Shown: piece by piece, positions 1-64,000 of the stretch | How positions within the stretch are numbered: position 1 is the first letter of the stretch | Layout: every line of letters starts with the position of its first letter | Virus record (IMG/VR): IMGVR_UViG_3300017917_005108 | Coordinates: 98,498-162,497 of that record | Reading direction: 5' to 3' (one strand) | Length of the DNA: 64,000 bases | Source of the DNA: a virus | Made by a program: the position numbers and the translations under genes | The notes under the pieces: model-generated | The model's database searches: none | What the model saw: the letters and a program-made list of their open reading frames with translations, nothing else | What the model was told of the DNA's origin: nothing

Positions 1-434
1 AACCCCCACGGTACAAAAGAGCATTTTTTTCCTAAAATAGTTGTATTAGTAACTTCTGAAATAATTGTAATGTTCTTCCAGCCGTCAAAAAGAGCTAATG
101 AATTTATATCAGCTCGGTCTTTATAGTAAGAATCGTGATTACCAACAATAATAACTATATTAAAATTTTTCCATATTTTGAATATTTCATTAACAACATG
201 TAGTGTGTTTACAGCAATTTCATCTCTATAGTGAAAAACGTCTCCTAGTATAAAGATGTCTTTGATATCTTGCTTCTCTAAAGATGTCTTAAGCCATTTA
301 GCCCAAGACAAAGCATTTTCATGCCAGAAAATACTATTCTGGTGAACGCCAATATGAAGGTCTGCAACACAGCAGACTTTATTGGTTTTAACTGTAAATT
401 CTTTAGTTTCCTGCGGTGTTATAGTTGTCGTCAT
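1..434 (-). CDS. 47: gp47-like recombination nuclease subunit (metallophosphoesterase), C-terminus cut by window edge
   Basis: The open frame runs off the left edge, so only the N-terminal ~145 residues are visible. They contain the calcineurin-like phosphoesterase signatures in order: VADLHIG (D-x-H metal ligands), ILGDVFHYRD (GD motif) and VGNHDSYY (GNHD motif). T4 gp47 and bacterial SbcD have this fold and act with gp46/Rad50 as a DNA end nuclease in recombination-dependent replication. The neighbours gp55, UvsW and UvsY fit this assignment. An in-frame ATG at 440 is an alternative start. The N-terminus is about 20 residues longer before motif I than in T4 gp47, and the start overlaps the end of the sigma gene by about 30 bp. 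Confidence 0.72.
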   Translation of the reverse strand, partial: MTTTITPQETKEFTVKTNKVCCVADLHIGVHQNSIFWHENALSWAKWLKTSLEKQDIKDIFILGDVFHYRDEIAVNTLHVVNEIFKIWKNFNIVIIVGNHDSYYKDRADINSLALFDGWKNITIISEVTNTTILGKKCSFVPWG

Positions 435-1008
435 CTCCATTATTGGAAGGGTCAACGTACAGATGGTAGTTAGCATCTTCACTCTTACTCGTCATAATAT
501 CAGTATAAACCCTGTCCTTGTAGTTAGTGACAGTTTCATGATGCTTCTTTTCTTTCTTAATACGGTTAATAAACGCATGAAATGCAATTGTAGTAAAATA
601 TGAAAAAGGACTAAAACCTGAATCTAGCTTAAACTTTTTATTTTTTAATGCTGATACCATCTTTACAATTGCATCGCCGATCATTTCTTCTTTATAGGAG
701 TAATTAATAAAATTTGGTGCATAAGATAACCCATGAGCTATCTTAGTGATTGAATCTCCAAGCTTAAGTGAAATGTGATCTGTCTTATAAAAGGTTCTAA
801 TTTCATCTTCAAATTCTTTACCGTTTACATAATGTACTTTTTCTTTTCCTCTTGGTTTTTTACCTTCTTTTAAAAGTTTAGTAGGGTCGGCAACTTTAAG
901 AGCTTCATCAACGGGAATGTCCTCTGTATCGGTATCTTCCAAGGGAAGATCTACCACATCCTTATTCTTGGACTTCTTTAACTTGGTACGAGATGTTTTC
1001 TTTTTCAT
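403..1008 (-). CDS. 55: late-transcription sigma factor, gp55-like
   Basis: Basic Lys-rich N-terminus followed by a sigma-2-like core: EEMIGDAIVKMVSALKNKKF, then SPFSYFTTIAFHAFINRIKK. The second stretch is the T4 gp55 signature (region 2 helix contacting the -10 element). gp55 replaces host sigma70 on RNA polymerase and recognises TATAAATA-type late promoters, which are abundant in this window. I chose the ATG at 1008 (MKKKTSR) because upstream residues are not family-like; ATG 1044 and TTG 1062 are in frame. The start overlaps the 3' end of the UvsW gene, giving an operon uvsY-uvsW-55-47. The C-terminus is a short Asn/Asp-rich tail. Confidence 0.85.
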   Translation of the reverse strand: MKKKTSRTKLKKSKNKDVVDLPLEDTDTEDIPVDEALKVADPTKLLKEGKKPRGKEKVHYVNGKEFEDEIRTFYKTDHISLKLGDSITKIAHGLSYAPNFINYSYKEEMIGDAIVKMVSALKNKKFKLDSGFSPFSYFTTIAFHAFINRIKKEKKHHETVTNYKDRVYTDIMTSKSEDANYHLYVDPSNNGDDDNYNTAGN

Positions 1009-2428
1009 AAAGTGCTTTTCTTTTTTGGAAATGCTGATAACCATATTGCAAGTTATCAGCAACGTCTACTATTATAAGCTTATCCTTATCCTTATGCAAC
1101 CGTAAACCTCTTCCTATCGACTGTAATATCTTAATTTTTGCTTTTCCGCCGCCTGCAAAAACAATATAGTGAAGATTTTTAATATTAATACCTGTGGAAA
1201 ATATCTTTGAAATAGCTACCACAATAATATTATGATGCTCTTCCATAAGTTTTCTAACTTTTTCTCTCTCTTCTACTTCTACTTCTCCTCTTATATAAAA
1301 CACCTGCTTATCGTTACATTTTTCTTTTATGCTATTATAGAGAATTTCACCGTGTTCAATATAGTCAACAAGAATTAATGTATTTTTTACGGTGCCACAG
1401 GAAAATTTTGACAGTAAGTTATTTCTAAAATTATTTTTTATTAGAAAAGAAATCTCAGCTCTATATCTATCAGAAGCGTTTATTAGTTCCTTAGGATATT
1501 GCGGTAGTGTGGTATAATTTAACTGAAGAACTACAACACTAACATTACTAACATAGTTTTCTAATCTCAGTTGATAGCTAGATTTTTCATATAAAACCTG
1601 CCCAATCTTTCCTATTATATTCCATTGATCTAATAAACACTCAGGCATAGTACCTGTAAATCCAAACCTAACAGGCGTTTTTATTATTTTAAATAATTTG
1701 TTTACCTCGTTACCTCTTCTTATTTTATGAACTTCATCTACTATCAATACATCTATATTTTCTAGCCAACTTAGGTCACTATTTTTGCTTTGTAAAATTC
1801 CAAGATTGGCAATAATAACGTTTGAGGTATCGTTTTTTCCATCTTCTAATGGATATGACCCCGTCCATCTGCGTGTAGAAAAGGGTACATTATAAGAACT
1901 AAAATCAGTAAATGTTTGTGTTACTAACCCAAGATCGGGAACTATATACAAACATTTAAATTTTTGGCCATATAGTAAAAATAATTTTGTGAGAAGTGAT
2001 GCAGCAGTTAGAGTTTTTCCGCCTGCAGTTGCAAGTACTATAGTACCTCTACCAGTATTATACGCGGTTTTAACTATCTCTTCTTGATAATCTCTTAGAG
2101 GTAGTGCTAATTGAACTATAGATGAATTAAACCTATGGTCTTTTTGCCAGATTCTTGATGGTTTAATAACATTTAAAAGTTCTTCCTCTACTTTGATTTC
2201 ATCAGAATATTGATTAGTGATAAAGTATTTTTTAATTTCTACTGCTAAGCAGGGATCAAATCTACCGGTGGCTGTAATAGCATAAGTGCGCTGTGGTGCA
2301 AATCTTCCATAGCCTCTTATAAACTTTGCTGCTTCATTTTTAATAGAAAAGTGTTCTCTAATTTCTTCTAATCTGTCACTAACAAGCAAACCTACGCCTT
2401 TTTTTGCATCGTATTTTAGTTCTGTCAT
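962..2428 (-). CDS. uvsW: UvsW-like ATP-dependent DNA/RNA helicase
   Basis: 488 residues, close to T4 UvsW (about 500). Superfamily 2 motifs are visible in order: Q-type LRDYQEEIV (~111), Walker A ATAGGKT (~133), Walker B DEVH (~231), motif III GFTGT (~255) and motif VI QSIGRGLR near the C-terminus. UvsW unwinds branched DNA and R-loops, promoting the switch from origin- to recombination-dependent replication. Its ATG overlaps the stop of the UvsY gene (ATGA). The N-terminal ~100 residues match the small DNA-binding domain position in T4 UvsW. Confidence 0.9.
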   Translation of the reverse strand: MTELKYDAKKGVGLLVSDRLEEIREHFSIKNEAAKFIRGYGRFAPQRTYAITATGRFDPCLAVEIKKYFITNQYSDEIKVEEELLNVIKPSRIWQKDHRFNSSIVQLALPLRDYQEEIVKTAYNTGRGTIVLATAGGKTLTAASLLTKLFLLYGQKFKCLYIVPDLGLVTQTFTDFSSYNVPFSTRRWTGSYPLEDGKNDTSNVIIANLGILQSKNSDLSWLENIDVLIVDEVHKIRRGNEVNKLFKIIKTPVRFGFTGTMPECLLDQWNIIGKIGQVLYEKSSYQLRLENYVSNVSVVVLQLNYTTLPQYPKELINASDRYRAEISFLIKNNFRNNLLSKFSCGTVKNTLILVDYIEHGEILYNSIKEKCNDKQVFYIRGEVEVEEREKVRKLMEEHHNIIVVAISKIFSTGINIKNLHYIVFAGGGKAKIKILQSIGRGLRLHKDKDKLIIVDVADNLQYGYQHFQKRKALYEKENISYQVKEVQE

Positions 2429-2814
2429 GTTGTCTCAAGCTTTATAATTTCTAAAACATTTTTTACATCAAAAGATGCACTGCTTAATGTCTTTTCAGCT
2501 TTCTCTAAAAGCTCTACTACTAGTTCTAATTCTTTTATTTTTATATCAAAATCTTTTATTTCATTAGCATTATCTACTGTTTTTTCTAGAACAGGCATTG
2601 AAAGCTTGACAGATGAAGTTTCATTTAATTTTTTTACCAAGTCTGATTTAAGCTTATCTTTATCTTTTTTTAATTTAGAAATTTCTAGCTTGTGTCTAAT
2701 TAGTCGTCCTGCCCACTTATGCTTAATTCCAGGTAATTTTAATGCATAATCCTTAAGATAAAGTTCATCAATCTTAAGATCACTTTCTAATTCTTTTATA
2801 TAATTGTCTAGCAC
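2425..2814 (-). CDS. uvsY: UvsY-like recombination mediator
   Basis: 129 residues, mostly helical and highly charged, like T4 UvsY (137). The N-terminal pattern ELESDLKID...LPGIKHKWAG followed by an ISKLKKDKDKLK coiled coil resembles UvsY, which loads UvsX recombinase on gp32-coated ssDNA. The position directly upstream of uvsW with a 4-bp overlap is the T4 order and strengthens a call the sequence alone would leave uncertain. The start is GTG at 2814; an ATG four bases upstream is out of frame. Confidence 0.75.
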   Translation of the reverse strand: MLDNYIKELESDLKIDELYLKDYALKLPGIKHKWAGRLIRHKLEISKLKKDKDKLKSDLVKKLNETSSVKLSMPVLEKTVDNANEIKDFDIKIKELELVVELLEKAEKTLSSASFDVKNVLEIIKLETT

Positions 2815-2815
2815 A

Positions 2816-2823
2816 CATAAATA
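2816..2823 (+). promoter_or_regulatory. late promoter CATAAATA
   Basis: Matches the T4 late consensus at 7 of 8 positions. It lies 24 nt before ATG 2848, leaving a short conventional leader, unlike most late promoters in this window. Confidence 0.55.
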
Positions 2824-2847
2824 ATAGTATAAGTTTTTTAATTATCA

Positions 2848-3078
2848 ATGATAACGTTTAAACAATATTTTAATGAGCAAAACGTGGCAGGCGGAACAGG
2901 TAGTGTTTTTGGCCCTGGAAATGCAGCTCCAATAGGAAGTACCGGCGGGTCTTTTCCTGCTACAGGTGATACAGCTTTTGCACCAGGTGATTATAGGCTG
3001 CCAAAAATACTTGGAGCTAAAACATTAAAGAAAAAGAAGAAGTCTTATATTCAGAGAAGACCTTTTATTGGTGTATAG
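2848..3078 (+). CDS. small internal head protein candidate with capsid-targeting N-terminus
   Basis: 76 residues. The N-terminus MITFKQYFNE matches the T4 internal-protein capsid-targeting form (M-K-T-Y-x-x-F-x-x-E), with a probable gp21-type cut after Glu10. A Gly/Pro/Ala-rich middle is followed by GDYRLPKIL (residues 47-55) and a basic tail KKKKKSYIQRRPF. The nine residues GDYRLPKIL recur exactly in the major capsid protein of this window (residues 92-100). The role is inferred: a packaged, DNA- or shell-binding head protein. Confidence 0.6.
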   Translation: MITFKQYFNEQNVAGGTGSVFGPGNAAPIGSTGGSFPATGDTAFAPGDYRLPKILGAKTLKKKKKSYIQRRPFIGV

Positions 3079-3082
3079 GTTG

Positions 3083-3090
3083 TCTAAATA
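3083..3090 (+). promoter_or_regulatory. late promoter TCTAAATA
   Basis: Variant of the late element ending exactly 5 nt before GTG 3096, the commonest spacing in this window. The two leading bases differ from the consensus. Confidence 0.45.
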
Positions 3091-3095
3091 GACTT

Positions 3096-3509
3096 GTGGA
3101 TACAGGTCATTGGTTACTAAGAGAAGGAGTTAAAATAGATGAGAATACTTTTGGCTTTATATATGAAATTATAAACAAAATAAATGGAAAGAAGTATATT
3201 GGAAAAAAGCAGTGTAAATCTAAGTTAAAAAGAAAGCCATTAAAGGGTAAGAAGAATAAGAGAATAGAAATAAAAGAATCTGATTGGAAGGATTATACTT
3301 CTTCATCTAAAGAATTAAATGAAGATATACAAAAATACGGAAAAGAAAATTTTGAATTTATTATTATAAGAGAATGCGGTTCAAAGTGGGAATTGGCTTA
3401 TTTTGAAATAAAAGAACAGATTGAAAAAAATGTTTTAATGAAGGATGATTATTATAATGGTATAATAAATGTTCGAATTGGAAGGCCGCCGAAGAAATTT
3501 CTTGATTAG
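3096..3509 (+). CDS. GIY-YIG family nuclease
   Basis: 137 residues from a GTG start. The GIY-YIG core is visible as GFIYEIINKINGKKYIGKKQ (about residues 19-38), followed by a basic insert and YGKENFEFIIIREC, the usual strand/helix after the catalytic helix. The family includes T4 Seg homing endonucleases and repair nucleases. No separate DNA-binding domain is obvious, so this may be a free-standing homing-type endonuclease or a virion nuclease. A late-type promoter variant lies 5 nt upstream. Confidence 0.7.
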   Translation: MDTGHWLLREGVKIDENTFGFIYEIINKINGKKYIGKKQCKSKLKRKPLKGKKNKRIEIKESDWKDYTSSSKELNEDIQKYGKENFEFIIIRECGSKWELAYFEIKEQIEKNVLMKDDYYNGIINVRIGRPPKKFLD

Positions 3510-3535
3510 GTTAAAGAGGTATTCCATAATACAAT

Positions 3536-4099
3536 ATGCTAAAAGATCTTTTGCTGAAAGAATATAACATTCATATTATAAATTTTAGCTACATTTTTAA
3601 TAACTATATAGAAAAAGATTTGTTAGATGATCTTTATAAGTATGAGCTGTTAGGTGAGAAAAAAGATAAAACTATAAAGCGTTTGTTTTTTCATCATACA
3701 ATTTTTAACTTATGTAATTATTTGCTAAAAAATAGTGGTAGAGAAAAGATTGTTGTGTTTTTTGATAGTAATAATGTTTACGATAGTAATATAGCAAAAT
3801 ATATGAGTGAAGAGAAGGTAAAAAAGTATTTAGAAATGGTAGTTAAGAAAATAAAAACTATATTGCCTATAAGACTGTTTCACTCAACTTTTACATTTGA
3901 TTATTTTGTATTTAAATTTCTTAAAAAAGATGGTATAGGTAAAGAAACCCTATTTAAAATAAAGAAAGTTATAGATATCAGTGATTTTAATAAGTTTACA
4001 TTTGAAAAATGTAAGAAGTTTACTAAAAAAGAAGGTTTATTATTTTTAGATAAACATTATTTTAATACACTCAAATCTAAACAATTACTGCTTGTTTAA
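3536..4099 (+). CDS. conserved hypothetical protein, nuclease-like fold possible
   Basis: 187 residues, Lys/Phe-rich. I do not recognise the family with certainty. IVVFFDSNNVYDSN near residue 78 looks like an acidic metal-binding strand such as in PIN/FEN-type domains, but the remaining acidic residues cannot be placed by eye. It lies between the GIY-YIG gene and the capsid-targeted cluster. The upstream CATAAT ends 5 nt before the ATG. Confidence 0.4.
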   Translation: MLKDLLLKEYNIHIINFSYIFNNYIEKDLLDDLYKYELLGEKKDKTIKRLFFHHTIFNLCNYLLKNSGREKIVVFFDSNNVYDSNIAKYMSEEKVKKYLEMVVKKIKTILPIRLFHSTFTFDYFVFKFLKKDGIGKETLFKIKKVIDISDFNKFTFEKCKKFTKKEGLLFLDKHYFNTLKSKQLLLV

Positions 4100-4105
4100 T
4101 AAATA
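4098..4105 (+). promoter_or_regulatory. late promoter AATAAATA
   Basis: Ends 5 nt before ATG 4111, overlapping the stop codon of the previous gene. No Shine-Dalgarno sequence lies between it and the start. Confidence 0.7.
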
Positions 4106-4110
4106 CTTCT

Positions 4111-4581
4111 ATGGGATTTAAAGAAAAGCTTAACGAGTATGTTCTCTCTCTAGAACAAGATAATGCTCAACCAGTTGGACAGCCTCAACAGCAAGATGCT
4201 ACACAGCCTGTTACACAACAAATACCAGTTCCGATGCCAAAGAAAGGTGAAGAAAGTGGCACACAAAAAGTGGCACCCGAGGGATACGTTGAATTAGTGA
4301 GATTACTAGCAAAAGCTCTTGTTATGAATGTTCCACCGGAGTCTATTGATCAACTTTTTTCAACTGATATAAGTAAAGAAAATGCAGAAGCTGTTGCACA
4401 AGGTCTCCAGGATCTTATAGCAACTACTGGTAATTTTAAAGATAATCCAGAAAGAACAGAAAATAAAAACTTTTTAAAATTCTATAATTCTATTAATGAA
4501 AATAATTTTTATTCAAAAATGAAGACTATTATTTCTGCAATGAAGAAATATAGTAAAGATGTAGACATTAATTTAAAATGA
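4111..4581 (+). CDS. putative packaged structural protein with capsid-targeting-like N-terminus
   Basis: 156 residues. The N-terminus MGFKEKLNEYVLSLE ends in L-S-L-E, a possible gp21 cut site. A Gln/Pro/Thr-rich linker (residues 16-45) leads to a helical C-terminal domain. Function unknown. It has its own late promoter and overlaps the following nuclease gene by 4 bp, so the two are co-transcribed. Confidence 0.5.
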   Translation: MGFKEKLNEYVLSLEQDNAQPVGQPQQQDATQPVTQQIPVPMPKKGEESGTQKVAPEGYVELVRLLAKALVMNVPPESIDQLFSTDISKENAEAVAQGLQDLIATTGNFKDNPERTENKNFLKFYNSINENNFYSKMKTIISAMKKYSKDVDINLK

Positions 4582-5717
4582 ATAAAAAATATAAACGTTT
4601 AGATGACGTTTACCTCAATAATACTTTTGGTAAAGTCGTGAAGCCAGTTGTTGGCATGCCTGAAAACTATATGGCTTTTTTTAAAGAATATGCAGAAGTT
4701 TTAATTCAAAAAGATCCGCCTAAGGGTGAAGTTAAGGACTATAAGGTATCAGATGATACTGCAAAAAAGCTTTCACAAGCTTTAGATGTAAAGGAGCCCA
4801 ATCAACAGGTTATAGTATCATACTTAAATCAAAAAGGATATTCAACTAATTCTTTTAAGGGAAAAGGGTTTGATGTAATAGTAGATACAGTTTTAGAAAA
4901 TAACGAACAAGATGTAGCTTCTTTTACTAATTTTATTAAAGGGACAGAAAAACCAAAACTTTTAAACAATTTATCCGGTAATTTAAAGGATATAGGTCAA
5001 AAGTATAATTTAAGTCCTAATATAATTCAGTCCTTAGCTACCTTAAGTTTATTAGATAATACAAGCAATGCAGTAGGTCCCGGTGAAATAGCTATTGGTG
5101 TACTTTTTGAAGACATAAAAAATAGTTCAACTACAGGTGACTTAGAGCTTAATGGTAAGAAAGTAGAAGTTAAAGGTTCAGGTGGTAGAATGGGATTGCA
5201 GCCTGGTAGATCTCCACAAACAGTAGATTCACTTATTTTTGTTGAACCTTTTTTAAAAAATAAAGAAACTATAGATAATTATAAAAACATAGTACTTAAT
5301 AGTAAGTACGGTCAAAGTGTTAGAGAGAAAGCGAATGATTTAATTTATAATTTGGTAGTAAGTTATAACTTTGTAAGTGATAAAAATGCTGTATATGAAC
5401 ACATTGTAAAAAAACTTGATGAGCTTTATGGCTATGGTGCAAGGCATGCAAGAGAATATATTACAAAGCCGTTATTACAGAGTGCAGATTATAATGCAAT
5501 AAAAAAAGCAATGTTTAAATTGTATGCTAGAGGTTATTTAGAAAAAAATAAAATTGATGGTTATCTTATTAATGTAAATAACAATTTAGATTATATTGTA
5601 ATTACTTTAGAGCAATTACTAGAGAGTGGTACAGGTTATATAGATACAGGTAAGCTAGTTGTTAGTAATTTTAGATTTAAAAATTTATATCCAAGTATTA
5701 ATATAGGAAAAATATAA
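4578..5717 (+). CDS. PD-(D/E)XK-like endonuclease domain protein
   Basis: 379 residues. GEIAIGVLFEDI then GDLELNGKKVEVKGSGGRMG (about residues 173-205) reads as the E..D-x(n)-E-x-K core of a restriction-type nuclease: an acidic helix, Asp in GDLEL and the EVK pair. The rest resembles a virion-associated protein of T4-like marine phages but is not assignable. It starts in the stop of the preceding gene and its own stop overlaps the start of the ligase-like gene, so the three form one operon. It lacks the short capsid-targeting N-terminus of its neighbours. Confidence 0.55.
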   Translation: MNKKYKRLDDVYLNNTFGKVVKPVVGMPENYMAFFKEYAEVLIQKDPPKGEVKDYKVSDDTAKKLSQALDVKEPNQQVIVSYLNQKGYSTNSFKGKGFDVIVDTVLENNEQDVASFTNFIKGTEKPKLLNNLSGNLKDIGQKYNLSPNIIQSLATLSLLDNTSNAVGPGEIAIGVLFEDIKNSSTTGDLELNGKKVEVKGSGGRMGLQPGRSPQTVDSLIFVEPFLKNKETIDNYKNIVLNSKYGQSVREKANDLIYNLVVSYNFVSDKNAVYEHIVKKLDELYGYGARHAREYITKPLLQSADYNAIKKAMFKLYARGYLEKNKIDGYLINVNNNLDYIVITLEQLLESGTGYIDTGKLVVSNFRFKNLYPSINIGKI

Positions 5718-6931
5718 TGCAAACGTTTGAAGAGTTTTTAATACTTGAAGGTGGGGCTGCTGGTCATATGGCTCATCCGTTTGACTTAAATAGTGTAAAA
5801 ACTGGAAATGATTTAGTAAATTTTTTTAAAAAAGCACTATTGAGTGTTAAAAAACAAAAGACAAGTGTAAAGTTTGATGGTCTTAATATTAGTTTAAAGG
5901 TTGTAGAAGCTGATGGTAAGATGCAGTTTGCACTTGACAGGGGATCAAATAAACCTGCAGATATAAAAGGTATTACTATTGATAAATTAGAAGAAAGATT
6001 TGATAAAGGTCATGGAATGATACCGGTGGGTAAATTTGTTTTAGGTGTAATGAATAGTTCTATAGAATTAATAATGCCTGAGCTAAAGAAATTAGGTCTA
6101 TTAAGATCTAATAAATTTTTAAACACTGAATACGTTACAGGGCAAACTAATGTTACTGAGTATGATAGAAATATGATAGTATTTCATGGTGTTAATGAGT
6201 TTTTTGTAGAAAAGAGCAAACTTAGGGGTACATCTAAAAGAGTATCAAAAGAGGTTTCTTACAACAAGGCTTCTTTAAATGAGATGGTACAAAAATTAAA
6301 GCCAATATTTAAACAACATGAATTTGAAGTTTTTGGCCCTACACAGGCTTCACTAACAGGTGAAGTAGATTTTAGTGGTGCATTAAATTCAACACTAGGT
6401 ATAGCTTTTACAAAAAGTGATACAGAAACTAAATCTTTAAAAAATTGGTTATTTCAAGCTAAAAATCCAAAAAGTTTGTTTGTAAGAAGTGCTCAAAATA
6501 AAAAAATACCTGCTATGTCAAAAGCAAATTATTTATATGTTTTATCTGGTAAGCCTATAGATGCTTTGGTAGGTGAGAATAAGCAATATCAAAAAGCAAT
6601 TGCAGATGGAGCAATAATTTATCATGCAACAAGAATGCTCGGTAATGAGTTATTGAAAGCTATGGGGTCTGATGCAGGAGAGCTTGCTAAGCATGAAGGT
6701 GTTGTTTTAAGAGATATAAGTCTTGCTTCTGTACCGGTGAAGATAACCGGTGAATTTATTGTTAAAGGAATGGCTAGTCCTTTTCAAAAATCTGAAAATG
6801 AAGAGAATATTGGAGGTTATATAGGTGCAATAAATTATGCAAACACAACTGGAGACTATATGAATATAAAAGATTATGTCACTACTCCAGATTATGGCAC
6901 CCCTCCTCGTGTAGGAGGATTTACTACATGA
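5717..6931 (+). CDS. capsid-targeted ligase-like covalent nucleotidyltransferase
   Basis: 404 residues. N-terminus MQTFEEFLILE with a probable cut after Glu11. A ligase-type motif I K-F-D-G lies at residues 52-55 (SVKFDGLNIS), LNTEYV with VTEYDRNMIVFHG is in the motif III region, EGVVLRD (~328) resembles motif IV and VKITGEFIVKG resembles motif V. These are hallmarks of ATP-dependent DNA/RNA ligases and capping enzymes, in which the motif I Lys takes AMP. It fits a phage family annotated as unknown function (DUF6267-type). Substrate is not predictable. It sits between a nuclease and another nucleotidyltransferase. Confidence 0.55.
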   Translation: MQTFEEFLILEGGAAGHMAHPFDLNSVKTGNDLVNFFKKALLSVKKQKTSVKFDGLNISLKVVEADGKMQFALDRGSNKPADIKGITIDKLEERFDKGHGMIPVGKFVLGVMNSSIELIMPELKKLGLLRSNKFLNTEYVTGQTNVTEYDRNMIVFHGVNEFFVEKSKLRGTSKRVSKEVSYNKASLNEMVQKLKPIFKQHEFEVFGPTQASLTGEVDFSGALNSTLGIAFTKSDTETKSLKNWLFQAKNPKSLFVRSAQNKKIPAMSKANYLYVLSGKPIDALVGENKQYQKAIADGAIIYHATRMLGNELLKAMGSDAGELAKHEGVVLRDISLASVPVKITGEFIVKGMASPFQKSENEENIGGYIGAINYANTTGDYMNIKDYVTTPDYGTPPRVGGFTT

Positions 6932-7485
6932 CATTTAGAAAATTTTTTTTAGAGCAAGTACATAACTCAATAGTAATACTACCTGGTGGATTTAAGCCAC
7001 CGCATAAAGGTCATTTTGAAGCATTAAAGTTTTTGCTTAAAAATTCAGATGCAAAAAAAGCTATTGTATTAGTAGGTGCAGCAGAAAGAGATGGCATTAA
7101 CCAGGATCAATCTATAAAAATATGGAATATATATAAAAAATATATTCCTGCTGAAGTTGAAATTGTTCCGGTTGTTGGTGTAGATAAAGCAGGAAGACCA
7201 GCTACACCTCTTAGTATGACATATGATTTTATAGAAGATAATCAAAACAGCTATAACAAATTTTATGTTGGTGCAGGTACAGAGGATTTAGCAAGATTTA
7301 AAGGGTTAGAAAAAGATAAAAACAAATATAAAGGTGCATTTATTGTATCCATACCACCACAATTTAGTAGAATATCAGGCACTGAAACTAGAAAACTATT
7401 ATCAAAAAAAGATAAAACTGCCCTTAATTTTATACCAGCAGAAGTAAAAGAAAGAGAACAGATAGCTAAAATTTTAGGATTCTAA
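6928..7485 (+). CDS. capsid-targeted HxGH nucleotidylyltransferase (cytidylyltransferase-like)
   Basis: 185 residues. After the N-terminus MTFRKFFLE come GGFKPPHKGH (H26-K-G-H29, the HxGH nucleotide-binding motif) and, near residue 147, ISGTETR, equivalent to the ISSTxxR motif of the nicotinamide-nucleotide and pantetheine-phosphate adenylyltransferases. The fold is therefore well supported; the substrate is not. T4-like marine phages often encode one. It overlaps the ligase-like gene by 4 bp and converges with the gene at 7474-8181. Confidence 0.75.
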   Translation: MTFRKFFLEQVHNSIVILPGGFKPPHKGHFEALKFLLKNSDAKKAIVLVGAAERDGINQDQSIKIWNIYKKYIPAEVEIVPVVGVDKAGRPATPLSMTYDFIEDNQNSYNKFYVGAGTEDLARFKGLEKDKNKYKGAFIVSIPPQFSRISGTETRKLLSKKDKTALNFIPAEVKEREQIAKILGF

Positions 7486-8181
7486 CTGTTTAATTATTTC
7501 TATAAAAAGCTTTTCTTTTGTTTCTTTTGATTCCTTAGTGAGTACTTTCTTTAAGTTATCTATTAAAGAATCACCGCCTTTAGCAATAGCGTTATATAAA
7601 TCAATTTCCGTTTCTTCCTGCAGCCCACCAGCAGTTAATAATTGATTTTTAAATTGTTCAAAATCTTTATAGCCAAAAACAGAGTTTAAATTATCATGTG
7701 CTTTAGAAATTTTATCTAATACCCAAGCTTCAACTCCATCGCCACCCCTCATTAAAGGATAAAGCATAGAAGATAGTTTAAAGATTCTAAAAATTAACTG
7801 CTTTGCCATATAAGAATCGGAATCTGTATCTTCATGATCTACGCCACAGCTACCGCCGCACTCTTCACATCCTTCATCTTCTTCTGGAGTTTCTTCTGCT
7901 TGACCGGGTACAGCGGCCTGGGGGCCAGTTGCTGGTTGTGTTGTTGTGGTTGTACTAGTTTGAGTAGAAGGGGCTAGTATTTGCGCAGTCACCATTCTTT
8001 TCATAGGTTCAGTTGGTGCTTTTTGAACTACTCCATCTTTAACAATCTTCTTATCTACTTTAGATCTTTTTTCGGGAGATAGACCTTCACTTGGACCATC
8101 TTGAACCATTTGGCCCATATTAAGTTCCATTATGTTTTTTGCATATGCTTCATTAAGAAGCTCAAAATCTTTCTTAAACAT
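7474..8181 (-). CDS. putative internal virion protein with capsid-targeting N-terminus
   Basis: 235 residues. N-terminus MFKKDFELLNE (cut predicted after Glu11). A low-complexity Thr/Gln/Pro/Ala linker (~75-110) precedes an acidic Cys cluster (CEECGGSCG) and a helical domain SYMAKQLIFRIFKLSSM with GVEAWVLDKISKAHDNL. That domain resembles one found in many marine T4-like virion proteins. Function unknown. It has its own minus-strand late promoter and its 3' end overlaps the nucleotidyltransferase gene tail to tail by 12 bp. Confidence 0.55.
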   Translation of the reverse strand: MFKKDFELLNEAYAKNIMELNMGQMVQDGPSEGLSPEKRSKVDKKIVKDGVVQKAPTEPMKRMVTAQILAPSTQTSTTTTTQPATGPQAAVPGQAEETPEEDEGCEECGGSCGVDHEDTDSDSYMAKQLIFRIFKLSSMLYPLMRGGDGVEAWVLDKISKAHDNLNSVFGYKDFEQFKNQLLTAGGLQEETEIDLYNAIAKGGDSLIDNLKKVLTKESKETKEKLFIEIIKQLES

Positions 8182-8190
8182 ATCTATTAT

Positions 8191-8198
8191 TATTTATT
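8191..8198 (-). promoter_or_regulatory. late promoter AATAAATA (minus)
   Basis: Nine nt before ATG 8181. Together with the plus-strand element at 8216 it forms a divergent late promoter pair about 20 bp apart. Confidence 0.65.
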
Positions 8199-8215
8199 AA
8201 AATTTGAGTTAAACT

Positions 8216-8223
8216 TATAAATA
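8216..8223 (+). promoter_or_regulatory. late promoter TATAAATA, perfect T4 consensus
   Basis: Exact T4 late consensus, 6 nt before ATG 8230. Confidence 0.8.
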
Positions 8224-8229
8224 TTATTA

Positions 8230-8526
8230 ATGAAATCTTTTGAGACATTGTTTTTAGAATCTATTAATAATGATCTTGTTAGTGAGAAATCTAGCGCTAG
8301 ATGCACAAAAGTTACTCAAAAGGCTTCATCCACAAGACCAGGTAAAAAATGGATGAAATGTGTTAAGTCTGGTTCTGGATATAAAAGAATACATTGGGGT
8401 CAAGCAGGAGTAAGAGTAACAGGAAAATCAGGAAATACTAAGCGTAAAAAGTCATTTAGAGCACGTCATAAATGCAGTTCAGCAAAACCAGGTACACCAA
8501 GATATCAAGCTTGTAAGGATTGGTAA
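8230..8526 (+). CDS. basic capsid-targeted DNA-binding-like protein
   Basis: 98 residues. N-terminus MKSFETLFLE (cut after Glu10), then a strongly basic Cys-containing body (CTKVTQKAS, KWMKCVKSG, RKKSFRARHKC, YQACKDW). Very Lys/Arg-rich with four Cys, so it may bind DNA or a metal. Similar short basic proteins are common in marine myoviruses; no function is established to my knowledge. First gene of the operon 8230-9054. Confidence 0.6.
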   Translation: MKSFETLFLESINNDLVSEKSSARCTKVTQKASSTRPGKKWMKCVKSGSGYKRIHWGQAGVRVTGKSGNTKRKKSFRARHKCSSAKPGTPRYQACKDW

Positions 8527-8527
8527 T

Positions 8528-8659
8528 ATGAAATCGTTTAAACAATATTTTTTAGAAAAAAAAGTTGCTCCACGTGGTGTATGTTGGAAGGGTTATAAGA
8601 TGGTTGGTATGAAGAAAAAAGGTAATAAAGAAGTTCCTAATTGTGTACCAAAAAAATGA
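8528..8659 (+). CDS. 43-residue basic capsid-targeted peptide
   Basis: Begins MKSFKQYFLE, nearly identical to the N-termini of its neighbours, followed by a basic tail with two Cys (GVCWKGYKMVG, VPNCVPKK). It starts 1 nt after the previous stop and its TGA overlaps the ATG of the protease-like gene (ATGA), so the coding claim rests on both the motif and the tight packing. If cut after Glu10 it would leave a 33-residue basic peptide, like T4 internal peptides. Confidence 0.65.
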   Translation: MKSFKQYFLEKKVAPRGVCWKGYKMVGMKKKGNKEVPNCVPKK

Positions 8660-9054
8660 AGACATTTAAAAATTTTTTTATAGAAAAAGTAGTACTGTCT
8701 GTTAAAGAGCCTATAGAAATTATAGGGGCAGGTAAGGCTGATGCTAAGGTAGATACAGGTAATGAAGCTTTCAACGTACTTCATGGTGTAGATATAAAAG
8801 AAGAAAATGGTGAAGCAATCTTTAAAACAATTAATAATAAAGTATTAAAGAAAAAAATAATTGATAGTGTTTCTATTAATATTGGTAGTGGTAATATAGA
8901 AAAAAGACCTGTTGTTGAAGTTGAATTTATCCTACACGGTAAAAACTATAAAAGGCCTTTTAGTTTAGCAGATAGAAGTACAAATGATGAGCCTATTTTA
9001 TTGGGAGAAATTTTCTTAAAAGAAATAGATGCTGTTGTTGATGTTAACATCTAG
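8656..9054 (+). CDS. capsid-targeted retropepsin-like protease (RimB/PF05618-type)
   Basis: 132 residues from ATG 8656. After MKTFKNFFIE comes PIEIIGAGKADAKVDTGNEA with the Asp-Thr-Gly triad at 33-35, then RPVVEVEFILHG, FSLADRST and EPILLGEIFL with a final VVDV. This D-T-G plus A-DRS plus LLG-FL layout matches the small aspartic peptidase family once called ATP-dependent zinc protease (PF05618, RimB). As a single-domain retropepsin it would need to dimerise. The role is inferred: processing of a packaged or host protein. Overlaps the preceding small gene and ends converging with the broken frame at 9044-9364. Confidence 0.65.
   Translation: MKTFKNFFIEKVVLSVKEPIEIIGAGKADAKVDTGNEAFNVLHGVDIKEENGEAIFKTINNKVLKKKIIDSVSINIGSGNIEKRPVVEVEFILHGKNYKRPFSLADRSTNDEPILLGEIFLKEIDAVVDVNI
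9040..9051. repeat. 12-bp perfect palindrome at convergent gene ends
   Basis: GATGTTAACATC spans the last codons of the retropepsin-like gene and the stop of the opposing frame. It could be a weak hairpin but has no T-run. Confidence 0.3.
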
Positions 9055-9364
9055 TACTTGTAAAACCTATAGATGTTAATATTTTGTTGATATTGTAAGC
9101 AGTAATTCTATCTACAACACAGACTGTTGGTGCATAAACCATATCCTGATCTATTCTCATTCCAACTTCCTCACCTAATCTTACTATATCATCAACAAAG
9201 TCCATAGCGCCTGCTCTTTTTAAAAAACGGTAATAAGGATCTTTTGGCTCAACCTCTATAAGAACGTTAAGTTTACAGAAAGTATGCGCAATAAGTGTTA
9301 AATCTCTAAAGCATGAAATGCTAGAAGGCGGATTTACTAGCTCTCCTCTTATTATGAGGTTACA
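9044..9364 (-). pseudogene. open frame without a usable start, probably broken at its start codon
   Basis: 106 sense codons read through without a stop and look coding (IRGELVNPPSS, VEPKDPYYRFLKRAG, VDRITAYNINKI) but the first ATG is about half way in (9205). A late-type element CCTAAATA (9370-9377) lies where other genes start 5 nt later. Here a GTG stands 4 nt downstream and is followed at once by TAA. Removing one base would join that GTG to the frame. It may be a frameshifted gene, a sequencing error or a gene with a non-standard start. The stretch has no other gene. Confidence 0.45.
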
Positions 9365-9369
9365 CTAAA

Positions 9370-9377
9370 TATTTAGG
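9370..9377 (-). promoter_or_regulatory. late-type promoter CCTAAATA (minus)
   Basis: Directly abuts the folE stop codon and faces the frame 9044-9364. The spacing to GTG is 4 nt, but that GTG is followed by a stop. Confidence 0.4.
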
Positions 9378-10034
9378 CTAAATTAGTTTCCGATTTTGAG
9401 CAAATTCAATAAACTTATAAAATTCATTTCTTGAATTATCTTTATCATCTAAAAATGCACCAGACATTCTAGCAGTACGCATTGTAGAATCGTGTCTAAT
9501 ACCACGATTCGAACAACAAGTATGAGCAGCTTCAATCATAACAGCAACACCCTTATTCTTTTCACATACCTCATCAATATACTTGTGAATTTGCATAGTA
9601 AGATTTTCTTGTACTTGAGGGCGTCTAGCAAACCAGTCTACAATACGATTCAACTTACTTAACCCAATAACTTTACCATCTTTAGAAGGAATGTAGGCAA
9701 CATGTGCAAATCCCATAAATGGTGCATGGTGATGTGAGCAGAGAGAAGTGACCTTAATATTAGTCTGTGCTACAATACCGTCATACTTATCAACATTATC
9801 AAAAGCTGTAACTTTAGGTGGTTCACTATAACATCCCCAGGCAAAATCTTCAACAAATGCTTTAGCTACTCTATGAGGTGTATTAGAGCTATTAGGGTCA
9901 TTTCTCCAATCGTAACCTAGAGCATCCATATAGGCTTCATAAGCCTTAGCGGCCTTTTCTACTATAAGTTTACGTTCTTCCTCAGTATGAGGGTGATTAT
10001 GATTTGCAAAAGCTAGTTTTTTCTTATTAAACAT
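9378..10034 (-). CDS. folE: GTP cyclohydrolase I (FolE)
   Basis: 218 residues. Family motifs: TPHRVAKAFVEDF, the zinc/catalytic SLCSHHHAPF, VIGLSKLNRIVDWFARRPQVQENL and EAAHTCCSNRG. It converts GTP to dihydroneopterin triphosphate, the first step toward preQ0 (and folate). With QueD, QueE and QueF in the same window the 7-deazaguanine route is the more likely use. Expression is from a sigma70-like -10 TATAAT (10043-10048) 8 nt before the ATG, not from a late promoter, as expected for a nucleotide-metabolism gene. Confidence 0.95.
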   Translation of the reverse strand: MFNKKKLAFANHNHPHTEEERKLIVEKAAKAYEAYMDALGYDWRNDPNSSNTPHRVAKAFVEDFAWGCYSEPPKVTAFDNVDKYDGIVAQTNIKVTSLCSHHHAPFMGFAHVAYIPSKDGKVIGLSKLNRIVDWFARRPQVQENLTMQIHKYIDEVCEKNKGVAVMIEAAHTCCSNRGIRHDSTMRTARMSGAFLDDKDNSRNEFYKFIEFAQNRKLI

Positions 10035-10042
10035 ATATTTTT

Positions 10043-10048
10043 ATTATA
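10043..10048 (-). promoter_or_regulatory. sigma70-like -10 box TATAAT for folE
   Basis: Eight nt upstream of ATG 10034. No clear -35 is seen. Confidence 0.4.
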
Positions 10049-10068
10049 ATATATAAGAGTTCAATTTC

Positions 10069-10076
10069 AATAAATA
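10069..10076 (+). promoter_or_regulatory. late promoter AATAAATA
   Basis: Ends 5 nt before ATG 10082; no Shine-Dalgarno. Confidence 0.7.
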
Positions 10077-10081
10077 ATTGT

Positions 10082-10516
10082 ATGGCATTTCATTCTTTAT
10101 TAAGCGAGTCTTTAAAAAGAACCAGTCTTAGAAGAGTAAGAATAAAGACTGATCCTGCATTAGTAGCTAGAAATGAAGATTTTAGAAAAATTGAAGGATA
10201 TGAAGGTTATATTCTCGGTGAATCAAAATTAGGATTAAAAGTTTTAGTTTTAAACCCTGAAATGACAATAAGTGATGTACCAGAAGAAGTATTAGAAATA
10301 ATATCACATCAAGGTAATATTGATATGGTTAATGAATTTAAATGTTATGCAAAAAAATGCTTAAAAGAATTAAAGCAAAAAAGTGATAATGACCCTGTCT
10401 TTGCACAAATTGATTCAGCAAATTCTATAGAAGATATTGAATCTTTTATTAAACAGGGTGGTTTAACGGAAGGCGAGCTTAATAATCTTTATAGAGGATT
10501 TTTAAATGACGAATAA
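10082..10516 (+). CDS. putative capsid-targeted protein of unknown function
   Basis: 144 residues. N-terminus MAFHSLLSE followed by a basic SLKRTSLRRVR segment, then an alpha/beta region (EGYEGYILGESKLGLKVLVL) and a helical C-terminus. No family recognised. The first ten residues and the dedicated late promoter put it with the packaged set. Overlaps the next gene by 11 bp. Confidence 0.5.
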   Translation: MAFHSLLSESLKRTSLRRVRIKTDPALVARNEDFRKIEGYEGYILGESKLGLKVLVLNPEMTISDVPEEVLEIISHQGNIDMVNEFKCYAKKCLKELKQKSDNDPVFAQIDSANSIEDIESFIKQGGLTEGELNNLYRGFLNDE

Positions 10517-11177
10517 GTTTGATAGCTACGTAAATTCTATCCTAGAGGAGGGAATTATGGGAAATATTAAAGCTGCAGCAAAAACAGCAGTAAAACTTCC
10601 GTTTAAAGCCGCAGGTGGATTAACAAAGAAAATAGTTAACCCTGCAGCCTGGTTAAGAGGTGCTGCAAATGTTGTTGGAGGTGCAAATAAACTATTATCT
10701 GTACCAGGTAAAGCTATAGATACTGCCCATCAAATAGTTCAATCAGGAGATGTGGTATCTCCTGTAGCAAATGCTTTGCAGTCAGGCTTACAGGGTGCAG
10801 CAAATGTAGCTTCAAAAACAGGCCAAGCTATAGCTGGTTATTACCAGAAGCAAAAAACATCTGGTGGATCTAATGCATTAAAAGGTTTGAATTTAGGACT
10901 TAAGAATGCAGTGGGAACTGCTTCAGGAGCTGCAAAAAATGCTACATCTTATGCAAATAGTGTTCTATATAATGTAGGCGCTATGGCTAGGGCAGCAATT
11001 GGGCAAAATTCACCTTTTACATTCCCTAAAGGTATTAGTGATCCAAAAAGACTTAAAGTGGGAGATACTTTTACTCAAATTAACAAAAAAACCGGTCAAG
11101 CTACAGCTTATACAGTAGTAGATAAGTCAAGAGATGGTCAGAATATAGTAGCAGCACCGGTAGAATTTTATAAATAG
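10506..11177 (+). CDS. Ala/Gly-rich putative internal virion protein
   Basis: 223 residues. N-terminus MTNKFDSYVNSILEEG resembles the capsid-targeting leaders, with a cut likely after one of the two Glu. The middle is Ala/Gly/Asn-rich with amphipathic repeats (AAKTAVKLPFKAAGG, GAANVVGGANKLL), as in internal or membrane-active ejection proteins. The C-terminal 55 residues (VGDTFTQINKKTGQAT) form a compact beta-rich domain. Function is inferred only. Confidence 0.5.
   Translation: MTNKFDSYVNSILEEGIMGNIKAAAKTAVKLPFKAAGGLTKKIVNPAAWLRGAANVVGGANKLLSVPGKAIDTAHQIVQSGDVVSPVANALQSGLQGAANVASKTGQAIAGYYQKQKTSGGSNALKGLNLGLKNAVGTASGAAKNATSYANSVLYNVGAMARAAIGQNSPFTFPKGISDPKRLKVGDTFTQINKKTGQATAYTVVDKSRDGQNIVAAPVEFYK
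11169..11176 (+). promoter_or_regulatory. late promoter TATAAATA, perfect consensus
   Basis: Lies within the last codons of the preceding gene and ends 5 nt before ATG 11182. Confidence 0.75.
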
Positions 11178-11181
11178 TTAT

Positions 11182-11376
11182 ATGCCTGCTAAATCTGAAA
11201 AACAACGTAAATTCTTTGGCGCAGTAATGGGCGCTAAAAAAGGTCAAAAAGGTGTAACTGGTGCTGCTAAAAAGACAGCTAAAGAAATGCCTAAAAAAGA
11301 GATAAAGAAATTTCTTAAGAAAGAGTCTTTCGATGATGCAGTCAATAGAGTCTTAAAAGAAATCTCTGGCTTATAA
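11182..11376 (+). CDS. small basic DUF3008-like protein
   Basis: 64 residues. MPAKSEKQRKFFGAVMGAKKGQ matches the start of the DUF3008 family (MPAKSxxQxxFFG...), short basic proteins common in phages and bacteria with no known role. The C-terminus SFDDAVNRVLKEISGL is similar in style to the packaged leaders but at the other end. Expressed from a perfect late promoter. Confidence 0.6.
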   Translation: MPAKSEKQRKFFGAVMGAKKGQKGVTGAAKKTAKEMPKKEIKKFLKKESFDDAVNRVLKEISGL

Positions 11377-11409
11377 AAAAATATCAGTTGATTTTTAAAA
11401 ATTTTTGGT

Positions 11410-11415
11410 TATAAT
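11410..11415 (+). promoter_or_regulatory. sigma70-like -10 TATAAT
   Basis: TATAAT with TTGATT (about 11387-11392) 17 bp upstream. It would give a leader of about 27 nt containing the hairpin at 11418-11444, in contrast to the near-leaderless genes. Confidence 0.5.
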
Positions 11416-11417
11416 AT

Positions 11418-11444
11418 TATAGGTAATAGAAAAGAAAACCTATA
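11418..11444 (+). promoter_or_regulatory. leader hairpin TATAGGT/ACCTATA
   Basis: Inverted repeat of 7 bp around a 13-nt purine-rich loop, ending 4 nt before ATG 11449. It would cover or set the ribosome entry region; possible translational control. Confidence 0.4.
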
Positions 11445-11448
11445 GAAC

Positions 11449-12012
11449 ATGGCATTTCATGGTGATACAAGACTAGCAGAGTTAATGTCAAACTTCATAA
11501 GAAGTAATAATGTAGAGTTAATAATAGAAACAGGTACAAGCGTAGGCTATACAACAGAATTCTTCGCAAGACATAATATACCGGTAATAGGTACTGAAAT
11601 AGGAAGAGAAGTATTTGATGAAGCAGTAGAAAGATTAAAACAGTACAATAATGTTAAATTGTTATTTGGCGATTCAACTGATAGCTTAAAAGATATACTA
11701 CCGCAATATAGAAACAAGAGAGTATTCTTTTTTCTAGATTCTCATTTTGGTGATGACTTATCATTAAATAGAGAATTAGATTTAATTGATGATTCTGGAA
11801 TTATTCCATACATTACAATACATGATTTTAAGGTACCTAATACAACTTTAGGTTACGATAAATGGGATAAAATGGAGTATGATTTTGAAACATTTAAACC
11901 GTATTTTGACAAGGTATATAAAAAGTTTAAAGGCTATAGATATACATATAATGATGATTCAGCAGTAGGTGCTAGAAGAGGATGTATTTTCTTAAGACCT
12001 CTTGAAAATTAA
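11449..12012 (+). CDS. class I SAM-dependent methyltransferase-like protein
   Basis: 187 residues. LIIETGTSVGYTTEFFA (~24-40) is a motif I-like glycine-rich SAM site, VIGTEI supplies the acidic motif II strand end and LLFGDSTDSL resembles motif III. FFFLDSHFGDDLSL follows. The closest style is the FkbM/cephalosporin hydroxylase-like methyltransferases acting on small molecules or sugars. Substrate unknown; the neighbouring QueD and QueE make a link to modified-base synthesis possible but unproven. Confidence 0.55.
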   Translation: MAFHGDTRLAELMSNFIRSNNVELIIETGTSVGYTTEFFARHNIPVIGTEIGREVFDEAVERLKQYNNVKLLFGDSTDSLKDILPQYRNKRVFFFLDSHFGDDLSLNRELDLIDDSGIIPYITIHDFKVPNTTLGYDKWDKMEYDFETFKPYFDKVYKKFKGYRYTYNDDSAVGARRGCIFLRPLEN

Positions 12013-12035
12013 AATATGGAGGTTACAATACAACT

Positions 12036-12722
12036 ATGAGTTATCAAAGTACAAAAGTTTTAGAATTAGGTAGCTGTGCGTTTAGACAATGGAGAGCTGA
12101 TCATAGTCATTGTCATTTTATTCATGGTTATAGATTAATTGCAAAGTTTTGGTTTGGTTGTTCTGAGCTTGACAATAAAAACTGGGTTGTAGATTTTGGC
12201 GGTCTTAAAGAATTAAAAAGGGAACTAGAAAAACAATTTGATCATACATTTTGTGTTGCTGCAGATGATCCTCTTCTAGAAAAATTTAAAGATCTACATA
12301 ATGCTGGTGCTTGTGATTTGCGTATTATGGAGAAAGGTGTTGGTATAGAAAGAACTGCAGAATGGTGCTTTAATAAAGCAAGTGAAGTTGTTTCTAGGCT
12401 AACAAATAATCGTTGTTGGGTAGAAAAAGTTGAAGTATGGGAGCATGAAAAAAACTCTGCAATTTATACATACACTCAGAAAAGTTCACCTTTTTGGAAT
12501 GATGTAGTAAATGTAAAGACAGAAACAACACCAGAAAGTAAGTTTAATGCAAAGCAATTTGAGTTTAATTTTAATCAACCGGTTGCAACTTCTGTAGCTG
12601 CACCTGCCCCAGAAGTTACAGAAGCAGTAAATAAAGCTGAACAGAAAATACCTGCTAGAGTTGGCGGCAATGTTACACCAGGTTTTAGTAATCTATTTGG
12701 TGGGACATCTTGGGGTAAATGA
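12036..12722 (+). CDS. queD: 6-carboxy-tetrahydropterin synthase (QueD)
   Basis: 228 residues. The QueD/PTPS core is seen: SHCHFIHGYR (two His zinc ligands), VVDFGGLK, FDHTFCVAADDP and the C-terminal EKVEVWEHEKNSA. QueD converts dihydroneopterin triphosphate to CPH4 for 7-deazaguanine synthesis. The catalytic Cys lies in GSCAFRQW. The C-terminal ~75 residues after SSPFWND are an Ala/Pro/Glu-rich extension absent from standard QueD (about 120 residues). A Shine-Dalgarno GGAGG sits ~16 nt upstream. Confidence 0.85.
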   Translation: MSYQSTKVLELGSCAFRQWRADHSHCHFIHGYRLIAKFWFGCSELDNKNWVVDFGGLKELKRELEKQFDHTFCVAADDPLLEKFKDLHNAGACDLRIMEKGVGIERTAEWCFNKASEVVSRLTNNRCWVEKVEVWEHEKNSAIYTYTQKSSPFWNDVVNVKTETTPESKFNAKQFEFNFNQPVATSVAAPAPEVTEAVNKAEQKIPARVGGNVTPGFSNLFGGTSWGK

Positions 12723-12919
12723 TAGATAAAAACAAGCTATCACCTGAAGTAAGGCAACAGCTTTACGGTGGTGAAATATCTGATTATTATAGAGAAATTA
12801 AACCTACAAACATTAGTGATAATAAAGCATTAGGTGACATCTATGATAGAATTAAGTCGAAAAATAACTTAAGACTTAGACTTAATTCCAGCGATAACCT
12901 TAACAATAAACTTCAGTAA
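12719..12919 (+). CDS. small hypothetical protein
   Basis: 66 residues, charged, no recognised domain. Starts in the QueD stop (ATGA) and its 3' end overlaps the PhoH gene tail to tail by 51 bp, an unusually deep convergent overlap that lowers confidence in its C-terminus. Confidence 0.45.
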   Translation: MIDKNKLSPEVRQQLYGGEISDYYREIKPTNISDNKALGDIYDRIKSKNNLRLRLNSSDNLNNKLQ

Positions 12920-13612
12920 TTTACTTCTTGTAATATCATCTTCAGTGAAATGAAATGTATTAATACCGTGTTCAACACTATCTTTAGAATCAAAAGCATT
13001 CATAATTTTTCCAAAACCTGACCTATCAAAAATATCTGATTGTCTTGTATCACCTATAATAAACAATTTACAATTTTTTCCAAACCTTGTTAAAATTGTT
13101 ACCAATTCACTATGTTCTAAATTTTGTGCTTCATCTACAATTACAACACTATTTGTAAATGTACTTCCTCTTAAAAAATTAACAGGTATACATTTTAAAT
13201 AATCACTATCAAACAACATATTGGTAACTTGTTTACCTACTAATTCGTCGCATTTTTCAATTAAAGGTATACTCCATGGTTTAAATTTCTCATCTACTTC
13301 TCCAGGCAAGCTACCCAGTTTCTTATGTGCAGATTCTACAATACTTCTAATATAAACAACTTCATCAATTTTTTTATCTTTTAGCATAGATAACGCGACA
13401 TATGTAGCTAGATAGGTTTTAGATGTTCCTGCTGGACCGTCACAAAACATTATTAAAGAAGAGTCATCCATTGCCTTTTCAACAAAGGTTTTATGATGAT
13501 CGTTAAGATGAAATTTCTGATCTATTTTAAAATTTAAAAGAATATCAGATCTTATTATCTTATTTTCATCATGCCGGGCAGCTTTCTTAAGCTGTCTCTC
13601 CTTCTTTGACAT
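12869..13612 (-). CDS. phoH: PhoH-like P-loop ATPase
   Basis: 247 residues. Walker A DGPAGTSKT (58-66), Walker B VVIVDEAQN and a sensor segment KLFIIGDTRQSD are typical of PhoH, an ATPase related to RecD-type helicases and common in marine phages. Biological role is unsettled. It has its own late promoter and converges with the QueD operon. Confidence 0.85.
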   Translation of the reverse strand: MSKKERQLKKAARHDENKIIRSDILLNFKIDQKFHLNDHHKTFVEKAMDDSSLIMFCDGPAGTSKTYLATYVALSMLKDKKIDEVVYIRSIVESAHKKLGSLPGEVDEKFKPWSIPLIEKCDELVGKQVTNMLFDSDYLKCIPVNFLRGSTFTNSVVIVDEAQNLEHSELVTILTRFGKNCKLFIIGDTRQSDIFDRSGFGKIMNAFDSKDSVEHGINTFHFTEDDITRSKLLKFIVKVIAGIKSKS

Positions 13613-13619
13613 CTGTAAT

Positions 13620-13627
13620 TATTTATT
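13620..13627 (-). promoter_or_regulatory. late promoter AATAAATA (minus) for phoH
   Basis: Seven nt before ATG 13612. Confidence 0.65.
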
Positions 13628-13650
13628 CTGGAAAAGCTTAAATTACAATA

Positions 13651-13656
13651 TATAAT
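13651..13656 (+). promoter_or_regulatory. sigma70-like -10 TATAAT
   Basis: Seven nt before ATG 13664; predicted start of transcription falls at or beside the start codon. Confidence 0.45.
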
Positions 13657-13663
13657 AACGAAA

Positions 13664-13867
13664 ATGAGTAAAAAAATTACAGTAGAACTAACTAATGAAG
13701 AGTTTAAAACACTACACTCTGTTTTAGGTGATTATAAGAGAATAACAAGAGACCAATATTATAGATTTGTAAAAACTAACTATGTTTATTCAGAATGTCC
13801 TCTTAATAAGATTCGTTTTGATGAAGCACAAAGTCTTTTAAAAAAACTAGTTGAAGATCAACAATAA
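13664..13867 (+). CDS. small hypothetical protein
   Basis: 67 residues, begins MSKKITVELTNEEFKTLHSVLG, a beta strand plus helix pattern. No domain recognised. First gene ahead of queE and the P-loop kinase; likely co-transcribed with them. Confidence 0.5.
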   Translation: MSKKITVELTNEEFKTLHSVLGDYKRITRDQYYRFVKTNYVYSECPLNKIRFDEAQSLLKKLVEDQQ

Positions 13868-13886
13868 TATAATATCATCTTTAAAA

Positions 13887-14621
13887 ATGGAAAATACATT
13901 ATTCTTAAGTGACGATAAAATCTTTCATACAATAGAAGGGGAGGGTGAGTATGTTGGAAAGCCTTCAGTTTTTATGCGTCTATCTATGTGTAATTTAACT
14001 TGTAAAGGGTTTATTAGTGCTGATGCTCCTTACGGCTGTGATAGTTTTATTAGCTGGTCAATTAAAAACAAAATGACGTTTGATGAGATTAATACTTTAC
14101 TTGATGAGTCGGGGTATGTAAGATGGCTAAATAGAGGCGATATTTTTAAAATTACCGGTGGTGAACCTCTTATACAGCAAAAAAATCTTCTACAATTCAT
14201 TGATTCATTTATATTTAAATTTAAATTTATTCCAAGAATTGATTTTGAAACTAATGCTACTATTATGCCAGATTATCAGTGGTCTGATTGGTGTGCAACG
14301 TTTACAACATCTCCAAAGCTATCTAATAACGGTGATCCTGAAGAGAAAAGATACAAACCAGAAGTTTTAGCTTGGCATGCCAAAAATGGCTCAGGATTTA
14401 AATTTGTTGTTTCATCAGAAAAAGATTTAGATGAAATATTTGAAAAATATATTAATAGGTTTAATATTAGAAAAAATAAAGTATGGCTAATGCCCTGCTG
14501 TGGCAGTAGAGAAGAACACAATAAAGTTGCTCCTGTTGTAGCAGAAATATGTAAGAATACAGGTATTAATTTTAGTCCAAGGCTACAACTGGTAATTTGG
14601 GACAAAGCGCTTAAAGTATAA
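13887..14621 (+). CDS. queE: 7-carboxy-7-deazaguanine synthase-like radical SAM enzyme (QueE)
   Basis: 244 residues from ATG 13887, chosen over the upstream TTG because family members begin just before the FHTIEGEGEYVGKPSVF signature. QueE rearranges CPH4 to 7-carboxy-7-deazaguanine. KITGGEPLIQ is the GGEP SAM-binding motif. The cluster ligands are unusual: C35-x3-C39-x11-C51 rather than CxxxCxxC, the third Cys being displaced by a GFISADAPYG insert. This recalls other QueE variants with widened spacing, so activity is plausible. Confidence 0.8.
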   Translation: MENTLFLSDDKIFHTIEGEGEYVGKPSVFMRLSMCNLTCKGFISADAPYGCDSFISWSIKNKMTFDEINTLLDESGYVRWLNRGDIFKITGGEPLIQQKNLLQFIDSFIFKFKFIPRIDFETNATIMPDYQWSDWCATFTTSPKLSNNGDPEEKRYKPEVLAWHAKNGSGFKFVVSSEKDLDEIFEKYINRFNIRKNKVWLMPCCGSREEHNKVAPVVAEICKNTGINFSPRLQLVIWDKALKV

Positions 14622-14622
14622 T

Positions 14623-15366
14623 ATGAGAATTGCCATATCTGGCACAGCTTGTCAAGGTAAGACAACATTAATAAATGATTTTTTAAAAACCTGGCCTTCT
14701 TATACACGTTCTAATGAAAGCTATAGAAAGGTTCTAAAGGAAGAGAAGCTAAAGATTAATAAAGAAGTAACAAAAGATGGGCAATGGAAAATACTAAACT
14801 GCCTGATTAATGATTTACAAAATACTACTAGAGAAGACAAAATTATATTTGATAGATGTCCTTTAGATAATCTAGTATACTCTATGTGGAGTTATGAAAG
14901 AGGTACATCAGACATAGACAAAGAGTTTTTAGATAAATGCATTCCTTTAGTTAGAGAGAGCATGAGAATGCTTGATATTATTTTCTTTTTACCCATAACA
15001 AAATTTTCACCTATTAAGATTGAAAAGAAAGAAAATAGAGAAATAGATCAAAATTATATTAAAGAAATTGACAATATTTTTAAGGCTATTGGACAACAAT
15101 ACAATATTAATGGTGGGTTTCCTTTTTTCGTACATGATGATAAACCAGCTTTAATTGAAATATTCGGCACTCCAGAAGAAAGAATTGAAATGGTTAAGCT
15201 TTATTTAGATAAAGATGGTGATGTTGTTAGTGAAAAAGAAAGTGTACTTAGTAATGAAAATCTTGAATTAATGGAAACTTTACTAGGTGTTCAAAAGCAA
15301 ATAGATAAGAAAGAAAAAGAAGATCAAAGACTTAGAAGTAAATTCATGCTTAAGAAGAATAAATAA
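14623..15366 (+). CDS. P-loop nucleoside/nucleotide kinase-like protein (AAA_28-type)
   Basis: 247 residues. Walker A GTACQGKTT (7-15), DRCPLDNLVYSMW (Asp-Arg substrate-binding segment), MLDIIFFLPI strand and a lid-like FSPIKIEKKENREID. It resembles the deoxynucleoside-monophosphate kinase-like AAA_28 family and a second protein in this window (36945-37535). The C-terminal ~45 residues are a charged coiled coil. It follows queE by one base, suggesting a role in modified-base or nucleotide metabolism. Confidence 0.6.
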   Translation: MRIAISGTACQGKTTLINDFLKTWPSYTRSNESYRKVLKEEKLKINKEVTKDGQWKILNCLINDLQNTTREDKIIFDRCPLDNLVYSMWSYERGTSDIDKEFLDKCIPLVRESMRMLDIIFFLPITKFSPIKIEKKENREIDQNYIKEIDNIFKAIGQQYNINGGFPFFVHDDKPALIEIFGTPEERIEMVKLYLDKDGDVVSEKESVLSNENLELMETLLGVQKQIDKKEKEDQRLRSKFMLKKNK

Positions 15367-15370
15367 TTAG

Positions 15371-15586
15371 GTGAGTAAGTTTAATAGTAAGTTTGAAGAA
15401 CTAACAGAAAGCTTTAAATCAATTCTTTACAAGAAAAGAGAATTTTATCCTAAGAATTTTAATTTATCTGAAGAGTTTGTAATCTCTTTTAGAAAAGAAT
15501 ATAAAAGACTTATTGATGAAGGTATGGAGCCGAAGAAAGCTCTTCTTAAGCTTAACAAAGCATTATTGTTTCACACAAAGTTTTAA
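15371..15586 (+). CDS. small hypothetical protein
   Basis: 71 residues from a GTG start: MSKFNSKFEELTESFKS. The first 13 residues could be another capsid-targeting leader (cut after Glu), but the spacing is loose. The remainder is basic and helical. Converges with the structural gene on the other strand by a 4-bp overlap. Confidence 0.45.
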   Translation: MSKFNSKFEELTESFKSILYKKREFYPKNFNLSEEFVISFRKEYKRLIDEGMEPKKALLKLNKALLFHTKF

Positions 15587-16305
15587 TTACCTGGTGCGTC
15601 TGAGAATCCGTAGAAGTACAATAATCTCCAGTAAATGTAATTAACATCGTTCTGCACTTGTTTAGCATTTACCACAAAAGTAAGATTTCTAAAAGATGAA
15701 TTATATGTTAATCTATCTATTACAGGTACTGTAGATAATGAGGGTCTGTTTGTTGTAATGTTTAATGGTCCACCGAGACCTGCAGGCTGTAGGGTGAAAT
15801 GATGGGGTTTTAAGTTTGAACCAACATCAGATGGTACATCAGTAAGATAAATTAGCTGTGAAGATAGACCACCTAAAATTGTTGCGTAGCCCCATCGTTC
15901 ATAAATGTTACCTATAGCAGAAACAGATTGAATGAGATTATATAAAGAAACATATTCTGGAGATCCTATAGCATAAGATGCAGATGTAGTTACTCCATTT
16001 GTAACTTCTAATCTATTAGTATAATTTATAGATCTATTTGTACCTTTTACTCCATTAGAAAAAATAGAATCAGCACTTAAAATACTTGTTTGAATTGTAC
16101 TAAATAAACTATCATTACCAGTTAATGCTGCAGGAAGTGCAACATTTCCCTCTAAATCTGTTTTTACAACATTAAAATTATCAAAAGTAATTGTTTGAGT
16201 ACCATCTTGTGTTTGTAAAATCAGTAAATCTGTGCCTAAAGCAAATTGAGATTGCGGAAGACTCTGAATACTTACAAAATTACTGTTAGAGCTGTTATTT
16301 GCCAT
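15583..16305 (-). CDS. putative virion appendage protein
   Basis: 240 residues, Ser/Thr/Asn-rich with a beta pattern (TDLLILQTQDGTQTITF near the N-terminus). Looks like a tail fibre or attachment protein: a short N-terminal segment, a repetitive middle and a C-terminal domain LTFVVNAKQVQND. Its own late promoter supports a structural role. No family recognised. Confidence 0.5.
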   Translation of the reverse strand: MANNSSNSNFVSIQSLPQSQFALGTDLLILQTQDGTQTITFDNFNVVKTDLEGNVALPAALTGNDSLFSTIQTSILSADSIFSNGVKGTNRSINYTNRLEVTNGVTTSASYAIGSPEYVSLYNLIQSVSAIGNIYERWGYATILGGLSSQLIYLTDVPSDVGSNLKPHHFTLQPAGLGGPLNITTNRPSLSTVPVIDRLTYNSSFRNLTFVVNAKQVQNDVNYIYWRLLYFYGFSDAPGN

Positions 16306-16311
16306 TAATGA

Positions 16312-16319
16312 TATTTATA
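16312..16319 (-). promoter_or_regulatory. late promoter TATAAATA (minus), perfect consensus
   Basis: Six nt before ATG 16305. Confidence 0.75.
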
Positions 16320-16338
16320 CTAAAATATAAAAGTCAAT

Positions 16339-17154
16339 ATGGATAAAATAGGCGTAGGCATAGTTACATGTAATAGACCTAATTTTTTTATTAAATGCTT
16401 TAATGCTATACCTAACGATTTAGAGCTAGTTGTTATTAATGATGGTGCTGATTTTGAAGATGTTAAAAAACTTCAAGATAAAAGAAGCTTTACTTACGTA
16501 CATAATAAAGTAAATTTAGGTGTAGGAAAAAGCAAGAATATATTACTAAAAACATTAATACAAAAAGAATGTAATCACTTATTTTTAATTGAGGATGATA
16601 TTATAGTAAAAGATAAGAATGTCTTTAATGAATATATAAAAGCAAGAAATGTAACTGGCATTCAGCATTTTAATTTCGGGTATCATGGACCGGCTAATAA
16701 AAACGGTATTTCAGGAGGCAAGCCTACACCTCGCTACGTTATAGATTATGGGGAAATAAAAATAGCTATTAATTTTAATAGTGTAGGTGCTTTTTGTTAT
16801 TATACAAAAGAAGCTCTTGATAAAGTAGGAATGATTGACGAAGAGTACACCAACGCATTTGAACACGTTGATCACGATTATAGACTTTTTAAGGCGGGGT
16901 TTTATACACCTTACTGGAATTTTGCAGATATAGCTAACAGCTGTGATTATCTAGATGAAATAGAATGTTCTGAAAAAAGCAGTGCAATAAGACCTAGGTC
17001 TGATTGGAGAGAGAATATACAAAAAGGTGCAGAAATTTTTAGAAAAAGACATGGCTATCTACCAGCTTGGAATGGTGCTGTACCTGATACAAGTGAATCA
17101 GATTTAAGAAGTATATTAAAAGAGATTTTTAAAAAACATGCTAAACGAAACTGA
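16339..17154 (+). CDS. GT-A fold glycosyltransferase (family 2-like)
   Basis: 271 residues. GIVTCNRP with LELVVINDGA is the N-terminal nucleotide-sugar strand pair and IEDDI is the DxD-type metal site. Later, NAFEHVDHDYRLFKAG resembles the acceptor-side acidic motif of GT2 enzymes. First of seven consecutive sugar-transfer genes with overlapping ends. Substrate unknown. Confidence 0.75.
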   Translation: MDKIGVGIVTCNRPNFFIKCFNAIPNDLELVVINDGADFEDVKKLQDKRSFTYVHNKVNLGVGKSKNILLKTLIQKECNHLFLIEDDIIVKDKNVFNEYIKARNVTGIQHFNFGYHGPANKNGISGGKPTPRYVIDYGEIKIAINFNSVGAFCYYTKEALDKVGMIDEEYTNAFEHVDHDYRLFKAGFYTPYWNFADIANSCDYLDEIECSEKSSAIRPRSDWRENIQKGAEIFRKRHGYLPAWNGAVPDTSESDLRSILKEIFKKHAKRN

Positions 17155-17893
17155 TTTTATTATTCCAGCTTTTATGGATCATGAAGATAGAAAGAGAAAT
17201 CTTTCTATTGTTTTAGCCTATCTTAAAAAGATAGGAGCAAAAAATGTTTATGTACGTGAGTATTATAAAGAACAAAGTAAAATAAAAGATTTAACTGATA
17301 GCTACCCAGAATTTCATTTCTCTTTTAAAGAAAACAATGAATTATATTTTAATAAAATGCTTTGTATAAATGAGATATTTCTACAATTTTCTAAAAGTAA
17401 AGTTGTTAGTTTCTACGATGTTGATGTTTTATTTTCAAAAAAAGATCTTGTTGAGGCTTCAAATTTAATCTTAAACAAAACATACGATGTTGTCTATCCT
17501 TATAACGGATATTTTTACGACATACCTGCTAAAACTGTTAATCAACTTGTAACAGATTTTAATACACCTATTAATTTAAGTGAATGCACCTTATTTAATA
17601 AGGGCTCTCATGGCGGTGGCGCTCTCTTTAACAGAGAGGTTTTTTATGAAGGTGGAATGTGTAATCCTAATTTTAAAAATGTAGGGTATGACGACGATGA
17701 AATAAAATGGAGATTTTCTAAATTAGGTTATAAAATAGGTAGAACATCCGGTGTGCTCTTACATCTAAATCACTTTAGAGGTAACACATCATTTAATTAC
17801 AACGATTTTACAACAAATAACGTTAATGAAGTAGAAAAAGTTAGTAAGATGCCTCCAGAAGAGTTACGTCAGTATATTAAGAGTTGGTTATGA
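17138..17893 (+). CDS. glycosyltransferase with galactosyltransferase-like C-terminal motif
   Basis: 251 residues. FYDVDVLF carries the DxD motif and GGGALFNREVF...GYDDDEIKWRFSKLGY matches the GT2/GT7/GT27 C-terminal segment (W/G-x-E/D-D acceptor-binding loop). Overlaps the upstream gene by 17 bp. Confidence 0.7.
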   Translation: MLNETDFIIPAFMDHEDRKRNLSIVLAYLKKIGAKNVYVREYYKEQSKIKDLTDSYPEFHFSFKENNELYFNKMLCINEIFLQFSKSKVVSFYDVDVLFSKKDLVEASNLILNKTYDVVYPYNGYFYDIPAKTVNQLVTDFNTPINLSECTLFNKGSHGGGALFNREVFYEGGMCNPNFKNVGYDDDEIKWRFSKLGYKIGRTSGVLLHLNHFRGNTSFNYNDFTTNNVNEVEKVSKMPPEELRQYIKSWL

Positions 17894-18693
17894 ATGTTCC
17901 ATTGCTTAAGGGCGGAGTATGTAATCAGATGTTTCAAATAGCTGCTGTGTATGCTAATTGCTTAAAATATAATAATCAATTAGGAATAAATTACAAACTA
18001 AGCTTTGCTGCACACCAAGGCTTTCATCCTTCAAGATATAGAGAAACACTTTATAGAAATATTCTAGCTACTGAAGAAGTGCCTGAAAAAGTTTTTAGAA
18101 ATCTTGGCCATCAATTTGTCGCTATACCTAATGAAAAGGATTTACTTATAGATGGCTATTTTCAGAGTTATAGATTTTTTTCTGAATACAATGAACAAAT
18201 AAAAGAATTGTTTTGCTTCCCACAAAGCATAAAAGAAAAAATTAATAAAGTAAAAGAAAAAATTAATAAGTCATTTTGTGTTATTCATATACGTAGAGGT
18301 GATTACAAGGTATTAGTTCCACATCATTTTGTGTGTACTAAGGAATACTATTTAAAGTGCGTAGATTTAATTAAAAGAGAAGCTGATAATATTAATTTTA
18401 TTGTTATAACAGATGATAAGTCTCACGTTTATTCAGAATTTGAACAGCAATTTAATACTGGTGAATTTATAATTTCTAATTCACAAAATGAAATTGAAGA
18501 TTTATACCTCTTAACACAAGCTGACTATATAATTGGTAGTAATAGTTCTTTTTCTTGGTGGGGATCCTTTTTAAATAAAAATAAAAATAAATGCCTATTT
18601 CCAGATGTATGGTTTGGAAAAGAGGGTATAAAAGAGTATGGCCATCCTGAACTATACCTTGATTATATGACTAAGGTTTCAGTGAATGAATAA
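17890..18693 (+). CDS. GT11-like alpha-1,2-fucosyltransferase
   Basis: 267 residues from ATG 17890. LLKGGVCNQMFQIAAVYANC is the GT11 N-terminal signature (GGLGNQMFQ-like), CVIHIRRGDYK is the GDP-fucose-binding H-x-R-R-G-D motif, and YIIGSNSSFSWWGSFLN is the conserved C-terminal motif. Transfers fucose from GDP-fucose in an alpha-1,2 linkage in known members. No GDP-fucose synthesis genes are in the window. Confidence 0.85.
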   Translation: MNVPLLKGGVCNQMFQIAAVYANCLKYNNQLGINYKLSFAAHQGFHPSRYRETLYRNILATEEVPEKVFRNLGHQFVAIPNEKDLLIDGYFQSYRFFSEYNEQIKELFCFPQSIKEKINKVKEKINKSFCVIHIRRGDYKVLVPHHFVCTKEYYLKCVDLIKREADNINFIVITDDKSHVYSEFEQQFNTGEFIISNSQNEIEDLYLLTQADYIIGSNSSFSWWGSFLNKNKNKCLFPDVWFGKEGIKEYGHPELYLDYMTKVSVNE

Positions 18694-19546
18694 ATTAGTT
18701 ATAGTAAGGGATGATTCTGCTGTTGGCTTAGGATCAACAATATTAAGAGTTTTACATCATTTATACTATCTAAAGCCTAATACTATTGCTTATTATGAAA
18801 TGCAAAACAAATTATATTCAAATTTTGGTAATACATGGAACAAATTTTTAATACAGCCTTTTGAAGATAAAAAAAATATAATAAAAGAAAAGTTTAATAA
18901 TAACGATTATGAGCTAACGACAAGCTGGGGCAATGGTGAAAAATTTTTCTTAAGTTACGGTAAAGATCAAAAAAAAGATCAATTTACTAATGTAGAATTA
19001 GTAACACCGGTAAGAGATGTTTTTAAAAAATACATTAAGGTAAAACCGTTTATCTACGATATTGCAAAAACGTTTTATCAAAAAAATTTGAATGAAAAAA
19101 AAGTATTATCTGTTCATATAAGAGGTACAGATATGTTTAATAGCCATGCGTCCGGACAACTACATTTAATGGATTATAAAAAATATATTAAGCCTTCTGT
19201 AGAAGAAGCACTTAGTAAAGATAATTATGACTGTATTTTTTTGGCTACCGATAATGCAGAAACAGTTAATAATTTTAAATGTGATTTTGGTAAAATTTTG
19301 ATTAAAAGAAATACAGATTTAGTCTCAAAAGATAACCCTTATGGTCTACATTATTCTAATATTAATAGCTCTGATGAACAAAAATTTAAACTTGGAGTTG
19401 ATATGCTGGTAGATGCTATTATTATGTCTATGTGTAAGTATAGTCTTTGCGTAAGAAGTAATGTATCTATACTCAATATATTAATGAGAGATAATTTTAA
19501 CTACAATTTTATTGACGATCATATAGATTATGGGAGAGCTGGATAA
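18686..19546 (+). CDS. fucosyltransferase-like protein (GT23/NodZ superfamily)
   Basis: 286 residues. VLSVHIRGTDMF (~139-150) is the H-x-R-x-D motif of GDP-fucose-dependent GT23/GT65/GT68 enzymes, and the C-terminal CVRSNVSILNILM replaces the usual ...SNxS.. nucleotide loop. Start overlaps the GT11 gene by 8 bp. A NodZ-like role is inferred. Confidence 0.6.
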   Translation: MNKLVIVRDDSAVGLGSTILRVLHHLYYLKPNTIAYYEMQNKLYSNFGNTWNKFLIQPFEDKKNIIKEKFNNNDYELTTSWGNGEKFFLSYGKDQKKDQFTNVELVTPVRDVFKKYIKVKPFIYDIAKTFYQKNLNEKKVLSVHIRGTDMFNSHASGQLHLMDYKKYIKPSVEEALSKDNYDCIFLATDNAETVNNFKCDFGKILIKRNTDLVSKDNPYGLHYSNINSSDEQKFKLGVDMLVDAIIMSMCKYSLCVRSNVSILNILMRDNFNYNFIDDHIDYGRAG

Positions 19547-20388
19547 TGATTGAAGTAAACTTATTTGACGGTACTTTTGCACATTCAAAAGGAGAAAATG
19601 GGTTTCTTACATCTACTAAAGATCGTAAACCATTAGAAATACAGTATACTGAAAGGTTGCTAGATTACGACGGTGTTACAGTCTTTTGTGATGATTTAAT
19701 GTATAGTGAGTTTCCTGATAAAGTAAAATCAAAATATAAAGTTGCTTGGTGTCTAGAGTCTCCAGCGGTAAAGCCATACATTTCTGCGAGTTTACATGGA
19801 ATAGCAGATAAATTTGACTATATTATCACTTTTAGAGAAGATTTAATTAAACTAAACCCTAAAAAGTTTCTACCTGCTATTGTAGGTGGTACCTGGATAC
19901 CAGAGAGAGATCATTCTCTTTATACAGATCAAAAAACAAAAAAGTGTTCATTACTGCTGTCTGGAAAATCTTTTACTTCAGGTCAATCATTAAGACACCA
20001 AATTGCACATAGTGTTGCAGGTATTGATATTATGGGTGGCGGATCAAAAACAGGTCATATCAAAAACAAACTAGATTCCTTAAAAAATTACAAATATAGT
20101 TTTATTATAGAAAATTGTCAACATTATAATTATTTTACTGAAAAATTAATAGACTGCTTAGTCACTGGTACAGTTCCTATTTATTTTGGTTGTCCTAATA
20201 TTAGTGATCACTTTAATATAAACGGATTTGTAGTTATAAACAATTTTAGAGACCTAGAAAACATAAAATTAACTAATGCTAAATATGAAGAATATAAACC
20301 ATATATTAAAGAGAATTTTGAAAAAGCTAAAAATTATCTTTCATCTGATGATAGTTTAGCTAAAATAATACAGAAATATATTTTATGA
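19546..20388 (+). CDS. GT10-like alpha-1,3/4-fucosyltransferase
   Basis: 280 residues. The GT10 core is YSFIIENCQHYNYFTEKLID followed by GTVPIYFGCPNI, which form the GDP-fucose-binding site of bacterial and animal alpha-1,3-fucosyltransferases. N-terminal half is the variable acceptor domain. Starts in the previous stop. Confidence 0.8.
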   Translation: MIEVNLFDGTFAHSKGENGFLTSTKDRKPLEIQYTERLLDYDGVTVFCDDLMYSEFPDKVKSKYKVAWCLESPAVKPYISASLHGIADKFDYIITFREDLIKLNPKKFLPAIVGGTWIPERDHSLYTDQKTKKCSLLLSGKSFTSGQSLRHQIAHSVAGIDIMGGGSKTGHIKNKLDSLKNYKYSFIIENCQHYNYFTEKLIDCLVTGTVPIYFGCPNISDHFNINGFVVINNFRDLENIKLTNAKYEEYKPYIKENFEKAKNYLSSDDSLAKIIQKYIL

Positions 20389-21257
20389 GCCAACTTTCAA
20401 TAATTATTGCCTGTAGAGATGATGATTATGGATATAATATTCTCCATAGATTAGAAAAAGGTATTGAAAGCAATATAAGATTCTTAGAAAAATATAATAT
20501 TTTTTATGAATATGTTATTGTTGACTGGTGTCCTTTTGATAACAAGAAAAACCTATACCAATTAGACCTTTTTAATAAATTTAAAAATAAAAATATAAAA
20601 CATGTTATTGTTGATAAAAACATAATAGAAGCTGAAAAATTAAACCCAAAAGTTTTTTACGAATTTTTTGCTAAAAATGCAGGTATAGTAAACGCAACAG
20701 GTGAGTATCTTTTGTTGACCAATTGCGATATTGTTCTTTCTAATAGCTTAACAAAAGATATAAAAAATGTTATTGAAAGCAAAAATAAAACAAATTTTTA
20801 TAGACCTAAATTTAGATGGAATATGCAGTTTTTAGAAAACGATGAAGTAAGAGTATTGAGAGAATGGAATCTGCCAGAAAATAGTACTATGGATAGAGAA
20901 ATAGTAGGTGCATATTCCGGTGATTTTGTACTCGTAGATAGAAATATTTTTATAGAGAAATGTCAAGGTTACGATGAAGTATTTTATGGTCACAGAGATT
21001 TTTTAAAGTGGCAGACAGGAATGGACAGTGAAGCTTGTTGGAATTTAAAAAATAACAATATAAAATGTATTGTTTTTGATAGCGGATATTATCATATAGA
21101 TCATTCGAATATAATACCTACATCTCCTCATGATATAAAGCTATTAGATGGACATTATAGGGTAGATGTCAAATATACTAATAAGCCAGATTGGGGTTAT
21201 AAAAATTACAATTCTATTAAAATAAATGATAATGTTATAAAATACTTTTCAAAATGA
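20385..21257 (+). CDS. GT-A glycosyltransferase
   Basis: 290 residues. SIIIACRDDDYG at the N-terminus, YVIVDWCPFD and LLLTNCDIVLS (Asp-containing metal site) are GT2-like. The C-terminal YGHRDFLKWQTGMDSEACWNL fits an acceptor-binding acidic segment. Overlaps both neighbours by 4 bp. Confidence 0.65.
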   Translation: MSQLSIIIACRDDDYGYNILHRLEKGIESNIRFLEKYNIFYEYVIVDWCPFDNKKNLYQLDLFNKFKNKNIKHVIVDKNIIEAEKLNPKVFYEFFAKNAGIVNATGEYLLLTNCDIVLSNSLTKDIKNVIESKNKTNFYRPKFRWNMQFLENDEVRVLREWNLPENSTMDREIVGAYSGDFVLVDRNIFIEKCQGYDEVFYGHRDFLKWQTGMDSEACWNLKNNNIKCIVFDSGYYHIDHSNIIPTSPHDIKLLDGHYRVDVKYTNKPDWGYKNYNSIKINDNVIKYFSK

Positions 21258-22045
21258 AAAAAGTATTGAGTTTTTGTTTGTGGGGTGACAAGGAAAAATA
21301 TAAAGTAGGTTTAAAAGAAAATTTAAAATTAAAAGAATTATTTTATCCGGAATGGGAGTTTTGGCTTTATGTCCCAGAAGCTTATGATCTTTCCTTTTTA
21401 GGAAATGATATTTCTCAAATAGTAGTAAAGAAAGTTGCAGATAAGGAATGTTTTTTCTTTTCAATTTATAGATTTTTACCACCAATAGATCAAAGTGTAG
21501 ATATTTTTCAGGTAAGAGATTTAGATAGTCGACTTACATTGCGAGAAAGGCTTGCAGTAGATCAGTGGATATATTCTGGAAAAGAGCTTCATATAATGAG
21601 AGATCATCCTCATCATACATTTGTAATAAACGCAGGTATGTGGGGAGCTAAGAGTAATAAGTTACGTAATATTGATTCAATGATTAAGAAAATGAATAGA
21701 GTAGAAACTAATTTTTTTATTGATTCAGAGTTTTTGAAATACGATTTATACCCCATCTTTAACAAAGATGAAATTTTTATTCACGATGAAATTTTTGATG
21801 ATGGCAACACTTTTCCAATTAAAAGAAAATATGATGAGTATATAGGGTCACAGTATGATGAAAATAATATTTCAAATCAACAGAATGCTAGCTTACTATT
21901 AGGCTATTGCGATGCAAAAGAAAATACAATAAGAAATAATTTATTGAACAACCAGCACTATATTGAAGGTATTAATACTTTTAGATCATACACAGGCATG
22001 CCTAATAAGAATATGCTTGTTTATAGAAGTATGGTAAGATCTTAA
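21254..22045 (+). CDS. putative glycosyltransferase
   Basis: 263 residues. FQVRDLDSRLTLRE contains a D-x-D and HHTFVINAGMWGAKS resembles the acceptor/donor loop of phage and bacterial sugar transferases acting on polysaccharide. Less certain than its neighbours. Ends 4 bp inside the DUF3431 gene, tail to tail. Confidence 0.5.
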   Translation: MKKVLSFCLWGDKEKYKVGLKENLKLKELFYPEWEFWLYVPEAYDLSFLGNDISQIVVKKVADKECFFFSIYRFLPPIDQSVDIFQVRDLDSRLTLRERLAVDQWIYSGKELHIMRDHPHHTFVINAGMWGAKSNKLRNIDSMIKKMNRVETNFFIDSEFLKYDLYPIFNKDEIFIHDEIFDDGNTFPIKRKYDEYIGSQYDENNISNQQNASLLLGYCDAKENTIRNNLLNNQHYIEGINTFRSYTGMPNKNMLVYRSMVRS

Positions 22046-22698
22046 AGATAGCAAAATAACTGTGGCCAAGTAAACTCCATTCCACCGTCTTTTGTACTGC
22101 AATTATCTACTTTATTTCTATCTTTAAAGTTTTCTATTAAATCCTTATAAACACTCCTAGGCCATTTTTTAATAATATCTTTATGAACACAAAACTGTGC
22201 GTTTATAAAAGCTTCATGGTTTCTCTTATCAATTTCTAACCCTGTAGCTTTCCTTATTACAGAGTTTGCATCTAACCCAGCAGCTTGATTAATATCATAA
22301 CAACCAAAAGGGTGCTGTCCATTTCTATAGACGTTATGAGCACTCTGTTCCTCAGGGAATCCTGAATAGCATATTTTACATTCAGTTAAAAACATTATCT
22401 CAGGTAAATATTTTGAATTTACAAATGATAAAAAGTCTTTAAAGTGTACAAAAGGATCACCATGCACAAAGATTTCAAACGGTCTTAAGTTATCATAATT
22501 TTTAATTATATGAAACAAATAGGTATGACCCTCTCTACCAACATTACATAAGTTTATCTCTTCTCCATTAACATTATAGGAATCATATTCTGCAATATTA
22601 TTATTTTTGTTATATACAATATATTCACATTGAAGCTCTTTTACCCAAGAAATATCTTCTTGATACTTGGAAACAACTACCCTTCTGTTTGCATACAT
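22042..22698 (-). CDS. DUF3431 protein
   Basis: 218 residues. RRVVVSKYQEDISWVKEL, YIVYNKN, NVGREGHTYLFHIIKNYDNL and FCVHKDIIKKWPRSVY match the DUF3431 layout. The family sits beside glycosyltransferases in bacteria and fungi and looks itself like a GT-A-type enzyme. The only minus-strand gene in this cassette, facing away from the mutase gene. Confidence 0.7.
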   Translation of the reverse strand: MYANRRVVVSKYQEDISWVKELQCEYIVYNKNNNIAEYDSYNVNGEEINLCNVGREGHTYLFHIIKNYDNLRPFEIFVHGDPFVHFKDFLSFVNSKYLPEIMFLTECKICYSGFPEEQSAHNVYRNGQHPFGCYDINQAAGLDANSVIRKATGLEIDKRNHEAFINAQFCVHKDIIKKWPRSVYKDLIENFKDRNKVDNCSTKDGGMEFTWPQLFCYL

Positions 22699-22713
22699 AA
22701 AATAATAATATAA

Positions 22714-22719
22714 TATAAT
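22714..22719 (+). promoter_or_regulatory. sigma70-like -10 TATAAT
   Basis: Five nt before ATG 22725. The divergent AT-rich spacer 22699-22724 serves both strands. Confidence 0.4.
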
Positions 22720-22724
22720 TCAAC

Positions 22725-23714
22725 ATGAAAGCAACAATTGTTGGATGCGGACTGTCTGGAATTACCGCAGCAATAATTTTAAAAAATAAAGGCTATAAAG
22801 TAGAAATTTTTGATACAAGAAATCATATAGGCGGTAATTGTTATGACAGTAATGTATGTGGCACTATAGTACACAATTACGGTCCTCATATTTTTCATAC
22901 TGACGATGAAGAGGTGTTTGCATTTCTCTCAAACTATACAGAGTTTTTTCCATTTGAGTATAAACCATTAGGTGATACAGAGCTTGGTCTTATTTCATTA
23001 CCGTATAGTAAAAAAACTATTAATGAATTAGGCAGAGAACTTACACAGGATGAAATTGTAAAATATATTTTTAAAGACTATTCTGAGAAGCAGTGGGGAG
23101 TACCTTTTGAAAAAATACCAAAATCAATTACAAATAGAATACCCAAAACTAAAGATGATTTAGACCCTACATGGTACGGTAATCAAAAATATCAATGTAT
23201 GCCTAAATTTGGATATACTAAGATGATGGAAAATATGTTAACTGATATCAAAGTAAATTTAGGAGTAGAAGAAAACACATGGAAAAAATATAATTCAGAT
23301 TTAGTAATTTTTACCGGTAAAATAGATCAATATTTTGATTATATTCACGGCTATCTCCCCTATAGATCACTAGAATTTAACCATCACATTACAGATAAAA
23401 AATTAGAAAGAGTAGTAATAAATCAAAATAATATGCGAAACAAATATACAAGAGTTTATGATCATAGCTATTTTACATACAATCATAAAGGAATAACAGT
23501 TGTAACCAAAGAGTATCCTGTGCAACATAATAATACAAATATACCTTTCTATCCAATTCCTTTTGGAGAAGGTGACAGCATATATAATAATCTATATAAA
23601 CCCCTTGGTGAAAAAGAAAAAAATGTAATATTTTTAGGAAGATTGGCAACTTACAAATATTTGGATATGTGGATGGCTATAAAACAAGTCTTTTTAAGAC
23701 TAAAAAATATTTGA
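22725..23714 (+). CDS. glf: UDP-galactopyranose mutase
   Basis: 329 residues. FAD-binding Rossmann start ATIVGCGLSGITAAIIL, HIGGNCYDSNV and YGPHIFHTDDEEV are the UGM signatures. SEKQWGVPFEKIP and LGRLATYKYLDM near the C-terminus complete the fold. Interconverts UDP-galactopyranose and UDP-galactofuranose, implying that one of the transferases uses galactofuranose. Slightly shorter than bacterial Glf (about 370). Confidence 0.9.
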   Translation: MKATIVGCGLSGITAAIILKNKGYKVEIFDTRNHIGGNCYDSNVCGTIVHNYGPHIFHTDDEEVFAFLSNYTEFFPFEYKPLGDTELGLISLPYSKKTINELGRELTQDEIVKYIFKDYSEKQWGVPFEKIPKSITNRIPKTKDDLDPTWYGNQKYQCMPKFGYTKMMENMLTDIKVNLGVEENTWKKYNSDLVIFTGKIDQYFDYIHGYLPYRSLEFNHHITDKKLERVVINQNNMRNKYTRVYDHSYFTYNHKGITVVTKEYPVQHNNTNIPFYPIPFGEGDSIYNNLYKPLGEKEKNVIFLGRLATYKYLDMWMAIKQVFLRLKNI

Positions 23715-23738
23715 TATTTTTATTTTTCATTATATAAT
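23711..23738 (+). promoter_or_regulatory. sigma70 promoter TTGATA-16-TATAAT
   Basis: -35 at 23711-23716 overlaps the mutase stop; -10 at 23733-23738 ends 6 nt before ATG 23745. Confidence 0.55.
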
Positions 23739-23744
23739 ACACAC

Positions 23745-24329
23745 ATGATTATAGAGCAAAAAGTTTATGATGGTAAGCTAATACATAGTAGATTTGCATA
23801 CAAATTTTTTAAAGATAAGACTCTTCCTATTGGAAATATTGTAGCATTTAGAGCTCCGATGCACGTTGAATTGGATGGTATGATTGATTCTGAAGATTTA
23901 ATTAATAATGATTTTATCTATAGCGACGATGCAATTAATTTTTGCTGGGAAATTCCTTACCTCGATGCATTTGGTGCTGTAGCTTGGCAAAGGCTATTCA
24001 ATACACAAATAGCGCATGTGTTAGGCAACAAATATCTAAAAGCTCCTATTGAAGTAGATGGTGATGATCTAATTGTACATAAAGAGCATGCACAGGGTGG
24101 TGTCACTCAAAAGAAAGGTAAGTGCAGTGTGAGTATTACATATTCAAAAAACAATGTAACGCTCGGTCATACAGGAATTAATATTAATGCTGGTAAAAAA
24201 GCTCCTGCTTTTGCTTACTCTACTAATTTAACAGAAGAGCAGGCAAAAGAATTTATGAAAGATATTATTGACATATTTTATACTCTTAACGATGATATTT
24301 TTATTGCTACTTCAAAAGTAATTTGCTAA
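23745..24329 (+). CDS. DUF366-like protein
   Basis: 194 residues. The pattern LIHSRFAYKFF, IVAFRAPMHVELDGMIDSED, FIYSDDAINFCWEIP, GKCSVSI and LGHTGINI closely follows archaeal DUF366 proteins, which have no assigned function. Its occurrence in a phage is unusual. It overlaps the clamp-loader gene by one base and is transcribed from its own sigma70-like promoter. Confidence 0.65.
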   Translation: MIIEQKVYDGKLIHSRFAYKFFKDKTLPIGNIVAFRAPMHVELDGMIDSEDLINNDFIYSDDAINFCWEIPYLDAFGAVAWQRLFNTQIAHVLGNKYLKAPIEVDGDDLIVHKEHAQGGVTQKKGKCSVSITYSKNNVTLGHTGININAGKKAPAFAYSTNLTEEQAKEFMKDIIDIFYTLNDDIFIATSKVIC

Positions 24330-24697
24330 TGTCTATTTTTGACTTTTTAAAAGATCTTCTTTTTTTTAAGAGTAAAAGAAGTTTATCAAACATTGATAGT
24401 GAGAGCAGCTTCTCGCCATATATGGTTAATAGATGGGCAAGTATGTATTCAAATACTGTAGCGCTTTATAGTAATATATTAAACAAATATCTTATGTTTA
24501 GTCCAAATAAAGAAGATTTGTTTGGGCTTTTTCTTGCAGTTTTACCTAGAGTGCCGCAAAGAAAAATTACTTATTATAAAAAAAATAAAGAAGAAAAAAG
24601 TGATAATGATGAAAATATAGTACTTTTAGCTAAATCGTTAGAGCTTTCTACAAAAGAAATAGAAAAGTATATTGATACGTTGAAATGTAATAAATAA
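24329..24697 (+). CDS. 62: clamp-loader small subunit, gp62-like
   Basis: 122 residues from ATG 24329. FDFLKDLLFFKSKRSL, SPYMVNRWASMY and the basic RVPQRKITYYKK stretch match the short gp62-type subunit seen in T4-like phages, where gp44/62 loads the gp45 clamp. Much shorter than T4 gp62 (187), as in cyanophage versions. gp44 and gp45 are not adjacent here. Confidence 0.65.
   Translation: MSIFDFLKDLLFFKSKRSLSNIDSESSFSPYMVNRWASMYSNTVALYSNILNKYLMFSPNKEDLFGLFLAVLPRVPQRKITYYKKNKEEKSDNDENIVLLAKSLELSTKEIEKYIDTLKCNK
24689..24696 (+). promoter_or_regulatory. late promoter AATAAATA
   Basis: Overlaps the end of the gp62-like gene; 16 nt before ATG 24713, so this mRNA would have a short leader. Confidence 0.5.
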
Positions 24698-24712
24698 AAG
24701 CTAATTATTATT

Positions 24713-25156
24713 ATGCCTGCTGATATAGACCTCCTACCTACACAAAAAAGTTTAATTGATTTATCTGAATTACCTAAGAATTCATTTAACTCTATGTTCA
24801 CCGGATATAACCTTAAGAAGCTCTTAGATGATGTTATGCTTGTTAAGTTTGTTGATGAAACAGATGATGGTAAGTCTATCATGAGAAATGGTATTGTAGT
24901 ACCAATTAATGCTGATACACGTGCATGGAGAATCGGTGAAGTTATTCTTGCAGGTCCAAATGTTAAACATACAGCGATTGGTGATTATGTTTGCTTTCCT
25001 AATAATCTTGGCATACCTGTTGCTAATATAGATGTTGATGGATACGGTACTCTAATTAAGGGTATTTTTCTAAATGAGCAAAGAATATTTGGAATATGCT
25101 CTGTAAGTAAACAAAAAGAAACTATAGCTGCGAACGTCCTCAAGAAGAAAAAATAA
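24713..25156 (+). CDS. GroES/gp31-like co-chaperonin
   Basis: 147 residues. LLDDVMLVKFVDETDDG, NGIVVPINADTRAWRIGEVILAGPNV and IGDYVCFP reproduce the GroES beta-barrel order (dome, mobile-loop position, roof). T4 gp31 replaces GroES for folding gp23. A mobile loop is short here. N-terminal ~35 residues are an extension. Identification is by pattern and would suit a phage with a gp23-type capsid. Confidence 0.6.
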   Translation: MPADIDLLPTQKSLIDLSELPKNSFNSMFTGYNLKKLLDDVMLVKFVDETDDGKSIMRNGIVVPINADTRAWRIGEVILAGPNVKHTAIGDYVCFPNNLGIPVANIDVDGYGTLIKGIFLNEQRIFGICSVSKQKETIAANVLKKKK

Positions 25157-25159
25157 TAA

Positions 25160-25537
25160 ATGAAGGTGTCTTTGTCTACTTTAAAGACAATTCTTCTTAC
25201 TAACGTAGCAGAAATAAAATTTTTTCGTAAACGCCCTAAACCTGGATTTCCCCCTACAAGACGAATGCTATGTACTAATAGTTTTCCTCTTCTTAATAGC
25301 CCTGAAGGTAGAATAGCACTAAACTTTAGACCAGCAAAATCTTTTCCAACCTTTAATACAGTAGAAAGAAATGTATTAATTGTGTGGGATATTTTTATGC
25401 AAAATTTTAGGTGTGTCAATATGGCTGCTTGTAATTTAGTATCTGTAATACCTGCCAACAAAGAATTTTGGAAATACTTTAATCAAAAATTAGCTAGACT
25501 TTCAACAGCACAAAAAATAAATTTTATGAACAAATGA
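25160..25537 (+). CDS. SH3-like (WYL_2 / Sm-like) small protein
   Basis: 125 residues. VAEIKFFRKRPKPGFPPTRRMLCTN and VLIVWDIFMQNFRCVNM recall the Sm-like SH3 beta-barrel proteins (DUF2693-type) in T4-like phages. Function unknown. Located between the co-chaperonin and a hypothetical gene it overlaps by 4 bp. Confidence 0.5.
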   Translation: MKVSLSTLKTILLTNVAEIKFFRKRPKPGFPPTRRMLCTNSFPLLNSPEGRIALNFRPAKSFPTFNTVERNVLIVWDIFMQNFRCVNMAACNLVSVIPANKEFWKYFNQKLARLSTAQKINFMNK

Positions 25538-25881
25538 TATCACCAGAAATAATAGAAAATGAAGTTTCAAAGAACCTTCAAAAAAAGGTAGACTTTGTTA
25601 TTGAAAAAAAAGTCATTAAATCTGGCAAAATACTTTTATTTAGTATAAAAGATTTTTACTGTAACTTTCTTTTATATGTAGAGGAAAAAAAGAAAAAAGT
25701 TTTGTTTGAAATTCCTTATCCATATAGCTACCAGCAGACAGATTCTGGATTAATATTTGATTATACTATTGATACTTTTTTTAAGAATAACCCTCATATG
25801 CCTGAATGCATGAGTATGTTTAGAGGTACAAAGACTTCCAAACTTTTTAATAAAAAGCTTATATTAAAAATTTACATTTAA
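25534..25881 (+). CDS. hypothetical protein
   Basis: 115 residues, alpha/beta: KILLFSIKDFYCNFLLYVEEKKKKVLFEIPYPY. No family recognised. Overlaps the previous gene and ends ahead of the helicase promoter. Confidence 0.45.
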   Translation: MISPEIIENEVSKNLQKKVDFVIEKKVIKSGKILLFSIKDFYCNFLLYVEEKKKKVLFEIPYPYSYQQTDSGLIFDYTIDTFFKNNPHMPECMSMFRGTKTSKLFNKKLILKIYI

Positions 25882-25898
25882 AAGGTACAAATAGGTTA

Positions 25899-25904
25899 TA
25901 TAAT
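25899..25904 (+). promoter_or_regulatory. sigma70-like -10 TATAAT
   Basis: Six nt before GTG 25911. Confidence 0.4.
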
Positions 25905-25910
25905 ATATTT

Positions 25911-27542
25911 GTGTTTAGCCGTTATTTAAATCATTTTCCTAAAGACTATAGTCCCTCAGAACAGCAAACAAAACTAATCAAAAGTGTTGAAAGAGCTTTT
26001 AATAGAGGAAAGAAATTTGTTATAGCTTGTGCACCAACAGGATCAGGAAAAAGCTTTCTATCAAAGACATTATCTGGACTAGGTCAAAAGCCATCAACAG
26101 AATTTAAAACGCTTATTGAAACATATAAAGCATACAAGCAGGATTATACCGGAAATTATATAAATGAAGTCGACTGTTTAAAGCAACCTCCATTCGGGAC
26201 ATTTGCTCTTACTATAACCAAATCTTTACAAGACCAGTATCTATCACTCTTTCCAGATACAGACTTATTAAAAGGTAAAACAAATTATGTATGTAATGTA
26301 GATCAAAATTTTGATGTAGAAACAGCTCCTTGTCTGTTTATAAGCTCTTTAAAAGATGAATGCTGCAGTCAAAAAAAATGCTTATACTATAATGCAAGAA
26401 ATACTGCACTCTTATCTCAATTTTCAGTTCTAAACTATAAGATGTTTCTTTCTCTCCCAAAGCATTTAAAAAGAAAAAATTTTATTATATGTGACGAAGC
26501 ATCAGAATTAGAAGAAGAACTCGTTAAACAATTCTCAGCTGAAGTTAACTATGACAAGTTAAAAAATTATGGTATTGTTTGTAGACAGCTGACTACAGAA
26601 AGTTATGAAAAAATTAGAAACTGGATGTATGATCTTCTTCTCAGCATAGGCGAAAAAACAAACACACTTATAGTAAAAGCTAGTAAAAAACAAAATATGC
26701 TATCACAACCAGATAGAATAAAATTATTATACCTTAAAAACCTATCTAATTCTCTAACCATGATAGATACATTGTGGAAAGAATGTGAATTTATAATTGA
26801 TAAAGATTTAAAACGTGCAGTCTTTACTCCTTTAAAGGCAGATAAAATATCAAAACATATATTTGATTATGCTGATAATGTCTTACTAATGTCAGCAACT
26901 ATTATTGATCATAAAAACTTTGCAAAATCTCTTGGTATAACAGATTATGAATATGTTGAAGTTGAGAGTGAATTTAACCCAGAAAGATCTCCAATTTATG
27001 TTTCTTCAAAGCATAAACTAAATTATAAAAATTACAAAGTAATTTTACCAGAGATTGCTACACAAATAAAAAGCTTAACAGAAATGCATAAGAACGACAA
27101 AGGCATTATACATACACATAGTCAAGAGATTACAAATATACTTAAAGATAAGCTAAAGGGCAATAGAAGATTTTTATTTAGAGATGAAACATCTAATAAT
27201 GAAGATATTTTAAAGGAGCATTATAACTCAGATTTTCCTACCATATTAGTTTCACCGTCATTATCATATGGTGTCGATCTTAAAGACGACTTAGCAAGAT
27301 TTCAAATTATTGTAAAGCTCCCCTATCCACCTCTTTCTGTAAAGCGTGTTAAAAAGCTGTTTGATATTGATAAAGACTGGTATGAGAATAAAATGCTTAA
27401 TACATTAGTACAAGCATGTGGGAGAGCAACAAGAAGTAAAAATGATTTTTCTACTACGTATATACTTGATGGAAATGTAGTAAACGTTTTAAAAAGAACA
27501 AAAAATAAGCTTCCTGCATCATTCATTGAAAGAATCGTTTAA
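25911..27542 (+). CDS. DinG/XPD-like helicase with Fe-S cluster cysteines
   Basis: 543 residues, GTG start. Walker A APTGSGKS (~41-48), DEAS in place of DEAH (~195), and VLLMSATI, SYGVDLK and QACGRATRS as motifs III/V/VI. Four Cys between motifs Ia and II (YVCNVD, APCLF, DECCSQKKC) are placed as in the Fe-S domain of XPD/DinG. A 5'-3' DNA or R-loop helicase is expected. Lies directly upstream of the tail/head gene block. Confidence 0.8.
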   Translation: MFSRYLNHFPKDYSPSEQQTKLIKSVERAFNRGKKFVIACAPTGSGKSFLSKTLSGLGQKPSTEFKTLIETYKAYKQDYTGNYINEVDCLKQPPFGTFALTITKSLQDQYLSLFPDTDLLKGKTNYVCNVDQNFDVETAPCLFISSLKDECCSQKKCLYYNARNTALLSQFSVLNYKMFLSLPKHLKRKNFIICDEASELEEELVKQFSAEVNYDKLKNYGIVCRQLTTESYEKIRNWMYDLLLSIGEKTNTLIVKASKKQNMLSQPDRIKLLYLKNLSNSLTMIDTLWKECEFIIDKDLKRAVFTPLKADKISKHIFDYADNVLLMSATIIDHKNFAKSLGITDYEYVEVESEFNPERSPIYVSSKHKLNYKNYKVILPEIATQIKSLTEMHKNDKGIIHTHSQEITNILKDKLKGNRRFLFRDETSNNEDILKEHYNSDFPTILVSPSLSYGVDLKDDLARFQIIVKLPYPPLSVKRVKKLFDIDKDWYENKMLNTLVQACGRATRSKNDFSTTYILDGNVVNVLKRTKNKLPASFIERIV

Positions 27543-27548
27543 TAAATA
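27541..27548 (+). promoter_or_regulatory. late promoter AATAAATA
   Basis: Begins inside the helicase stop codon and ends 5 nt before GTG 27554. Confidence 0.7.
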
Positions 27549-27553
27549 ATAAA

Positions 27554-28360
27554 GTGAAGAACATTACTTTTCACTTTGAAGTAAAAGACCTGCTTACACA
27601 GTTTGTTGCCGCATTTGACAACATTATTATAAAGAGATATGACAGTAATAGGGTGCCACAAAACCTATTGCAAGTAAGATATGTGTACTCTCCAAAACAA
27701 AGAGTTATTTTTGATCTAGTAAACAAGGCTCAAAATATCACTGTACCAGTAGTAGCAGTCAGTATTTCAAATATTAGCAGAGATGAGTCAAGAGTTTTTA
27801 ATAAAATTTCTGGCTATTACTATTCACAAGCAACATCAGATATTTCTGCTAAAACTAAGAGTACTCATTTTAATAGTCCAGTGCCTGTCAATATAACCGT
27901 TAACATGTCAATTTTAGCTAAGTTTCAATCTGACATGGATCAAATTATTAGTAATTTTATCCCCTACAGCAATCCTTATATTATTCTTTCCTGGAAAGTA
28001 CCTGAGGGTCTTTTTCCCGAAGGCTCTTCTTACCCGCAAGAAATAAGAAGTGAAGTTCTTTGGGATGGTAATATTGCTATGAGTTATCCTACAGATATTA
28101 CAGCAAATGAAAAATATAGAATAGCTGGAGATACAACCTTTACAATAAAAGGATGGCTGTTTACTGCTGTTGATCAAAGCGCTGGAAATATATTTTATAT
28201 AGATAACAACTTTACAGCAGCCTCGGTTCTCTCTAATAGCTTAACACTATCTACATTTAGCCCCCCGCTGTCTACAGGCGTAATTAGTGATACAGAGTAT
28301 GTAGGTGTATCTGGATTTCCTCAACTTACCAATGCTGACTATACGTTTCAACAGATATGA
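27554..28360 (+). CDS. 15: tail sheath stabiliser/tail terminator, gp15-like
   Basis: 268 residues, GTG start. The layout follows T4 gp15: FDNIIIKRYD, LLQVRYVYSPKQRVIFDLVNK, SPVPVNITVNMSILAKFQSD, MDQIISNFIPYSNPYI and late TFTIKGWLF. gp15 caps the contracted and extended tail tube/sheath and joins the neck. It starts the structural block and overlaps the next gene by 4 bp. Confidence 0.75.
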   Translation: MKNITFHFEVKDLLTQFVAAFDNIIIKRYDSNRVPQNLLQVRYVYSPKQRVIFDLVNKAQNITVPVVAVSISNISRDESRVFNKISGYYYSQATSDISAKTKSTHFNSPVPVNITVNMSILAKFQSDMDQIISNFIPYSNPYIILSWKVPEGLFPEGSSYPQEIRSEVLWDGNIAMSYPTDITANEKYRIAGDTTFTIKGWLFTAVDQSAGNIFYIDNNFTAASVLSNSLTLSTFSPPLSTGVISDTEYVGVSGFPQLTNADYTFQQI

Positions 28361-28692
28361 ACTATATAACACTTTCACCTGCTAATACCGCTTTTATATC
28401 TTTAGAAGGATATTTTTATGATAAAACAATATTTGTATATCTTAGCAGTGTAAACAATTCAATTTTTCCGTATGTATGTGCGGTAAATTTATTTCCTAAT
28501 AATTCAGAATTATATGCAAGCTTTCCAACTATAACAGGTTATCCCTATTATAACTATACAATTGTAAATTACAATTATCTTAAAATTGCTGTTTCAGATA
28601 TACCTCAACCTGGTATATATGATTTAATAGTAGGTAATAATGCAGGCTATACTACACTATCAATAAAGGGATTTCTACTATCAGCTACATAA
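28357..28692 (+). CDS. small beta-rich structural protein
   Basis: 111 residues with alternating hydrophobic strands (AFISLEGYFYDKTIFVYLSS, YDLIVGNNAGYTTLSIKGF), like an Ig/IPT-type domain. Coupled to the gp15-like gene. Possibly a neck or head decoration; not recognised. Confidence 0.45.
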   Translation: MNYITLSPANTAFISLEGYFYDKTIFVYLSSVNNSIFPYVCAVNLFPNNSELYASFPTITGYPYYNYTIVNYNYLKIAVSDIPQPGIYDLIVGNNAGYTTLSIKGFLLSAT

Positions 28693-28722
28693 AATGCTAG
28701 ATATTTAAATACTTTAATATAT

Positions 28723-28730
28723 CATAAATA
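28723..28730 (+). promoter_or_regulatory. late promoter CATAAATA for portal
   Basis: Seven nt before ATG 28738. Confidence 0.65.
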
Positions 28731-28737
28731 ATACTAT

Positions 28738-30522
28738 ATGGCGGACTCTAATCGCGAATCTACATTTGGAAGAGATTTAATGAAGTTTGTTTCTTCTAAA
28801 TTACCGTACCAATCTGTAGATACTAATGCAAAAGTAAATCAGTTAAACCCAAAGTATGAATTGTTTTATAATCAAACTACAAAGTTTAATGATGCTTTAA
28901 CAAGACAGTCTATCTCTAACTCTACTGTTTATTCTGATGACATGTTTGCAAATGTTATCAAGAATAAAGATTTTCATGAATTCATGTATGCTAATATACA
29001 ACCTGATAAAGGTAGAAGGCTCATGGATTATAGAGTCATGGCTGCTTTTGCTGAAGTTGCAGATGCTTTAGATGAAATTTGCGATGAATTTATTAATAAA
29101 GATGAAAATGGCGAAATTGTAAAAGTGCTTTTTAAAGATTCTGATTTATCTGAAACACAAAAAAATGAAGTAAGAAGAGAGTTTCAAAAATATATAGATC
29201 ATTTTGATTTAGAGACTAAGGGATGGGAGTACTGTAGACACTTGCTTGTTGATGCAGAGTTGTATTGGGAGCATATAGTCCATAAGGACCATAAAGATAA
29301 AGGTGTATTAGGAGTACTACAAATTCCCTCTGACACAATTGATCCTATCTATCAAAATGTACAGAATATGGATGTAAAGGGATTCCTGCTCCGTAAGCCA
29401 ATTTATGATTCTAAGAATCCAGGTAAGGTTGTAAAGACAGAATTAATTCCTCTCGATTTAAATCAAGTCTCATATGTAAATTCTGGTATATGGAATGAAT
29501 CTAAAACCATTCGTCTACCTTTCATTGAGAATGCAAGAAGAGCATATAGACAATTATCACTCATAGAAGATAGTATCGTTATTTACCGCTTAGTAAGAGC
29601 ACCAGAGCGTTTAGTATTCAATGTAGATGTGGGTAATATGGCTCCTCCTAAAGCAGAAGCATATTTACGTAAACTAATGACTCAATACTGGTCAAAGAGA
29701 ACTTACGATGCAGATCAAGGCTCCACTGTACAGAAGTTTAACCCTCAATCAATGCTAGATAGTTTTTGGTTTGCAAAAAGATCTGGCAGTGAAGGTACAA
29801 CAGTGACAACTTTACCGGGCGGACAAAATTTAGGTGAGTTGACAGATTTAATGTATTTTGTAAAGAAACTTTATAAGAGCTTAAAAGTACCTGTAAATAG
29901 ACTTAACCCTGAAGATGTTTATAACGACAGTGCCAACATTTTAAGAGAGGAATTAAAATTTGCACGCTTTGTAATTAGACTACAGCAGAGATTTGCATCA
30001 GGCTTGAAGCCCGGGTTTATAACCCACTTAAAATTAAAAGGCATTCTCGATAAATTAAAATTAAAAGAACATAATTTGGAATTGTTTTTTAACGTACCTA
30101 CTAACTTTTATGAGATAAGAGAAAATCAAAAGTTTCAATTAAAATTTGAAAACTTTAATAATATTACTCAAGGTGATCTAGTTTCAAAAACATTTGCTCA
30201 GAAAAAATATCTTGGATGGAATGATTCAGATATTATGGCTAATAGAGAGTTCTTAAGAAAAGATAAAGAATTTTTATGGGAGCTAGCTCAGATTGAAAAC
30301 AGCGGTCCTAATTGGAGAGAGATGGGTGAAACTGTCCCAGCAGAAGGTGGAGCAGGTGGCGGCGGCGTAGGCGGAGCTGGAGCATCTACACCCCCAGAAT
30401 TTGGACCTACACCTGAAGCACCAGCAGGTGGCGGTGAAGGCGAAGCTGGTGGAGGTGAGAAAGCTGCTGGTGGAGCTACAGAAACACCTGGTGGCGGTGA
30501 AGGTTCTGCTCTACCATCTTAA
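28738..30522 (+). CDS. 20: portal vertex protein, gp20-like
   Basis: 594 residues (T4 gp20: 524). Core stretches MDYRVMAAFAEVADALDEIC, LPFIENARRAYRQLSLIED, RLVRAPERLVFNVDVGNM and LNPEDVYNDSANILREELKF are portal family signatures. Forms the 12-mer DNA gate of the head. The C-terminal ~70 residues form an unusual Gly/Ala/Pro/Glu low-complexity tail. Followed by its own promoter for gp13. Confidence 0.92.
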   Translation: MADSNRESTFGRDLMKFVSSKLPYQSVDTNAKVNQLNPKYELFYNQTTKFNDALTRQSISNSTVYSDDMFANVIKNKDFHEFMYANIQPDKGRRLMDYRVMAAFAEVADALDEICDEFINKDENGEIVKVLFKDSDLSETQKNEVRREFQKYIDHFDLETKGWEYCRHLLVDAELYWEHIVHKDHKDKGVLGVLQIPSDTIDPIYQNVQNMDVKGFLLRKPIYDSKNPGKVVKTELIPLDLNQVSYVNSGIWNESKTIRLPFIENARRAYRQLSLIEDSIVIYRLVRAPERLVFNVDVGNMAPPKAEAYLRKLMTQYWSKRTYDADQGSTVQKFNPQSMLDSFWFAKRSGSEGTTVTTLPGGQNLGELTDLMYFVKKLYKSLKVPVNRLNPEDVYNDSANILREELKFARFVIRLQQRFASGLKPGFITHLKLKGILDKLKLKEHNLELFFNVPTNFYEIRENQKFQLKFENFNNITQGDLVSKTFAQKKYLGWNDSDIMANREFLRKDKEFLWELAQIENSGPNWREMGETVPAEGGAGGGGVGGAGASTPPEFGPTPEAPAGGGEGEAGGGEKAAGGATETPGGGEGSALPS

Positions 30523-30528
30523 TAAATA
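30521..30528 (+). promoter_or_regulatory. late promoter AATAAATA
   Basis: Overlaps the portal stop; 6 nt before ATG 30535. Confidence 0.7.
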
Positions 30529-30534
30529 ATATAG

Positions 30535-31611
30535 ATGGCATGTACAGAGATCACCCCTATTTCAGCATTCCAGAGTACCAATCTTAACAGTAAGATTGCT
30601 TCTTTTTCAAGGCTTTCCGAAAGAATTATGAGAGCTCTAGGAGCTCCAATGATAAATGTAGAAATTCATCATGATCAATTATTTGAAAATATAAGTCTTG
30701 CCTGTGAAATGTTTACTAAATTTGCAGGGTACACAGAAGAATATTTGGTATTTGATTCAGACTTATATGTTGATGGTAAGGGAATAAAACTTGACGCTCT
30801 CTTTAGTATTACACCTTATTTTAATAAAACAATAAACCCATCTCCAACAGTATATGTTGCTAATTCTTCCATACCAGGTTCAGCATTTATAACATCAAAT
30901 CTGCTTAGTAGTACTTACGTTGATGGTATTTTTAAAAATCAAATTATATCATCAACAAACTATCTTTCAGTCATAACATTTAATTCAAATTTAGCTCAGT
31001 ATTTTACAAACTCATCAAACTCTCAAGAGAAGTTTGTTAATAGTTTTGACTATGATGTAATGGATTATAGAAAAGTAATTGACATATACGATTTTGAAGA
31101 AGGAACAAGCACAGGTATTAACACTCTGTTCACAATTGAACAAACTCTAGCCCAGCAAACTTATTTTAGTTATGCAATGGGTAATTATGGATTTGATTTA
31201 ATCAGCTGGTATGTTTTAAAGAATTGGCTAGAAACAAGAGAAAAAGTTTTAGCACAAAGAAGATACTATACTTTTGATGAGCGCACTCAATACATGGTTT
31301 TATTTCCACCTCCAAGAACTCCAGGATCTGGATCAAGATTTTACGGCGTTGTTGCATGTTATGTTGAGAGGCCTTTAAGAGACATTATTAAAGAGCAATG
31401 GGTTTATCAATATGCATTAGCTCTATCAAAAATTACTGTTGGTAATATTAGAACAAAATATTCCGGTACTAATCTATTTGGTGGCGGTCAGATCAATGGT
31501 ACAGATATCCTCTCACAAGGACTAGAGGAAAAATCTAAACTAGAAGAAATGATACAAACAGGTCCTCCAGGTTTTGGAGATGCTTCACCTCCTATGTTCT
31601 TTGTAGGTTAA
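30535..31611 (+). CDS. 13: neck protein, gp13-like
   Basis: 358 residues (T4 gp13: 309). RIMRALGAPMINVEIHHDQL at the start and KEQWVYQYALALSKITVGNI, LSQGLEEKSKLEEMI and the terminal PPMFFVG correspond to T4 gp13 (RRLGAPIINVEL..., ...DPPFGILVG). gp13 seals the filled head at the portal. Its position after gp20 differs from T4 where it precedes gp14/15. Confidence 0.8.
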   Translation: MACTEITPISAFQSTNLNSKIASFSRLSERIMRALGAPMINVEIHHDQLFENISLACEMFTKFAGYTEEYLVFDSDLYVDGKGIKLDALFSITPYFNKTINPSPTVYVANSSIPGSAFITSNLLSSTYVDGIFKNQIISSTNYLSVITFNSNLAQYFTNSSNSQEKFVNSFDYDVMDYRKVIDIYDFEEGTSTGINTLFTIEQTLAQQTYFSYAMGNYGFDLISWYVLKNWLETREKVLAQRRYYTFDERTQYMVLFPPPRTPGSGSRFYGVVACYVERPLRDIIKEQWVYQYALALSKITVGNIRTKYSGTNLFGGGQINGTDILSQGLEEKSKLEEMIQTGPPGFGDASPPMFFVG

Positions 31612-31612
31612 A

Positions 31613-32074
31613 ATGTTACCTCTTAAAAAAGACGATAAATACAGGCAAGGTTTGTTTAAACCAAAAAATACACAAAAGTATGTTGGCCGCGGAATGCCTG
31701 TTTATAGAAGTGGGTGGGAATTAAAATTTTTTAGATGGTGTGATGATAATCCTAATGTAGTTGAGTGGGCTAGTGAGAGCGTTATTATACCCTATACAAA
31801 TCCTATAGATGGAAAAGTACATAGATACTATACTGATGGTGTTATAGCTATAAAAGAGTTAGATAAGATTGTAAAGTATATTATAGAAATAAAGCCAAGT
31901 AGTCAGCTAAGCGCACCTGTTAGAGGAAGAAAGAGACAAAATACAGTTTTATATGAAAACTATAGATATGTACAAAACCAATCCAAATGGAAAGCAGCTA
32001 AAACGTGGTGCGAGAAACATGGTTATAAATTTTTAATATTGACTGAAAAAGAGTTAGGACTAAGTAAAAAGTAA
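31613..32074 (+). CDS. 4: head completion nuclease, gp4-like
   Basis: 153 residues, same size as T4 gp4. QGLFKPKNTQKYVGRGMPVY, RSGWELKFFRWCDDNPNVVE and the metal-site segment YYTDGVIAI...YIIEIKP match the TnsA-like PD-(D/E)XK fold of gp4, which trims or seals DNA at head completion. The usual PDF is TDG here, keeping the Asp. Confidence 0.85.
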   Translation: MLPLKKDDKYRQGLFKPKNTQKYVGRGMPVYRSGWELKFFRWCDDNPNVVEWASESVIIPYTNPIDGKVHRYYTDGVIAIKELDKIVKYIIEIKPSSQLSAPVRGRKRQNTVLYENYRYVQNQSKWKAAKTWCEKHGYKFLILTEKELGLSKK

Positions 32075-32082
32075 CAAGAAAG

Positions 32083-32090
32083 AATAAATA
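32083..32090 (+). promoter_or_regulatory. late promoter AATAAATA
   Basis: Five nt before ATG 32096. Confidence 0.7.
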
Positions 32091-32095
32091 TTTTT

Positions 32096-32761
32096 ATGTC
32101 CCTAAGGCTTATTGTCGAAACACCTCAAGATAATACTGATTTTGAGTATATCTACGAAGAAAAAAATCATAAAGAACCATCCAAGCTGTTTATCTCTGGT
32201 CCCTATATGATGTGTGAAACAGTTAATAAAAATAAACGAATTTATTCCAGAGAAGACATGGAGAGGGAAGTCAGCAGATACATTAAAGAAATGGTTGAGA
32301 CAAAGAGAGCTATGGGCGAATTAAATCACCCTGAAAGCGCTGATGTTAACTTGGCAAATGCCTGTCATCTAGTAACATTAATGAAGATGGATGGTAATTT
32401 TGTTGTAGGTAAATCACAAGTACTTTCAACACCCTCTGGTAAAATTGTAGAATCACTTATTAAGGATGGTGTAAGAGTTGGAATGTCTTCTAGAGCTTTA
32501 GGCGAATTAAAAGAAGAAAACGGTGTTAATAAGGTTAATAATATGAGACTTATTGCAGTTGATTGTGTTGCCGATCCATCTTGTCCAAAAGCTTTCGTAA
32601 ATGGTATTCTAGAAAGTAAAGAATATGTTCTAAAGGATAACGGTGAACTAGAAGAACACTATAATAAATTTGAAAAAGCTATGAGCAAGTTTCCAAAGCA
32701 TGATGTTGAATCATATCTTAAAGAACAGTTCATTAATTTTATTAGAAAAATTCAACATTAA
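32096..32761 (+). CDS. 21: prohead protease, gp21-like
   Basis: 221 residues. KNKRIYSREDMEREV, GELNHPE (catalytic His ~79) and VGMSSRALG (catalytic Ser ~130) are the gp21 serine protease motifs, with VADPSCPKAFV following. It would cut head proteins after Glu in (L/I)-x-x-E-like sites and so is the expected processing enzyme for the many capsid-targeting leaders in this window. Confidence 0.9.
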   Translation: MSLRLIVETPQDNTDFEYIYEEKNHKEPSKLFISGPYMMCETVNKNKRIYSREDMEREVSRYIKEMVETKRAMGELNHPESADVNLANACHLVTLMKMDGNFVVGKSQVLSTPSGKIVESLIKDGVRVGMSSRALGELKEENGVNKVNNMRLIAVDCVADPSCPKAFVNGILESKEYVLKDNGELEEHYNKFEKAMSKFPKHDVESYLKEQFINFIRKIQH

Positions 32762-32762
32762 C

Positions 32763-32770
32763 ACTAAATA
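32763..32770 (+). promoter_or_regulatory. late promoter ACTAAATA
   Basis: Six nt before ATG 32777. Confidence 0.5.
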
Positions 32771-32776
32771 TATTAT

Positions 32777-32947
32777 ATGGAAAAGAATACACCTGAGAAC
32801 ACTAATTCTGAAAAAAACAGTATTTTGAATTTAATTAAGAATATTTCTCAGAAAAATTATTCCGAGGCAAATAAATATTTACAGGAGGTTGTAAATTCTA
32901 AATTAAAAGATAGAATTAAAACAGCCGCCGAGAATAAATTATATTAA
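32777..32947 (+). CDS. prohead core protein, gp67/68-like
   Basis: 56 residues: an acidic/polar N-terminus then a charged amphipathic helix (SILNLIKNISQKNYSEANKY, LQEVVNSKLKDRIKT). Size, charge and position between protease and scaffold fit the small T4 prohead core proteins. Ends 1 nt before the scaffold ATG. Family assignment is by context and pattern. Confidence 0.6.
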   Translation: MEKNTPENTNSEKNSILNLIKNISQKNYSEANKYLQEVVNSKLKDRIKTAAENKLY

Positions 32948-32948
32948 T

Positions 32949-33824
32949 ATGAGCAAAATCGTCGACGTACTAAAAGAAGCTACAAAAGATATTCTCTCAG
33001 AGGAAACACTGAAAGAAATAGAAACAGTTTTTAATACCGCTGTAAATGAAAGAGTAGAGTTACACGTTAAAAAAGCTCTAGAAGATCAGGATACAGATTA
33101 TGCTTCTAAACTTGAAAAATTAGTTGAAGCTATTGATACTGATCATACAGAAAAACTTCAGAAGGTTGTTGAAGCTATCGATGCTGATCGCACAAACAAG
33201 CTCAAGATGGTAATTGAAAAATATGAAACTGCTCTTCAGAATGAAGCAAATAAATTTAAGGGCGATCTAGTAAATAAAATTTCTAAGTATCTAGATTTAT
33301 ATCTAGACGAAAAACTTCCCGTTACAGCTGTTAATGAAGCTGTAAAAAATAAGAGAGCATTAAATGTTCTCAATAGTCTAAGAAATACACTAGCAGTTGA
33401 TATGGCTCTTTCAAAAGAGAGCATTAAAGACGCTGTTGTAGAAGGTAAGAATAGACTTGATGAAGCTGCTAAGCAGCTTGAAGCCTCAAATAAAGAGCTT
33501 AATGCATTAAAAGCAGAGCTCACCAAAGTTAAGGCAGAACTCACTCTTGAAAAGAAAATTCAAGGGTTAAATGATGAAAAGAAAGCATATGCAAAGAAGA
33601 TGCTATCTGGAAAATCAGAAGAGTTTGTTAAAGAAAACTTTGATTATACTTTGGGGCTTTATGAAAAAACAGAAGAGGAAGAAGTTGCTTCTATTAAAGA
33701 AGAAGCAATTAAAAATACAGTAGCTTCTAAAGTTGACAGACCAGTAATTACTGAATCTGTCAAACAAGAAGAATCTCCTGATTTTGCTTTCAACGCCTAT
33801 CTAGGCGAGCTTAAGAAATATTAA
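32949..33824 (+). CDS. 22: prohead scaffold protein, gp22-like
   Basis: 291 residues, nearly all charged helix and coiled coil (VEAIDTDHTEKLQKVVEAID repeats, LEASNKELNALKAELTKVKA). T4 gp22 is 269. Three near-copies of a KL..VVEAIDxDxT unit lie at ~55-85. The C-terminal SPDFAFNAYLGELKKY is the usual conserved end. Forms the head core and is degraded by gp21. Confidence 0.85.
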   Translation: MSKIVDVLKEATKDILSEETLKEIETVFNTAVNERVELHVKKALEDQDTDYASKLEKLVEAIDTDHTEKLQKVVEAIDADRTNKLKMVIEKYETALQNEANKFKGDLVNKISKYLDLYLDEKLPVTAVNEAVKNKRALNVLNSLRNTLAVDMALSKESIKDAVVEGKNRLDEAAKQLEASNKELNALKAELTKVKAELTLEKKIQGLNDEKKAYAKKMLSGKSEEFVKENFDYTLGLYEKTEEEEVASIKEEAIKNTVASKVDRPVITESVKQEESPDFAFNAYLGELKKY

Positions 33825-33871
33825 TTTCTTTTTTCTGAGACAATAACAGTCTGAACAGAATTTATTAGGTC

Positions 33872-33879
33872 GACAAATA
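33872..33879 (+). promoter_or_regulatory. possible late promoter GACAAATA before the capsid gene
   Basis: Only a partial match, 22 nt before ATG 33902. The 77-bp spacer 33825-33901 also holds TATTTATA (33890-33897), which reads as a late element only on the opposite strand. The capsid gene therefore lacks the standard arrangement. Confidence 0.25.
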
Positions 33880-33901
33880 TAGAAAGATCTATTTATACAA
33901 T

Positions 33902-35392
33902 ATGTCAAAATCTATTCGTCCTTCACAGTCTTACATCAGTGAGGATCGCGCAAAACTACTAGTTGAAAAGTGGGCTCCAGTATTGGATTACACTTCCGCT
34001 AATGTAGCTGCTATCGAAGACGATCACACCCGTTTGAATACTGCTATTCTCTTGGAAAACCAAGAGAAGTGGTGCATGGAGGCTTCTAATACCGCTGCCC
34101 CCGGTTCCGTTCTCGGTTCCTGGACAAGCAATGCCGGTGTTATTCCTTCCCAGTCCGACGCAGGATACAATCAGGGTGACTACCGTCTTCCTAAGATCCT
34201 AATCCCGATGATTAGACGTACCTTCCCTGAGTTGATCACTAACGAAATCGTTGGTGTTCAGCCCATGAGTGGTCCGGTTGGACTCGCTTTTGCCCTACGT
34301 TATAAGTACGAAGCTTCAGCCCTCGGCGCTCAGACCAGCCCCGCTGCTATTGACGGTTCACTCTCCAATGGCACAAACGCTGGTCCCTCCATTGATACAG
34401 GCGTAGAACTCGGTTATCAGTATCTCGATACTAGATTTACCGGTGCTTCTTCCGCTGCACTCTCTGGTGACGCCGCAGGTCTATTCCCAATGCTTGCCAA
34501 TGATCAGGGTGTTGCCCGTTTGCTCGGTAATTTCGAGTTAACAAGCAATATTCCTCAGATCGTTGTAAGCTTTGAGAAGACTGCTGTTGAAGCTGGTACT
34601 CGTAGGCTAGCAGCCCGCTGGTCCGTCGAACTCGAGCAGGATTTGAAGAACATGAACGGTATCGATATCGACACTGAGCTCACAAACGCTATGTCTTATG
34701 AGCTACAGGCTGAAATCGATCGTGAAATGATCATCAGAATGATTCAGACAGCTCTAAACGGTGGCTACGGCCGCGGTTTCTCTGTCTGGTCTCCCGCTTC
34801 TGCAGACGGTCGTTGGCTCGTTGAGCGCAACCGCGACTTCTACCAGAGACTAATCGTTGAGGCTAATCGTATTGCAGTTCGTAATCGCCGTGGTTCCGCC
34901 AACTTTGTTGTCGCAACTCCTCGCGTTTGCGCTATCTTGGAAATGCTCCCTGAATTCCAGTGGGTACCAGTCCAGGGTAATGTCAATACACAGCCCGTCG
35001 GTGTCGCTAAGGTAGGTACGCTAGCTGGTAGATTCAATGTATATCGTGACACACGTACAGAGGCTCAGTTTGAAGCCCAGGCCGGAGGCAACTTCGGCGG
35101 CAACGGTGCATTCCCCACCTCCGGTGGTTATTCCCGTAGCACACGTCTAGAATATGCTCTCCTTGGTTACAAGGGTCCAGAATTCTACGACACTGGTATC
35201 ATCTACTGCCCTTACATCCCTGTCATGGTACAGAGAACAATTGGACCCAATGATTTCGCTCCTCGCGTTGGTCTATTGACCCGCTACGGGGTTGTCGATA
35301 ACATCTTTGGTGCCAGCTTGTACTACCACGTTATCATCCTACAGGGTCTTGGAACTGCGTTCCAGCCTGGTCTACAGTCTGTTTACTTCTAA
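33902..35392 (+). CDS. 23: major capsid protein, gp23-like
   Basis: 496 residues. KILIPMIRRTFPELITNEIVG then VQPMSGPVGLAFALRYKY are the gp23 family core; RWSVELEQDLKNMNGIDID and GPEFYDTGIIYCPY follow. The N-terminal ~60 residues (to WCME or nearby ILLE) are the likely gp21-cleaved arm. The gene is visibly richer in G+C, with many C-ending codons, than its neighbours, consistent with selection for very high expression. Residues 92-100 (GDYRLPKIL) recur in the protein at 2848-3078. Confidence 0.95.
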   Translation: MSKSIRPSQSYISEDRAKLLVEKWAPVLDYTSANVAAIEDDHTRLNTAILLENQEKWCMEASNTAAPGSVLGSWTSNAGVIPSQSDAGYNQGDYRLPKILIPMIRRTFPELITNEIVGVQPMSGPVGLAFALRYKYEASALGAQTSPAAIDGSLSNGTNAGPSIDTGVELGYQYLDTRFTGASSAALSGDAAGLFPMLANDQGVARLLGNFELTSNIPQIVVSFEKTAVEAGTRRLAARWSVELEQDLKNMNGIDIDTELTNAMSYELQAEIDREMIIRMIQTALNGGYGRGFSVWSPASADGRWLVERNRDFYQRLIVEANRIAVRNRRGSANFVVATPRVCAILEMLPEFQWVPVQGNVNTQPVGVAKVGTLAGRFNVYRDTRTEAQFEAQAGGNFGGNGAFPTSGGYSRSTRLEYALLGYKGPEFYDTGIIYCPYIPVMVQRTIGPNDFAPRVGLLTRYGVVDNIFGASLYYHVIILQGLGTAFQPGLQSVYF

Positions 35393-35455
35393 TTTTAGAA
35401 GTAGACGGGGTACTGAAAAAGAAAGCAATTTTCACCTGGTAAGTCCCAGGAACTT

Positions 35456-35490
35456 TAAAAAAGGGCCTCTTGCGGGGCCCTTTTTTTTTT
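35456..35490 (+). terminator. Rho-independent terminator after the capsid gene
   Basis: A-run, stem GGGCC/GGCCC (35463-35467 with 35476-35480), 8-nt loop and ten T residues. The flanking A and T runs can extend the stem. A smaller hairpin CCTGG/CCAGG lies just upstream (~35436-35451). Confidence 0.9.
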
Positions 35491-35511
35491 GTAAAATTAT
35501 AGACACAGGAG

Positions 35512-35519
35512 AATAAATA
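35512..35519 (+). promoter_or_regulatory. late promoter AATAAATA
   Basis: Five nt before ATG 35525, directly downstream of the terminator. Confidence 0.7.
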
Positions 35520-35524
35520 TTTGT

Positions 35525-36049
35525 ATGGCCTTACTAACATCTTCACTCTCTTCTAAAGCTACTAATACTAGCACATACAACCCTGTTAACTCTGCTTTCA
35601 CTGGCACAGTGACTGTTTCCGGTCAAATTGACTCTGGATTTAATGGTTCCTTGTCTGGCAGCAGCTATGCCTTTAGCGGAACATTTAGTTACAGTGTAAC
35701 AGGTGCTGCTGGTAGCACATTAACAGCTAATGCAGATCAGTTGGTATTGACCATTCCTTATGCTGGTGGGTCAAATGTAGCTTATGGTACACTCAAGAGC
35801 ACCAGTGTTTATTACCCTGGTGCAAGCGCTGCAGATATTATTGTTGGTTTCAGCGCCCCCTTGAACAATACTACGGTTGGTATTTCTGCTAATAAAGTTG
35901 CAGCAACTCTTCCATCAAACAGTACTTACATCAATCAAATTGATGTGCCTTATAAGATAACAGGTGGTATTGATACTGCTCTAGGTGCAAATGCTGTTGT
36001 ATTTCGCACAGTAGGTGACTTCTTGAGGCTCTGGAACCTTAACGGTTAA
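35525..36049 (+). CDS. putative head decoration or structural protein
   Basis: 174 residues, Ser/Thr/Gly/Ala-rich and beta-patterned (FTGTVTVSGQIDSGF, LTANADQLVLTIPY). No charged helices. Codon use is intermediate between the capsid gene and the rest, implying high expression. Its place after gp23, with its own late promoter, suggests an outer capsid or decoration protein; no family recognised. Confidence 0.5.
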   Translation: MALLTSSLSSKATNTSTYNPVNSAFTGTVTVSGQIDSGFNGSLSGSSYAFSGTFSYSVTGAAGSTLTANADQLVLTIPYAGGSNVAYGTLKSTSVYYPGASAADIIVGFSAPLNNTTVGISANKVAATLPSNSTYINQIDVPYKITGGIDTALGANAVVFRTVGDFLRLWNLNG

Positions 36050-36964
36050 TTATTGCCGGACTGTCTTGGTAAAATACTTTGTCTCATCAATAAGAGCTTT
36101 ATCTAATAAACTATAGTTACTAGCTCTTGTTGGGTTAATATCAATTCCACCACGTCTCACATACAAGCAACTAACAACTAGCTCCTCTGGATTAAATAAC
36201 CTAAACAAACGCATATAAATTGTTTCACAAATTTCTTCATGAAAGTGACATTCATCTCTAAATGAGACAATATACTGTAATAAAGAAGTAGGATTAATAG
36301 CATACTTACCTTTATAGTGAATATAAACATCACCCCAATCAGGCTGACTTGTTACTCTGCAATTTGACTTTAACAATGCAGAATGAAATCTCTGAACTGT
36401 AGAAACAGTGCTCTCTATGCCTAAAAGAATACCAGGCGTTTCGGTATAATGATTTGCTTTAATCATAGTAACATCAATACCATTCTCTAATGTAGGATAG
36501 TCCTTATTACTGAATACCGGGGGATAATATAGACTATCACTAATATCTTTTGTCAAACTAACACAAACTTTTACATCTGTTTCAAGCAATTGGGATAAGT
36601 CTTTAGCAATTGTATTCTGTAGCTCACCCAGAACAGTGGAAATAGAGCCCTTAAACTTTTGCATATTAAAGGAGTTCATATACAGTTTAATAGACTTTGA
36701 TTCTACAATATATTTGTTTTTACAAGGATAAACAATCTTAGCAATTGCAGCAATAGGCATACCTTCAGCTGTTAAGCAAGAGACCTCATATGCATTCCAG
36801 ATATCAAATCCTGAAAACGGTGCATTATCATCATTAATATCTAAATGCTTTCTATTATTAATTCTAGGCTCTCTAACTAAAAGAGATGGATCATAAGTGG
36901 ACTTATAGCCAGTTACTTTACCTAAATGCTTTGAAATGTTACTATTATCTAATACTTTGTTCAT
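36050..36964 (-). CDS. queF: preQ0 reductase QueF (bimodular)
   Basis: 304 residues from ATG 36964 (an upstream TTG is in frame). YIVESKSIKLYMNSFNMQKF is the QueF signature, LLKSNCRVTSQPDWGD holds the catalytic Cys, and SFRDECHFHEEICE the NADPH/substrate Glu-His. Length and two-part layout match the E. coli-type bimodular enzyme. Reduces preQ0 to preQ1 with NADPH. Last gene of the minus-strand modification operon. Confidence 0.9.
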   Translation of the reverse strand: MNKVLDNSNISKHLGKVTGYKSTYDPSLLVREPRINNRKHLDINDDNAPFSGFDIWNAYEVSCLTAEGMPIAAIAKIVYPCKNKYIVESKSIKLYMNSFNMQKFKGSISTVLGELQNTIAKDLSQLLETDVKVCVSLTKDISDSLYYPPVFSNKDYPTLENGIDVTMIKANHYTETPGILLGIESTVSTVQRFHSALLKSNCRVTSQPDWGDVYIHYKGKYAINPTSLLQYIVSFRDECHFHEEICETIYMRLFRLFNPEELVVSCLYVRRGGIDINPTRASNYSLLDKALIDETKYFTKTVRQ

Positions 36965-37535
36965 GTAGTTTAATTTTAATCTGTTCCAAGCGTTCTTCAA
37001 CTGTTCCTTTTAAAATAATTACTCTATCTTTCCATGGAGATTGATTTAGATAATGACTCTCATACATCTCAATAATACTATTTCTAAATTCTTCATCTAT
37101 ACTCCTCTCACCATCATCTACTAAAGTTATTTCATGAGGATCCGGATAAAAAATAATATTATACATAGAATGAAACCTATACCAGTAATGTACTGCTTGC
37201 TGCCATACATGTTGAGTAACTAGTTTTTTATTATAAAAATATTCAGTAAAAACTAGCCCGTCTAATAAGCACCTATCATGTACTATACCCCTACAATTAG
37301 GCCACAATAATTCTTTTTTATATTTAAATAAATTCTCTAGTTCCTTGTTTATAATTAAAAGCTGTGTAACATCAGTTGCACCCTCTTCATTTATACTTAC
37401 GTTAAACTCTCTTTTAACTAACCTAGTAACCTCATCTATATACCAGAATTTATCAATTATACCCTTCTCCTTTTTCATCCTTTTTAGCAATGTCGTTTTA
37501 CCCGAACACTGCGGACCTGTAAACGTAATATTCAC
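36945..37535 (-). CDS. P-loop nucleotide kinase-like protein (AAA_28-type)
   Basis: 196 residues from GTG 37535 (a TTG at 37586 is in frame but would overlap the upstream gene). NITFTGPQCSGKTTLL is Walker A, VHDRCLLDGLVFTEYF the DR substrate motif and MYNIIFYPDP the following strand. Related in pattern to 14623-15366. Within the 7-deazaguanine operon it may act on a modified nucleotide or be a general nucleotide kinase. Confidence 0.6.
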   Translation of the reverse strand: MNITFTGPQCSGKTTLLKRMKKEKGIIDKFWYIDEVTRLVKREFNVSINEEGATDVTQLLIINKELENLFKYKKELLWPNCRGIVHDRCLLDGLVFTEYFYNKKLVTQHVWQQAVHYWYRFHSMYNIIFYPDPHEITLVDDGERSIDEEFRNSIIEMYESHYLNQSPWKDRVIILKGTVEERLEQIKIKLHEQSIR

Positions 37536-37557
37536 TATCTTAGTATAACTGACTTTA

Positions 37558-37905
37558 TTACTTACACCACTTTTTTCTTTTAACAATTTCAGCTATAATA
37601 CAGTAAACTGCAGTATCTCCAAAGGCATCAAAAACAGGCTCATTTGCAGTTTCAAAAGTTTTCTTACGCAAAACCAAATTAATAAGCCTCTGAATTTTAT
37701 CGTTCAACCTAACTACTATAGCAGAAATAGAAGCAACAATATCTTCTTTTTTATGTAGATCTGATCCAAGACTGATATTATGAGGACCGTAATCAAATTG
37801 CTTTTTACAGAACAATTCATACTGCTCATTTTGAATTTTCTTAAATTCAGCACAAGTCTCAGGATACGTAGATTCTACAATTTTAATAAATTCTTCTGGA
37901 TTCAC
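37558..37905 (-). CDS. DUF1599 / nucleotide-modification-associated domain protein
   Basis: 115 residues, GTG start overlapping the upstream stop. FCKKQFDYGPHNISLGSDL and VVRLNDKIQRLINLV fit the DUF1599 family, predicted by comparative genomics to be tied to phage nucleotide modification; the pattern recalls MazG-like all-alpha NTP hydrolases. Possible role in clearing or preparing nucleotides. Confidence 0.65.
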   Translation of the reverse strand: MNPEEFIKIVESTYPETCAEFKKIQNEQYELFCKKQFDYGPHNISLGSDLHKKEDIVASISAIVVRLNDKIQRLINLVLRKKTFETANEPVFDAFGDTAVYCIIAEIVKRKKWCK

Positions 37906-38873
37906 AATCTAACCCCGTAGTTCACGTTACTTAAATTAAGCGCCTTCAAATTGCAACCACCTGCATAACTAATTGCACTCTGCAAGTCTTGAGTAATTTC
38001 TAATAATTTTTCTTCATACGTAAATGAATCTGTATCCATAAGCTTCATTGTACCCTCAATATTCTTTTTATCAATCTTGTTGTGTATACTAGCAGAGCCA
38101 TAATACTGCTTGTATCTTCTACCAGAAGAATCTTTTACTACTGGTGCAGGACTATCTGAACATGCAGCAAATATAGAACCACACATTACCATTTTAGCAC
38201 CTGCAACTAATGCCTTTGCGATATCACCATTACTGCGAACTCCACCATCTGCAATAATTGGTATACTATTACAAGACTCTTCTTTGCCCGCACATTCTAC
38301 AACACAACTGAACATTGGATAAGTAAATCCTGTCTTATCTTTTGTTGTACAAGCATAGCCTCCTCCAATACCCACTTTTACAGCATCAGCTCCTGCAAGT
38401 GCTAAATACTCTACACCATTTCTTGTTGCAATGTTGCCTGCTATAACTTTAGTTTTTGGCAGTGTATCTTTTATAAATTTTACTTGATCAGCAACTTTAG
38501 AATGGTGACCATGAGCAACATCAATAGTAATAAAATCTACTCTTAAATTATGATTTGCAATATTCGTTACTAAAGCCTTATCTTTCTCTTGAATACCTAT
38601 GCTAATGGAAACATTATTAAAAAATGCCTCGTTAGCATCCCTTACAAAGCCTAAGATATCATGATCAAAACGGTGCATAATATAAAAATAATACTTTGAA
38701 TCCAAAAGACGACAAATATCAAAATCAACACAGCATTTCATGTTTGCTGGTATAACAGGAAGGTGAAAATTTTTACCTAAAAAATTTACATCTGTGTCTA
38801 TTTGAGCTCTAGACTTTACAGAATTATAATTGGGCTTGAGAAATACATTCTCATAATGCAGTGAAATATCCAT
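37902..38873 (-). CDS. guaC: GMP reductase (IMPDH/GMPR family)
   Basis: 323 residues. DFITIDVAHGHH, KVIAGNIATRNGVEYLALAGADAVKVGIGGG, the catalytic-loop Cys in GGYACTTKDKTGF, PIIADGGVRSNGDIAKAL and the flap RRYKQYYGSAS are diagnostic. No CBS domains, as in GuaC rather than IMPDH. Converts GMP to IMP with NADPH. Its presence between DpdA and QueF could help deplete or rebalance guanine nucleotides. Confidence 0.85.
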   Translation of the reverse strand: MDISLHYENVFLKPNYNSVKSRAQIDTDVNFLGKNFHLPVIPANMKCCVDFDICRLLDSKYYFYIMHRFDHDILGFVRDANEAFFNNVSISIGIQEKDKALVTNIANHNLRVDFITIDVAHGHHSKVADQVKFIKDTLPKTKVIAGNIATRNGVEYLALAGADAVKVGIGGGYACTTKDKTGFTYPMFSCVVECAGKEESCNSIPIIADGGVRSNGDIAKALVAGAKMVMCGSIFAACSDSPAPVVKDSSGRRYKQYYGSASIHNKIDKKNIEGTMKLMDTDSFTYEEKLLEITQDLQSAISYAGGCNLKALNLSNVNYGVRL

Positions 38874-38874
38874 G

Positions 38875-39444
38875 TTAACGACCTAATATATTATATGCAG
38901 TAAAAAAACTTTTCCAGAGATCAAAAGCGACGTTATGCAGACTGTCGTACACTTCTGTTAATGTTTTATTCTCTATAGCTACTCCCTGGCTCAATATAAT
39001 TTCACCGGCATCAACTTCAGGTACAACCTTGTGTATAACACAACCTGCTAGCTTATATCCCTCTCTAAATGCTCTTTCCTGCGGATTAAAGCCCTTCAAT
39101 GAAGGATATTTGTCAATTAAACCTGGATGTAAATTATAAATTTCATATTTTTCACAAATTTCTTTTGGAATAATACGAAGATATCCGTGTAATGTTATAA
39201 CGGGATTTTTAAATTGCTCTAAAACCTTTAAATAATCTATTGCAGTTGGCTTAGCGGGTAATGCGTGCCAAATAACACTATTTAATTTATGTGCACGAAA
39301 AGTATTTACAGATAACAAATCTTTATTTACACCGTCTAAACTTTGTCTATTTGTAACAACAGCATCAGGATATACTTCTAATGCCTTGCAGAGATTGTTA
39401 ATTTCTGTACCTGTTTGAGAGAAAAATGTTACCCAAGGTCTCAT
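38875..39444 (-). CDS. dpdN: PurN-like formyltransferase, candidate dPreQ1 formyltransferase (DpdN)
   Basis: 189 residues. VITLHGYLRIIP, IYNLHPGLIDKYPSLKGFNP and IHKVVPEVDAGEII hold the His and Asp of glycinamide-ribotide-type formyltransferases using 10-formyl-THF. Overlaps the DpdA-like gene by 4 bp and lies upstream of QueF. A phage formyltransferase predicted to make 7-(formylamino)methyl-7-deazaguanine in DNA has been named DpdN; context suggests this is one. A plain PurN for purine synthesis is the alternative, but no other purine pathway genes are present. Confidence 0.6.
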   Translation of the reverse strand: MRPWVTFFSQTGTEINNLCKALEVYPDAVVTNRQSLDGVNKDLLSVNTFRAHKLNSVIWHALPAKPTAIDYLKVLEQFKNPVITLHGYLRIIPKEICEKYEIYNLHPGLIDKYPSLKGFNPQERAFREGYKLAGCVIHKVVPEVDAGEIILSQGVAIENKTLTEVYDSLHNVAFDLWKSFFTAYNILGR

Positions 39445-40253
39445 CTACGAATAATCTTCTTAAACATTGTAGTATTATATTTTACAAGTTCAAGCTGATC
39501 TTCTGTGAAGCTATGTGCAATTAAATCTGCTAATTTGGTTGATGGTTTCATATCTAGGCCATAATCCGCATCATATTTTAATCCATGAATAGCGGCAACA
39601 ATTGGATTACTAGTATCGCAAGACACAATATTGTGAATGTTTCTATCGACATAAAACCTAAATTCTTTAGCTAATGAACAGCCAAGTAAATGATGAGGCT
39701 TGTCCCACCTCCATATACCATTATTTATTAAATCAGAAATAAACCTCTGTCTTCCAGAACACCAGCGCTCTAGATGATGCCATCCTTGCCCGGTAGCTTG
39801 ATAATAACTAAAATCAAAACTAATAGCTATCATGTCAGCGTTATCAGCCATAAACTTATAACATTCTCTCAATTCTTGCCAGTTTTTACCTTGAATGGCA
39901 CCTATTGCTTTTGTTTGAAAATTAGTTTTTATTTCGATCTTTTTATGCTCAAAATCTTTAAAGCTTTGAACTGTCCCATGCATATCCTCTAACACGTCAG
40001 GTACAATAAACATATTTGGCTGTAGTTCTAATGTTGCTTTATAAAAGTTTTCTGAATCAAAAGCCTTCCCTAATTCAAAAATAGAGTTGTCTAATAATAC
40101 TTCTCTATCATATGTAGATCTTGCAGCTTTATAAAACGCTTTATATTCAGGATATTGATCTAATAGATGCACAAGACAATAGTCAAAATCATTATAACTC
40201 TTTGATAAATCAAGTATTGATATAGGAGATTCATGAGAGACTTTCATTAGCAT
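39441..40253 (-). CDS. dpdA: DpdA-like DNA guanine transglycosylase
   Basis: 270 residues. LLDNSIFELGKAF, MFIVPDVLEDMHGTV, KAIGAIQGKNWQELRECY, PHHLLGCSL and IVSCDTSNP follow the TIM-barrel order of tRNA-guanine transglycosylase relatives in phages (DpdA): two candidate catalytic Asp and the aromatic/Gly-rich substrate loop. Much shorter than bacterial TGT (about 375), as phage DpdA is. Would exchange guanine in DNA for preQ0/preQ1. First gene of the operon; starts 6 nt after a TATACT -10-like box. Confidence 0.65.
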   Translation of the reverse strand: MLMKVSHESPISILDLSKSYNDFDYCLVHLLDQYPEYKAFYKAARSTYDREVLLDNSIFELGKAFDSENFYKATLELQPNMFIVPDVLEDMHGTVQSFKDFEHKKIEIKTNFQTKAIGAIQGKNWQELRECYKFMADNADMIAISFDFSYYQATGQGWHHLERWCSGRQRFISDLINNGIWRWDKPHHLLGCSLAKEFRFYVDRNIHNIVSCDTSNPIVAAIHGLKYDADYGLDMKPSTKLADLIAHSFTEDQLELVKYNTTMFKKIIRR

Positions 40254-40288
40254 ACAATTAGTATATATGTAAATAATATTATATCAAG

Positions 40289-43033
40289 ATGAAATCGCCT
40301 GTCTATCATGGCAATTATTTGGGCATAGTAGTTCAAAATAATGATCCTTTAAAAAGAGGTAGAGTTAAAGTATTCGTACCTCACATTTCACCCAACATTT
40401 ATAAAGGGTGGAACGAAATAAGTAAAGATAAAAAGTTTAAATTTGTCGGTGTTAACACATACAGCGACTTAACGGATATATTAGAAGATCTTAAAAAAAT
40501 ATTACCCTGGGCGGAATGTGCAGCTCCTCTGGCAGGAGAGAGCACATCTGGTAGGTACAGTGCAAATAAAAACACCGGCTCCATAAGTGACAGTAATAGA
40601 CTATCAACAACAGTTTCAAGCATTTCTTCTTGCGAAATTGATTCTCAAAACTTAACAGAATATTCACAAAACTATGATAATATTGGTGAAAAACCTGCAA
40701 ATATTTTAGACAAATATGCATTTAAATTAAAAGATGCGTTTTCTGATCCAAAAGAAACAAATGTTAATATAGTAAATAAATTTTCTTTTAACTATACACC
40801 TGAATCATATAGCAATGCTGCAAAGGGTTCTTTTGCAGTACCATCAGTTGGATCTCACCTATGGGTATTTTTTGCAGGTGGTAACGCAATGAAACCAGTA
40901 TATTTTGCATCGTCTTTTGGCTCTTCAGACTGGGGAAGTATCTATAGCTCTACTTCTGCTGTTTATGAAGATGGGACAGTTATACCTGGTGCAGGAATTG
41001 ATTATCCAGGAACATATGAAAATACTCCTGGAGAAGAATATAATATAAACACAGAAACATATAGAAACAAATATGTTATAAATCAAAAAGGCGGTACACT
41101 ATCATTTGTAAATACGGATAATAGAGAAACATTAAAATTAACTCATTTCTCCGGTTCCTTTAAAGAATTTAATAACTTTACAAATATAGAGCTTGCAACA
41201 AAAAATGATCAAAAAATGGTTTTAGAAGATTCATTTTTAACTATAAAAGGCAATAGAAATGAATTTACAAGACTTGATTATGATTGTGTAATACAAGGTA
41301 ACTTTTATAAAAAAATAGGAACATTGAAAAAAGAGCTAGCCGAACAATGGAAAAATATAGTAGCAGAACTTAATGATATAAAACAGCTTTTTGATATAAA
41401 AAGAGCTAATAGAGTTTCTAATTCAATACTTAAGTATACATCTACCAAGCAAGAATTAAATGGTAGAGCAGCACCATGCCCAGTTTGTAATTCAAATAAA
41501 GATACATATGTAACATACAATAATACATACGGTATTGGCAGCCAATTTGCTGGCGGGTTTTTAAACAAAATATTTCCTGCAACGTCAGACGAATCTGGTG
41601 ATTATAATTTTTCTCAAACTATTTCTATTCTAGGTATTGTTCCATCTATTCAATTTCCAGGCGTAATGGGTAACCCTATAGTTACTTCAGCAATTGGATC
41701 TCTGGATGGAGGAATAGGAGGCGGAGCTACCAATCCACCTGGTAAAATCATGGGTGATACGTGTCCTGCGTGTGGAGGAACAGGAGAGTCAAAATCGTCA
41801 CAAGATGGTTTTTGGCAACGTGAAAATAAAGTACAACTTATACAGAGCTTTTTTGATAAAAACTTAAAGAAGTTAGCTGATATAGAAGAACAATTAGGAT
41901 TAGGCGGTAGTGAGATTGTAGAAATTACAAAACATAAAATTGAAACAATTGGAACTGTAATGAATGATTTTGGTTCAATAAGGTTAGATGATAGTGGTAA
42001 AATGGAAATAAGCGAGGTAAGAATTGCACAGTACGGTGCATTTTACAATAGAACACCTACACCTGTACTAGAATATGTTAATGTGGATGATTTACCAGGA
42101 GGTAACTACACTCTTAATGTATGTAATAGATATAGTGTATTAGTAGGAGCAGGTGGATTAAACTTAAAATCTTTTGGCCCAGTTAATCTAGGTGGAACTA
42201 TAACAAACATTGCAGGGGATCAATTAAACTTAGCAAGCGGTAATGAAGTTAATATTGACGGTGGTAAGAGATTATCACTAATAGCAGATATTATTTCTAT
42301 CAGACAGAGAAATAAAAAGCAAGTTTTAATAGACAGTTCTTTAGGTGTATCAAAAAATTTAGTTGTTGCTGGTGGAGGATATTTTGATGGAGAACTATTT
42401 GTACATCATATTACAGCTCCAGTAGAATATCAGGAAACCGAAGGTAAAGTTATGTGGGGAGCGGCTGCAACTGACCCTTCTAATGGCTTAGGCAAAATAA
42501 TAGGATACGGAGTACCTCTAGCTCAATTCCCTACTCCTGGTGGAATTGGTGGTGGATTTTTACCTATTCCTGCTTTTGGTGCTAGTGGACCTCCATATAT
42601 AGGCTATACAGATCCAAATCAAATTTCTGGTAAAGTTATTGCTGGCACTACTATAGGTTATGTAACATTAACGTGCCCGGATTGTGCGGGTACATTTCCA
42701 GTCATTGCATCAAATACTGGTGGACCTGGCGCAACACCAGTAAATGACGTAGATGTGTTTGGATCCGGTGCATTCCCAGGTCCTATACCCGGGTCAGGAT
42801 GTATAAAAGGAAGTAATGAAGGTATTGGTGGCGAGAACGCTTCACTAATGCCTATTGTTGTTTATGGTACCGGTAGAGATCCAAGTTCAATCTTTATGCC
42901 AGAGCATAAACATATGTTTAAAAATATACCTTTAACACTAGTTGAAACTAATAAGGATGTTAGAGAAGCTGCTAAGGTTTTAGAAAAGGGAACTGCAGTA
43001 GGACCATCACCTATTGTAAATGCTCACAAATAA
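40289..43033 (+). CDS. baseplate hub / spike protein, gp5-like, with zinc-ribbon insertions
   Basis: 914 residues. YLGIVVQNNDPLKRGRVKVF and VPHIS match the gp5/VgrG OB-fold entry, WAECAAPLAG and GSFAVPSVGSHLWVFF the following strands. A C-terminal part (INIDGGKRLSLIADIISIRQ) suits the needle region. No lysozyme domain is visible. Two DnaJ-like Cys pairs, CPVC (~397) and CPACGG (~491), flank a Gly-rich stretch, with a third CPDC at ~796. The hub is at the centre of the baseplate and pierces the envelope. Confidence 0.7.
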   Translation: MKSPVYHGNYLGIVVQNNDPLKRGRVKVFVPHISPNIYKGWNEISKDKKFKFVGVNTYSDLTDILEDLKKILPWAECAAPLAGESTSGRYSANKNTGSISDSNRLSTTVSSISSCEIDSQNLTEYSQNYDNIGEKPANILDKYAFKLKDAFSDPKETNVNIVNKFSFNYTPESYSNAAKGSFAVPSVGSHLWVFFAGGNAMKPVYFASSFGSSDWGSIYSSTSAVYEDGTVIPGAGIDYPGTYENTPGEEYNINTETYRNKYVINQKGGTLSFVNTDNRETLKLTHFSGSFKEFNNFTNIELATKNDQKMVLEDSFLTIKGNRNEFTRLDYDCVIQGNFYKKIGTLKKELAEQWKNIVAELNDIKQLFDIKRANRVSNSILKYTSTKQELNGRAAPCPVCNSNKDTYVTYNNTYGIGSQFAGGFLNKIFPATSDESGDYNFSQTISILGIVPSIQFPGVMGNPIVTSAIGSLDGGIGGGATNPPGKIMGDTCPACGGTGESKSSQDGFWQRENKVQLIQSFFDKNLKKLADIEEQLGLGGSEIVEITKHKIETIGTVMNDFGSIRLDDSGKMEISEVRIAQYGAFYNRTPTPVLEYVNVDDLPGGNYTLNVCNRYSVLVGAGGLNLKSFGPVNLGGTITNIAGDQLNLASGNEVNIDGGKRLSLIADIISIRQRNKKQVLIDSSLGVSKNLVVAGGGYFDGELFVHHITAPVEYQETEGKVMWGAAATDPSNGLGKIIGYGVPLAQFPTPGGIGGGFLPIPAFGASGPPYIGYTDPNQISGKVIAGTTIGYVTLTCPDCAGTFPVIASNTGGPGATPVNDVDVFGSGAFPGPIPGSGCIKGSNEGIGGENASLMPIVVYGTGRDPSSIFMPEHKHMFKNIPLTLVETNKDVREAAKVLEKGTAVGPSPIVNAHK

Positions 43034-43222
43034 TTACTTGTTATTGGTCCAACTATTTCTATGATGCATAACCCAGTCTAATAAAGCTCTTTCAAATCCC
43101 ACATCCTTACCCTCTTTCTCTGACATATACCACTTGTTTTCAAGTATACATTGTCTTTCTTCTAGGAATCTTCTATAAAGAGCAGTGTTTGAAAGCTCTA
43201 ACCCCGTAAGGGATGCTGTCAT
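43034..43222 (-). CDS. small conserved protein with DUF4032-like motif
   Basis: 62 residues. KWYMSEKEGKDVGFERALLDW resembles the short conserved segment seen at the C-terminus of DUF4032 proteins and in short phage proteins. Function unknown. Own late promoter. Confidence 0.5.
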   Translation of the reverse strand: MTASLTGLELSNTALYRRFLEERQCILENKWYMSEKEGKDVGFERALLDWVMHHRNSWTNNK

Positions 43223-43228
43223 ATATAT

Positions 43229-43236
43229 TATTTATT
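43229..43236 (-). promoter_or_regulatory. late promoter AATAAATA (minus)
   Basis: Six nt before ATG 43222; overlaps the end of the upstream gene. Confidence 0.65.
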
Positions 43237-43651
43237 CTGGCCAAATATATTCCAAATTAGTTGGAACTTCTGGCCAAAGCTTACTGTAAAAATCTGGTAG
43301 TTTTTGTATTAATTTGCTTTTGTGAGAAAGGTGTAGATCTTCTCTGCCAAGCCATATAGGCATTTGGCATGATTCTTCTTTTTTGTAATGTACTTTAATT
43401 TTCTCAAGACATGTATCCTTATATCCTCTATTTTTCCATGCAGTACAAATTTGTACACCGTATTCTACTAATGCATTAGGTGTATTAGTCCACATTTTTG
43501 TACACGGATGATTAGTCCATCCTCTTCCTTTAGTTATACCTCTAATTTTATTAAGCATCTGTAATACCTCAACACGCTGTTTACCAAGACGCTTTACATC
43601 TAAAGCTTCACCGCTTTTATAAAACTCTTTATAAGGTAAAAAAGTATTCAC
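43232..43651 (-). CDS. Pyr_excise/MSMEG_6728-family protein (DNA glycosylase-related)
   Basis: 139 residues, GTG start. NTFLPYKEFYKSGEALDVKR, LGKQRVEVLQ, WTNHPCTKMW and AWKNRGY match the PF03013-type family related to the pyrimidine-dimer glycosylase fold. Activity in this subfamily is unproven. Overlaps the upstream nuclease gene (GTGA), so the two may act together on DNA. Confidence 0.7.
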   Translation of the reverse strand: MNTFLPYKEFYKSGEALDVKRLGKQRVEVLQMLNKIRGITKGRGWTNHPCTKMWTNTPNALVEYGVQICTAWKNRGYKDTCLEKIKVHYKKEESCQMPIWLGREDLHLSHKSKLIQKLPDFYSKLWPEVPTNLEYIWPE

Positions 43652-44151
43652 AAATAAATTGTATCTAGATCTTTCTCAGAAATAACATCTAATTCATTAT
43701 TATTAAATTTTTTAATATATCTCTTCTTTAAGAAATTTTCTGTCTTAATTTCACCTATAACATAGCAACTATATGGATCAACTTCTTTATTATAAAAACA
43801 TAAAACAAGTTTTTTAATATTGTTTTTGGGATTACTTATTTGTAATGTCTCTTTACGCTTAAGCTTTAATTCTTTAGGACCAGGACCATTATAAGAAACA
43901 GTTTTTACTTGAATTCCATTACCATCACTATCAAAAAAATCAGCTTTAGGACCGCCGTAGCTTGATGCGTTTTTATTCCATTTAAATCCTGTAAATTTTT
44001 CAAAAGCTCTTTCGCCTGCCATACCAATTGACATATCTCTACAATTATAATTTGCTCTTTTTTTATAACCAGTACTATCTGTGTTCACAAATACATTAGA
44101 AATAGACAAAATTTCTTGTATGTCTTCTTTAGTAAGAGTTATTTTTTTCAC
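43648..44151 (-). CDS. PD-(D/E)XK restriction-endonuclease-like protein
   Basis: 167 residues, GTG start. GMAGERAFEKFTG (acidic helix), GPKADFFDSDGNGIQVKTV (Asp and the Q-x-K metal site) form a nuclease core like small DNA-cleaving restriction-type enzymes. It is under an unusually complete sigma70 promoter with an adjoining palindrome. Possible host-DNA degradation or self/non-self cleavage given the predicted modified phage DNA. Confidence 0.65.
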   Translation of the reverse strand: MKKITLTKEDIQEILSISNVFVNTDSTGYKKRANYNCRDMSIGMAGERAFEKFTGFKWNKNASSYGGPKADFFDSDGNGIQVKTVSYNGPGPKELKLKRKETLQISNPKNNIKKLVLCFYNKEVDPYSCYVIGEIKTENFLKKRYIKKFNNNELDVISEKDLDTIYL

Positions 44152-44159
44152 TCTTCCTT

Positions 44160-44188
44160 ATTATATGTGAAATAAAAATAATAGTCAA
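44160..44188 (-). promoter_or_regulatory. sigma70 promoter TTGACT-17-TATAAT
   Basis: -35 at 44183-44188 and -10 at 44160-44165 with exact 17-bp spacing, driving the nuclease/glycosylase-like pair. AAGGA lies just before the GTG. Confidence 0.75.
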
Positions 44189-44190
44189 GA

Positions 44191-44204
44191 ACTATTTAAA
44201 TAGT
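44191..44204. repeat. 14-bp perfect palindrome beside the -35 box
   Basis: ACTATTTAAATAGT lies 2 bp upstream of the -35. The core TATTTAAATA recurs at about 44236-44245. Position suits a regulator site, but no regulator is known. Confidence 0.45.
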
Positions 44205-44258
44205 CTCAGTCTGTACCGAGCCCACCTCCCACCCCTATTTAAATACTCCTTCTAAATT

Positions 44259-44492
44259 TTATTTATTATTTTCTGCCAATTTTTTTTGCAACAGGGTAAC
44301 CATTTCTTTGTGTTCACTGTCTATTTGTCTTTTTATAAGCTCCAGTTCAATTAATACGTTTTGTACTTTTAAAAATTTTAACAGATCAAAAGAAACATCA
44401 ATATTATGAGGCCTATATGCGTTATCACCAATCAAAAATAATAACGACAATTCATCTTCTGACAATTCTTTTAAAAAAGAACTATAAATCAT
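44259..44492 (-). CDS. small hypothetical protein downstream of nrdB
   Basis: 77 residues, acidic helical (LKELSEDELSLLFLIGDNAY). ATGA overlap with nrdB implies co-translation. Not a glutaredoxin; no CxxC. Confidence 0.5.
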   Translation of the reverse strand: MIYSSFLKELSEDELSLLFLIGDNAYRPHNIDVSFDLLKFLKVQNVLIELELIKRQIDSEHKEMVTLLQKKLAENNK

Positions 44493-45553
44493 AACTCTAC
44501 ATTTTCAAAAACATCTTCTGAAATATTGGTATCTCTGGCGCCAATTTTATAAGCTGATATTTCTGTTTCTTGAGGCGCAACCTGTACTTTACTACTATCT
44601 AAATAACTATCAAGCCAACCTGCAATAGGGTTATCTTTTTGATTGTAAATTTTCTTATATCCTAAAGAACGTAACCTATTATCACAAAGCCATTTAGCGT
44701 AACCACCTAATACATCAGCATTTAGACCTAACAAAGAACCTTTACTAAACAAGTAGTTAGCCCACTCTATTTCATTCTCTGTAGCTTGCTTATAAATTTC
44801 GTATATCTTATCTTCACTCTTTTTTACAATGCTAGTAAACCCCTCTTTATCCTCTTCTCTTAAAATTTTTATTAAATTTTGTGTAATAGCAAAATGCTGA
44901 GCTTCATCCCTTTGAATAAACTTTATAATTTTTGCATTACCTTCCATAATACCGCGATACCCAAAATAAAATGAACATGCAAAAGAAACATAAAATACCA
45001 GTCCTTCCATTACATTTACTGAAAGAATACAATCAAAAACTCTTTCTTTTAAATCCTTCTTAGTATCATCACCCAAAATTTTATCGTATCTACCTCTAAT
45101 AAGCTCTGCTCTTTTAACTATTTCTTTGTCTTCCATAATACTATCAAAAAACGTCGACGCATTTGGATGTACATTGTTGAGTAGGTATGAATAGCTATAG
45201 CTATGAATACCTTCAAACCGTTGCCAGGTGTTCATACATATTTCTAATTCAGGATTAGAGACGTAATCTTTAAGTGAATGTATAGACCTAGATAACATAC
45301 TATCACCAAGTGTTTGAAATTTTAAATTATTATCAAATACAAATCTCTGTTCACCCTTGAGCTCTTTATAATCACTCCTGTCCTTACCCAAAGCTATTTC
45401 ATGAGGCCACCAAAAAAACTCTTCTTGTTTTTTAAATAACTCAAAAAACACAGGATACTTAAACCTATCATATCTTTGTAAATTTAAATCTTCCCCAAAG
45501 AATAAAGGTTGTTTAGTATGATCTATATTCTTTATATTAAGAACAGATTTCAT
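44489..45553 (-). CDS. nrdB: ribonucleotide reductase small subunit (class Ia)
   Basis: 354 residues. Diiron ligand stretches are visible: FDNNLKFQTLGDSM, RFEGIHSYSYSYLL, MEDKEIVKRAELI and QRDEAQHFAITQNL, plus the C-terminal peptide ISEDVFENVEL that docks on NrdA. Supplies the tyrosyl radical for dNTP synthesis. Operon with nrdA, 17-nt gap. Confidence 0.95.
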   Translation of the reverse strand: MKSVLNIKNIDHTKQPLFFGEDLNLQRYDRFKYPVFFELFKKQEEFFWWPHEIALGKDRSDYKELKGEQRFVFDNNLKFQTLGDSMLSRSIHSLKDYVSNPELEICMNTWQRFEGIHSYSYSYLLNNVHPNASTFFDSIMEDKEIVKRAELIRGRYDKILGDDTKKDLKERVFDCILSVNVMEGLVFYVSFACSFYFGYRGIMEGNAKIIKFIQRDEAQHFAITQNLIKILREEDKEGFTSIVKKSEDKIYEIYKQATENEIEWANYLFSKGSLLGLNADVLGGYAKWLCDNRLRSLGYKKIYNQKDNPIAGWLDSYLDSSKVQVAPQETEISAYKIGARDTNISEDVFENVEL

Positions 45554-45570
45554 AAGCTAATATTATATAA

Positions 45571-47829
45571 TTAGAGCTTACAAGCTCCACTAGAGCAATC
45601 TGCTTCTTTTTGCATAGACTGCTCTTTATCTCCGTCATCTGTATTATTGTAATACAAACTCATAAGACCAACACTGTAAGCGTACATTATTTCTTTCATT
45701 ACTTTAGCGTCAGGTAAAACATTATTTTCATAATGACTATAGTTATAATAAACGTTTGTAGATATTGCCATGTCTAGATACTTTTGAATAACTGCGCTTA
45801 CATTCAATAGGCCTGTATTATCTTTTAAATTGTATGCTAGTTCATAATTATTTTGATACTTACCGATACCAGGAACTAATACCGGTAGTTTACCCATCTT
45901 TGACATTTTATAAGTTATTAATGATCTTACTGGTTCAATACCATTAGTTGAACACTGTATAACAGAGCTAGATTCACATGGCATACAGCTAGAGAGTGTA
46001 GAATGTCTTAAGCCATATTCTTTAATTTGTTCTCTCAAAGTATTCCAATCTAAACTAAATTTACGCTTGACTACTTCATCAACTTTCTTTTTATATGTAT
46101 CGATAGGTAAGATACCTTTTGAATACTTTGTTCTGTCATATTTCTCACACTTACCTTTTTCTTTAGCAAGATTACAGCTAGACTTTAAAAGGTAGTACTG
46201 AAAATGCTCCATCCATTCATCTAATAAAACTAGAGAATGTCTAGAACCATAAGCAACTTCATTTTTAGCAAAATATGCTGCAAGGTTAGTTATACCAATA
46301 CCTAAACTTCTTCTTTTTTTAGCAAAATTTTCTGCTGCTTTATTAAAATAATGCTGAATATCTATTATTTCTTCTAAGAACCTTACTGCTAAATCTGATG
46401 TTTTTTCTAGATCTTTCCAATCACGTATTTCAAGCATATTAATAGCAGATAAAATACACATTCCAATTTCAGCATCTGAATCATTAAAATCGTTGAGTGG
46501 AATAGTTGGATGAATAACCTCAGTACAAAGATTACTCATTGTAACTTTATCTATCCATGAACTATGTTCATTAGCAGTATCAACATTAAGAATATAAATT
46601 CTTCCTGTTTCAACTCTTTCTTTTACAATTAAAGAAAATAGCTGTCTTGCAGAAATTTTCTTTTTCATCTTAATCTTTTTATCTTCTTCACATTCTTCGT
46701 ATATTTTATTAAATTTAGGTGTACCCCATGCTTCAAAAAGATGCGGAACTTCATGTGGGCTGAAAAGTGTTACTGTTTCATTTTTAATAACTCTATCATA
46801 AAATAGCTTACTCATACCTATTGTATAGTCTAATTTTCTCACTCTATTATCGTCTGTACCAGCATTATTTTTTAATACAACAACATCCTCAATCTCATAA
46901 TGCCACCACTGAATATTTGTTGTTGCAGAGCCACCTCTTAACCCATTTTGCTGCCACGCTTTAACAGATGCTTCAAAAATCTTTAGGAAAGGAATAACGC
47001 CAGTATGTACCACTTCACCGTTATTAACAGGTGCTCCCAACGCTCTAATTCTAGAAATATCAATACCAATACCACAACGACTTGCTGTAGCTATAGATAC
47101 AGCTGTACCAGATGCTGTTATAGACTCCTTATTATCATCTACGCCAATCAAGCAACAGCTAGCATAGCTTTTAGAATTTGTACGTACACCAGCCATAATA
47201 GGTGTGGGTAAATTAATTTTATGTTTGGAAATTGCATTATAAAATCTACCCACATAGTCTAATCTTGTTTCTTTTGGGTAATTTGCAAAAGCATATGCAG
47301 AAATTAAAATGTATGCAAATTGCGGAGTTTCAAAAATTCTATCTGTCACTCTATTTTTTATTAGATATTTGTCACAAAGCTGCTTTATACCTGCATATGT
47401 AAAATTAAAATCTCTATTATGATCAACAAACTCTCCAATTTTATTAATTTCCGCTTCTGTATATTTTTCTAAAATAATTGGATCATAAATTTTTTTCTTT
47501 ATACCATTATGAATAACATCTAAAAGTCTAGGTGCATGCTTTCCACCCCAAACATCTTTTCTTAGTTCATAATTTAACAATCTTGATGCCACGTATTGAT
47601 AATTTGGAGTGTCAAGTGAAATTAAATTCGAAGCAGATTCAATTAAAACTTTATGAATATCTTTAGATGCAATATTGTTTACCATATTAAGATTAGCATT
47701 AATCTCAATATCTGAAAGGCTTACGCCCTCAATACCTTCTATAGCCCAATTAATTACTTTGTGAATTTTTTCTATATTAAATTTTTCTAACTGCCCGTCA
47801 CGTTTTTTAACAAAAATTTGTGAACTCAT
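45571..47829 (-). CDS. nrdA: ribonucleotide reductase large subunit (class Ia)
   Basis: 752 residues, close to T4 and E. coli NrdA. N-terminal ATP-cone-like IFVKKRDGQLEKFNIEKIHK, active-site SYASCCLIGV, NLCTEVIHP, MPCESSSVIQCSTNG, and the C-terminal redox pair CSSGACKL. Reduces ribonucleoside diphosphates. Intact with no intron or split, unlike some phage nrdA. Confidence 0.96.
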   Translation of the reverse strand: MSSQIFVKKRDGQLEKFNIEKIHKVINWAIEGIEGVSLSDIEINANLNMVNNIASKDIHKVLIESASNLISLDTPNYQYVASRLLNYELRKDVWGGKHAPRLLDVIHNGIKKKIYDPIILEKYTEAEINKIGEFVDHNRDFNFTYAGIKQLCDKYLIKNRVTDRIFETPQFAYILISAYAFANYPKETRLDYVGRFYNAISKHKINLPTPIMAGVRTNSKSYASCCLIGVDDNKESITASGTAVSIATASRCGIGIDISRIRALGAPVNNGEVVHTGVIPFLKIFEASVKAWQQNGLRGGSATTNIQWWHYEIEDVVVLKNNAGTDDNRVRKLDYTIGMSKLFYDRVIKNETVTLFSPHEVPHLFEAWGTPKFNKIYEECEEDKKIKMKKKISARQLFSLIVKERVETGRIYILNVDTANEHSSWIDKVTMSNLCTEVIHPTIPLNDFNDSDAEIGMCILSAINMLEIRDWKDLEKTSDLAVRFLEEIIDIQHYFNKAAENFAKKRRSLGIGITNLAAYFAKNEVAYGSRHSLVLLDEWMEHFQYYLLKSSCNLAKEKGKCEKYDRTKYSKGILPIDTYKKKVDEVVKRKFSLDWNTLREQIKEYGLRHSTLSSCMPCESSSVIQCSTNGIEPVRSLITYKMSKMGKLPVLVPGIGKYQNNYELAYNLKDNTGLLNVSAVIQKYLDMAISTNVYYNYSHYENNVLPDAKVMKEIMYAYSVGLMSLYYNNTDDGDKEQSMQKEADCSSGACKL

Positions 47830-47923
47830 AACTATGAAATAATTTATTCCTTTTCAAGGCAAAAAACACAAACAATCTGTAATAAGTTCACAAAAAAAAA
47901 TATTAAAGTATTTTACTAAGAAA

Positions 47924-48364
47924 TCAATGAACTCTTTTAAGAATTTCAGTAATTATAACAACACATATTGAAGTAAAAGATGCTAATAAACCAGTAGAGA
48001 CAGCAGTTTTAAAGCTCCACTTATGTTCTTCTTTTTTAATCTCTCGCTTAAACTCACTATTTAGTTGATCTGTTAGATTGTTAAATTTTTCTGTAACAAC
48101 ATCTGTAATGTTTTTAAATTTTAAAGAAATTTCTCTATCTAATCCTTGAATTTTTTCATTAAAATTATTTGCCACATCAACTATTCTACATTTTAAATCT
48201 TCATCTAAATTGTCAATATTATCCTTTATAGACTTGACTTGATCTTCTAATTGAGATAACTGTAGTAATACTGAAGGTTTTCCGTTACCTTGGTAGACTG
48301 TCTTATATAGTGTGTCAACACTTTTTTTAAGATTAGTTAAATTATTAGAATTACTCTTTTTCAT
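47924..48364 (-). CDS. coiled-coil protein with C-terminal membrane segment
   Basis: 146 residues: a long heptad-like coil (LSQLEDQVKSIKDNIDNLDE, FKNITDVVTEKFNNLTD) then one hydrophobic helix FKTAVSTGLLASFTSICVVI near the end. Tail-anchored membrane topology. Overlaps the upstream gene (ATGA). Role unknown; could be lysis- or superinfection-related. Confidence 0.5.
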   Translation of the reverse strand: MKKSNSNNLTNLKKSVDTLYKTVYQGNGKPSVLLQLSQLEDQVKSIKDNIDNLDEDLKCRIVDVANNFNEKIQGLDREISLKFKNITDVVTEKFNNLTDQLNSEFKREIKKEEHKWSFKTAVSTGLLASFTSICVVIITEILKRVH

Positions 48365-48591
48365 TTTACATTGAATGTGTATCTTATTTGTCCTTTTGCA
48401 AGAGAGTAAACTCTGCCTCTTAATTTTCCTGCTGAATTTTTTGTTACCAAGCTTAAATTATCTCCTGTAATTACAGGTCCATTTATAATAGTGTCAGAAC
48501 CAAGACTTATCGTATATTCACGAACACCTTTTTCTGCATTAAAAACTGTTATAGAATGTGCATCAGCTACAGCAGAATATGTTTTAGCCAT
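48361..48591 (-). CDS. small beta-rich virion-type protein
   Basis: 76 residues, strands with Val/Thr/Ser alternation (HSITVFNAEKGVREYTISLG, NLSLVTKNSAGKLRGRVYSL). Similar short proteins occur near tail-fibre genes in marine T4-like phages. Late promoter 6 nt upstream. Confidence 0.5.
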   Translation of the reverse strand: MAKTYSAVADAHSITVFNAEKGVREYTISLGSDTIINGPVITGDNLSLVTKNSAGKLRGRVYSLAKGQIRYTFNVK

Positions 48592-48597
48592 ATTATT

Positions 48598-48605
48598 TAT
48601 TTATT
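48598..48605 (-). promoter_or_regulatory. late promoter AATAAATA (minus), with overlapping copy
   Basis: Six nt before ATG 48591. A second overlapping AATAAATA occupies 48594-48601 but leaves only 2 nt to the start. Confidence 0.65.
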
Positions 48606-48623
48606 GTTCTAAGTAAATAGTTT

Positions 48624-48631
48624 AATAAATA
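48624..48631 (+). promoter_or_regulatory. late promoter AATAAATA
   Basis: Ten nt before ATG 48642; divergent with the 48598 element. Confidence 0.65.
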
Positions 48632-48641
48632 ATTAAGAGCC

Positions 48642-49874
48642 ATGGCTGATCAAGTTACAAAAATTATTATACGCAGAGGAACCGACGTACAACGAAGAAC
48701 AGCTAATGCTACTGGTGTGCTTTTTGATCAAGGAGAACCTGCTTGGGCAACAGATATTACTAGGTTGTATGTAGGTGATGGTTCTACATACGGCGGTATA
48801 CCAGTAGGAATGAGAAATTTAGGCGCTGTTAATAAATTGTTTGGTGATTACTTGCAAGGATATACTGCTGAAGGATATTCAGCAGTTACAGATAGAGGTG
48901 TAGAAATAGGTGATATTATATATGATAGAACAACTAGAAACATATATGCACTATCTAGTAAGTCAAACTTTCCTCCATTAACTTCTGAATTTGTAAAGTA
49001 TGATTCTTTAACTCTAGTCAATACATCACAATTTTTTTATGATTCAGGATTAAATTTAAATATTGCACAGCAAGGTGTTGGTGTATATGAATTAAATTCT
49101 AATGTAGCTGATGGATCTACTATAACAAAACTAGGGCCTTCAATTCCTTTATCACTCGCGCAGGGATCTGCTGGAAATGGTGTTGATAAAAGCAATTTTA
49201 AATTTATACCTGCTAATTCTGTTTTACTAAACAATACAGGGTCTTTAAATAGCCCGGATATTGTACGTGTACAACCAAATCAATTTATAGGAAGATCATC
49301 TACCTCAACTCTTACAGCATTAGGGTTTGGTGCTATAGCAACAGGAGGTGCTTTTGCAGGTAATAATGGAGTACAAATGGGTAGCTCAGGTGATACTCTA
49401 ATTGTTAGTTTATCATCTAATATATTTACTATAAGCCCTCCAAAAATGTTTATTAACTCGCAATTAACTGTATATCCTAGTTTAAGTGTAGCTGGTCCTG
49501 CAACTATAAATGGTAATTTATCTGCTGCCGGCGCATACTTAAATGGTACAATTGTAGCTACAGGTGACGTTATAGCATATTTTACCTCTGATAAAAAACT
49601 CAAAGACAATCTAATTAAAATTTCTGCTCCACTAACAAAATTAAAAACTTTAAATGGTTATGAGTTTAATTGGAATCAAAATGCACCTGGCCATTTAAAA
49701 GGCAGTGACATTGGTGTAGAAGCTAATGAAGTTGAAAGAACATTACCTCAAGCTGTAATAGTAAGAGATAATGGCATTAAAGCAGTTAATTATAATAAAT
49801 TAATTCCATTATTAATAGAATCAGTAAAAGAACTAACAAGTAAGGTAGAATCACTTGAATCTAAAATTTTATAA
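48642..49874 (+). CDS. tail fibre protein with S74 intramolecular chaperone
   Basis: 410 residues. The N-terminus IIIRRGTDVQRRTANATGVL then GEPAWATDITRLYVGDG is a common phage fibre module. The C-terminal ~95 residues from TSDKKLKDN (~315) through LNGYEFNW, DIGVEANEVE and VNYNKLIPLLIESVKEL are a peptidase S74 chaperone, which self-cleaves at the Ser before DKK in known members after trimerisation. Recognises the host surface. Confidence 0.85.
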   Translation: MADQVTKIIIRRGTDVQRRTANATGVLFDQGEPAWATDITRLYVGDGSTYGGIPVGMRNLGAVNKLFGDYLQGYTAEGYSAVTDRGVEIGDIIYDRTTRNIYALSSKSNFPPLTSEFVKYDSLTLVNTSQFFYDSGLNLNIAQQGVGVYELNSNVADGSTITKLGPSIPLSLAQGSAGNGVDKSNFKFIPANSVLLNNTGSLNSPDIVRVQPNQFIGRSSTSTLTALGFGAIATGGAFAGNNGVQMGSSGDTLIVSLSSNIFTISPPKMFINSQLTVYPSLSVAGPATINGNLSAAGAYLNGTIVATGDVIAYFTSDKKLKDNLIKISAPLTKLKTLNGYEFNWNQNAPGHLKGSDIGVEANEVERTLPQAVIVRDNGIKAVNYNKLIPLLIESVKELTSKVESLESKIL

Positions 49875-50052
49875 TAAAGTTCAAGAAATTTTGGAAACTT
49901 CAATTTCACCATTTGTAAGTAGATCTCAGCCTGTAGACGCACAGTCAGGAACTAATATAGGCATAACATCTGGGGATATTTTAAATACATTTCCTTCATC
50001 TATTAAAAAAATTAATTTTAAGCGAAAAATTAAACAGAAGAAAAAAGCTTAA
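49855..50052 (+). CDS. small basic protein with capsid-targeting-like N-terminus
   Basis: 65 residues from TTG 49855, overlapping the fibre gene by 20 bp. Begins MNLKFYNKVQEILE; compare the lysozyme at 50030-50599 which begins MNFYRKLKEILE. A middle Ser/Thr region and a very basic tail (INFKRKIKQKKKA) resemble T4 internal proteins. Convergent with the lysozyme, overlapping by 23 bp. Confidence 0.5.
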   Translation: MNLKFYNKVQEILETSISPFVSRSQPVDAQSGTNIGITSGDILNTFPSSIKKINFKRKIKQKKKA

Positions 50053-50599
50053 CTATACTGTTTACTCTTTTTCCTACTTGAGTAGACCACTTACTTTTTT
50101 GTATTTCGTTTGCAGCATTACCATATTCACCCTTTAAAATATAATCTTTAGTTTTAACAAATTTATTTAGTCTTGTAAATCCCATATTAAAAGACATATC
50201 TAAAACACCTAATTTTATGTTTTTGGGTAATGAATCAAAATTTGGTATCCATTTTTTAGCATCATTATATGCAATAGTAAGAGTTATTTTAAAAATTTCT
50301 TTTATTTGTTCATCTGTAAGAGCAGATTTTCCAGATAATATATCTTCATAGTTAACTCCAACTTTTTTAGCTATTAATCTAGCATCAGGTCTAGTTAAAT
50401 TAAAGCCAATACCAATTGTAGGTATACCTAAGGAATCTTTATATACATTAGGTCTATAACCTTCATGATCCTTTATAAAATCAAGAATATCATCAAATGA
50501 TAATCTAGAATCTTCAGCTTTTTGAATAATAGCAGGTGGAGGAGGTGGAACATCAGAAATAGCTTCTAAAATTTCTTTAAGCTTTCTATAGAAGTTCAC
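50030..50599 (-). CDS. GH24 T4-type lysozyme with capsid-targeting-like N-terminal leader
   Basis: 189 residues, GTG start. The catalytic triad is E46, D55 and T61 in DHEGYRPNVYKDSLGIPTIG, same spacing as T4 lysozyme (E11, D20, T26). Cleaves the MurNAc-GlcNAc bond. The first 12 residues MNFYRKLKEILE then a Pro-rich linker are absent from T4 lysozyme and resemble gp21-cleaved leaders here, so it may be virion-packaged rather than a simple endolysin. Confidence 0.8.
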   Translation of the reverse strand: MNFYRKLKEILEAISDVPPPPPAIIQKAEDSRLSFDDILDFIKDHEGYRPNVYKDSLGIPTIGIGFNLTRPDARLIAKKVGVNYEDILSGKSALTDEQIKEIFKITLTIAYNDAKKWIPNFDSLPKNIKLGVLDMSFNMGFTRLNKFVKTKDYILKGEYGNAANEIQKSKWSTQVGKRVNSIVKLFSSV

Positions 50600-50604
50600 G
50601 TAAT

Positions 50605-50612
50605 TATTTAGT
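50605..50612 (-). promoter_or_regulatory. late promoter ACTAAATA (minus)
   Basis: Five nt before GTG 50599. Confidence 0.55.
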
Positions 50613-51165
50613 TAATAACTGCTACCTTTACTATCTTAGGATAGCGGTTAGCAAACAACATAGCGTCTTTCTTATGTTCAAAAAAGACATCTATTACAGG
50701 CAACTTACCACTAGAGGCACGCTTTTCTCTAACTGCCGTTCCTGTATCAACAGCTTTAACTAACCCAATATTAGGAATAATAACCTCTTTGGTATATGGA
50801 ATAATTCTTGGATCAACTGCAATAGATTCACCCTGTTTAAGAGTATAACCTGTAGAGCTTTTCTTTTTAGCACTATCTCTATCAGTATCGCCACCCTTAG
50901 CCCAGTATACTGTTAATCTAACTGTCATAACTTTAAACCCATTTGTCTTGGGAATAAATTCATCTTTATATTTTATACCATCATTCTTAACAACAATCTG
51001 TTTTGCAATAGCTCTTTCTTCTTGAATTGGTAAGTTTTTAAGCTCATTTTTTACATCTTTAATACTTAGTTTTTTTCTATATGTGTCTATACCTACACTT
51101 GTAATGGATGCAAAAAGCACTACAACAAGTAGGAATAGCTTAGTTATTTTGGTGTTTATTTTCAT
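50608..51165 (-). CDS. 3D-domain (MltA/RpfB-like) cell-wall protein with N-terminal membrane anchor
   Basis: 185 residues. Basic start then hydrophobic ITKLFLLVVVLFASITSVGI (signal anchor). The C-terminal ~90 residues carry the three-Asp barrel: SIAVDPRIIPY, LVKAVDTGTAV and LPVIDVFFEHKKDA. Such domains act in lytic transglycosylases and stationary-phase wall enzymes. Part of the lysis region. Confidence 0.75.
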   Translation of the reverse strand: MKINTKITKLFLLVVVLFASITSVGIDTYRKKLSIKDVKNELKNLPIQEERAIAKQIVVKNDGIKYKDEFIPKTNGFKVMTVRLTVYWAKGGDTDRDSAKKKSSTGYTLKQGESIAVDPRIIPYTKEVIIPNIGLVKAVDTGTAVREKRASSGKLPVIDVFFEHKKDAMLFANRYPKIVKVAVIN

Positions 51166-51176
51166 AAAAAAAGAAT

Positions 51177-51188
51177 GCTGTATACAGC
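51177..51188. repeat. 12-bp palindrome GCTGTATACAGC in leader
   Basis: Lies in the leader between the late promoter at 51234 and ATG 51165; could fold into a hairpin. Confidence 0.35.
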
Positions 51189-51233
51189 TTATTGCCTAGA
51201 ATGGCAGAAAATAATATGTAATATTACTGTCAT

Positions 51234-51241
51234 TATTTATT
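51234..51241 (-). promoter_or_regulatory. late promoter AATAAATA (minus) with long leader
   Basis: 68 nt before ATG 51165. The leader holds an out-of-place ATG (51233) opening a 14-codon frame and a palindrome, an exception to the short-leader rule. Confidence 0.5.
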
Positions 51242-51279
51242 CTATTTTAAAGGAACAAACAATACAGTCAAGTAAAAAA

Positions 51280-51777
51280 TTATGCCAAATCTCTAATGTA
51301 TTTACGTAAATTGTTGTTTCTGTTAGTCCAACCCTTTAAAAACACCTTTAACTTAGGTCTAGATTCAGTAAGATTTTCATAAAAGGTCTGGCGCTGATCA
51401 ATAATTTTTATTGCTAATTCTTTAGGATCAGCTTTTTCTGCAGCCTTTAAAGTAACAGGACCAACTACACCGTCTGCTACAACACCTAAAGCTCTTTGTA
51501 AAAACTTATTGGCCTGCTTTCTTCCTGTATTGACAACAGAATCAAAATACGAAATATATGAGGGGTGAGATAACTTATCAGCTGAGCTCATAGACCAGTA
51601 ATCTTTAAAAAATATCTCATCTGCTTTTTCTCTCGTTAAATTTTTAATATCAAGATCTGGATAATCCCTCTTAGTAAGACCATACATTGTTTCACCACCG
51701 GGATCGTTAGGATGATTATAGTAACCGCCTTCTGCTTCACGAACAAACTTCATGGCTTTTTCAAATCTATCATTCAT
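51280..51777 (-). CDS. GH108 endolysin with C-terminal peptidoglycan-binding domain
   Basis: 165 residues from ATG 51777, chosen because a late-type AATAAGTA ends 5 nt upstream and family members start here. MKFVREAEGGYYNHPNDPGG holds the catalytic Glu (EGGY), YGLTKRDYP follows, and LQRALGVVADGVVGPVT is the binding domain 3-type segment. A muramidase. Confidence 0.88.
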   Translation of the reverse strand: MNDRFEKAMKFVREAEGGYYNHPNDPGGETMYGLTKRDYPDLDIKNLTREKADEIFFKDYWSMSSADKLSHPSYISYFDSVVNTGRKQANKFLQRALGVVADGVVGPVTLKAAEKADPKELAIKIIDQRQTFYENLTESRPKLKVFLKGWTNRNNNLRKYIRDLA

Positions 51778-51782
51778 AAAAA

Positions 51783-51790
51783 TACTTATT
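51783..51790 (-). promoter_or_regulatory. late promoter variant AATAAGTA (minus)
   Basis: Five nt before ATG 51777; one mismatch to the consensus. Confidence 0.45.
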
Positions 51791-52244
51791 CCCAAGGAAA
51801 ATTTACCCACAAATCATTTGAAAGCTCTTGCACATATATATCAGGAATAAAAGCAGTACCGTGTTTTATATACAATGTGCCTGTCTTAACTTTAGCAGCA
51901 TTAAGATTATAATCAAAAAATTTAGCAGCATATTGCAATGTTTTGCCTGTATCTGAAAGATCGTCAAAAATTAAAATATTACTTTTTGAAAAATTATTAC
52001 AAAGATATTCTAGATCAGGTTTATTAAGAAATTTTATTTCTTCTTGTTTATTGTTATCATTATAGCTCTTTAAATGCAAAGGATACACATTAGGTATTTT
52101 TGCTTTATATGAAATAGCAGTACCAGGTACAAGCCCACCCCTTGCTATAGGTACAATTAAGTCAAACGATTCATTTTTAATTTTATTTAAAAATAACGTA
52201 ATATTAAAATTTATAATATCCCAGTTTACATTAAAGAATTCCAT
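51786..52244 (-). CDS. phosphoribosyltransferase-like protein
   Basis: 152 residues. IVPIARGGLVPGTAIS and the PRPP loop ILIFDDLSDTGKTLQYA are type I PRTase motifs. May salvage purines (compare Gpt/Hpt) or modify nucleotides. Promoter is sigma70-like, so early or middle expression. Confidence 0.75.
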   Translation of the reverse strand: MEFFNVNWDIINFNITLFLNKIKNESFDLIVPIARGGLVPGTAISYKAKIPNVYPLHLKSYNDNNKQEEIKFLNKPDLEYLCNNFSKSNILIFDDLSDTGKTLQYAAKFFDYNLNAAKVKTGTLYIKHGTAFIPDIYVQELSNDLWVNFPWE

Positions 52245-52250
52245 ATTCTT

Positions 52251-52278
52251 ATTATAAAATTAAAAATAAGAAATTCAA
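52251..52278 (-). promoter_or_regulatory. sigma70 promoter TTGAAT-16-TATAAT
   Basis: -10 at 52251-52256 ends 6 nt before ATG 52244; -35 at 52273-52278. Confidence 0.5.
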
Positions 52279-52282
52279 CATT

Positions 52283-52290
52283 ATTAAATA
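52283..52290 (+). promoter_or_regulatory. late promoter ATTAAATA
   Basis: Six nt before ATG 52297. Confidence 0.5.
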
Positions 52291-52296
52291 TTTATA

Positions 52297-52533
52297 ATGA
52301 AAGAGAAGAGGCTAATTTCTTCTCGAGAAGATGTAGCTAAATACGTTTTAGATAACTATAGAAGCTTTAAAGTCTGTACTGGCTGTGATTCAATACTAAA
52401 AAAATCAGCTTCTATATGTCCTATATGTAGTACCTATAGGTTTGATAATACTAAAAAAGCTATATTTGATGTTGCTACAAGAATTGCTAGCGGTGAAGAA
52501 CGTAGAACAGTACTTGAATCTGATTTGTATTAA
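52297..52533 (+). CDS. zinc-ribbon protein
   Basis: 78 residues. CTGC (~27-30) and CPIC (~42-45) form a four-Cys zinc ribbon, with a basic N-terminus and an acidic helical tail. Possibly a nucleic-acid or protein-binding regulator. Converges with the 50-residue minus gene by 4 bp. Confidence 0.6.
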   Translation: MKEKRLISSREDVAKYVLDNYRSFKVCTGCDSILKKSASICPICSTYRFDNTKKAIFDVATRIASGEERRTVLESDLY

Positions 52534-52682
52534 TTTTTTTCTAAATCAATCCTTTCATTTAAATGTTGAGAAAAGTAAATAATTTTTTTCATTAGTTCTT
52601 CTTTCTTTATGCCTTTAGTTTTCTTGGCTTCAGTATAGAGATCTAACACAAAGTCTGCAGTAATTTTTTTCTTTTCTCCCAT
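52530..52682 (-). CDS. 50-residue helical protein
   Basis: Starts MGEKKKITADFVLDLYTEAK and ends LNERIDLEKN. A late promoter ends exactly 5 nt before its ATG, which is the main reason to accept this short frame. No homology recognised. Confidence 0.6.
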   Translation of the reverse strand: MGEKKKITADFVLDLYTEAKKTKGIKKEELMKKIIYFSQHLNERIDLEKN

Positions 52683-52687
52683 AATAA

Positions 52688-52695
52688 TATTTATT
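52688..52695 (-). promoter_or_regulatory. late promoter AATAAATA (minus)
   Basis: Five nt before ATG 52682. Confidence 0.65.
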
Positions 52696-52733
52696 ATAGT
52701 TGAAAATTGTTAAAAGTACAATATATAAGTTAT

Positions 52734-52928
52734 ATGGATACAAACTTTATTGAACAAATTGTTGGGGTAGCAAACGGATTAACAGAGGACTATGAAAAGT
52801 TTTTTGTTAAGAATCAGAATGCAGCATCTTCAAGACTACGCAAAGGTCTTAAGGCTATTGCTGATATCTGTAAGGCAGAGAGAAAGCGTATCTCTGAAGT
52901 AAGAAATCAGAGAAAAGCTTCTAAGTAA
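52734..52928 (+). CDS. histone H1/Hc1-like small DNA-binding protein
   Basis: 64 residues from ATG 52734. EDYEKFFVKNQNAASSRLRK with GLKAIADICKAERKRISEVR is a basic helical pattern like chlamydial Hc1 and similar phage proteins. Likely binds DNA, perhaps for packaging or transcription. No typical promoter; TATATAAG is upstream. Confidence 0.6.
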   Translation: MDTNFIEQIVGVANGLTEDYEKFFVKNQNAASSRLRKGLKAIADICKAERKRISEVRNQRKASK

Positions 52929-52942
52929 TTATTGAGCTCCCG

Positions 52943-52950
52943 CTTAAATA
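52943..52950 (+). promoter_or_regulatory. late promoter CTTAAATA
   Basis: Five nt before ATG 52956. Confidence 0.5.
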
Positions 52951-52955
52951 TTTTT

Positions 52956-53198
52956 ATGAAAGACTGCGCATGGCTGCGCGCGTTCCTATACTTTGCAATT
53001 GCAGCTATTCCAGCTCTCATAACTGATTTAAGCGGATATAAATCATACCACGATATATCTCCTATAGCCCTAACAATAATAATTGCTAATATGTTATTGC
53101 AGGGGTTTATAGCTGTTAGAGCATTTATTGATCAATCAATTAGCCGTACTCAAAAAGAAAAGAAAGATAAAAAGTCTGATTTATTATTTGAGGGTTAA
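52956..53198 (+). CDS. holin candidate, two membrane helices
   Basis: 80 residues from ATG 52956 (a TTG further up is in frame but lies upstream of the promoter). Two hydrophobic helices, AFLYFAIAAIPALIT and ISPIALTIIIANMLLQGFIA, then a charged tail QKEKKDKKSD. Size and topology fit class II holins, which release endolysin. Lies with the lytic enzymes. Confidence 0.6.
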   Translation: MKDCAWLRAFLYFAIAAIPALITDLSGYKSYHDISPIALTIIIANMLLQGFIAVRAFIDQSISRTQKEKKDKKSDLLFEG

Positions 53199-53203
53199 TT
53201 TTT

Positions 53204-53623
53204 TTACTTAACTAAATCTTTTGCTTTATCCCAAATAGAATCTGGTTCCTTACCATCTTTACGCCAGCTATTCAAAATTGCATAATAAACTAAATGCTGT
53301 TGATCTATAATATAAAGCTTACTACCTTTTTTGTCTGTATATTCTTCTATACCCGAATTCACATCTAAATCTACACCCTTATACGTTTTAAAACGAATTT
53401 TATAAGTTTTAATTAGTGTATTATAACGAAGTAAGCCGAACGGGGTTATAATGCCTCTACCATCATCTAGAAACCCAATAAATCCAGAGTTTTGAACATC
53501 ATAACCTGAAGGAGTAGAAGCATCGTACGATGCAATTTCATCTTTTACTTTATCAGGTGTAACTGTAGAACACCCTACTAGTAATATACTACTCAGCGAG
53601 AGAATCGCGAATTTTTTTAGCAT
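53204..53623 (-). CDS. lipoprotein, o-spanin-like or lysis-associated
   Basis: 139 residues. Signal and lipobox: LSLSSILLVGC with Cys ~18. The body is alpha/beta (VYYAILNSWRKDG) with no Pro-rich tail. Shine-Dalgarno AAGGAG 4 nt upstream. Its start overlaps the preceding short gene by 35 bp, an arrangement like spanin pairs. Outer-membrane attachment implies a Gram-negative host. Confidence 0.6.
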   Translation of the reverse strand: MLKKFAILSLSSILLVGCSTVTPDKVKDEIASYDASTPSGYDVQNSGFIGFLDDGRGIITPFGLLRYNTLIKTYKIRFKTYKGVDLDVNSGIEEYTDKKGSKLYIIDQQHLVYYAILNSWRKDGKEPDSIWDKAKDLVK

Positions 53624-53786
53624 CTTTCTCCTTTATGGCTTTTTCTATTTCACTCTCAAAATTAGCTTCTTTTTGTTGCTGCTGACGATCTTTCATTTCT
53701 TTTGTATTTTTAGCTCCAAACACATTATTAATAGCCTGAAATATTCCAGAAATGGCTCCAATAATAGCTTCTGCTATGCCAGGCAT
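53589..53786 (-). CDS. small amphipathic protein, possible i-spanin or lysis regulator
   Basis: 65 residues: hydrophobic AIIGAISGIFQAINNVFG then a long charged helix (KEMKDRQQQQKEANFESEIE). Nested between two lipoprotein genes and overlapping the lower one by 35 bp. Membrane-plus-coil layout could fit an inner-membrane spanin, though the hydrophobic stretch is short. Confidence 0.5.
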   Translation of the reverse strand: MPGIAEAIIGAISGIFQAINNVFGAKNTKEMKDRQQQQKEANFESEIEKAIKEKDAKKIRDSLAE

Positions 53787-54250
53787 TAGTCTACGTACTC
53801 TTCTGTGGCTGTTTTACAGCCTTTAGCAATTGCGTTGAGAACATCAATTCCAAGCTTAGCATCACCGTCAAGCCTTGCAAATTGTGCAGCATAGATATCC
53901 TTTAGAGCTGCAACATACTTTGACCAATGAGTCTTTTCAGCAGGTAAATAATCTGTGAGAGCTTTTTGTAGTTGATCAGGTGTGGGTGTGGATCCGCGTG
54001 TTAAACTCTCAACTATAGTAGCTACATTATTAATCATCTTTGCTTTCTCTGCTCTATCTTCTGGTGATAGGGCTTGCTCTAAGACAACAGTACATGCAAG
54101 TGTTACTGCTGGTGCAATGTAAGGAAGAGCATTCTCTACCGCTTGCTTAGGCGTAGTACCACCTACATCTGATCCACCATTGCCACTATTATTGGTAGCA
54201 CATCCGACTAGTAAGAACGGAACTAAAATTAAAGGTAAGATATTCTTCAT
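53786..54250 (-). CDS. lipoprotein of lysis region
   Basis: 154 residues. LPLILVPFLLVGC lipobox, Gly/Ser/Asn linker, then a helical domain (PYIAPAVTLACTVVLEQALS, HWSKYVAALKDIYAAQFARL). Unknown family. One-base overlap with the next gene. Confidence 0.6.
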   Translation of the reverse strand: MKNILPLILVPFLLVGCATNNSGNGGSDVGGTTPKQAVENALPYIAPAVTLACTVVLEQALSPEDRAEKAKMINNVATIVESLTRGSTPTPDQLQKALTDYLPAEKTHWSKYVAALKDIYAAQFARLDGDAKLGIDVLNAIAKGCKTATEEYVD

Positions 54251-54255
54251 AAAAT

Positions 54256-54263
54256 TATTTAAT
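54256..54263 (-). promoter_or_regulatory. late promoter ATTAAATA (minus)
   Basis: Five nt before ATG 54250; overlaps the stop of the ATP-grasp gene. Confidence 0.55.
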
Positions 54264-55081
54264 CAATAGAAAATTTTATCAATAACATCTTTAAAAGTAT
54301 GTCCGCAGAGTTTAGCTGCCTTAACAAGCGTTCCATCCTCTCCTAAATAACAATTTAAATTAATATCAAATACATATATTTTATTATTTTTTATTCTATA
54401 ATCTATTCTATAATAACTTTTTATATTAAATTTTTTCTTTATTAATTTAGCAATTTTATAAATTTTTTTATCTTTACTAATTTGTAAGTTTTCTTGTTTA
54501 TGCTTTCTCCACTTAAAATTATAGTCACAAATTCTATTTTTACTGATTTCTTTTTTTACAGAAACAGAAAACAGCCCGGGTACTTCACAATAACTGAATT
54601 CATCACCATCAATAAATTCTTCTAAATAACAATCTTTTTTTATAGTGCTTGGATACTTACATAAAATATTCTTCATAGTAATCTCTTCACTTCCATGTTT
54701 ACATGCAGATTTTAAAATAACAGGAGTTGGCATATCTTTACAAAAAAAACTATTTTTTGGTAAAAAATTTAACTTATATAATCTTTCTATCCACCTTTGC
54801 TTATTAACAAAAAAATATAATATTTTAGATGATGCTCCAGTAAATGTAAATTTATTTTTTTCTAAAAATAAAACTGATTCTAAAAAACCTGATCCTGTAT
54901 TTTCATTATTATCACATAAATTAAATATTTTTTTATAATCTTTTTTTAAATCACACTCAATATTACATATCGGTATTTCTATACCCTTTATAATTGCTGC
55001 TATTTTTTTAGCTAAGGCTTTATTTGATTTAAATTCTTCTTTTTTAAGACTTTTGTTAGCTGAATATATTACTGCGTACAC
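54263..55081 (-). CDS. ATP-grasp ligase, D-Ala-D-Ala ligase-like
   Basis: 272 residues, GTG start. FTGASSKILYFFVNKQRW (substrate-binding loop), PVILKSACKHGSEEI (ATP-grasp Lys and Gly loop), CYLEEFIDGDEFSY and the metal-ligand segment YRIDYRIKNN...VFDINLNCYLG follow the DdlB order. Lys-rich and shorter than Ddl (about 306). May ligate amino acids or peptides; wall-related role suggested by the lysis genes. Confidence 0.65.
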   Translation of the reverse strand: MYAVIYSANKSLKKEEFKSNKALAKKIAAIIKGIEIPICNIECDLKKDYKKIFNLCDNNENTGSGFLESVLFLEKNKFTFTGASSKILYFFVNKQRWIERLYKLNFLPKNSFFCKDMPTPVILKSACKHGSEEITMKNILCKYPSTIKKDCYLEEFIDGDEFSYCEVPGLFSVSVKKEISKNRICDYNFKWRKHKQENLQISKDKKIYKIAKLIKKKFNIKSYYRIDYRIKNNKIYVFDINLNCYLGEDGTLVKAAKLCGHTFKDVIDKIFY

Positions 55082-55087
55082 ATAAAA

Positions 55088-55095
55088 TATTTAAT
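55088..55095 (-). promoter_or_regulatory. late promoter ATTAAATA (minus)
   Basis: Six nt before GTG 55081. Confidence 0.5.
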
Positions 55096-55101
55096 ATATT
55101 T

Positions 55102-55515
55102 TTAAATAAAATAAAACGCAATCTTATCGCCTTCATAAACAATATCAAACGCTCTGAACGAAAATTTATCTTCTATAATTTTTTTTGAAAACTCTTCAAA
55201 AGCTTTATCATTTTTATCTATTCTAAATACTTTACCTGATACGTTTTCAAATATATAAGGTTTTACTAATAGCATTAAATCTATATTTGAATGATTTTTA
55301 TGCCAATTTTCTATATATAAAAATACATCATTTCTATTTTTTTCTATAAAATCAATAATTCTATATTTGCAAGAGCAATTAGGATTAACCTTAAACGACT
55401 CTACATCAGCATGTGTTTGTAGAAAAGTATTCTGAAAATTACTTCTAAAATCATCAAAAGTTGTTATAAGAGTTAGAACTAAAGTAGGAAGATGCTTGTA
55501 ATCCTTATCTAGCAT
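55102..55515 (-). CDS. hypothetical protein
   Basis: 137 residues from ATG 55515. VNPNCSCKYRIIDFI carries a Cys-x-Cys, with flanking alpha/beta (DVFLYIENWHKNH, KVFRIDKNDKAFEEF). Not recognised; sits before the ATP-grasp gene on the same strand. Confidence 0.45.
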   Translation of the reverse strand: MLDKDYKHLPTLVLTLITTFDDFRSNFQNTFLQTHADVESFKVNPNCSCKYRIIDFIEKNRNDVFLYIENWHKNHSNIDLMLLVKPYIFENVSGKVFRIDKNDKAFEEFSKKIIEDKFSFRAFDIVYEGDKIAFYFI

Positions 55516-55549
55516 ATGATATATTATTAAAAAAACCAGTTTTATCAAT

Positions 55550-55557
55550 ATTAAATA
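55550..55557 (+). promoter_or_regulatory. late promoter ATTAAATA
   Basis: Five nt before GTG 55563. Confidence 0.5.
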
Positions 55558-55562
55558 ATATT

Positions 55563-55841
55563 GTGCCTAATATACCTAATATCAATGATATTAATAGGGC
55601 AAAAAGAATAGCTGTTGATGCTTTATTAAGAAGAAGAAATATTTATACAGGCAGCGGTGCTATAAAATTTCCAACTCCTACACCCACTCTAACACCAACA
55701 CCTACTCCAACACCTACTCCAACACCTACACCACCAGCTCCTCCTTCTAACGAAGATCTCACATTTAATAGTAACACAAGTTTTGGCTTGAGTGCTGTTA
55801 GTAACATTTTAAATTTTGACTTTTTTAATATAACATCATGA
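55563..55841 (+). CDS. virion-type protein with Pro-Thr repeat
   Basis: 92 residues. N-terminus MPNIPNINDINRAKR, then a run of about ten Pro-Thr pairs (residues ~38-58) forming an extended linker, then a short C-terminal region. The same N-terminal motif recurs at 60272. Followed by overlapping structural genes, so it is probably the anchor of a fibre or appendage. Confidence 0.55.
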   Translation: MPNIPNINDINRAKRIAVDALLRRRNIYTGSGAIKFPTPTPTLTPTPTPTPTPTPTPPAPPSNEDLTFNSNTSFGLSAVSNILNFDFFNITS

Positions 55842-56620
55842 GAAGAAATATTACAGCAAGTATAGATGAAAAACCATTAAAAGTTTATAATCATTCTGTA
55901 CAAAGATCTATAGATAGTTTTTGGATTAACAATACACAGAAACCTTCAATAATACTTGCTAGTGGTATATATAGATTTTATCAAACAGATCCAACAAATT
56001 ATTACGGAACTCCTAGCCCTTTTATAATTGGTACTCTACCTGAAACACAAGCTGTAGACAATAGTTATATAAAATACTTTTTAAATGGCCAACAAGTAAA
56101 TGCTACAAACTATATAAACAATTTTACACCTTGCTTAACAAGCTATTTTGGAAATCCACAATTAGGAAATTATGTAGAAATAACATGCACTTACACAAAT
56201 CCTGTTACTAGTTATTTTTATTATAATGCAAACCAAGTAGGATATGGCAATAATTTAAAATACCTACCAACAGATAATTGTAATATATTTGTATGCTTAA
56301 GCACAACTACAAGCTTAGAATTATTTGCAGGTCAACATTCAATTTATATTCCTATAAAACTCGCTTATGTGGGTCTTCCTGCTGATAATACCTATTACGA
56401 TTATTATAGTGGCGACGGGTCAATTTATAGAAATTTAACCGCTTTTAATATGCATGTAATGAATACAGAAGCAAAGACAGTCACAGCCTATACTCTTTCA
56501 GCATTTGAAACTTTACTCACACAAACTGAATCTACTAGTAGCATATACGCTATAAGACCGTTAGGTTTTGTGCCTTCACTTTGTGCAACAGTAATTGAAA
56601 CAATAAAAATAAAATATTAA
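55838..56620 (+). CDS. putative tail/appendage protein
   Basis: 260 residues, Tyr/Asn/Thr-rich with strands (YVEITCTYTNPVTSYFYYN, LFAGQHSIYIPIKLAYVG). ATGA overlap with the Pro-Thr gene. No family recognised. Confidence 0.5.
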   Translation: MRRNITASIDEKPLKVYNHSVQRSIDSFWINNTQKPSIILASGIYRFYQTDPTNYYGTPSPFIIGTLPETQAVDNSYIKYFLNGQQVNATNYINNFTPCLTSYFGNPQLGNYVEITCTYTNPVTSYFYYNANQVGYGNNLKYLPTDNCNIFVCLSTTTSLELFAGQHSIYIPIKLAYVGLPADNTYYDYYSGDGSIYRNLTAFNMHVMNTEAKTVTAYTLSAFETLLTQTESTSSIYAIRPLGFVPSLCATVIETIKIKY

Positions 56621-56621
56621 T

Positions 56622-58163
56622 ATGCCAACACCTCCTACAGAAACATTAGTAGAAAAGATTAAAAAATCTCAAGATACACAAGCAGAGTTATTAAAACAAA
56701 TTCCTGGTTATTATGATGATCCAGCAAACACAAAAACACCCACTGGTACTATTATAATACAGCCTGGTAGTAGTACTATACCTATTGTTCCACCTGTAAC
56801 AAATAGCCCCGGTACTGGCGGTACACCTGCAATTCCTGGAACGCAACCTTCGCCTGTACCAGCAGCACCGCAATACGGTATAGGCAATCTTATACTTGAC
56901 ATTAGCAATGCTATTTCAAATTTTTACAATAATTCAAAATATATTTTAGCTATGTGGGGTGTGCTGCCACCTGGAGTTTATGAGTTTGATGGTAAAAGGT
57001 ACAAAGTAGGAGAAGGCACAAAAAAACAAACATATAAAGAAGCAAAACCACCTGCCCAAGGTCAAACACCGGGAGCAACAGACCCTTATGCAATGAATTA
57101 CGATCCTGCTGCTACAGTTTCAGATGCATCGGAAGAATATCCTTTTACTGGAAGCCCGGGGCCTTTTGATTCTAGAAACTCCTACTCAGGTTCAGGATAC
57201 GCTGGCTATAATGGAAATTTTTATTCACCAAACGTTGCATTATATGCATACCCTAATTCAACAGATATCGTAGGTGTTCCTTATTATCCTTATCAGCAGA
57301 TCAATGCGCAAGTTATGTGGGTAGGTGATGGAGGTATATTTGGTCAAAATAATGCCTACTATGAGTTAGATGATGGAACTACACAACAAAGAAGAAAAGG
57401 TATAATAGATGATTTTTTAAAAGCAGCACAATATAAGTTTTTTCCTCCTACACACATATTTCAAGAAAGACAGAACGAACCTATAGGGTTTGTAGGTAAC
57501 AGTAATATGATAGAAGATTATTTAAATGGATCTCTTCCAGACAATATTACCTATGCAATTCCATCATTTAATTTTGGCGCCAATGCTGCTCCTTATAGAA
57601 AACTAGAACTAAGAGTTAATTCTCCTTATGGTGGAACTAATTTTTATGTTATTAATCCTAATAATGGTACTTGGAGACCGGCAGAACCTACTAATTGGTA
57701 TACTGCTCTTACAGGTCAATTGGCAATAAACTTGAGAGGGTGTAACCAACAAGATAAAGTATCTACAAATCCATATATTAAGCAGATATTTGCATTCTCT
57801 GATTCTTCTCCAATGACAGGATATAATATTCATCTAGATGGTGTACTACTAACAAATAGTAGAGAAATAACAGCTACATATGATGATTCAGGTACAAACA
57901 AAATAACAATATTTGATCTAAATTGCATTAGTAGGCACAACCCAGTTTGCTTCAGGACTAGAGTAAATACTTTAAGTAGCTATCCAGGAATACCGCCAAT
58001 AGCTAGCTTTATTTTTAATAATAATATTGATCAAGGAAAACATAATACTTTTATTATCATGCAACATAATGCTATAAAATCTTTAAATATACCTAGACCT
58101 TTTTATATAGAATATTGCAACGCATACTTTCCAGCATTTTCAGGAAGGATACACATAAGATGA
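56622..58163 (+). CDS. large appendage/adhesin-like protein
   Basis: 513 residues: helix, Pro/Thr/Gly linker (residues ~35-85), one hydrophobic helix near 90-115 and a Tyr/Asn/Gly-rich body (SRNSYSGSGYAGYNGNFYSP). Probably a receptor-binding or baseplate protein. Overlaps the next gene by 4 bp. Confidence 0.5.
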   Translation: MPTPPTETLVEKIKKSQDTQAELLKQIPGYYDDPANTKTPTGTIIIQPGSSTIPIVPPVTNSPGTGGTPAIPGTQPSPVPAAPQYGIGNLILDISNAISNFYNNSKYILAMWGVLPPGVYEFDGKRYKVGEGTKKQTYKEAKPPAQGQTPGATDPYAMNYDPAATVSDASEEYPFTGSPGPFDSRNSYSGSGYAGYNGNFYSPNVALYAYPNSTDIVGVPYYPYQQINAQVMWVGDGGIFGQNNAYYELDDGTTQQRRKGIIDDFLKAAQYKFFPPTHIFQERQNEPIGFVGNSNMIEDYLNGSLPDNITYAIPSFNFGANAAPYRKLELRVNSPYGGTNFYVINPNNGTWRPAEPTNWYTALTGQLAINLRGCNQQDKVSTNPYIKQIFAFSDSSPMTGYNIHLDGVLLTNSREITATYDDSGTNKITIFDLNCISRHNPVCFRTRVNTLSSYPGIPPIASFIFNNNIDQGKHNTFIIMQHNAIKSLNIPRPFYIEYCNAYFPAFSGRIHIR

Positions 58164-58873
58164 TTTTATCAAACAGCCATCAACCATTTCTCTTTAAACA
58201 CAATAATCAAATGCATTTAATTTATTGTGAAAAAAATAATACATTAATAATAAATCAAATGCCAATTATTATATGGAGTATATTTGTATTAAATCTTGAA
58301 ACAAATACCAAAAAAAGAATTTTTAATATAGAAAATAGAATAGAATGTAACCCAAGTGTACGGTATGAAAACAATTCTATTATTTTAAATTATATTGCTA
58401 GTAATATTATTGAAGAAAAAATAGAAAGTATAGATTATTTTCTATATCGCACTATATTAGATAATGATTTTAATATAATAAGAGAAGAGCAACAACTAAT
58501 AAAAACATTTTCTGGTTTTGAAACTTTAACAGATATATATTATTTTTCTCTAAGAGGTGGATATGAATATATCAATATTCAGAATAAAGATACAAATAAT
58601 GAAAACATTCTCAATATTTCATCTATCACCAATGGGCTTGCAAGAATTATTCCTATTTTTAATTCCAATAATTTTATCGTTACAGATCCCTACACACAGA
58701 GAAGCTTTTATATACAAGATAATTTCACCAATGACCCACCTCAAATTAAAAACAACCAACACCAAAGCATTTATAAATGTAGTATACTAGATAATACAAT
58801 ATCTTATGCAGTTAAGAAACAGGATTTAGAAAATAGAGATATAATAATAGAAGAAGGTTATTATATAGAATAA
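58160..58873 (+). CDS. hypothetical appendage-associated protein
   Basis: 237 residues from ATG 58160. Repeated beta-hairpin style segments (PFLFKHNNQMHLIYCEKNNT, FSLRGGYEYINIQN) suggest a beta-propeller-like or lectin-like fold. Last gene of the 55.5-58.9 kb operon. Confidence 0.45.
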   Translation: MILSNSHQPFLFKHNNQMHLIYCEKNNTLIINQMPIIIWSIFVLNLETNTKKRIFNIENRIECNPSVRYENNSIILNYIASNIIEEKIESIDYFLYRTILDNDFNIIREEQQLIKTFSGFETLTDIYYFSLRGGYEYINIQNKDTNNENILNISSITNGLARIIPIFNSNNFIVTDPYTQRSFYIQDNFTNDPPQIKNNQHQSIYKCSILDNTISYAVKKQDLENRDIIIEEGYYIE

Positions 58874-58886
58874 TTAAACAATTAAA

Positions 58887-59483
58887 TTAATCTTCACTAG
58901 GAGAGAAAGGCATCTCCTGAGGTATAATAAAATTTTTCTTAGGAGTAACGGTATGGTCTGTGGCAATGTGACCTGGAAGAGTAGCACCACCAGATGTATT
59001 AATGGTATAATTTGAGTAAGGTGATTTAACTGTACTTTGAGTTAATCTAATACCTGTTAGTAAGGGATCTCTTTTAAGAAGAGTAGGCTTTTCATAATCT
59101 GTGTTATCTGTGGTAACTGTTTTCTTATAAGGTGTAGCTGTACTAGATTGATATGAATTATATCTCTCATTGATATAATTTTCCTGTCTTTGTAATGCTT
59201 CTTTTTGCATTCTTTCTTGTCTATCAGCTGCTACTGCAGATTGAATCAGCCCCCCTACTAATCCAATAATAGGACCTATGGGTATACCTCCCCCTCTTTG
59301 CATAGGAACACCTTGATTGGGAATATACCCCTGTTGTACCGGTACCATACCCATAGGCATATAGCCTTGTTGTACACCATTTACTGGGTAGACTTGTCTG
59401 GGGCTATTAACAGATCCAAAGGTAAAGGTACTCTGGGCTTGTAGAGTAACAGGAAGTAGAAAGAGAATGAATAGCTTTTTCAA
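58887..59483 (-). CDS. secreted protein with SPYSxYT repeat motif
   Basis: 198 residues. Signal peptide KKLFILFLLPVTLQAQS (cut after AQ or AQS). Gln/Gly/Pro-rich repeats (VQQGYMPMGMVPVQQGYIPN), a hydrophobic Gly-rich segment GGIPIGPIIGLVGGLIQSAV and a tail with STVKSPYSNYTINTS. Shares signal peptide, glycine-rich segment and SPYSxxT motif with its upstream neighbour; overlap 4 bp. Confidence 0.55.
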   Translation of the reverse strand: MKKLFILFLLPVTLQAQSTFTFGSVNSPRQVYPVNGVQQGYMPMGMVPVQQGYIPNQGVPMQRGGGIPIGPIIGLVGGLIQSAVAADRQERMQKEALQRQENYINERYNSYQSSTATPYKKTVTTDNTDYEKPTLLKRDPLLTGIRLTQSTVKSPYSNYTINTSGGATLPGHIATDHTVTPKKNFIIPQEMPFSPSED

Positions 59484-59914
59484 CGGGGTATACGGAATAG
59501 CTTACCTTCAAAAGGATCATTAACAATAGAACCAGGCTTATACTCAGAGGTAGAAACAGTAAACTCTGAGTAAGGAGATTGAAATGTAGTTTTACTAAGA
59601 GGAATAGCTAGAGGCACATTCTTTTTATCTACTACAGGTCTATAGGCTTGACTCTGTTGTTGTTCCTGTTGATGTGCAATATTATCTCCAGACATATAAT
59701 TGGCTAAAAGACCACCTGCTGCCATTCCAGCCAATGCACCAATCCACTGTGCATCTGGACCATTACTAATAGCTGGTGCTAACATATATCCCAATCCTGC
59801 CCCTGCCACCGATCCATACAATGTTTGAGTCGGTTGACCAGTATAAGGTTCCCACCCCAATTGTGCAAATGAAATAGAACTACTTACAAGTAATAGTGTT
59901 ATCAGCTTCTTCAT
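59480..59914 (-). CDS. secreted glycine-zipper-like protein, paralogue of the downstream gene
   Basis: 144 residues. Signal peptide KKLITLLLVSSSISFAQ. Glycine zipper segments GSVAGAGLGYMLAP and ALAGMAAGGLLANYMSG suggest membrane insertion, then TFQSPYSEFTVSTSE. Possible periplasmic or outer-membrane effector; function unknown. Confidence 0.55.
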   Translation of the reverse strand: MKKLITLLLVSSSISFAQLGWEPYTGQPTQTLYGSVAGAGLGYMLAPAISNGPDAQWIGALAGMAAGGLLANYMSGDNIAHQQEQQQSQAYRPVVDKKNVPLAIPLSKTTFQSPYSEFTVSTSEYKPGSIVNDPFEGKLFRIPR

Positions 59915-60057
59915 ATGTATATGTTAAGTGAACTAAGATAGAGGTCAAGCTCTTTTTTTATTTGGAAACCCCCGGGCCCGCTACCCTTTAGAGCGGCGCA
60001 GCCGCTTTGGCACAGCTCCCCCTATAATTTTAAACCAGATCATATATAATGCTTTCA
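59915..60057. other. GC-rich divergent spacer
   Basis: Holds a GGGCCC-type palindromic patch and a short hairpin AGCGGC-GCA-GCCGCT (59992-60006) followed by only three T. TATATAAT (60043-60050) may serve the plus-strand genes. Composition is unlike the AT-rich flanks. Confidence 0.35.
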
Positions 60058-60180
60058 ATGAAACACCGTAAATTTGTATCTGGTACACCTAAGAAGACAG
60101 TAGCTTCTGCTTCTTTTGCTAAGTATCTAAGAGAATCCTGTGGTATTAATGCTAGAAAGAAACCAGTGAGAAAGAAATGA
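60058..60180 (+). CDS. 40-residue basic peptide gene
   Basis: MKHRKFVSGTPKKTVASASF and a basic tail KKPVRKK. ATG 60049 is an in-frame alternative. Overlaps the next short frame (ATGA), supporting translation. Confidence 0.4.
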   Translation: MKHRKFVSGTPKKTVASASFAKYLRESCGINARKKPVRKK

Positions 60181-60260
60181 GATTAGATATCTATCCTCCA
60201 GATGATGAGTTTGATGATGAAGAAGATGATGATATAGATGAAACACCTGAAATGTATTAA
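60177..60260 (+). CDS. 27-residue acidic peptide gene
   Basis: Translates to an Asp/Glu-rich peptide (DDEFDDEEDDDIDETPE). ATGA-coupled to the basic peptide upstream, an odd basic/acidic pair. Its stop overlaps the late promoter at 60259. Confidence 0.35.
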   Translation: MRLDIYPPDDEFDDEEDDDIDETPEMY

Positions 60261-60266
60261 TAAATA
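60259..60266 (+). promoter_or_regulatory. late promoter AATAAATA
   Basis: Five nt before ATG 60272. Confidence 0.6.
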
Positions 60267-60271
60267 ACTAT

Positions 60272-60397
60272 ATGCCTCAGGTACCTAATATTAATGATAT
60301 TAACAGAGCCAAAAGAGCTGCTTTGGATAGGGTTGCAGGGGGCCTGCGAGTGGGTTGTACATACAGCCAGAGTGGGTTGTACATACAGCCAGTGTAA
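60272..60397 (+). pseudogene. truncated copy of the PNINDINRAKR protein gene
   Basis: 41 codons. The first ~20 (MPQVPNINDINRAKRAALDR) match the start of 55563-55841, then the frame runs into unrelated GC-rich sequence and a 22-bp tandem repeat. Looks like a partial duplication broken at a junction. Confidence 0.5.
60348..60391. repeat. 22-bp tandem repeat, two perfect copies
   Basis: Copies at 60348-60369 and 60370-60391 (unit begins GAGTGGGTTGTACATAC). Sits at the change in base composition. Confidence 0.9.
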
Positions 60398-60540
60398 CAG
60401 TGTGGCAAAACAAACGGTAAAGTAAAGTAAGCCGGAACCTCTTATGGGAAAGTTAGCGAATTTTGCAAAAAAAATTTGGCATGCACCTATAGAAACCCCA
60501 GACCACTCCGCATATAGATATGAATTCGCGTACCCTGGTT
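60398..60540. other. spacer with no gene seen
   Basis: About 140 bp between the truncated frame and the first early-type minus gene. It contains an A-run and no clear promoter, hairpin or open frame. Confidence 0.5.
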
Positions 60541-60717
60541 CTATATAACTGTCAGTGTTTCGCGGCTACCACAGCTCTTCTCAGACACATACCATGGTAT
60601 AGAAGAAGGGTACATAGATAGAGAGTCAGTTGTAGTAGTGAACCAATGATCATCATCTGCTAACTCATGGGCTGTCTTACGCTTTGACTCCATATACTCT
60701 TCTAGTGATTGTATCAT
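60541..60717 (-). CDS. 58-residue hypothetical protein
   Basis: Starts MIQSLEEYMESKRKTAHELA and ends RETLTVI. A CCTATACAAT box ends 7 nt before the ATG, like that of the gene at 60946-61242. No domain recognised. Confidence 0.5.
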   Translation of the reverse strand: MIQSLEEYMESKRKTAHELADDDHWFTTTTDSLSMYPSSIPWYVSEKSCGSRETLTVI

Positions 60718-60724
60718 ATGTGTT

Positions 60725-60730
60725 ATTGTA
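60725..60730 (-). promoter_or_regulatory. -10 box TACAAT
   Basis: Part of ACCTATACAAT, shared with the promoter at 61250; 7 nt before ATG 60717. A -35 is not evident because the tRNA gene lies upstream. Confidence 0.4.
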
Positions 60731-60745
60731 TAGGTATTATTGGTT

Positions 60746-60818
60746 TGGGCCTACAAGGATTTGAACCTTGGACCAAGGCATTATGAGTGCCCTGCTCTGA
60801 CCGCTGAGCTATAGGCCC
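60746..60818 (-). tRNA. tRNA with CAT anticodon (Met or Ile2)
   Basis: Cloverleaf can be written: acceptor GGGCCTA/TAGGCCC, D arm GCTC...GAGC, anticodon stem GGGCA/TGCCT (last pair imperfect) with loop CTCATAA, T arm CAAGG/CCTTG with TTCAAAT. Anticodon CAT. CCA is not encoded at the 3' end. Elongator Met and lysidine-modified Ile cannot be separated by eye. Confidence 0.9.
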
Positions 60819-60949
60819 AACTTGTTCCTGGCAAAGTCTGATAGCAATTGTTTAAACTCTACTACCAACCCTACCTTGGATGTCATATGCAGTACGGTGA
60901 AGACACCTAGCATGTAGATAAAGACTGAGTAGAGGATTAAGATGATCAC
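60809..60949 (-). CDS. 46-residue single-span membrane protein overlapping the tRNA
   Basis: GTG start overlaps the stop of the upstream gene (GTGA). One strong membrane helix IILILYSVFIYMLGVFTVLH then VEFKQLLSDFARNKLG. The TAG stop lies inside the tRNA acceptor/D-arm start, a 10-bp overlap. Confidence 0.5.
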   Translation of the reverse strand: MIILILYSVFIYMLGVFTVLHMTSKVGLVVEFKQLLSDFARNKLGL

Positions 60950-61242
60950 AGACTGTTGTAACGTTTGTTGGCATCATCTAGAGTGGTACAAGTCCATCCA
61001 GTAATACCCCACAATGAACTACCAGGATAGGTCTCTGCAGGCTCAATAGCCATCCCACCCATACTGTATCCATTATGTCTACCTAGCTTGACTACCTCAT
61101 AGTTCTTCATCTCAGTACCCTCTCTGGTCTGCTCATAGATAGCCTTCATACCATCCCGTCTTACCTGCTTATAATTAAACCCCTTCTTCTTAAACTCATG
61201 AGGGATTACTTTGTACTCAATACCATTGATTGTTTGTGTCAT
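60946..61242 (-). CDS. hypothetical early protein
   Basis: 98 residues, alpha/beta: YKVIPHEFKKKGFNYKQVRR, YEVVKLGRHNGYSMGGMAIE. No domain recognised. Predicted transcription start falls at the ATG. Confidence 0.6.
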   Translation of the reverse strand: MTQTINGIEYKVIPHEFKKKGFNYKQVRRDGMKAIYEQTREGTEMKNYEVVKLGRHNGYSMGGMAIEPAETYPGSSLWGITGWTCTTLDDANKRYNSL

Positions 61243-61249
61243 GTTATAT

Positions 61250-61278
61250 ATTGTATAGGTTTAGTAGTGGTAGGTCAA
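61250..61278 (-). promoter_or_regulatory. sigma70 promoter TTGACC-17-TACAAT
   Basis: -35 at 61273-61278, -10 at 61250-61255, ending 7 nt before ATG 61242. Implies a leaderless or near-leaderless early mRNA. Confidence 0.65.
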
Positions 61279-61327
61279 TAGCAAACTTAATACAGCTAGC
61301 AAGCACCCTAGTTCAATGTAGATCATA

Positions 61328-61987
61328 TCAGGCAATCTCCATAACACTGTGCACACTACTCTCACTGATGGCTGACCTGAGCAGGTTCTCTACAGTAACC
61401 CTAATGGTCTGACCAGGGAAGTGATCCTCAGCCTCATCTGCCAACCTACCATCAATTGCAATGAACCTCTTACCATTCTTCTTTACAATACTGATACGCT
61501 CCTCACTAACCCTATAAGCATGGAAAGGATTCTTATCACCTTTGCAGTACTTGTTCTTGTACTTCTTAACCAGGTTGTTGGCCTTCTCATCCAAAGCAGT
61601 CCTAGCATAGCCTTTGTTCTTCATCTTCTCTACCTTGAGACCAAAAGCCTCAGCCTGCTTTTTAAAGTGCTTGTTGTGGTACTGATTGGCATTACAGTCA
61701 ACAATATCATGGACATTGTTCTTATAATGGGCCATCTCATGAATCAAAGTCTCACAGATGTCCTCTACAGACCTCTTGAGGGTGTCAGCGGTAATATTAA
61801 TCTCAGGGAGAGTCTTCTTACCATCCTTCCACCTACCCTGCCAGAACCAACCATAGTAGCTTTGACGGCCCCTATTGGGGATCAAAGTAAACACCGGGGT
61901 GTCCAGATTGGCTTCCAACTCTTGGTTAAAGAACTCAAATGCTTCTACCAGCTTTTGAGTCACGTCTCCTGTAATGTTATTACTCAT
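61328..61987 (-). CDS. SprT-like zinc metalloprotease
   Basis: 219 residues. ETLIHEMAHYKNNV (HExxH) with a downstream His in ANQYHNKHFKKQAEAFGL gives the SprT/Spartan metal site. The C-terminal ~80 residues include a KYCKG turn and a basic region but no full zinc ribbon. Spartan relatives cut DNA-protein crosslinks. Good SD (AAGGAG) and promoter upstream. Confidence 0.8.
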   Translation of the reverse strand: MSNNITGDVTQKLVEAFEFFNQELEANLDTPVFTLIPNRGRQSYYGWFWQGRWKDGKKTLPEINITADTLKRSVEDICETLIHEMAHYKNNVHDIVDCNANQYHNKHFKKQAEAFGLKVEKMKNKGYARTALDEKANNLVKKYKNKYCKGDKNPFHAYRVSEERISIVKKNGKRFIAIDGRLADEAEDHFPGQTIRVTVENLLRSAISESSVHSVMEIA

Positions 61988-62172
61988 TTCTGATTCTCCT
62001 TATTATATTCGGTACTATCACGTTCGTCAAGCATGTAATCAGCATACTTGTACGCTTGGTGGGCCACCCACTTGTGAGTGGCTGCCGGTTGATTGATTAA
62101 TGCATGCATGGCAAGGGCAGCAAAGATGTCTCTTAACTCTCCAGTATCACTATATTGATTACGATTCTTCAT
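61984..62172 (-). CDS. small hypothetical early protein
   Basis: 62 residues: RDIFAALAMHALINQPAATH and WVAHQAYKYADYMLDERD are helical. This DIFAAxAMxxL pattern is common in phage-encoded short proteins of unknown role. ATGA overlap with the SprT gene, 14-bp overlap upstream. Confidence 0.6.
   Translation of the reverse strand: MKNRNQYSDTGELRDIFAALAMHALINQPAATHKWVAHQAYKYADYMLDERDSTEYNKENQK
62002..62030 (-). promoter_or_regulatory. sigma70 promoter TTGACG-17-TATAAT
   Basis: -35 at 62025-62030 and -10 at 62002-62007, inside the end of the upstream gene, with AAGGAGA before ATG 61987. Confidence 0.75.
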
Positions 62173-62416
62173 TTACATCTTCTCCTTCAAAAGGGACCTC
62201 TTTCTTAAGAGGAGTGAAAGGTTCCACGTAGAGATGATTGAACTCTGCCACCTGCTCGTCCGTGGGATAGTCAGGTAGGGTGTCGAGGTACTCTTCCAGA
62301 GTCTGCTTCTCATCATCCCAGTCTGGACTGTTCTTAACCATCCATGCAATCTTCTTGCAATGGAGCTCTGCATTGTAGGGTGTTTCATAACCGGTTGCTT
62401 GTTCTGTTGTACTCAT
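62159..62416 (-). CDS. acidic hypothetical early protein
   Basis: 85 residues from ATG 62416, preferred to the upstream TTG because that would overlap the previous gene. Acidic (DWDDEKQTLEEYLDTLPDYP). No family recognised. Confidence 0.55.
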   Translation of the reverse strand: MSTTEQATGYETPYNAELHCKKIAWMVKNSPDWDDEKQTLEEYLDTLPDYPTDEQVAEFNHLYVEPFTPLKKEVPFEGEDVNEES

Positions 62417-62420
62417 AAAT

Positions 62421-62675
62421 TTAAACTGCGTAAGGGTATTCAATACTGTTGAGCTTGTCAATAGCATTCTGACAAGTAGCCATCAACTCATGCTTGGAGA
62501 ACATGGGAGTTAAACCTCTCATGCCTTCTGGGTTGCTGCTATGATCAGTCATATTGAGCTCAATCATACGTTGGAGGTTAATGAGGGTACCAATGGCCCA
62601 GCCAATCTTACCCCCAGTGGATTCAGAGCTGCTAGTAGCTACTGGCAACTCAACGGTTACTTTGTTATTCATCAT
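62421..62675 (-). CDS. hypothetical early protein
   Basis: 84 residues. VTVELPVATSSSESTGGKIG then helical NLQRMIELNMTDHSSN and CQNAIDKLNSIEYP. GAGG before the ATG pair at 62672-62675. First gene under the 62682 promoter. Confidence 0.55.
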   Translation of the reverse strand: MMNNKVTVELPVATSSSESTGGKIGWAIGTLINLQRMIELNMTDHSSNPEGMRGLTPMFSKHELMATCQNAIDKLNSIEYPYAV

Positions 62676-62681
62676 CCTCTT

Positions 62682-62709
62682 ATTATAATGGAATTGTGGT
62701 TAACAGCAA
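62682..62709 (-). promoter_or_regulatory. sigma70 promoter TTGCTG-16-TATAAT
   Basis: -35 at 62704-62709, -10 at 62682-62687. The flank AGTTGCxGTTAACC is shared with the promoter at 63511. Confidence 0.65.
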
Positions 62710-62823
62710 CTACCAAATGGCTCTCCATATGAGATAAGTGATGCCACCATACAATGCTAGTGCTACCAGGTTGGCTAACACATTCAACATGAACTGTATA
62801 AACTTATCAGGCCCCTCGTTCAT
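62710..62823 (-). CDS. 37-residue membrane peptide
   Basis: MNEGPDKFIQFMLNVLANLV continues as a hydrophobic helix ending LIWRAIW. Start lies inside the previous gene (17-bp overlap). Predicted single membrane span. Confidence 0.5.
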   Translation of the reverse strand: MNEGPDKFIQFMLNVLANLVALALYGGITYLIWRAIW

Positions 62824-62965
62824 CTTCTTGATACTCCTTCCAGAATTCAGCTAACTCTTTCTCTTGTAACAGTCTCTGTTGTTCTTTGTGTTCAAAGTAC
62901 TCTTGAACAACTTGTTTATTATCAATGATATCGCTCTTCGTATACTTACGAGCAAACCAGCTCAT
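62807..62965 (-). CDS. 52-residue charged helical protein
   Basis: MSWFARKYTKSDIIDNKQVV then a Glu/Gln-rich helix (EYFEHKEQQRLLQEKELAEF). ATG overlaps the upstream stop (ATGA), and the tight packing of both ends supports it. Confidence 0.5.
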   Translation of the reverse strand: MSWFARKYTKSDIIDNKQVVQEYFEHKEQQRLLQEKELAEFWKEYQEDERGA

Positions 62966-63180
62966 ACAACTCCATGCCCTTCATACTTGAGTAAAGCGTT
63001 GTAGAACAAGCGCTGTAAGTCGTTGATAGTGTTACACCTATCAATGTTTATGATGAGCTTGCGTTTATCCATGGTGGGTATATCACTGTCTTGGATGGCG
63101 CACACAAGCGATCCCTTAATCTCCCTAGGTTCTCGCACTGATAAAACGATGTCTTCTAATGGTCTGAGCTTACTAGTCAT
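62962..63180 (-). CDS. hypothetical early protein
   Basis: 72 residues with a helical C-terminus (CNTINDLQRLFYNALLKYEG). SD GGAG 8 nt before the ATG. Not recognised. Confidence 0.55.
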   Translation of the reverse strand: MTSKLRPLEDIVLSVREPREIKGSLVCAIQDSDIPTMDKRKLIINIDRCNTINDLQRLFYNALLKYEGHGVV

Positions 63181-63183
63181 ATG

Positions 63184-63504
63184 TTAGTCTCCAATATGGT
63201 AGCACATCTCTACCTTGATGTGTTGATCATCAAGCTTTTCTACCTTACTGACGGTAGTATAGCCACCGAACTTGTTGAAGCGCGCAGGGTACAACCTGTA
63301 GAGAGCTCGTTGCATACGACCCAGATCGCAAGGACCGTAGAAGGGCACCTTGTAATAGGTGTGATCGTAATAGGCAGACTGCACTTCATCGCCAATCTGT
63401 TCGCGCTTGCCCCACTTGATACCACCAATAGCGGGCTCAGTCACATTGCGCCATTCACCATCTTCGTCGTAGATCTCGTAAGTTACTGTTCGGTTTTTCA
63501 TCAT
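63184..63504 (-). CDS. hypothetical early protein
   Basis: 106 residues from ATG 63504, where the sigma70 start should fall; ATG at 63510 and 63501 are alternatives. VTYEIYDEDGEWRNVTEPAI and YKVPFYGPCDLGRMQRALYR with a late VEKLDDQHIKVEM strand. No family recognised. Confidence 0.55.
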   Translation of the reverse strand: MMKNRTVTYEIYDEDGEWRNVTEPAIGGIKWGKREQIGDEVQSAYYDHTYYKVPFYGPCDLGRMQRALYRLYPARFNKFGGYTTVSKVEKLDDQHIKVEMCYHIGD

Positions 63505-63510
63505 ACACAT

Positions 63511-63539
63511 ATTGTAGGTGAAGTTTGGGTTAACGGCAA
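63511..63539 (-). promoter_or_regulatory. sigma70 promoter TTGCCG-17-TACAAT
   Basis: -35 at 63534-63539, -10 at 63511-63516. Predicted transcription start coincides with ATG 63504. Confidence 0.6.
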
Positions 63540-63715
63540 CTAGGAACTTGAGTCAAGTAAGGATGCCAACCATCCAATCTGTCTTCAGTCCTCACATCAG
63601 CAAAGTCCAACAACAGCTTACCATAATACTCATCATTATGCCAATAGGTTACATGACAGTCTTGTTGGTACTCATTCATCTGGTTGATACGACTAGCTAG
63701 CTCTCTGTATGTCAT
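63530..63715 (-). CDS. hypothetical early protein
   Basis: 61 residues: YRELASRINQMNEYQQDCHV then TYWHNDEYYGKLLLDFADV, a helix-strand pattern. ATGA-type overlap with the upstream gene. Not recognised. Confidence 0.5.
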   Translation of the reverse strand: MTYRELASRINQMNEYQQDCHVTYWHNDEYYGKLLLDFADVRTEDRLDGWHPYLTQVPSCR

Positions 63716-63957
63716 TTGTTAGCCCCCGCAAGCATCTCTTCAAGAGTGGGCTCCTGCCAATACAGCTTATTGAATCCTATGATCCAGATGTTCACATAAG
63801 GCTTCTTCACACCACGCATCACCACCTCACCAGCAGGATGCTGTTCACACTCATCTGTGATCACTCGGATGTATCCATCCCTCACAGATCCTTCAATAGT
63901 GTAGCCCACTCGCTTGGCTTCCTTCAAGTAGGGCTTGAGGACCTGGGTGGTCATCAT
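63712..63957 (-). CDS. hypothetical early protein, possibly 5'-truncated by window edge
   Basis: 81 residues from ATG 63957. EAKRVGYTIEGSVRDGYIRV and GVKKPYVNIWIIGFNKLYWQ suggest a small alpha/beta domain. The frame stays open upstream to the window end (KLKHEFFPK precedes the ATG), so the true start may lie outside. Confidence 0.5.
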   Translation of the reverse strand: MMTTQVLKPYLKEAKRVGYTIEGSVRDGYIRVITDECEQHPAGEVVMRGVKKPYVNIWIIGFNKLYWQEPTLEEMLAGANK

Positions 63958-64000
63958 CTTGGGGAAGAACTCGTGCTTCAGTTTGTTGCCTTGTTCTTTA

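Follow-up and report, generated by a model that had tools for sequence, protein, structure and literature searches.

Gene content and organization of the locus

The window (the whole stretch of viral DNA analysed here, 64,000 nt) carries on its minus strand, at 36050-40253, a tight operon of six ORFs read from 40253 to 36050: DpdA, a formyltransferase, GMP reductase, a small DUF1599-like protein, a kinase, and QueF, in that order (Table 1). From DpdA to QueF the junctions are -4, +1, -4, -29, and -56 bases; the last two overlaps are probably shorter in truth, since TTG starts were used in the ORF calls. The operon is kept in about 100 related viral loci and is therefore not a product of chance; the single overlapping operon of the original prediction is borne out both by the junctions (-4 to -56, apart from the one at +1) and by this conservation in many phages. 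The genome as a whole is 69% A+T.

Table 1. Features of the putative guanine modification pathway (positions in the window unless otherwise stated).
Feature	Position	Strand	Basis
DpdA, DpdA3-like DNA guanine transglycosylase, 270 aa	39441..40253	-	fold and homologues
DpdN-like formyltransferase, 189 aa	38875..39444	-	PF00551 3.1e-18
GMP reductase, 323 aa	37902..38873	-	PF00478 1.6e-55; 1ypf 2.9e-72
Small DUF1599/Nmad1-like protein, possible nucleotide-processing role	37558..37905	-	phrog_1485 7.6e-13
Deoxynucleoside/nucleotide-type kinase	36945..37586 (start uncertain, probably downstream of TTG)	-	PF13521
QueF, preQ0 reductase (makes preQ1)	36050..37000	-	PF14819, PF14489
FolE, GTP cyclohydrolase I	9378..10034	-	PF01227 9e-49; 55% identical to immuto FolE
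QueD	12036..12722	+	PF01242 4.9e-18; 43% identical to immuto QueD
QueE, radical SAM 7-carboxy-7-deazaguanine synthase	13851..14621	+	phrog_2076 "QueE-like" 5.3e-44; TIGR03963 2.6e-17
Second kinase, same family, beside QueE	14623..15366	+	PF13521 4.4e-12; phrog_2107 1.3e-18
Purine (xanthine-guanine-type) phosphoribosyltransferase	51786..52244	-	PF00156 1.1e-14
QueC	G000:C1:87014-87763 (outside the window, same genome)	-	found in the rest of the genome

FolE, QueD, and QueE had been placed at 9-15 kb, and profile matches confirm all three (9.4-14.6 kb); queC, for which a search of the rest of the genome had been proposed, was found there. With FolE, QueD, QueE, QueC, QueF, DpdA, and the formyltransferase all in one genome, the predicted gene set for building an altered guanine, very probably a formylated 7-deazaguanine, and for inserting it into phage DNA is complete in this virus of bacteria.

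QueF matches both of its Pfam domains (PF14819, 4.9e-35; PF14489, 1.4e-22) as well as TIGR03138 (1.1e-78), and aligns with 3bp1 (1.9e-50) over the active-site motifs SNC, QPDWG, and FHE. With both domains and the catalytic residues kept, the expectation of preQ1 rather than preQ0 is upheld.

The transglycosylase

The original prediction called the first gene of the operon DpdA-like, and named profile searches as a check. That check gave no support: none of the Pfam (including PF01702), PADLOC DpdA, or NCBIfam profiles matches the protein. Against the Pfam and PADLOC profiles, the known DpdA of phage 9g scores just 0.02, and that of Dp-1 nothing; these profiles are thus blind to phage DpdA and do not discriminate, and fold comparison was used instead. 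By fold and by homologues the call stands. The structure model, a confident one (pLDDT 93.7), shows the (beta/alpha) barrel of the TGT type and has only tRNA-guanine transglycosylases (TGT) among its top 50 PDB matches (best 2pot, 8.6e-10), and the protein is 43% identical to the DpdA of Flavobacterium phage immuto and 46% to gp056 of CP220, its named relatives being immuto and the Firehammervirus Campylobacter phages. D55, D86, and D213, candidates for the catalytic aspartates of the TGT active site, are invariant in a 40-sequence alignment and the QG motif is kept, in TGT order, although hhalign to E. coli Tgt gives just 10.6% probability. The best reading of the product is a TGT-fold transglycosylase of DpdA3 type, with base exchange as its predicted activity. 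Net charge, considered as a sign that DpdA3 does not bind DNA, is uninformative, the 9g DpdA being equally acidic (-8).

The formyltransferase and its predicted acyl variants

The description of the second gene as a PurN-like formyltransferase holds: in addition to the PF00551 match, the N-H-D catalytic residues are kept (YNxHPG and VDxG motifs). The GAR phosphate loop of PurN, GNGSN (GxGSN), is replaced by SQTGTE and is present in none of 151 relatives, and the score against the NCBIfam PurN equivalog is 59 bits, the cut-off being 150; judged by the substrate loop, this enzyme is not a working PurN.

The gene lies between DpdA and the kinase in 76 of the 92 complete loci, and is present in 65 of 69 immuto-lineage clusters. 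Some relatives lack it, and the immuto-lineage loci among these have a GNAT acyltransferase in the operon, fused to the kinase in two cases. An N-acylation step on the preQ1 amine would lead one to expect this. The swap strengthens the N-formylation reading and predicts N-acyl-preQ1 in the DNA of those relatives; the substrate of the formyltransferase could also be another amine.

The kinases and the small DUF1599-like protein

The kinase of the operon, as originally proposed, is recognized by PF13521 (AAA_28/"thymidylate kinase," 3.9e-15) and phrog_2107 (3.2e-28), and the best PDB folds for its model (pLDDT 89.4) are the NadR kinase domain, dCK, dAK, and Drosophila dNK. What the first reading missed is its universality: none of the 92 complete loci has DpdA and QueF without it, and every immuto-lineage locus reaching as far as QueF has it as well. 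The kinase as a constant companion of DpdA and QueF is new in this analysis. A second kinase, next to QueE, had likewise been overlooked.

The assignment of the small protein to DUF1599 is weak. The window protein itself has no match to PF07659 (DUF1599, Nmad1) in a Pfam search, but weak matches to it (E up to 1, best 0.0016) were obtained for 11 of the 17 members of the family that were aligned, and the family has a conserved DYG...DK.QRL motif. A PDB profile search with the protein found nothing, and a relationship to dGTP diphosphohydrolases was rejected (hhalign, 1.4% probability).

GMP reductase and the phosphoribosyltransferase

GMP reductase also matches NF003966 (1.8e-96; 323.3 bits, just under the cut-off of 344), and its catalytic Cys175 (motif CTT) and ADGG motif are conserved in 43 sequences. 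Its place beside DpdA and QueF, singled out in the original prediction, proves to be recurrent but confined to this phage lineage, where 14 of 17 records contain the gene and the three without it are fragments under 60 kb. The genomes of immuto and CP220, both complete, lack it; base exchange can therefore do without GMP reductase, which is an accessory rather than a core step. In several loci it lies upstream of the operon, often adjoining ribonucleotide reductase genes, a placement that general purine metabolism would fit equally well. A GMP reductase near DpdA in a Clostridia MAG locus (L129) was left unused, the match being weak (32 bits) and truncated where the locus ends.

The purine phosphoribosyltransferase, absent from the original prediction, has PDB matches to GpT-1 (4trb, 6e-17) and XGPRT (1a98, 1.7e-10). 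It is present in 14 of the 17 records and in 61 of the 69 immuto-lineage clusters, adjoining folE/dpdA in the latter lineage. Together with GMP reductase (in this lineage), it suggests recycling of released guanine, which would be new for the pathway.

Proposed pathway and alternatives

The gene families, fold, catalytic residues, operon conservation, and gene-set completeness established above are likely, in our judgment, to reflect a DpdA3/DpdN-type pathway giving 7-(formylamino)methyl-7-deazaguanine in the phage DNA, combined with recycling of guanine. FolE, QueD, QueE, and QueC would convert GTP to preQ0, made by the phage itself, and QueF would take this to preQ1. The PurN-derived, DpdN-type formyltransferase would move the formyl group of formyl-tetrahydrofolate to the aminomethyl nitrogen, and DpdA3 would swap guanine for the 7-deazaguanine base; the final product is a prediction from the gene set, as is the sequence in which formyl transfer and base insertion would take place. 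Replacement would probably extend to most or all G, as reported for relatives with the same DpdA type, and the modified DNA would be hidden from host nucleases, a known kind of disguise.

Every exchange would free one guanine, which the phosphoribosyltransferase could convert to GMP. This might return to the pathway as GTP or, via GMP reductase, yield IMP for adenine nucleotides, in keeping with the A+T content of the genome. Deoxynucleotide handling coupled to the exchange may be the task of the kinase and of the small nucleotide protein; guanine recycling does not explain the kinase.

An unlikely alternative, in which the kinase has a direct part, is exchange at the nucleotide level: DpdA3 would swap the base of free dGMP for preQ1, the kinase would phosphorylate the product, the polymerase would incorporate it, and small pyrophosphohydrolases would turn competing dGTP into dGMP. 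The constant association of a dNK-fold kinase with DpdA3 fits this, as does the fact that 9g and Dp-1, which have another DpdA type, show no annotated kinase in their deazaguanine clusters. In several lineages a candidate nucleotide hydrolase adjoins DpdA (in immuto of PRA-PH/MazG type, in the L038 group dGTP_diPhyd PF18909, in CP220 an HD domain), and the kinase-GNAT fusions suggest one shared substrate. A modified-dGTP route was proposed earlier for Campylobacter phages (quoted in PMC6884629). Arguments against it are that known DpdA enzymes work on DNA, that the operon of the formyltransferase-less subclade has no pyrophosphohydrolase, and that the DUF1599-like protein is a putative hydrolase at most. 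In addition, Crippen in 2019 reportedly detected no dADG phosphates in infected cells, and Cui in 2023 is said to have argued for post-replicative insertion in all cases. Quite unlikely, too, is a dNTP-level factory in which, with the base exchanged on free deoxynucleotides instead of DNA, DpdA3, the universal kinase, and a pyrophosphohydrolase would make acylated 7-deaza-dGTP with a swappable acyl group, formyl here and GNAT-transferred (e.g., N-acetyl-preQ1) in relatives.

It is very improbable that the formyltransferase is an ordinary PurN boosting purine synthesis as in cyanophages, with GMP reductase and the phosphoribosyltransferase as plain purine genes and dPreQ1 alone in the DNA. The protein's PHROG match is to the PurN family of cyanophages, annotated cyanophage PurN genes are among the phage matches after immuto, and many other phages have a GMP reductase but, by the same search, no DpdA relative; but the loss of the GNGSN loop in all relatives with the catalytic residues retained, the equivalog score far under its cut-off, the strict position after dpdA, and the GNAT replacement in the immuto lineage all speak against it. 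Scarcely credible is a route in which GMP reductase would convert dGMP to dIMP, dI would be incorporated, and DpdA would exchange hypoxanthine, not guanine: kinase and nucleotide genes adjoin GMP reductase, and dI reportedly takes the place of dG in Fletchervirus Campylobacter phages, but the retained ADGG motif, which in this family binds ribose hydroxyls, makes the ribonucleotide GMP the likely substrate, and immuto and CP220 lack the gene.

On the favored reading, environmental phages of a large group would carry a pathway to formylated 7-deazaguanine. Related phages with the formyltransferase, without it, or with a GNAT acyltransferase in its place offer a natural experiment, through which both the formylation step and N-acyl-preQ1, a new base by prediction, become open to direct testing. 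How transglycosylation can replace so large a number of guanines in a phage, and what the fate of the released guanine is, are questions on which the invariant kinase and the guanine-salvage genes have a bearing; the extra genes resemble a unit for recycling guanine and handling nucleotides, undescribed so far for this pathway.

Comparison with known systems

The pathway is already known in kind: Cui and colleagues reportedly described in 2023 (in NAR) a phage DpdA3/DpdN pathway with 7-(formylamino)methyl-7-deazaguanine as its predicted product in DNA. The DpdA3-type transglycosylase, QueF, the DpdN formyltransferase, and the predicted product are common to both, but the window phage belongs to another lineage and adds GMP reductase, the DUF1599-like gene, the phosphoribosyltransferase, and two kinases.

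Flavobacterium phage immuto (NC_055915) has the same order of DpdA, formyltransferase, kinase, and QueF, with FolE, QueD, QueE, and the phosphoribosyltransferase just upstream of the operon. It differs in having no GMP reductase anywhere in its genome; its operon, in which no DUF1599-like gene was found, has DpdA preceded by a PRA-PH-type hydrolase.

CP220 likewise has a homologous DpdA followed by a homologous kinase, but no formyltransferase, no GMP reductase, and no QueF annotated in the stretch examined. As a Firehammervirus, we take it to be a member of the Campylobacter phage group with dADG. The DNA of that group is reported as highly modified with this base (PMC6884629), in contrast to the formylated base predicted for the window phage.

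The clusters of 9g and Dp-1 have no kinase or formyltransferase annotated; no phosphoribosyltransferase was found in the genome searched for this comparison. Dp-1 DNA carries dPreQ1, which replaces a small part of G (PMC6884629). Like the window phage, however, 9g and Dp-1 combine Que genes and DpdA in one cluster.

DpdA and its operon

Profile searches gave no match for the DpdA of the window; the same profiles nearly missed that of phage 9g (0.02), and are thus the wrong instrument for this question. The protein is 43% identical to the DpdA of Flavobacterium phage immuto and 46% identical to gp056 of Campylobacter phage CP220, and in a model built from a 40-sequence alignment (pLDDT 93.7) all 50 of the 50 best PDB matches are tRNA-guanine transglycosylases (TGTs). 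Three residues invariant across that alignment (D55, D86, and D213) come in the same order as the TGT active-site motifs, to which they can tentatively be assigned residue by residue. The DpdA assignment of the original prediction, while failing by profile, thus appears settled by homology and modelled fold.

The virus record is 162,497 bases long, and the window, whose G+C content is 31%, makes up its final 64 kb. The predicted operon is confirmed, and conserved across related loci; its six consecutive genes are separated by -4, +1, -4, -29, and -56 bases. A second kinase of the operon kinase's family immediately follows QueE. The search for queC proposed with the original prediction found it elsewhere in the genome, making the route from GTP to preQ1 complete within one genome.

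Genes of the window and of related loci (L numbers); G000:C1 is the whole source virus record
Feature	Position	Remarks
DpdA, formyltransferase, GMP reductase, 115-aa DUF1599-like protein, P-loop kinase, QueF	window 40253-36050	- strand
FolE, QueD, QueE	window 9.4-14.6 kb	
queC	G000:C1:87014-87763	beyond window; 1.7e-57; above TIGR00364 cut-off
Purine phosphoribosyltransferase	window 51786-52244	xanthine-guanine type
Pyrimidine dimer DNA glycosylase	window 43232-43651	PF03013, 3.6e-20; near operon, between tail gene and NrdB
Phage lysozyme, 3D domain, GH108	window 50030-51810	three clustered cell-wall genes
Kinase-GNAT acyltransferase fusion	L198:7816-8772; L199:6123-7079	immuto lineage, no formyltransferase
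HAD-GNAT protein	L181:6918-8444	FkbH-like layout; between DpdA and kinase; also in L179
2OG-Fe(II) oxygenase-like	L125:1608-2186	within compact Que/DpdA cluster
Tryptophan-halogenase family	L014:10810-12393; L016:4008-5585	PF04820, 2e-75 and 5e-79; between DpdA and formyltransferase, as is an asparagine-synthase-like gene in L016
SPASM radical-SAM enzyme	L018:13446-14765; L066:10566-11891	separates kinase from QueF
dATP/dGTP diphosphohydrolase family	L038:5222-5593	PF18909, 8.7e-21; replaces DUF1599-like gene; family also at this position in L039, L040, L041, L114, L120, L121
Ornithine-cyclodeaminase/mu-crystallin-like	L107:9906-10826; L118:9395-10321	PF02423, 2.2e-67 in L107; in DpdA operon, with a HIT-family gene

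Conservation across relatives

A scan with the window DpdA gave 37 loci, and 80 matches, many sharing contigs, were kept from a second scan with an alignment. Of 92 loci spanning DpdA to QueF, which include closely related contigs and so are not independent events, all 92 have the kinase; 76 carry the formyltransferase, 66 the DUF1599-like gene, and 31 have GMP reductase inside the operon. The 69 complete loci of the immuto lineage have DpdA, kinase, and QueF clustered with phosphoribosyltransferase (61), FolE (61), a PRA-PH-type hydrolase (67), and formyltransferase (65). In L125, a contig binned as Rhodobacteraceae, genes for QueE, phosphoribosyltransferase, QueD, FolE, DpdA, formyltransferase, kinase, and QueF are nearly consecutive, with a QueC-like gene directly following. 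The halogenase-family insertions listed in the table could possibly serve further decoration of the base.

GMP reductase, remarked on in the original prediction as an apparently undescribed neighbor, does recur in the window's lineage (14 of 17 tested records, at any position; the other three are fragments of 37-59 kb), several further loci having it upstream of the operon, often right after ribonucleotide reductase genes. It is absent, however, from the complete immuto and CP220 genomes, and is an accessory of the pathway in this lineage.

Predicted formylation and other acylation

PurN has a GNGSN loop that holds the GAR phosphate. In an alignment that includes the E. coli, P-SSM2, and Acinetobacter PurN sequences, the window formyltransferase keeps the catalytic N, H, and D and has SQTGTE in place of the loop, which is found in none of 151 full-length relatives; the PurN equivalog profile scores it at only 59, where the cut-off is 150. 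The enzyme is thus probably DpdN-like rather than a PurN. The gene is single-copy in the tested records having it.

Relatives without it amount to a natural experiment on formylation. DpdA, kinase, and QueF stand alone in sixteen loci, mostly of one subclade, and no formyltransferase was found in eight tested contigs of this type (up to 81.5 kb); these phages should bear unformylated dPreQ1. Among few loci from related lineages, a GNAT acyltransferase is part of the operon in all four complete immuto-lineage loci lacking formyltransferase (the kinase fusions of L198 and L199, the HAD-GNAT protein of L179 and L181), as against none of 11 tested formyltransferase-bearing phage records with a GNAT domain. 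The HAD-GNAT protein and a glyoxalase-family gene occupy the formyltransferase's place in L181, L179, and L174; in L126, also formyltransferase-less, a GNAT gene lies between kinase and QueF, and in L104, a record of the window lineage that likewise lacks the formyltransferase, one lies outside the operon. QueF yields a primary amine, the kind of substrate to which GNAT enzymes transfer acyl groups; this supports N-acylation as the modification step on preQ1 and predicts N-acyl-preQ1 DNA in GNAT-bearing relatives.

Proposed pathway

Most likely, preQ1 would be made by the phage and formylated, either before or after insertion of the base by DpdA3 with release of guanine; the guanine could be converted to GMP by the phosphoribosyltransferase and, in the window's lineage, to IMP by GMP reductase. 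This scheme leaves the kinase unexplained. Its fold resembles that of deoxynucleoside kinases; no other extra gene occurs in all complete loci, and it also adjoins DpdA in CP220, where formyltransferase is absent.

Base exchange at the nucleotide level, rather than in DNA, seems unlikely, yet is worth testing because nucleotide-hydrolase candidates adjoin DpdA in several lineages. Cui (2023) and Crippen (2019) reportedly argue for insertion into DNA. A modified-dGTP route was once proposed for Campylobacter phages, as noted by Hutinet (2019; PMC6884629), but published work favors insertion (PMC12783734).

The operon is real and conserved, and is well explained by a DNA modification of the DpdA3/DpdN type, whose chemistry we infer throughout; new here are the attached purine-salvage genes, the kinase genes, and the swappable acyltransferase.
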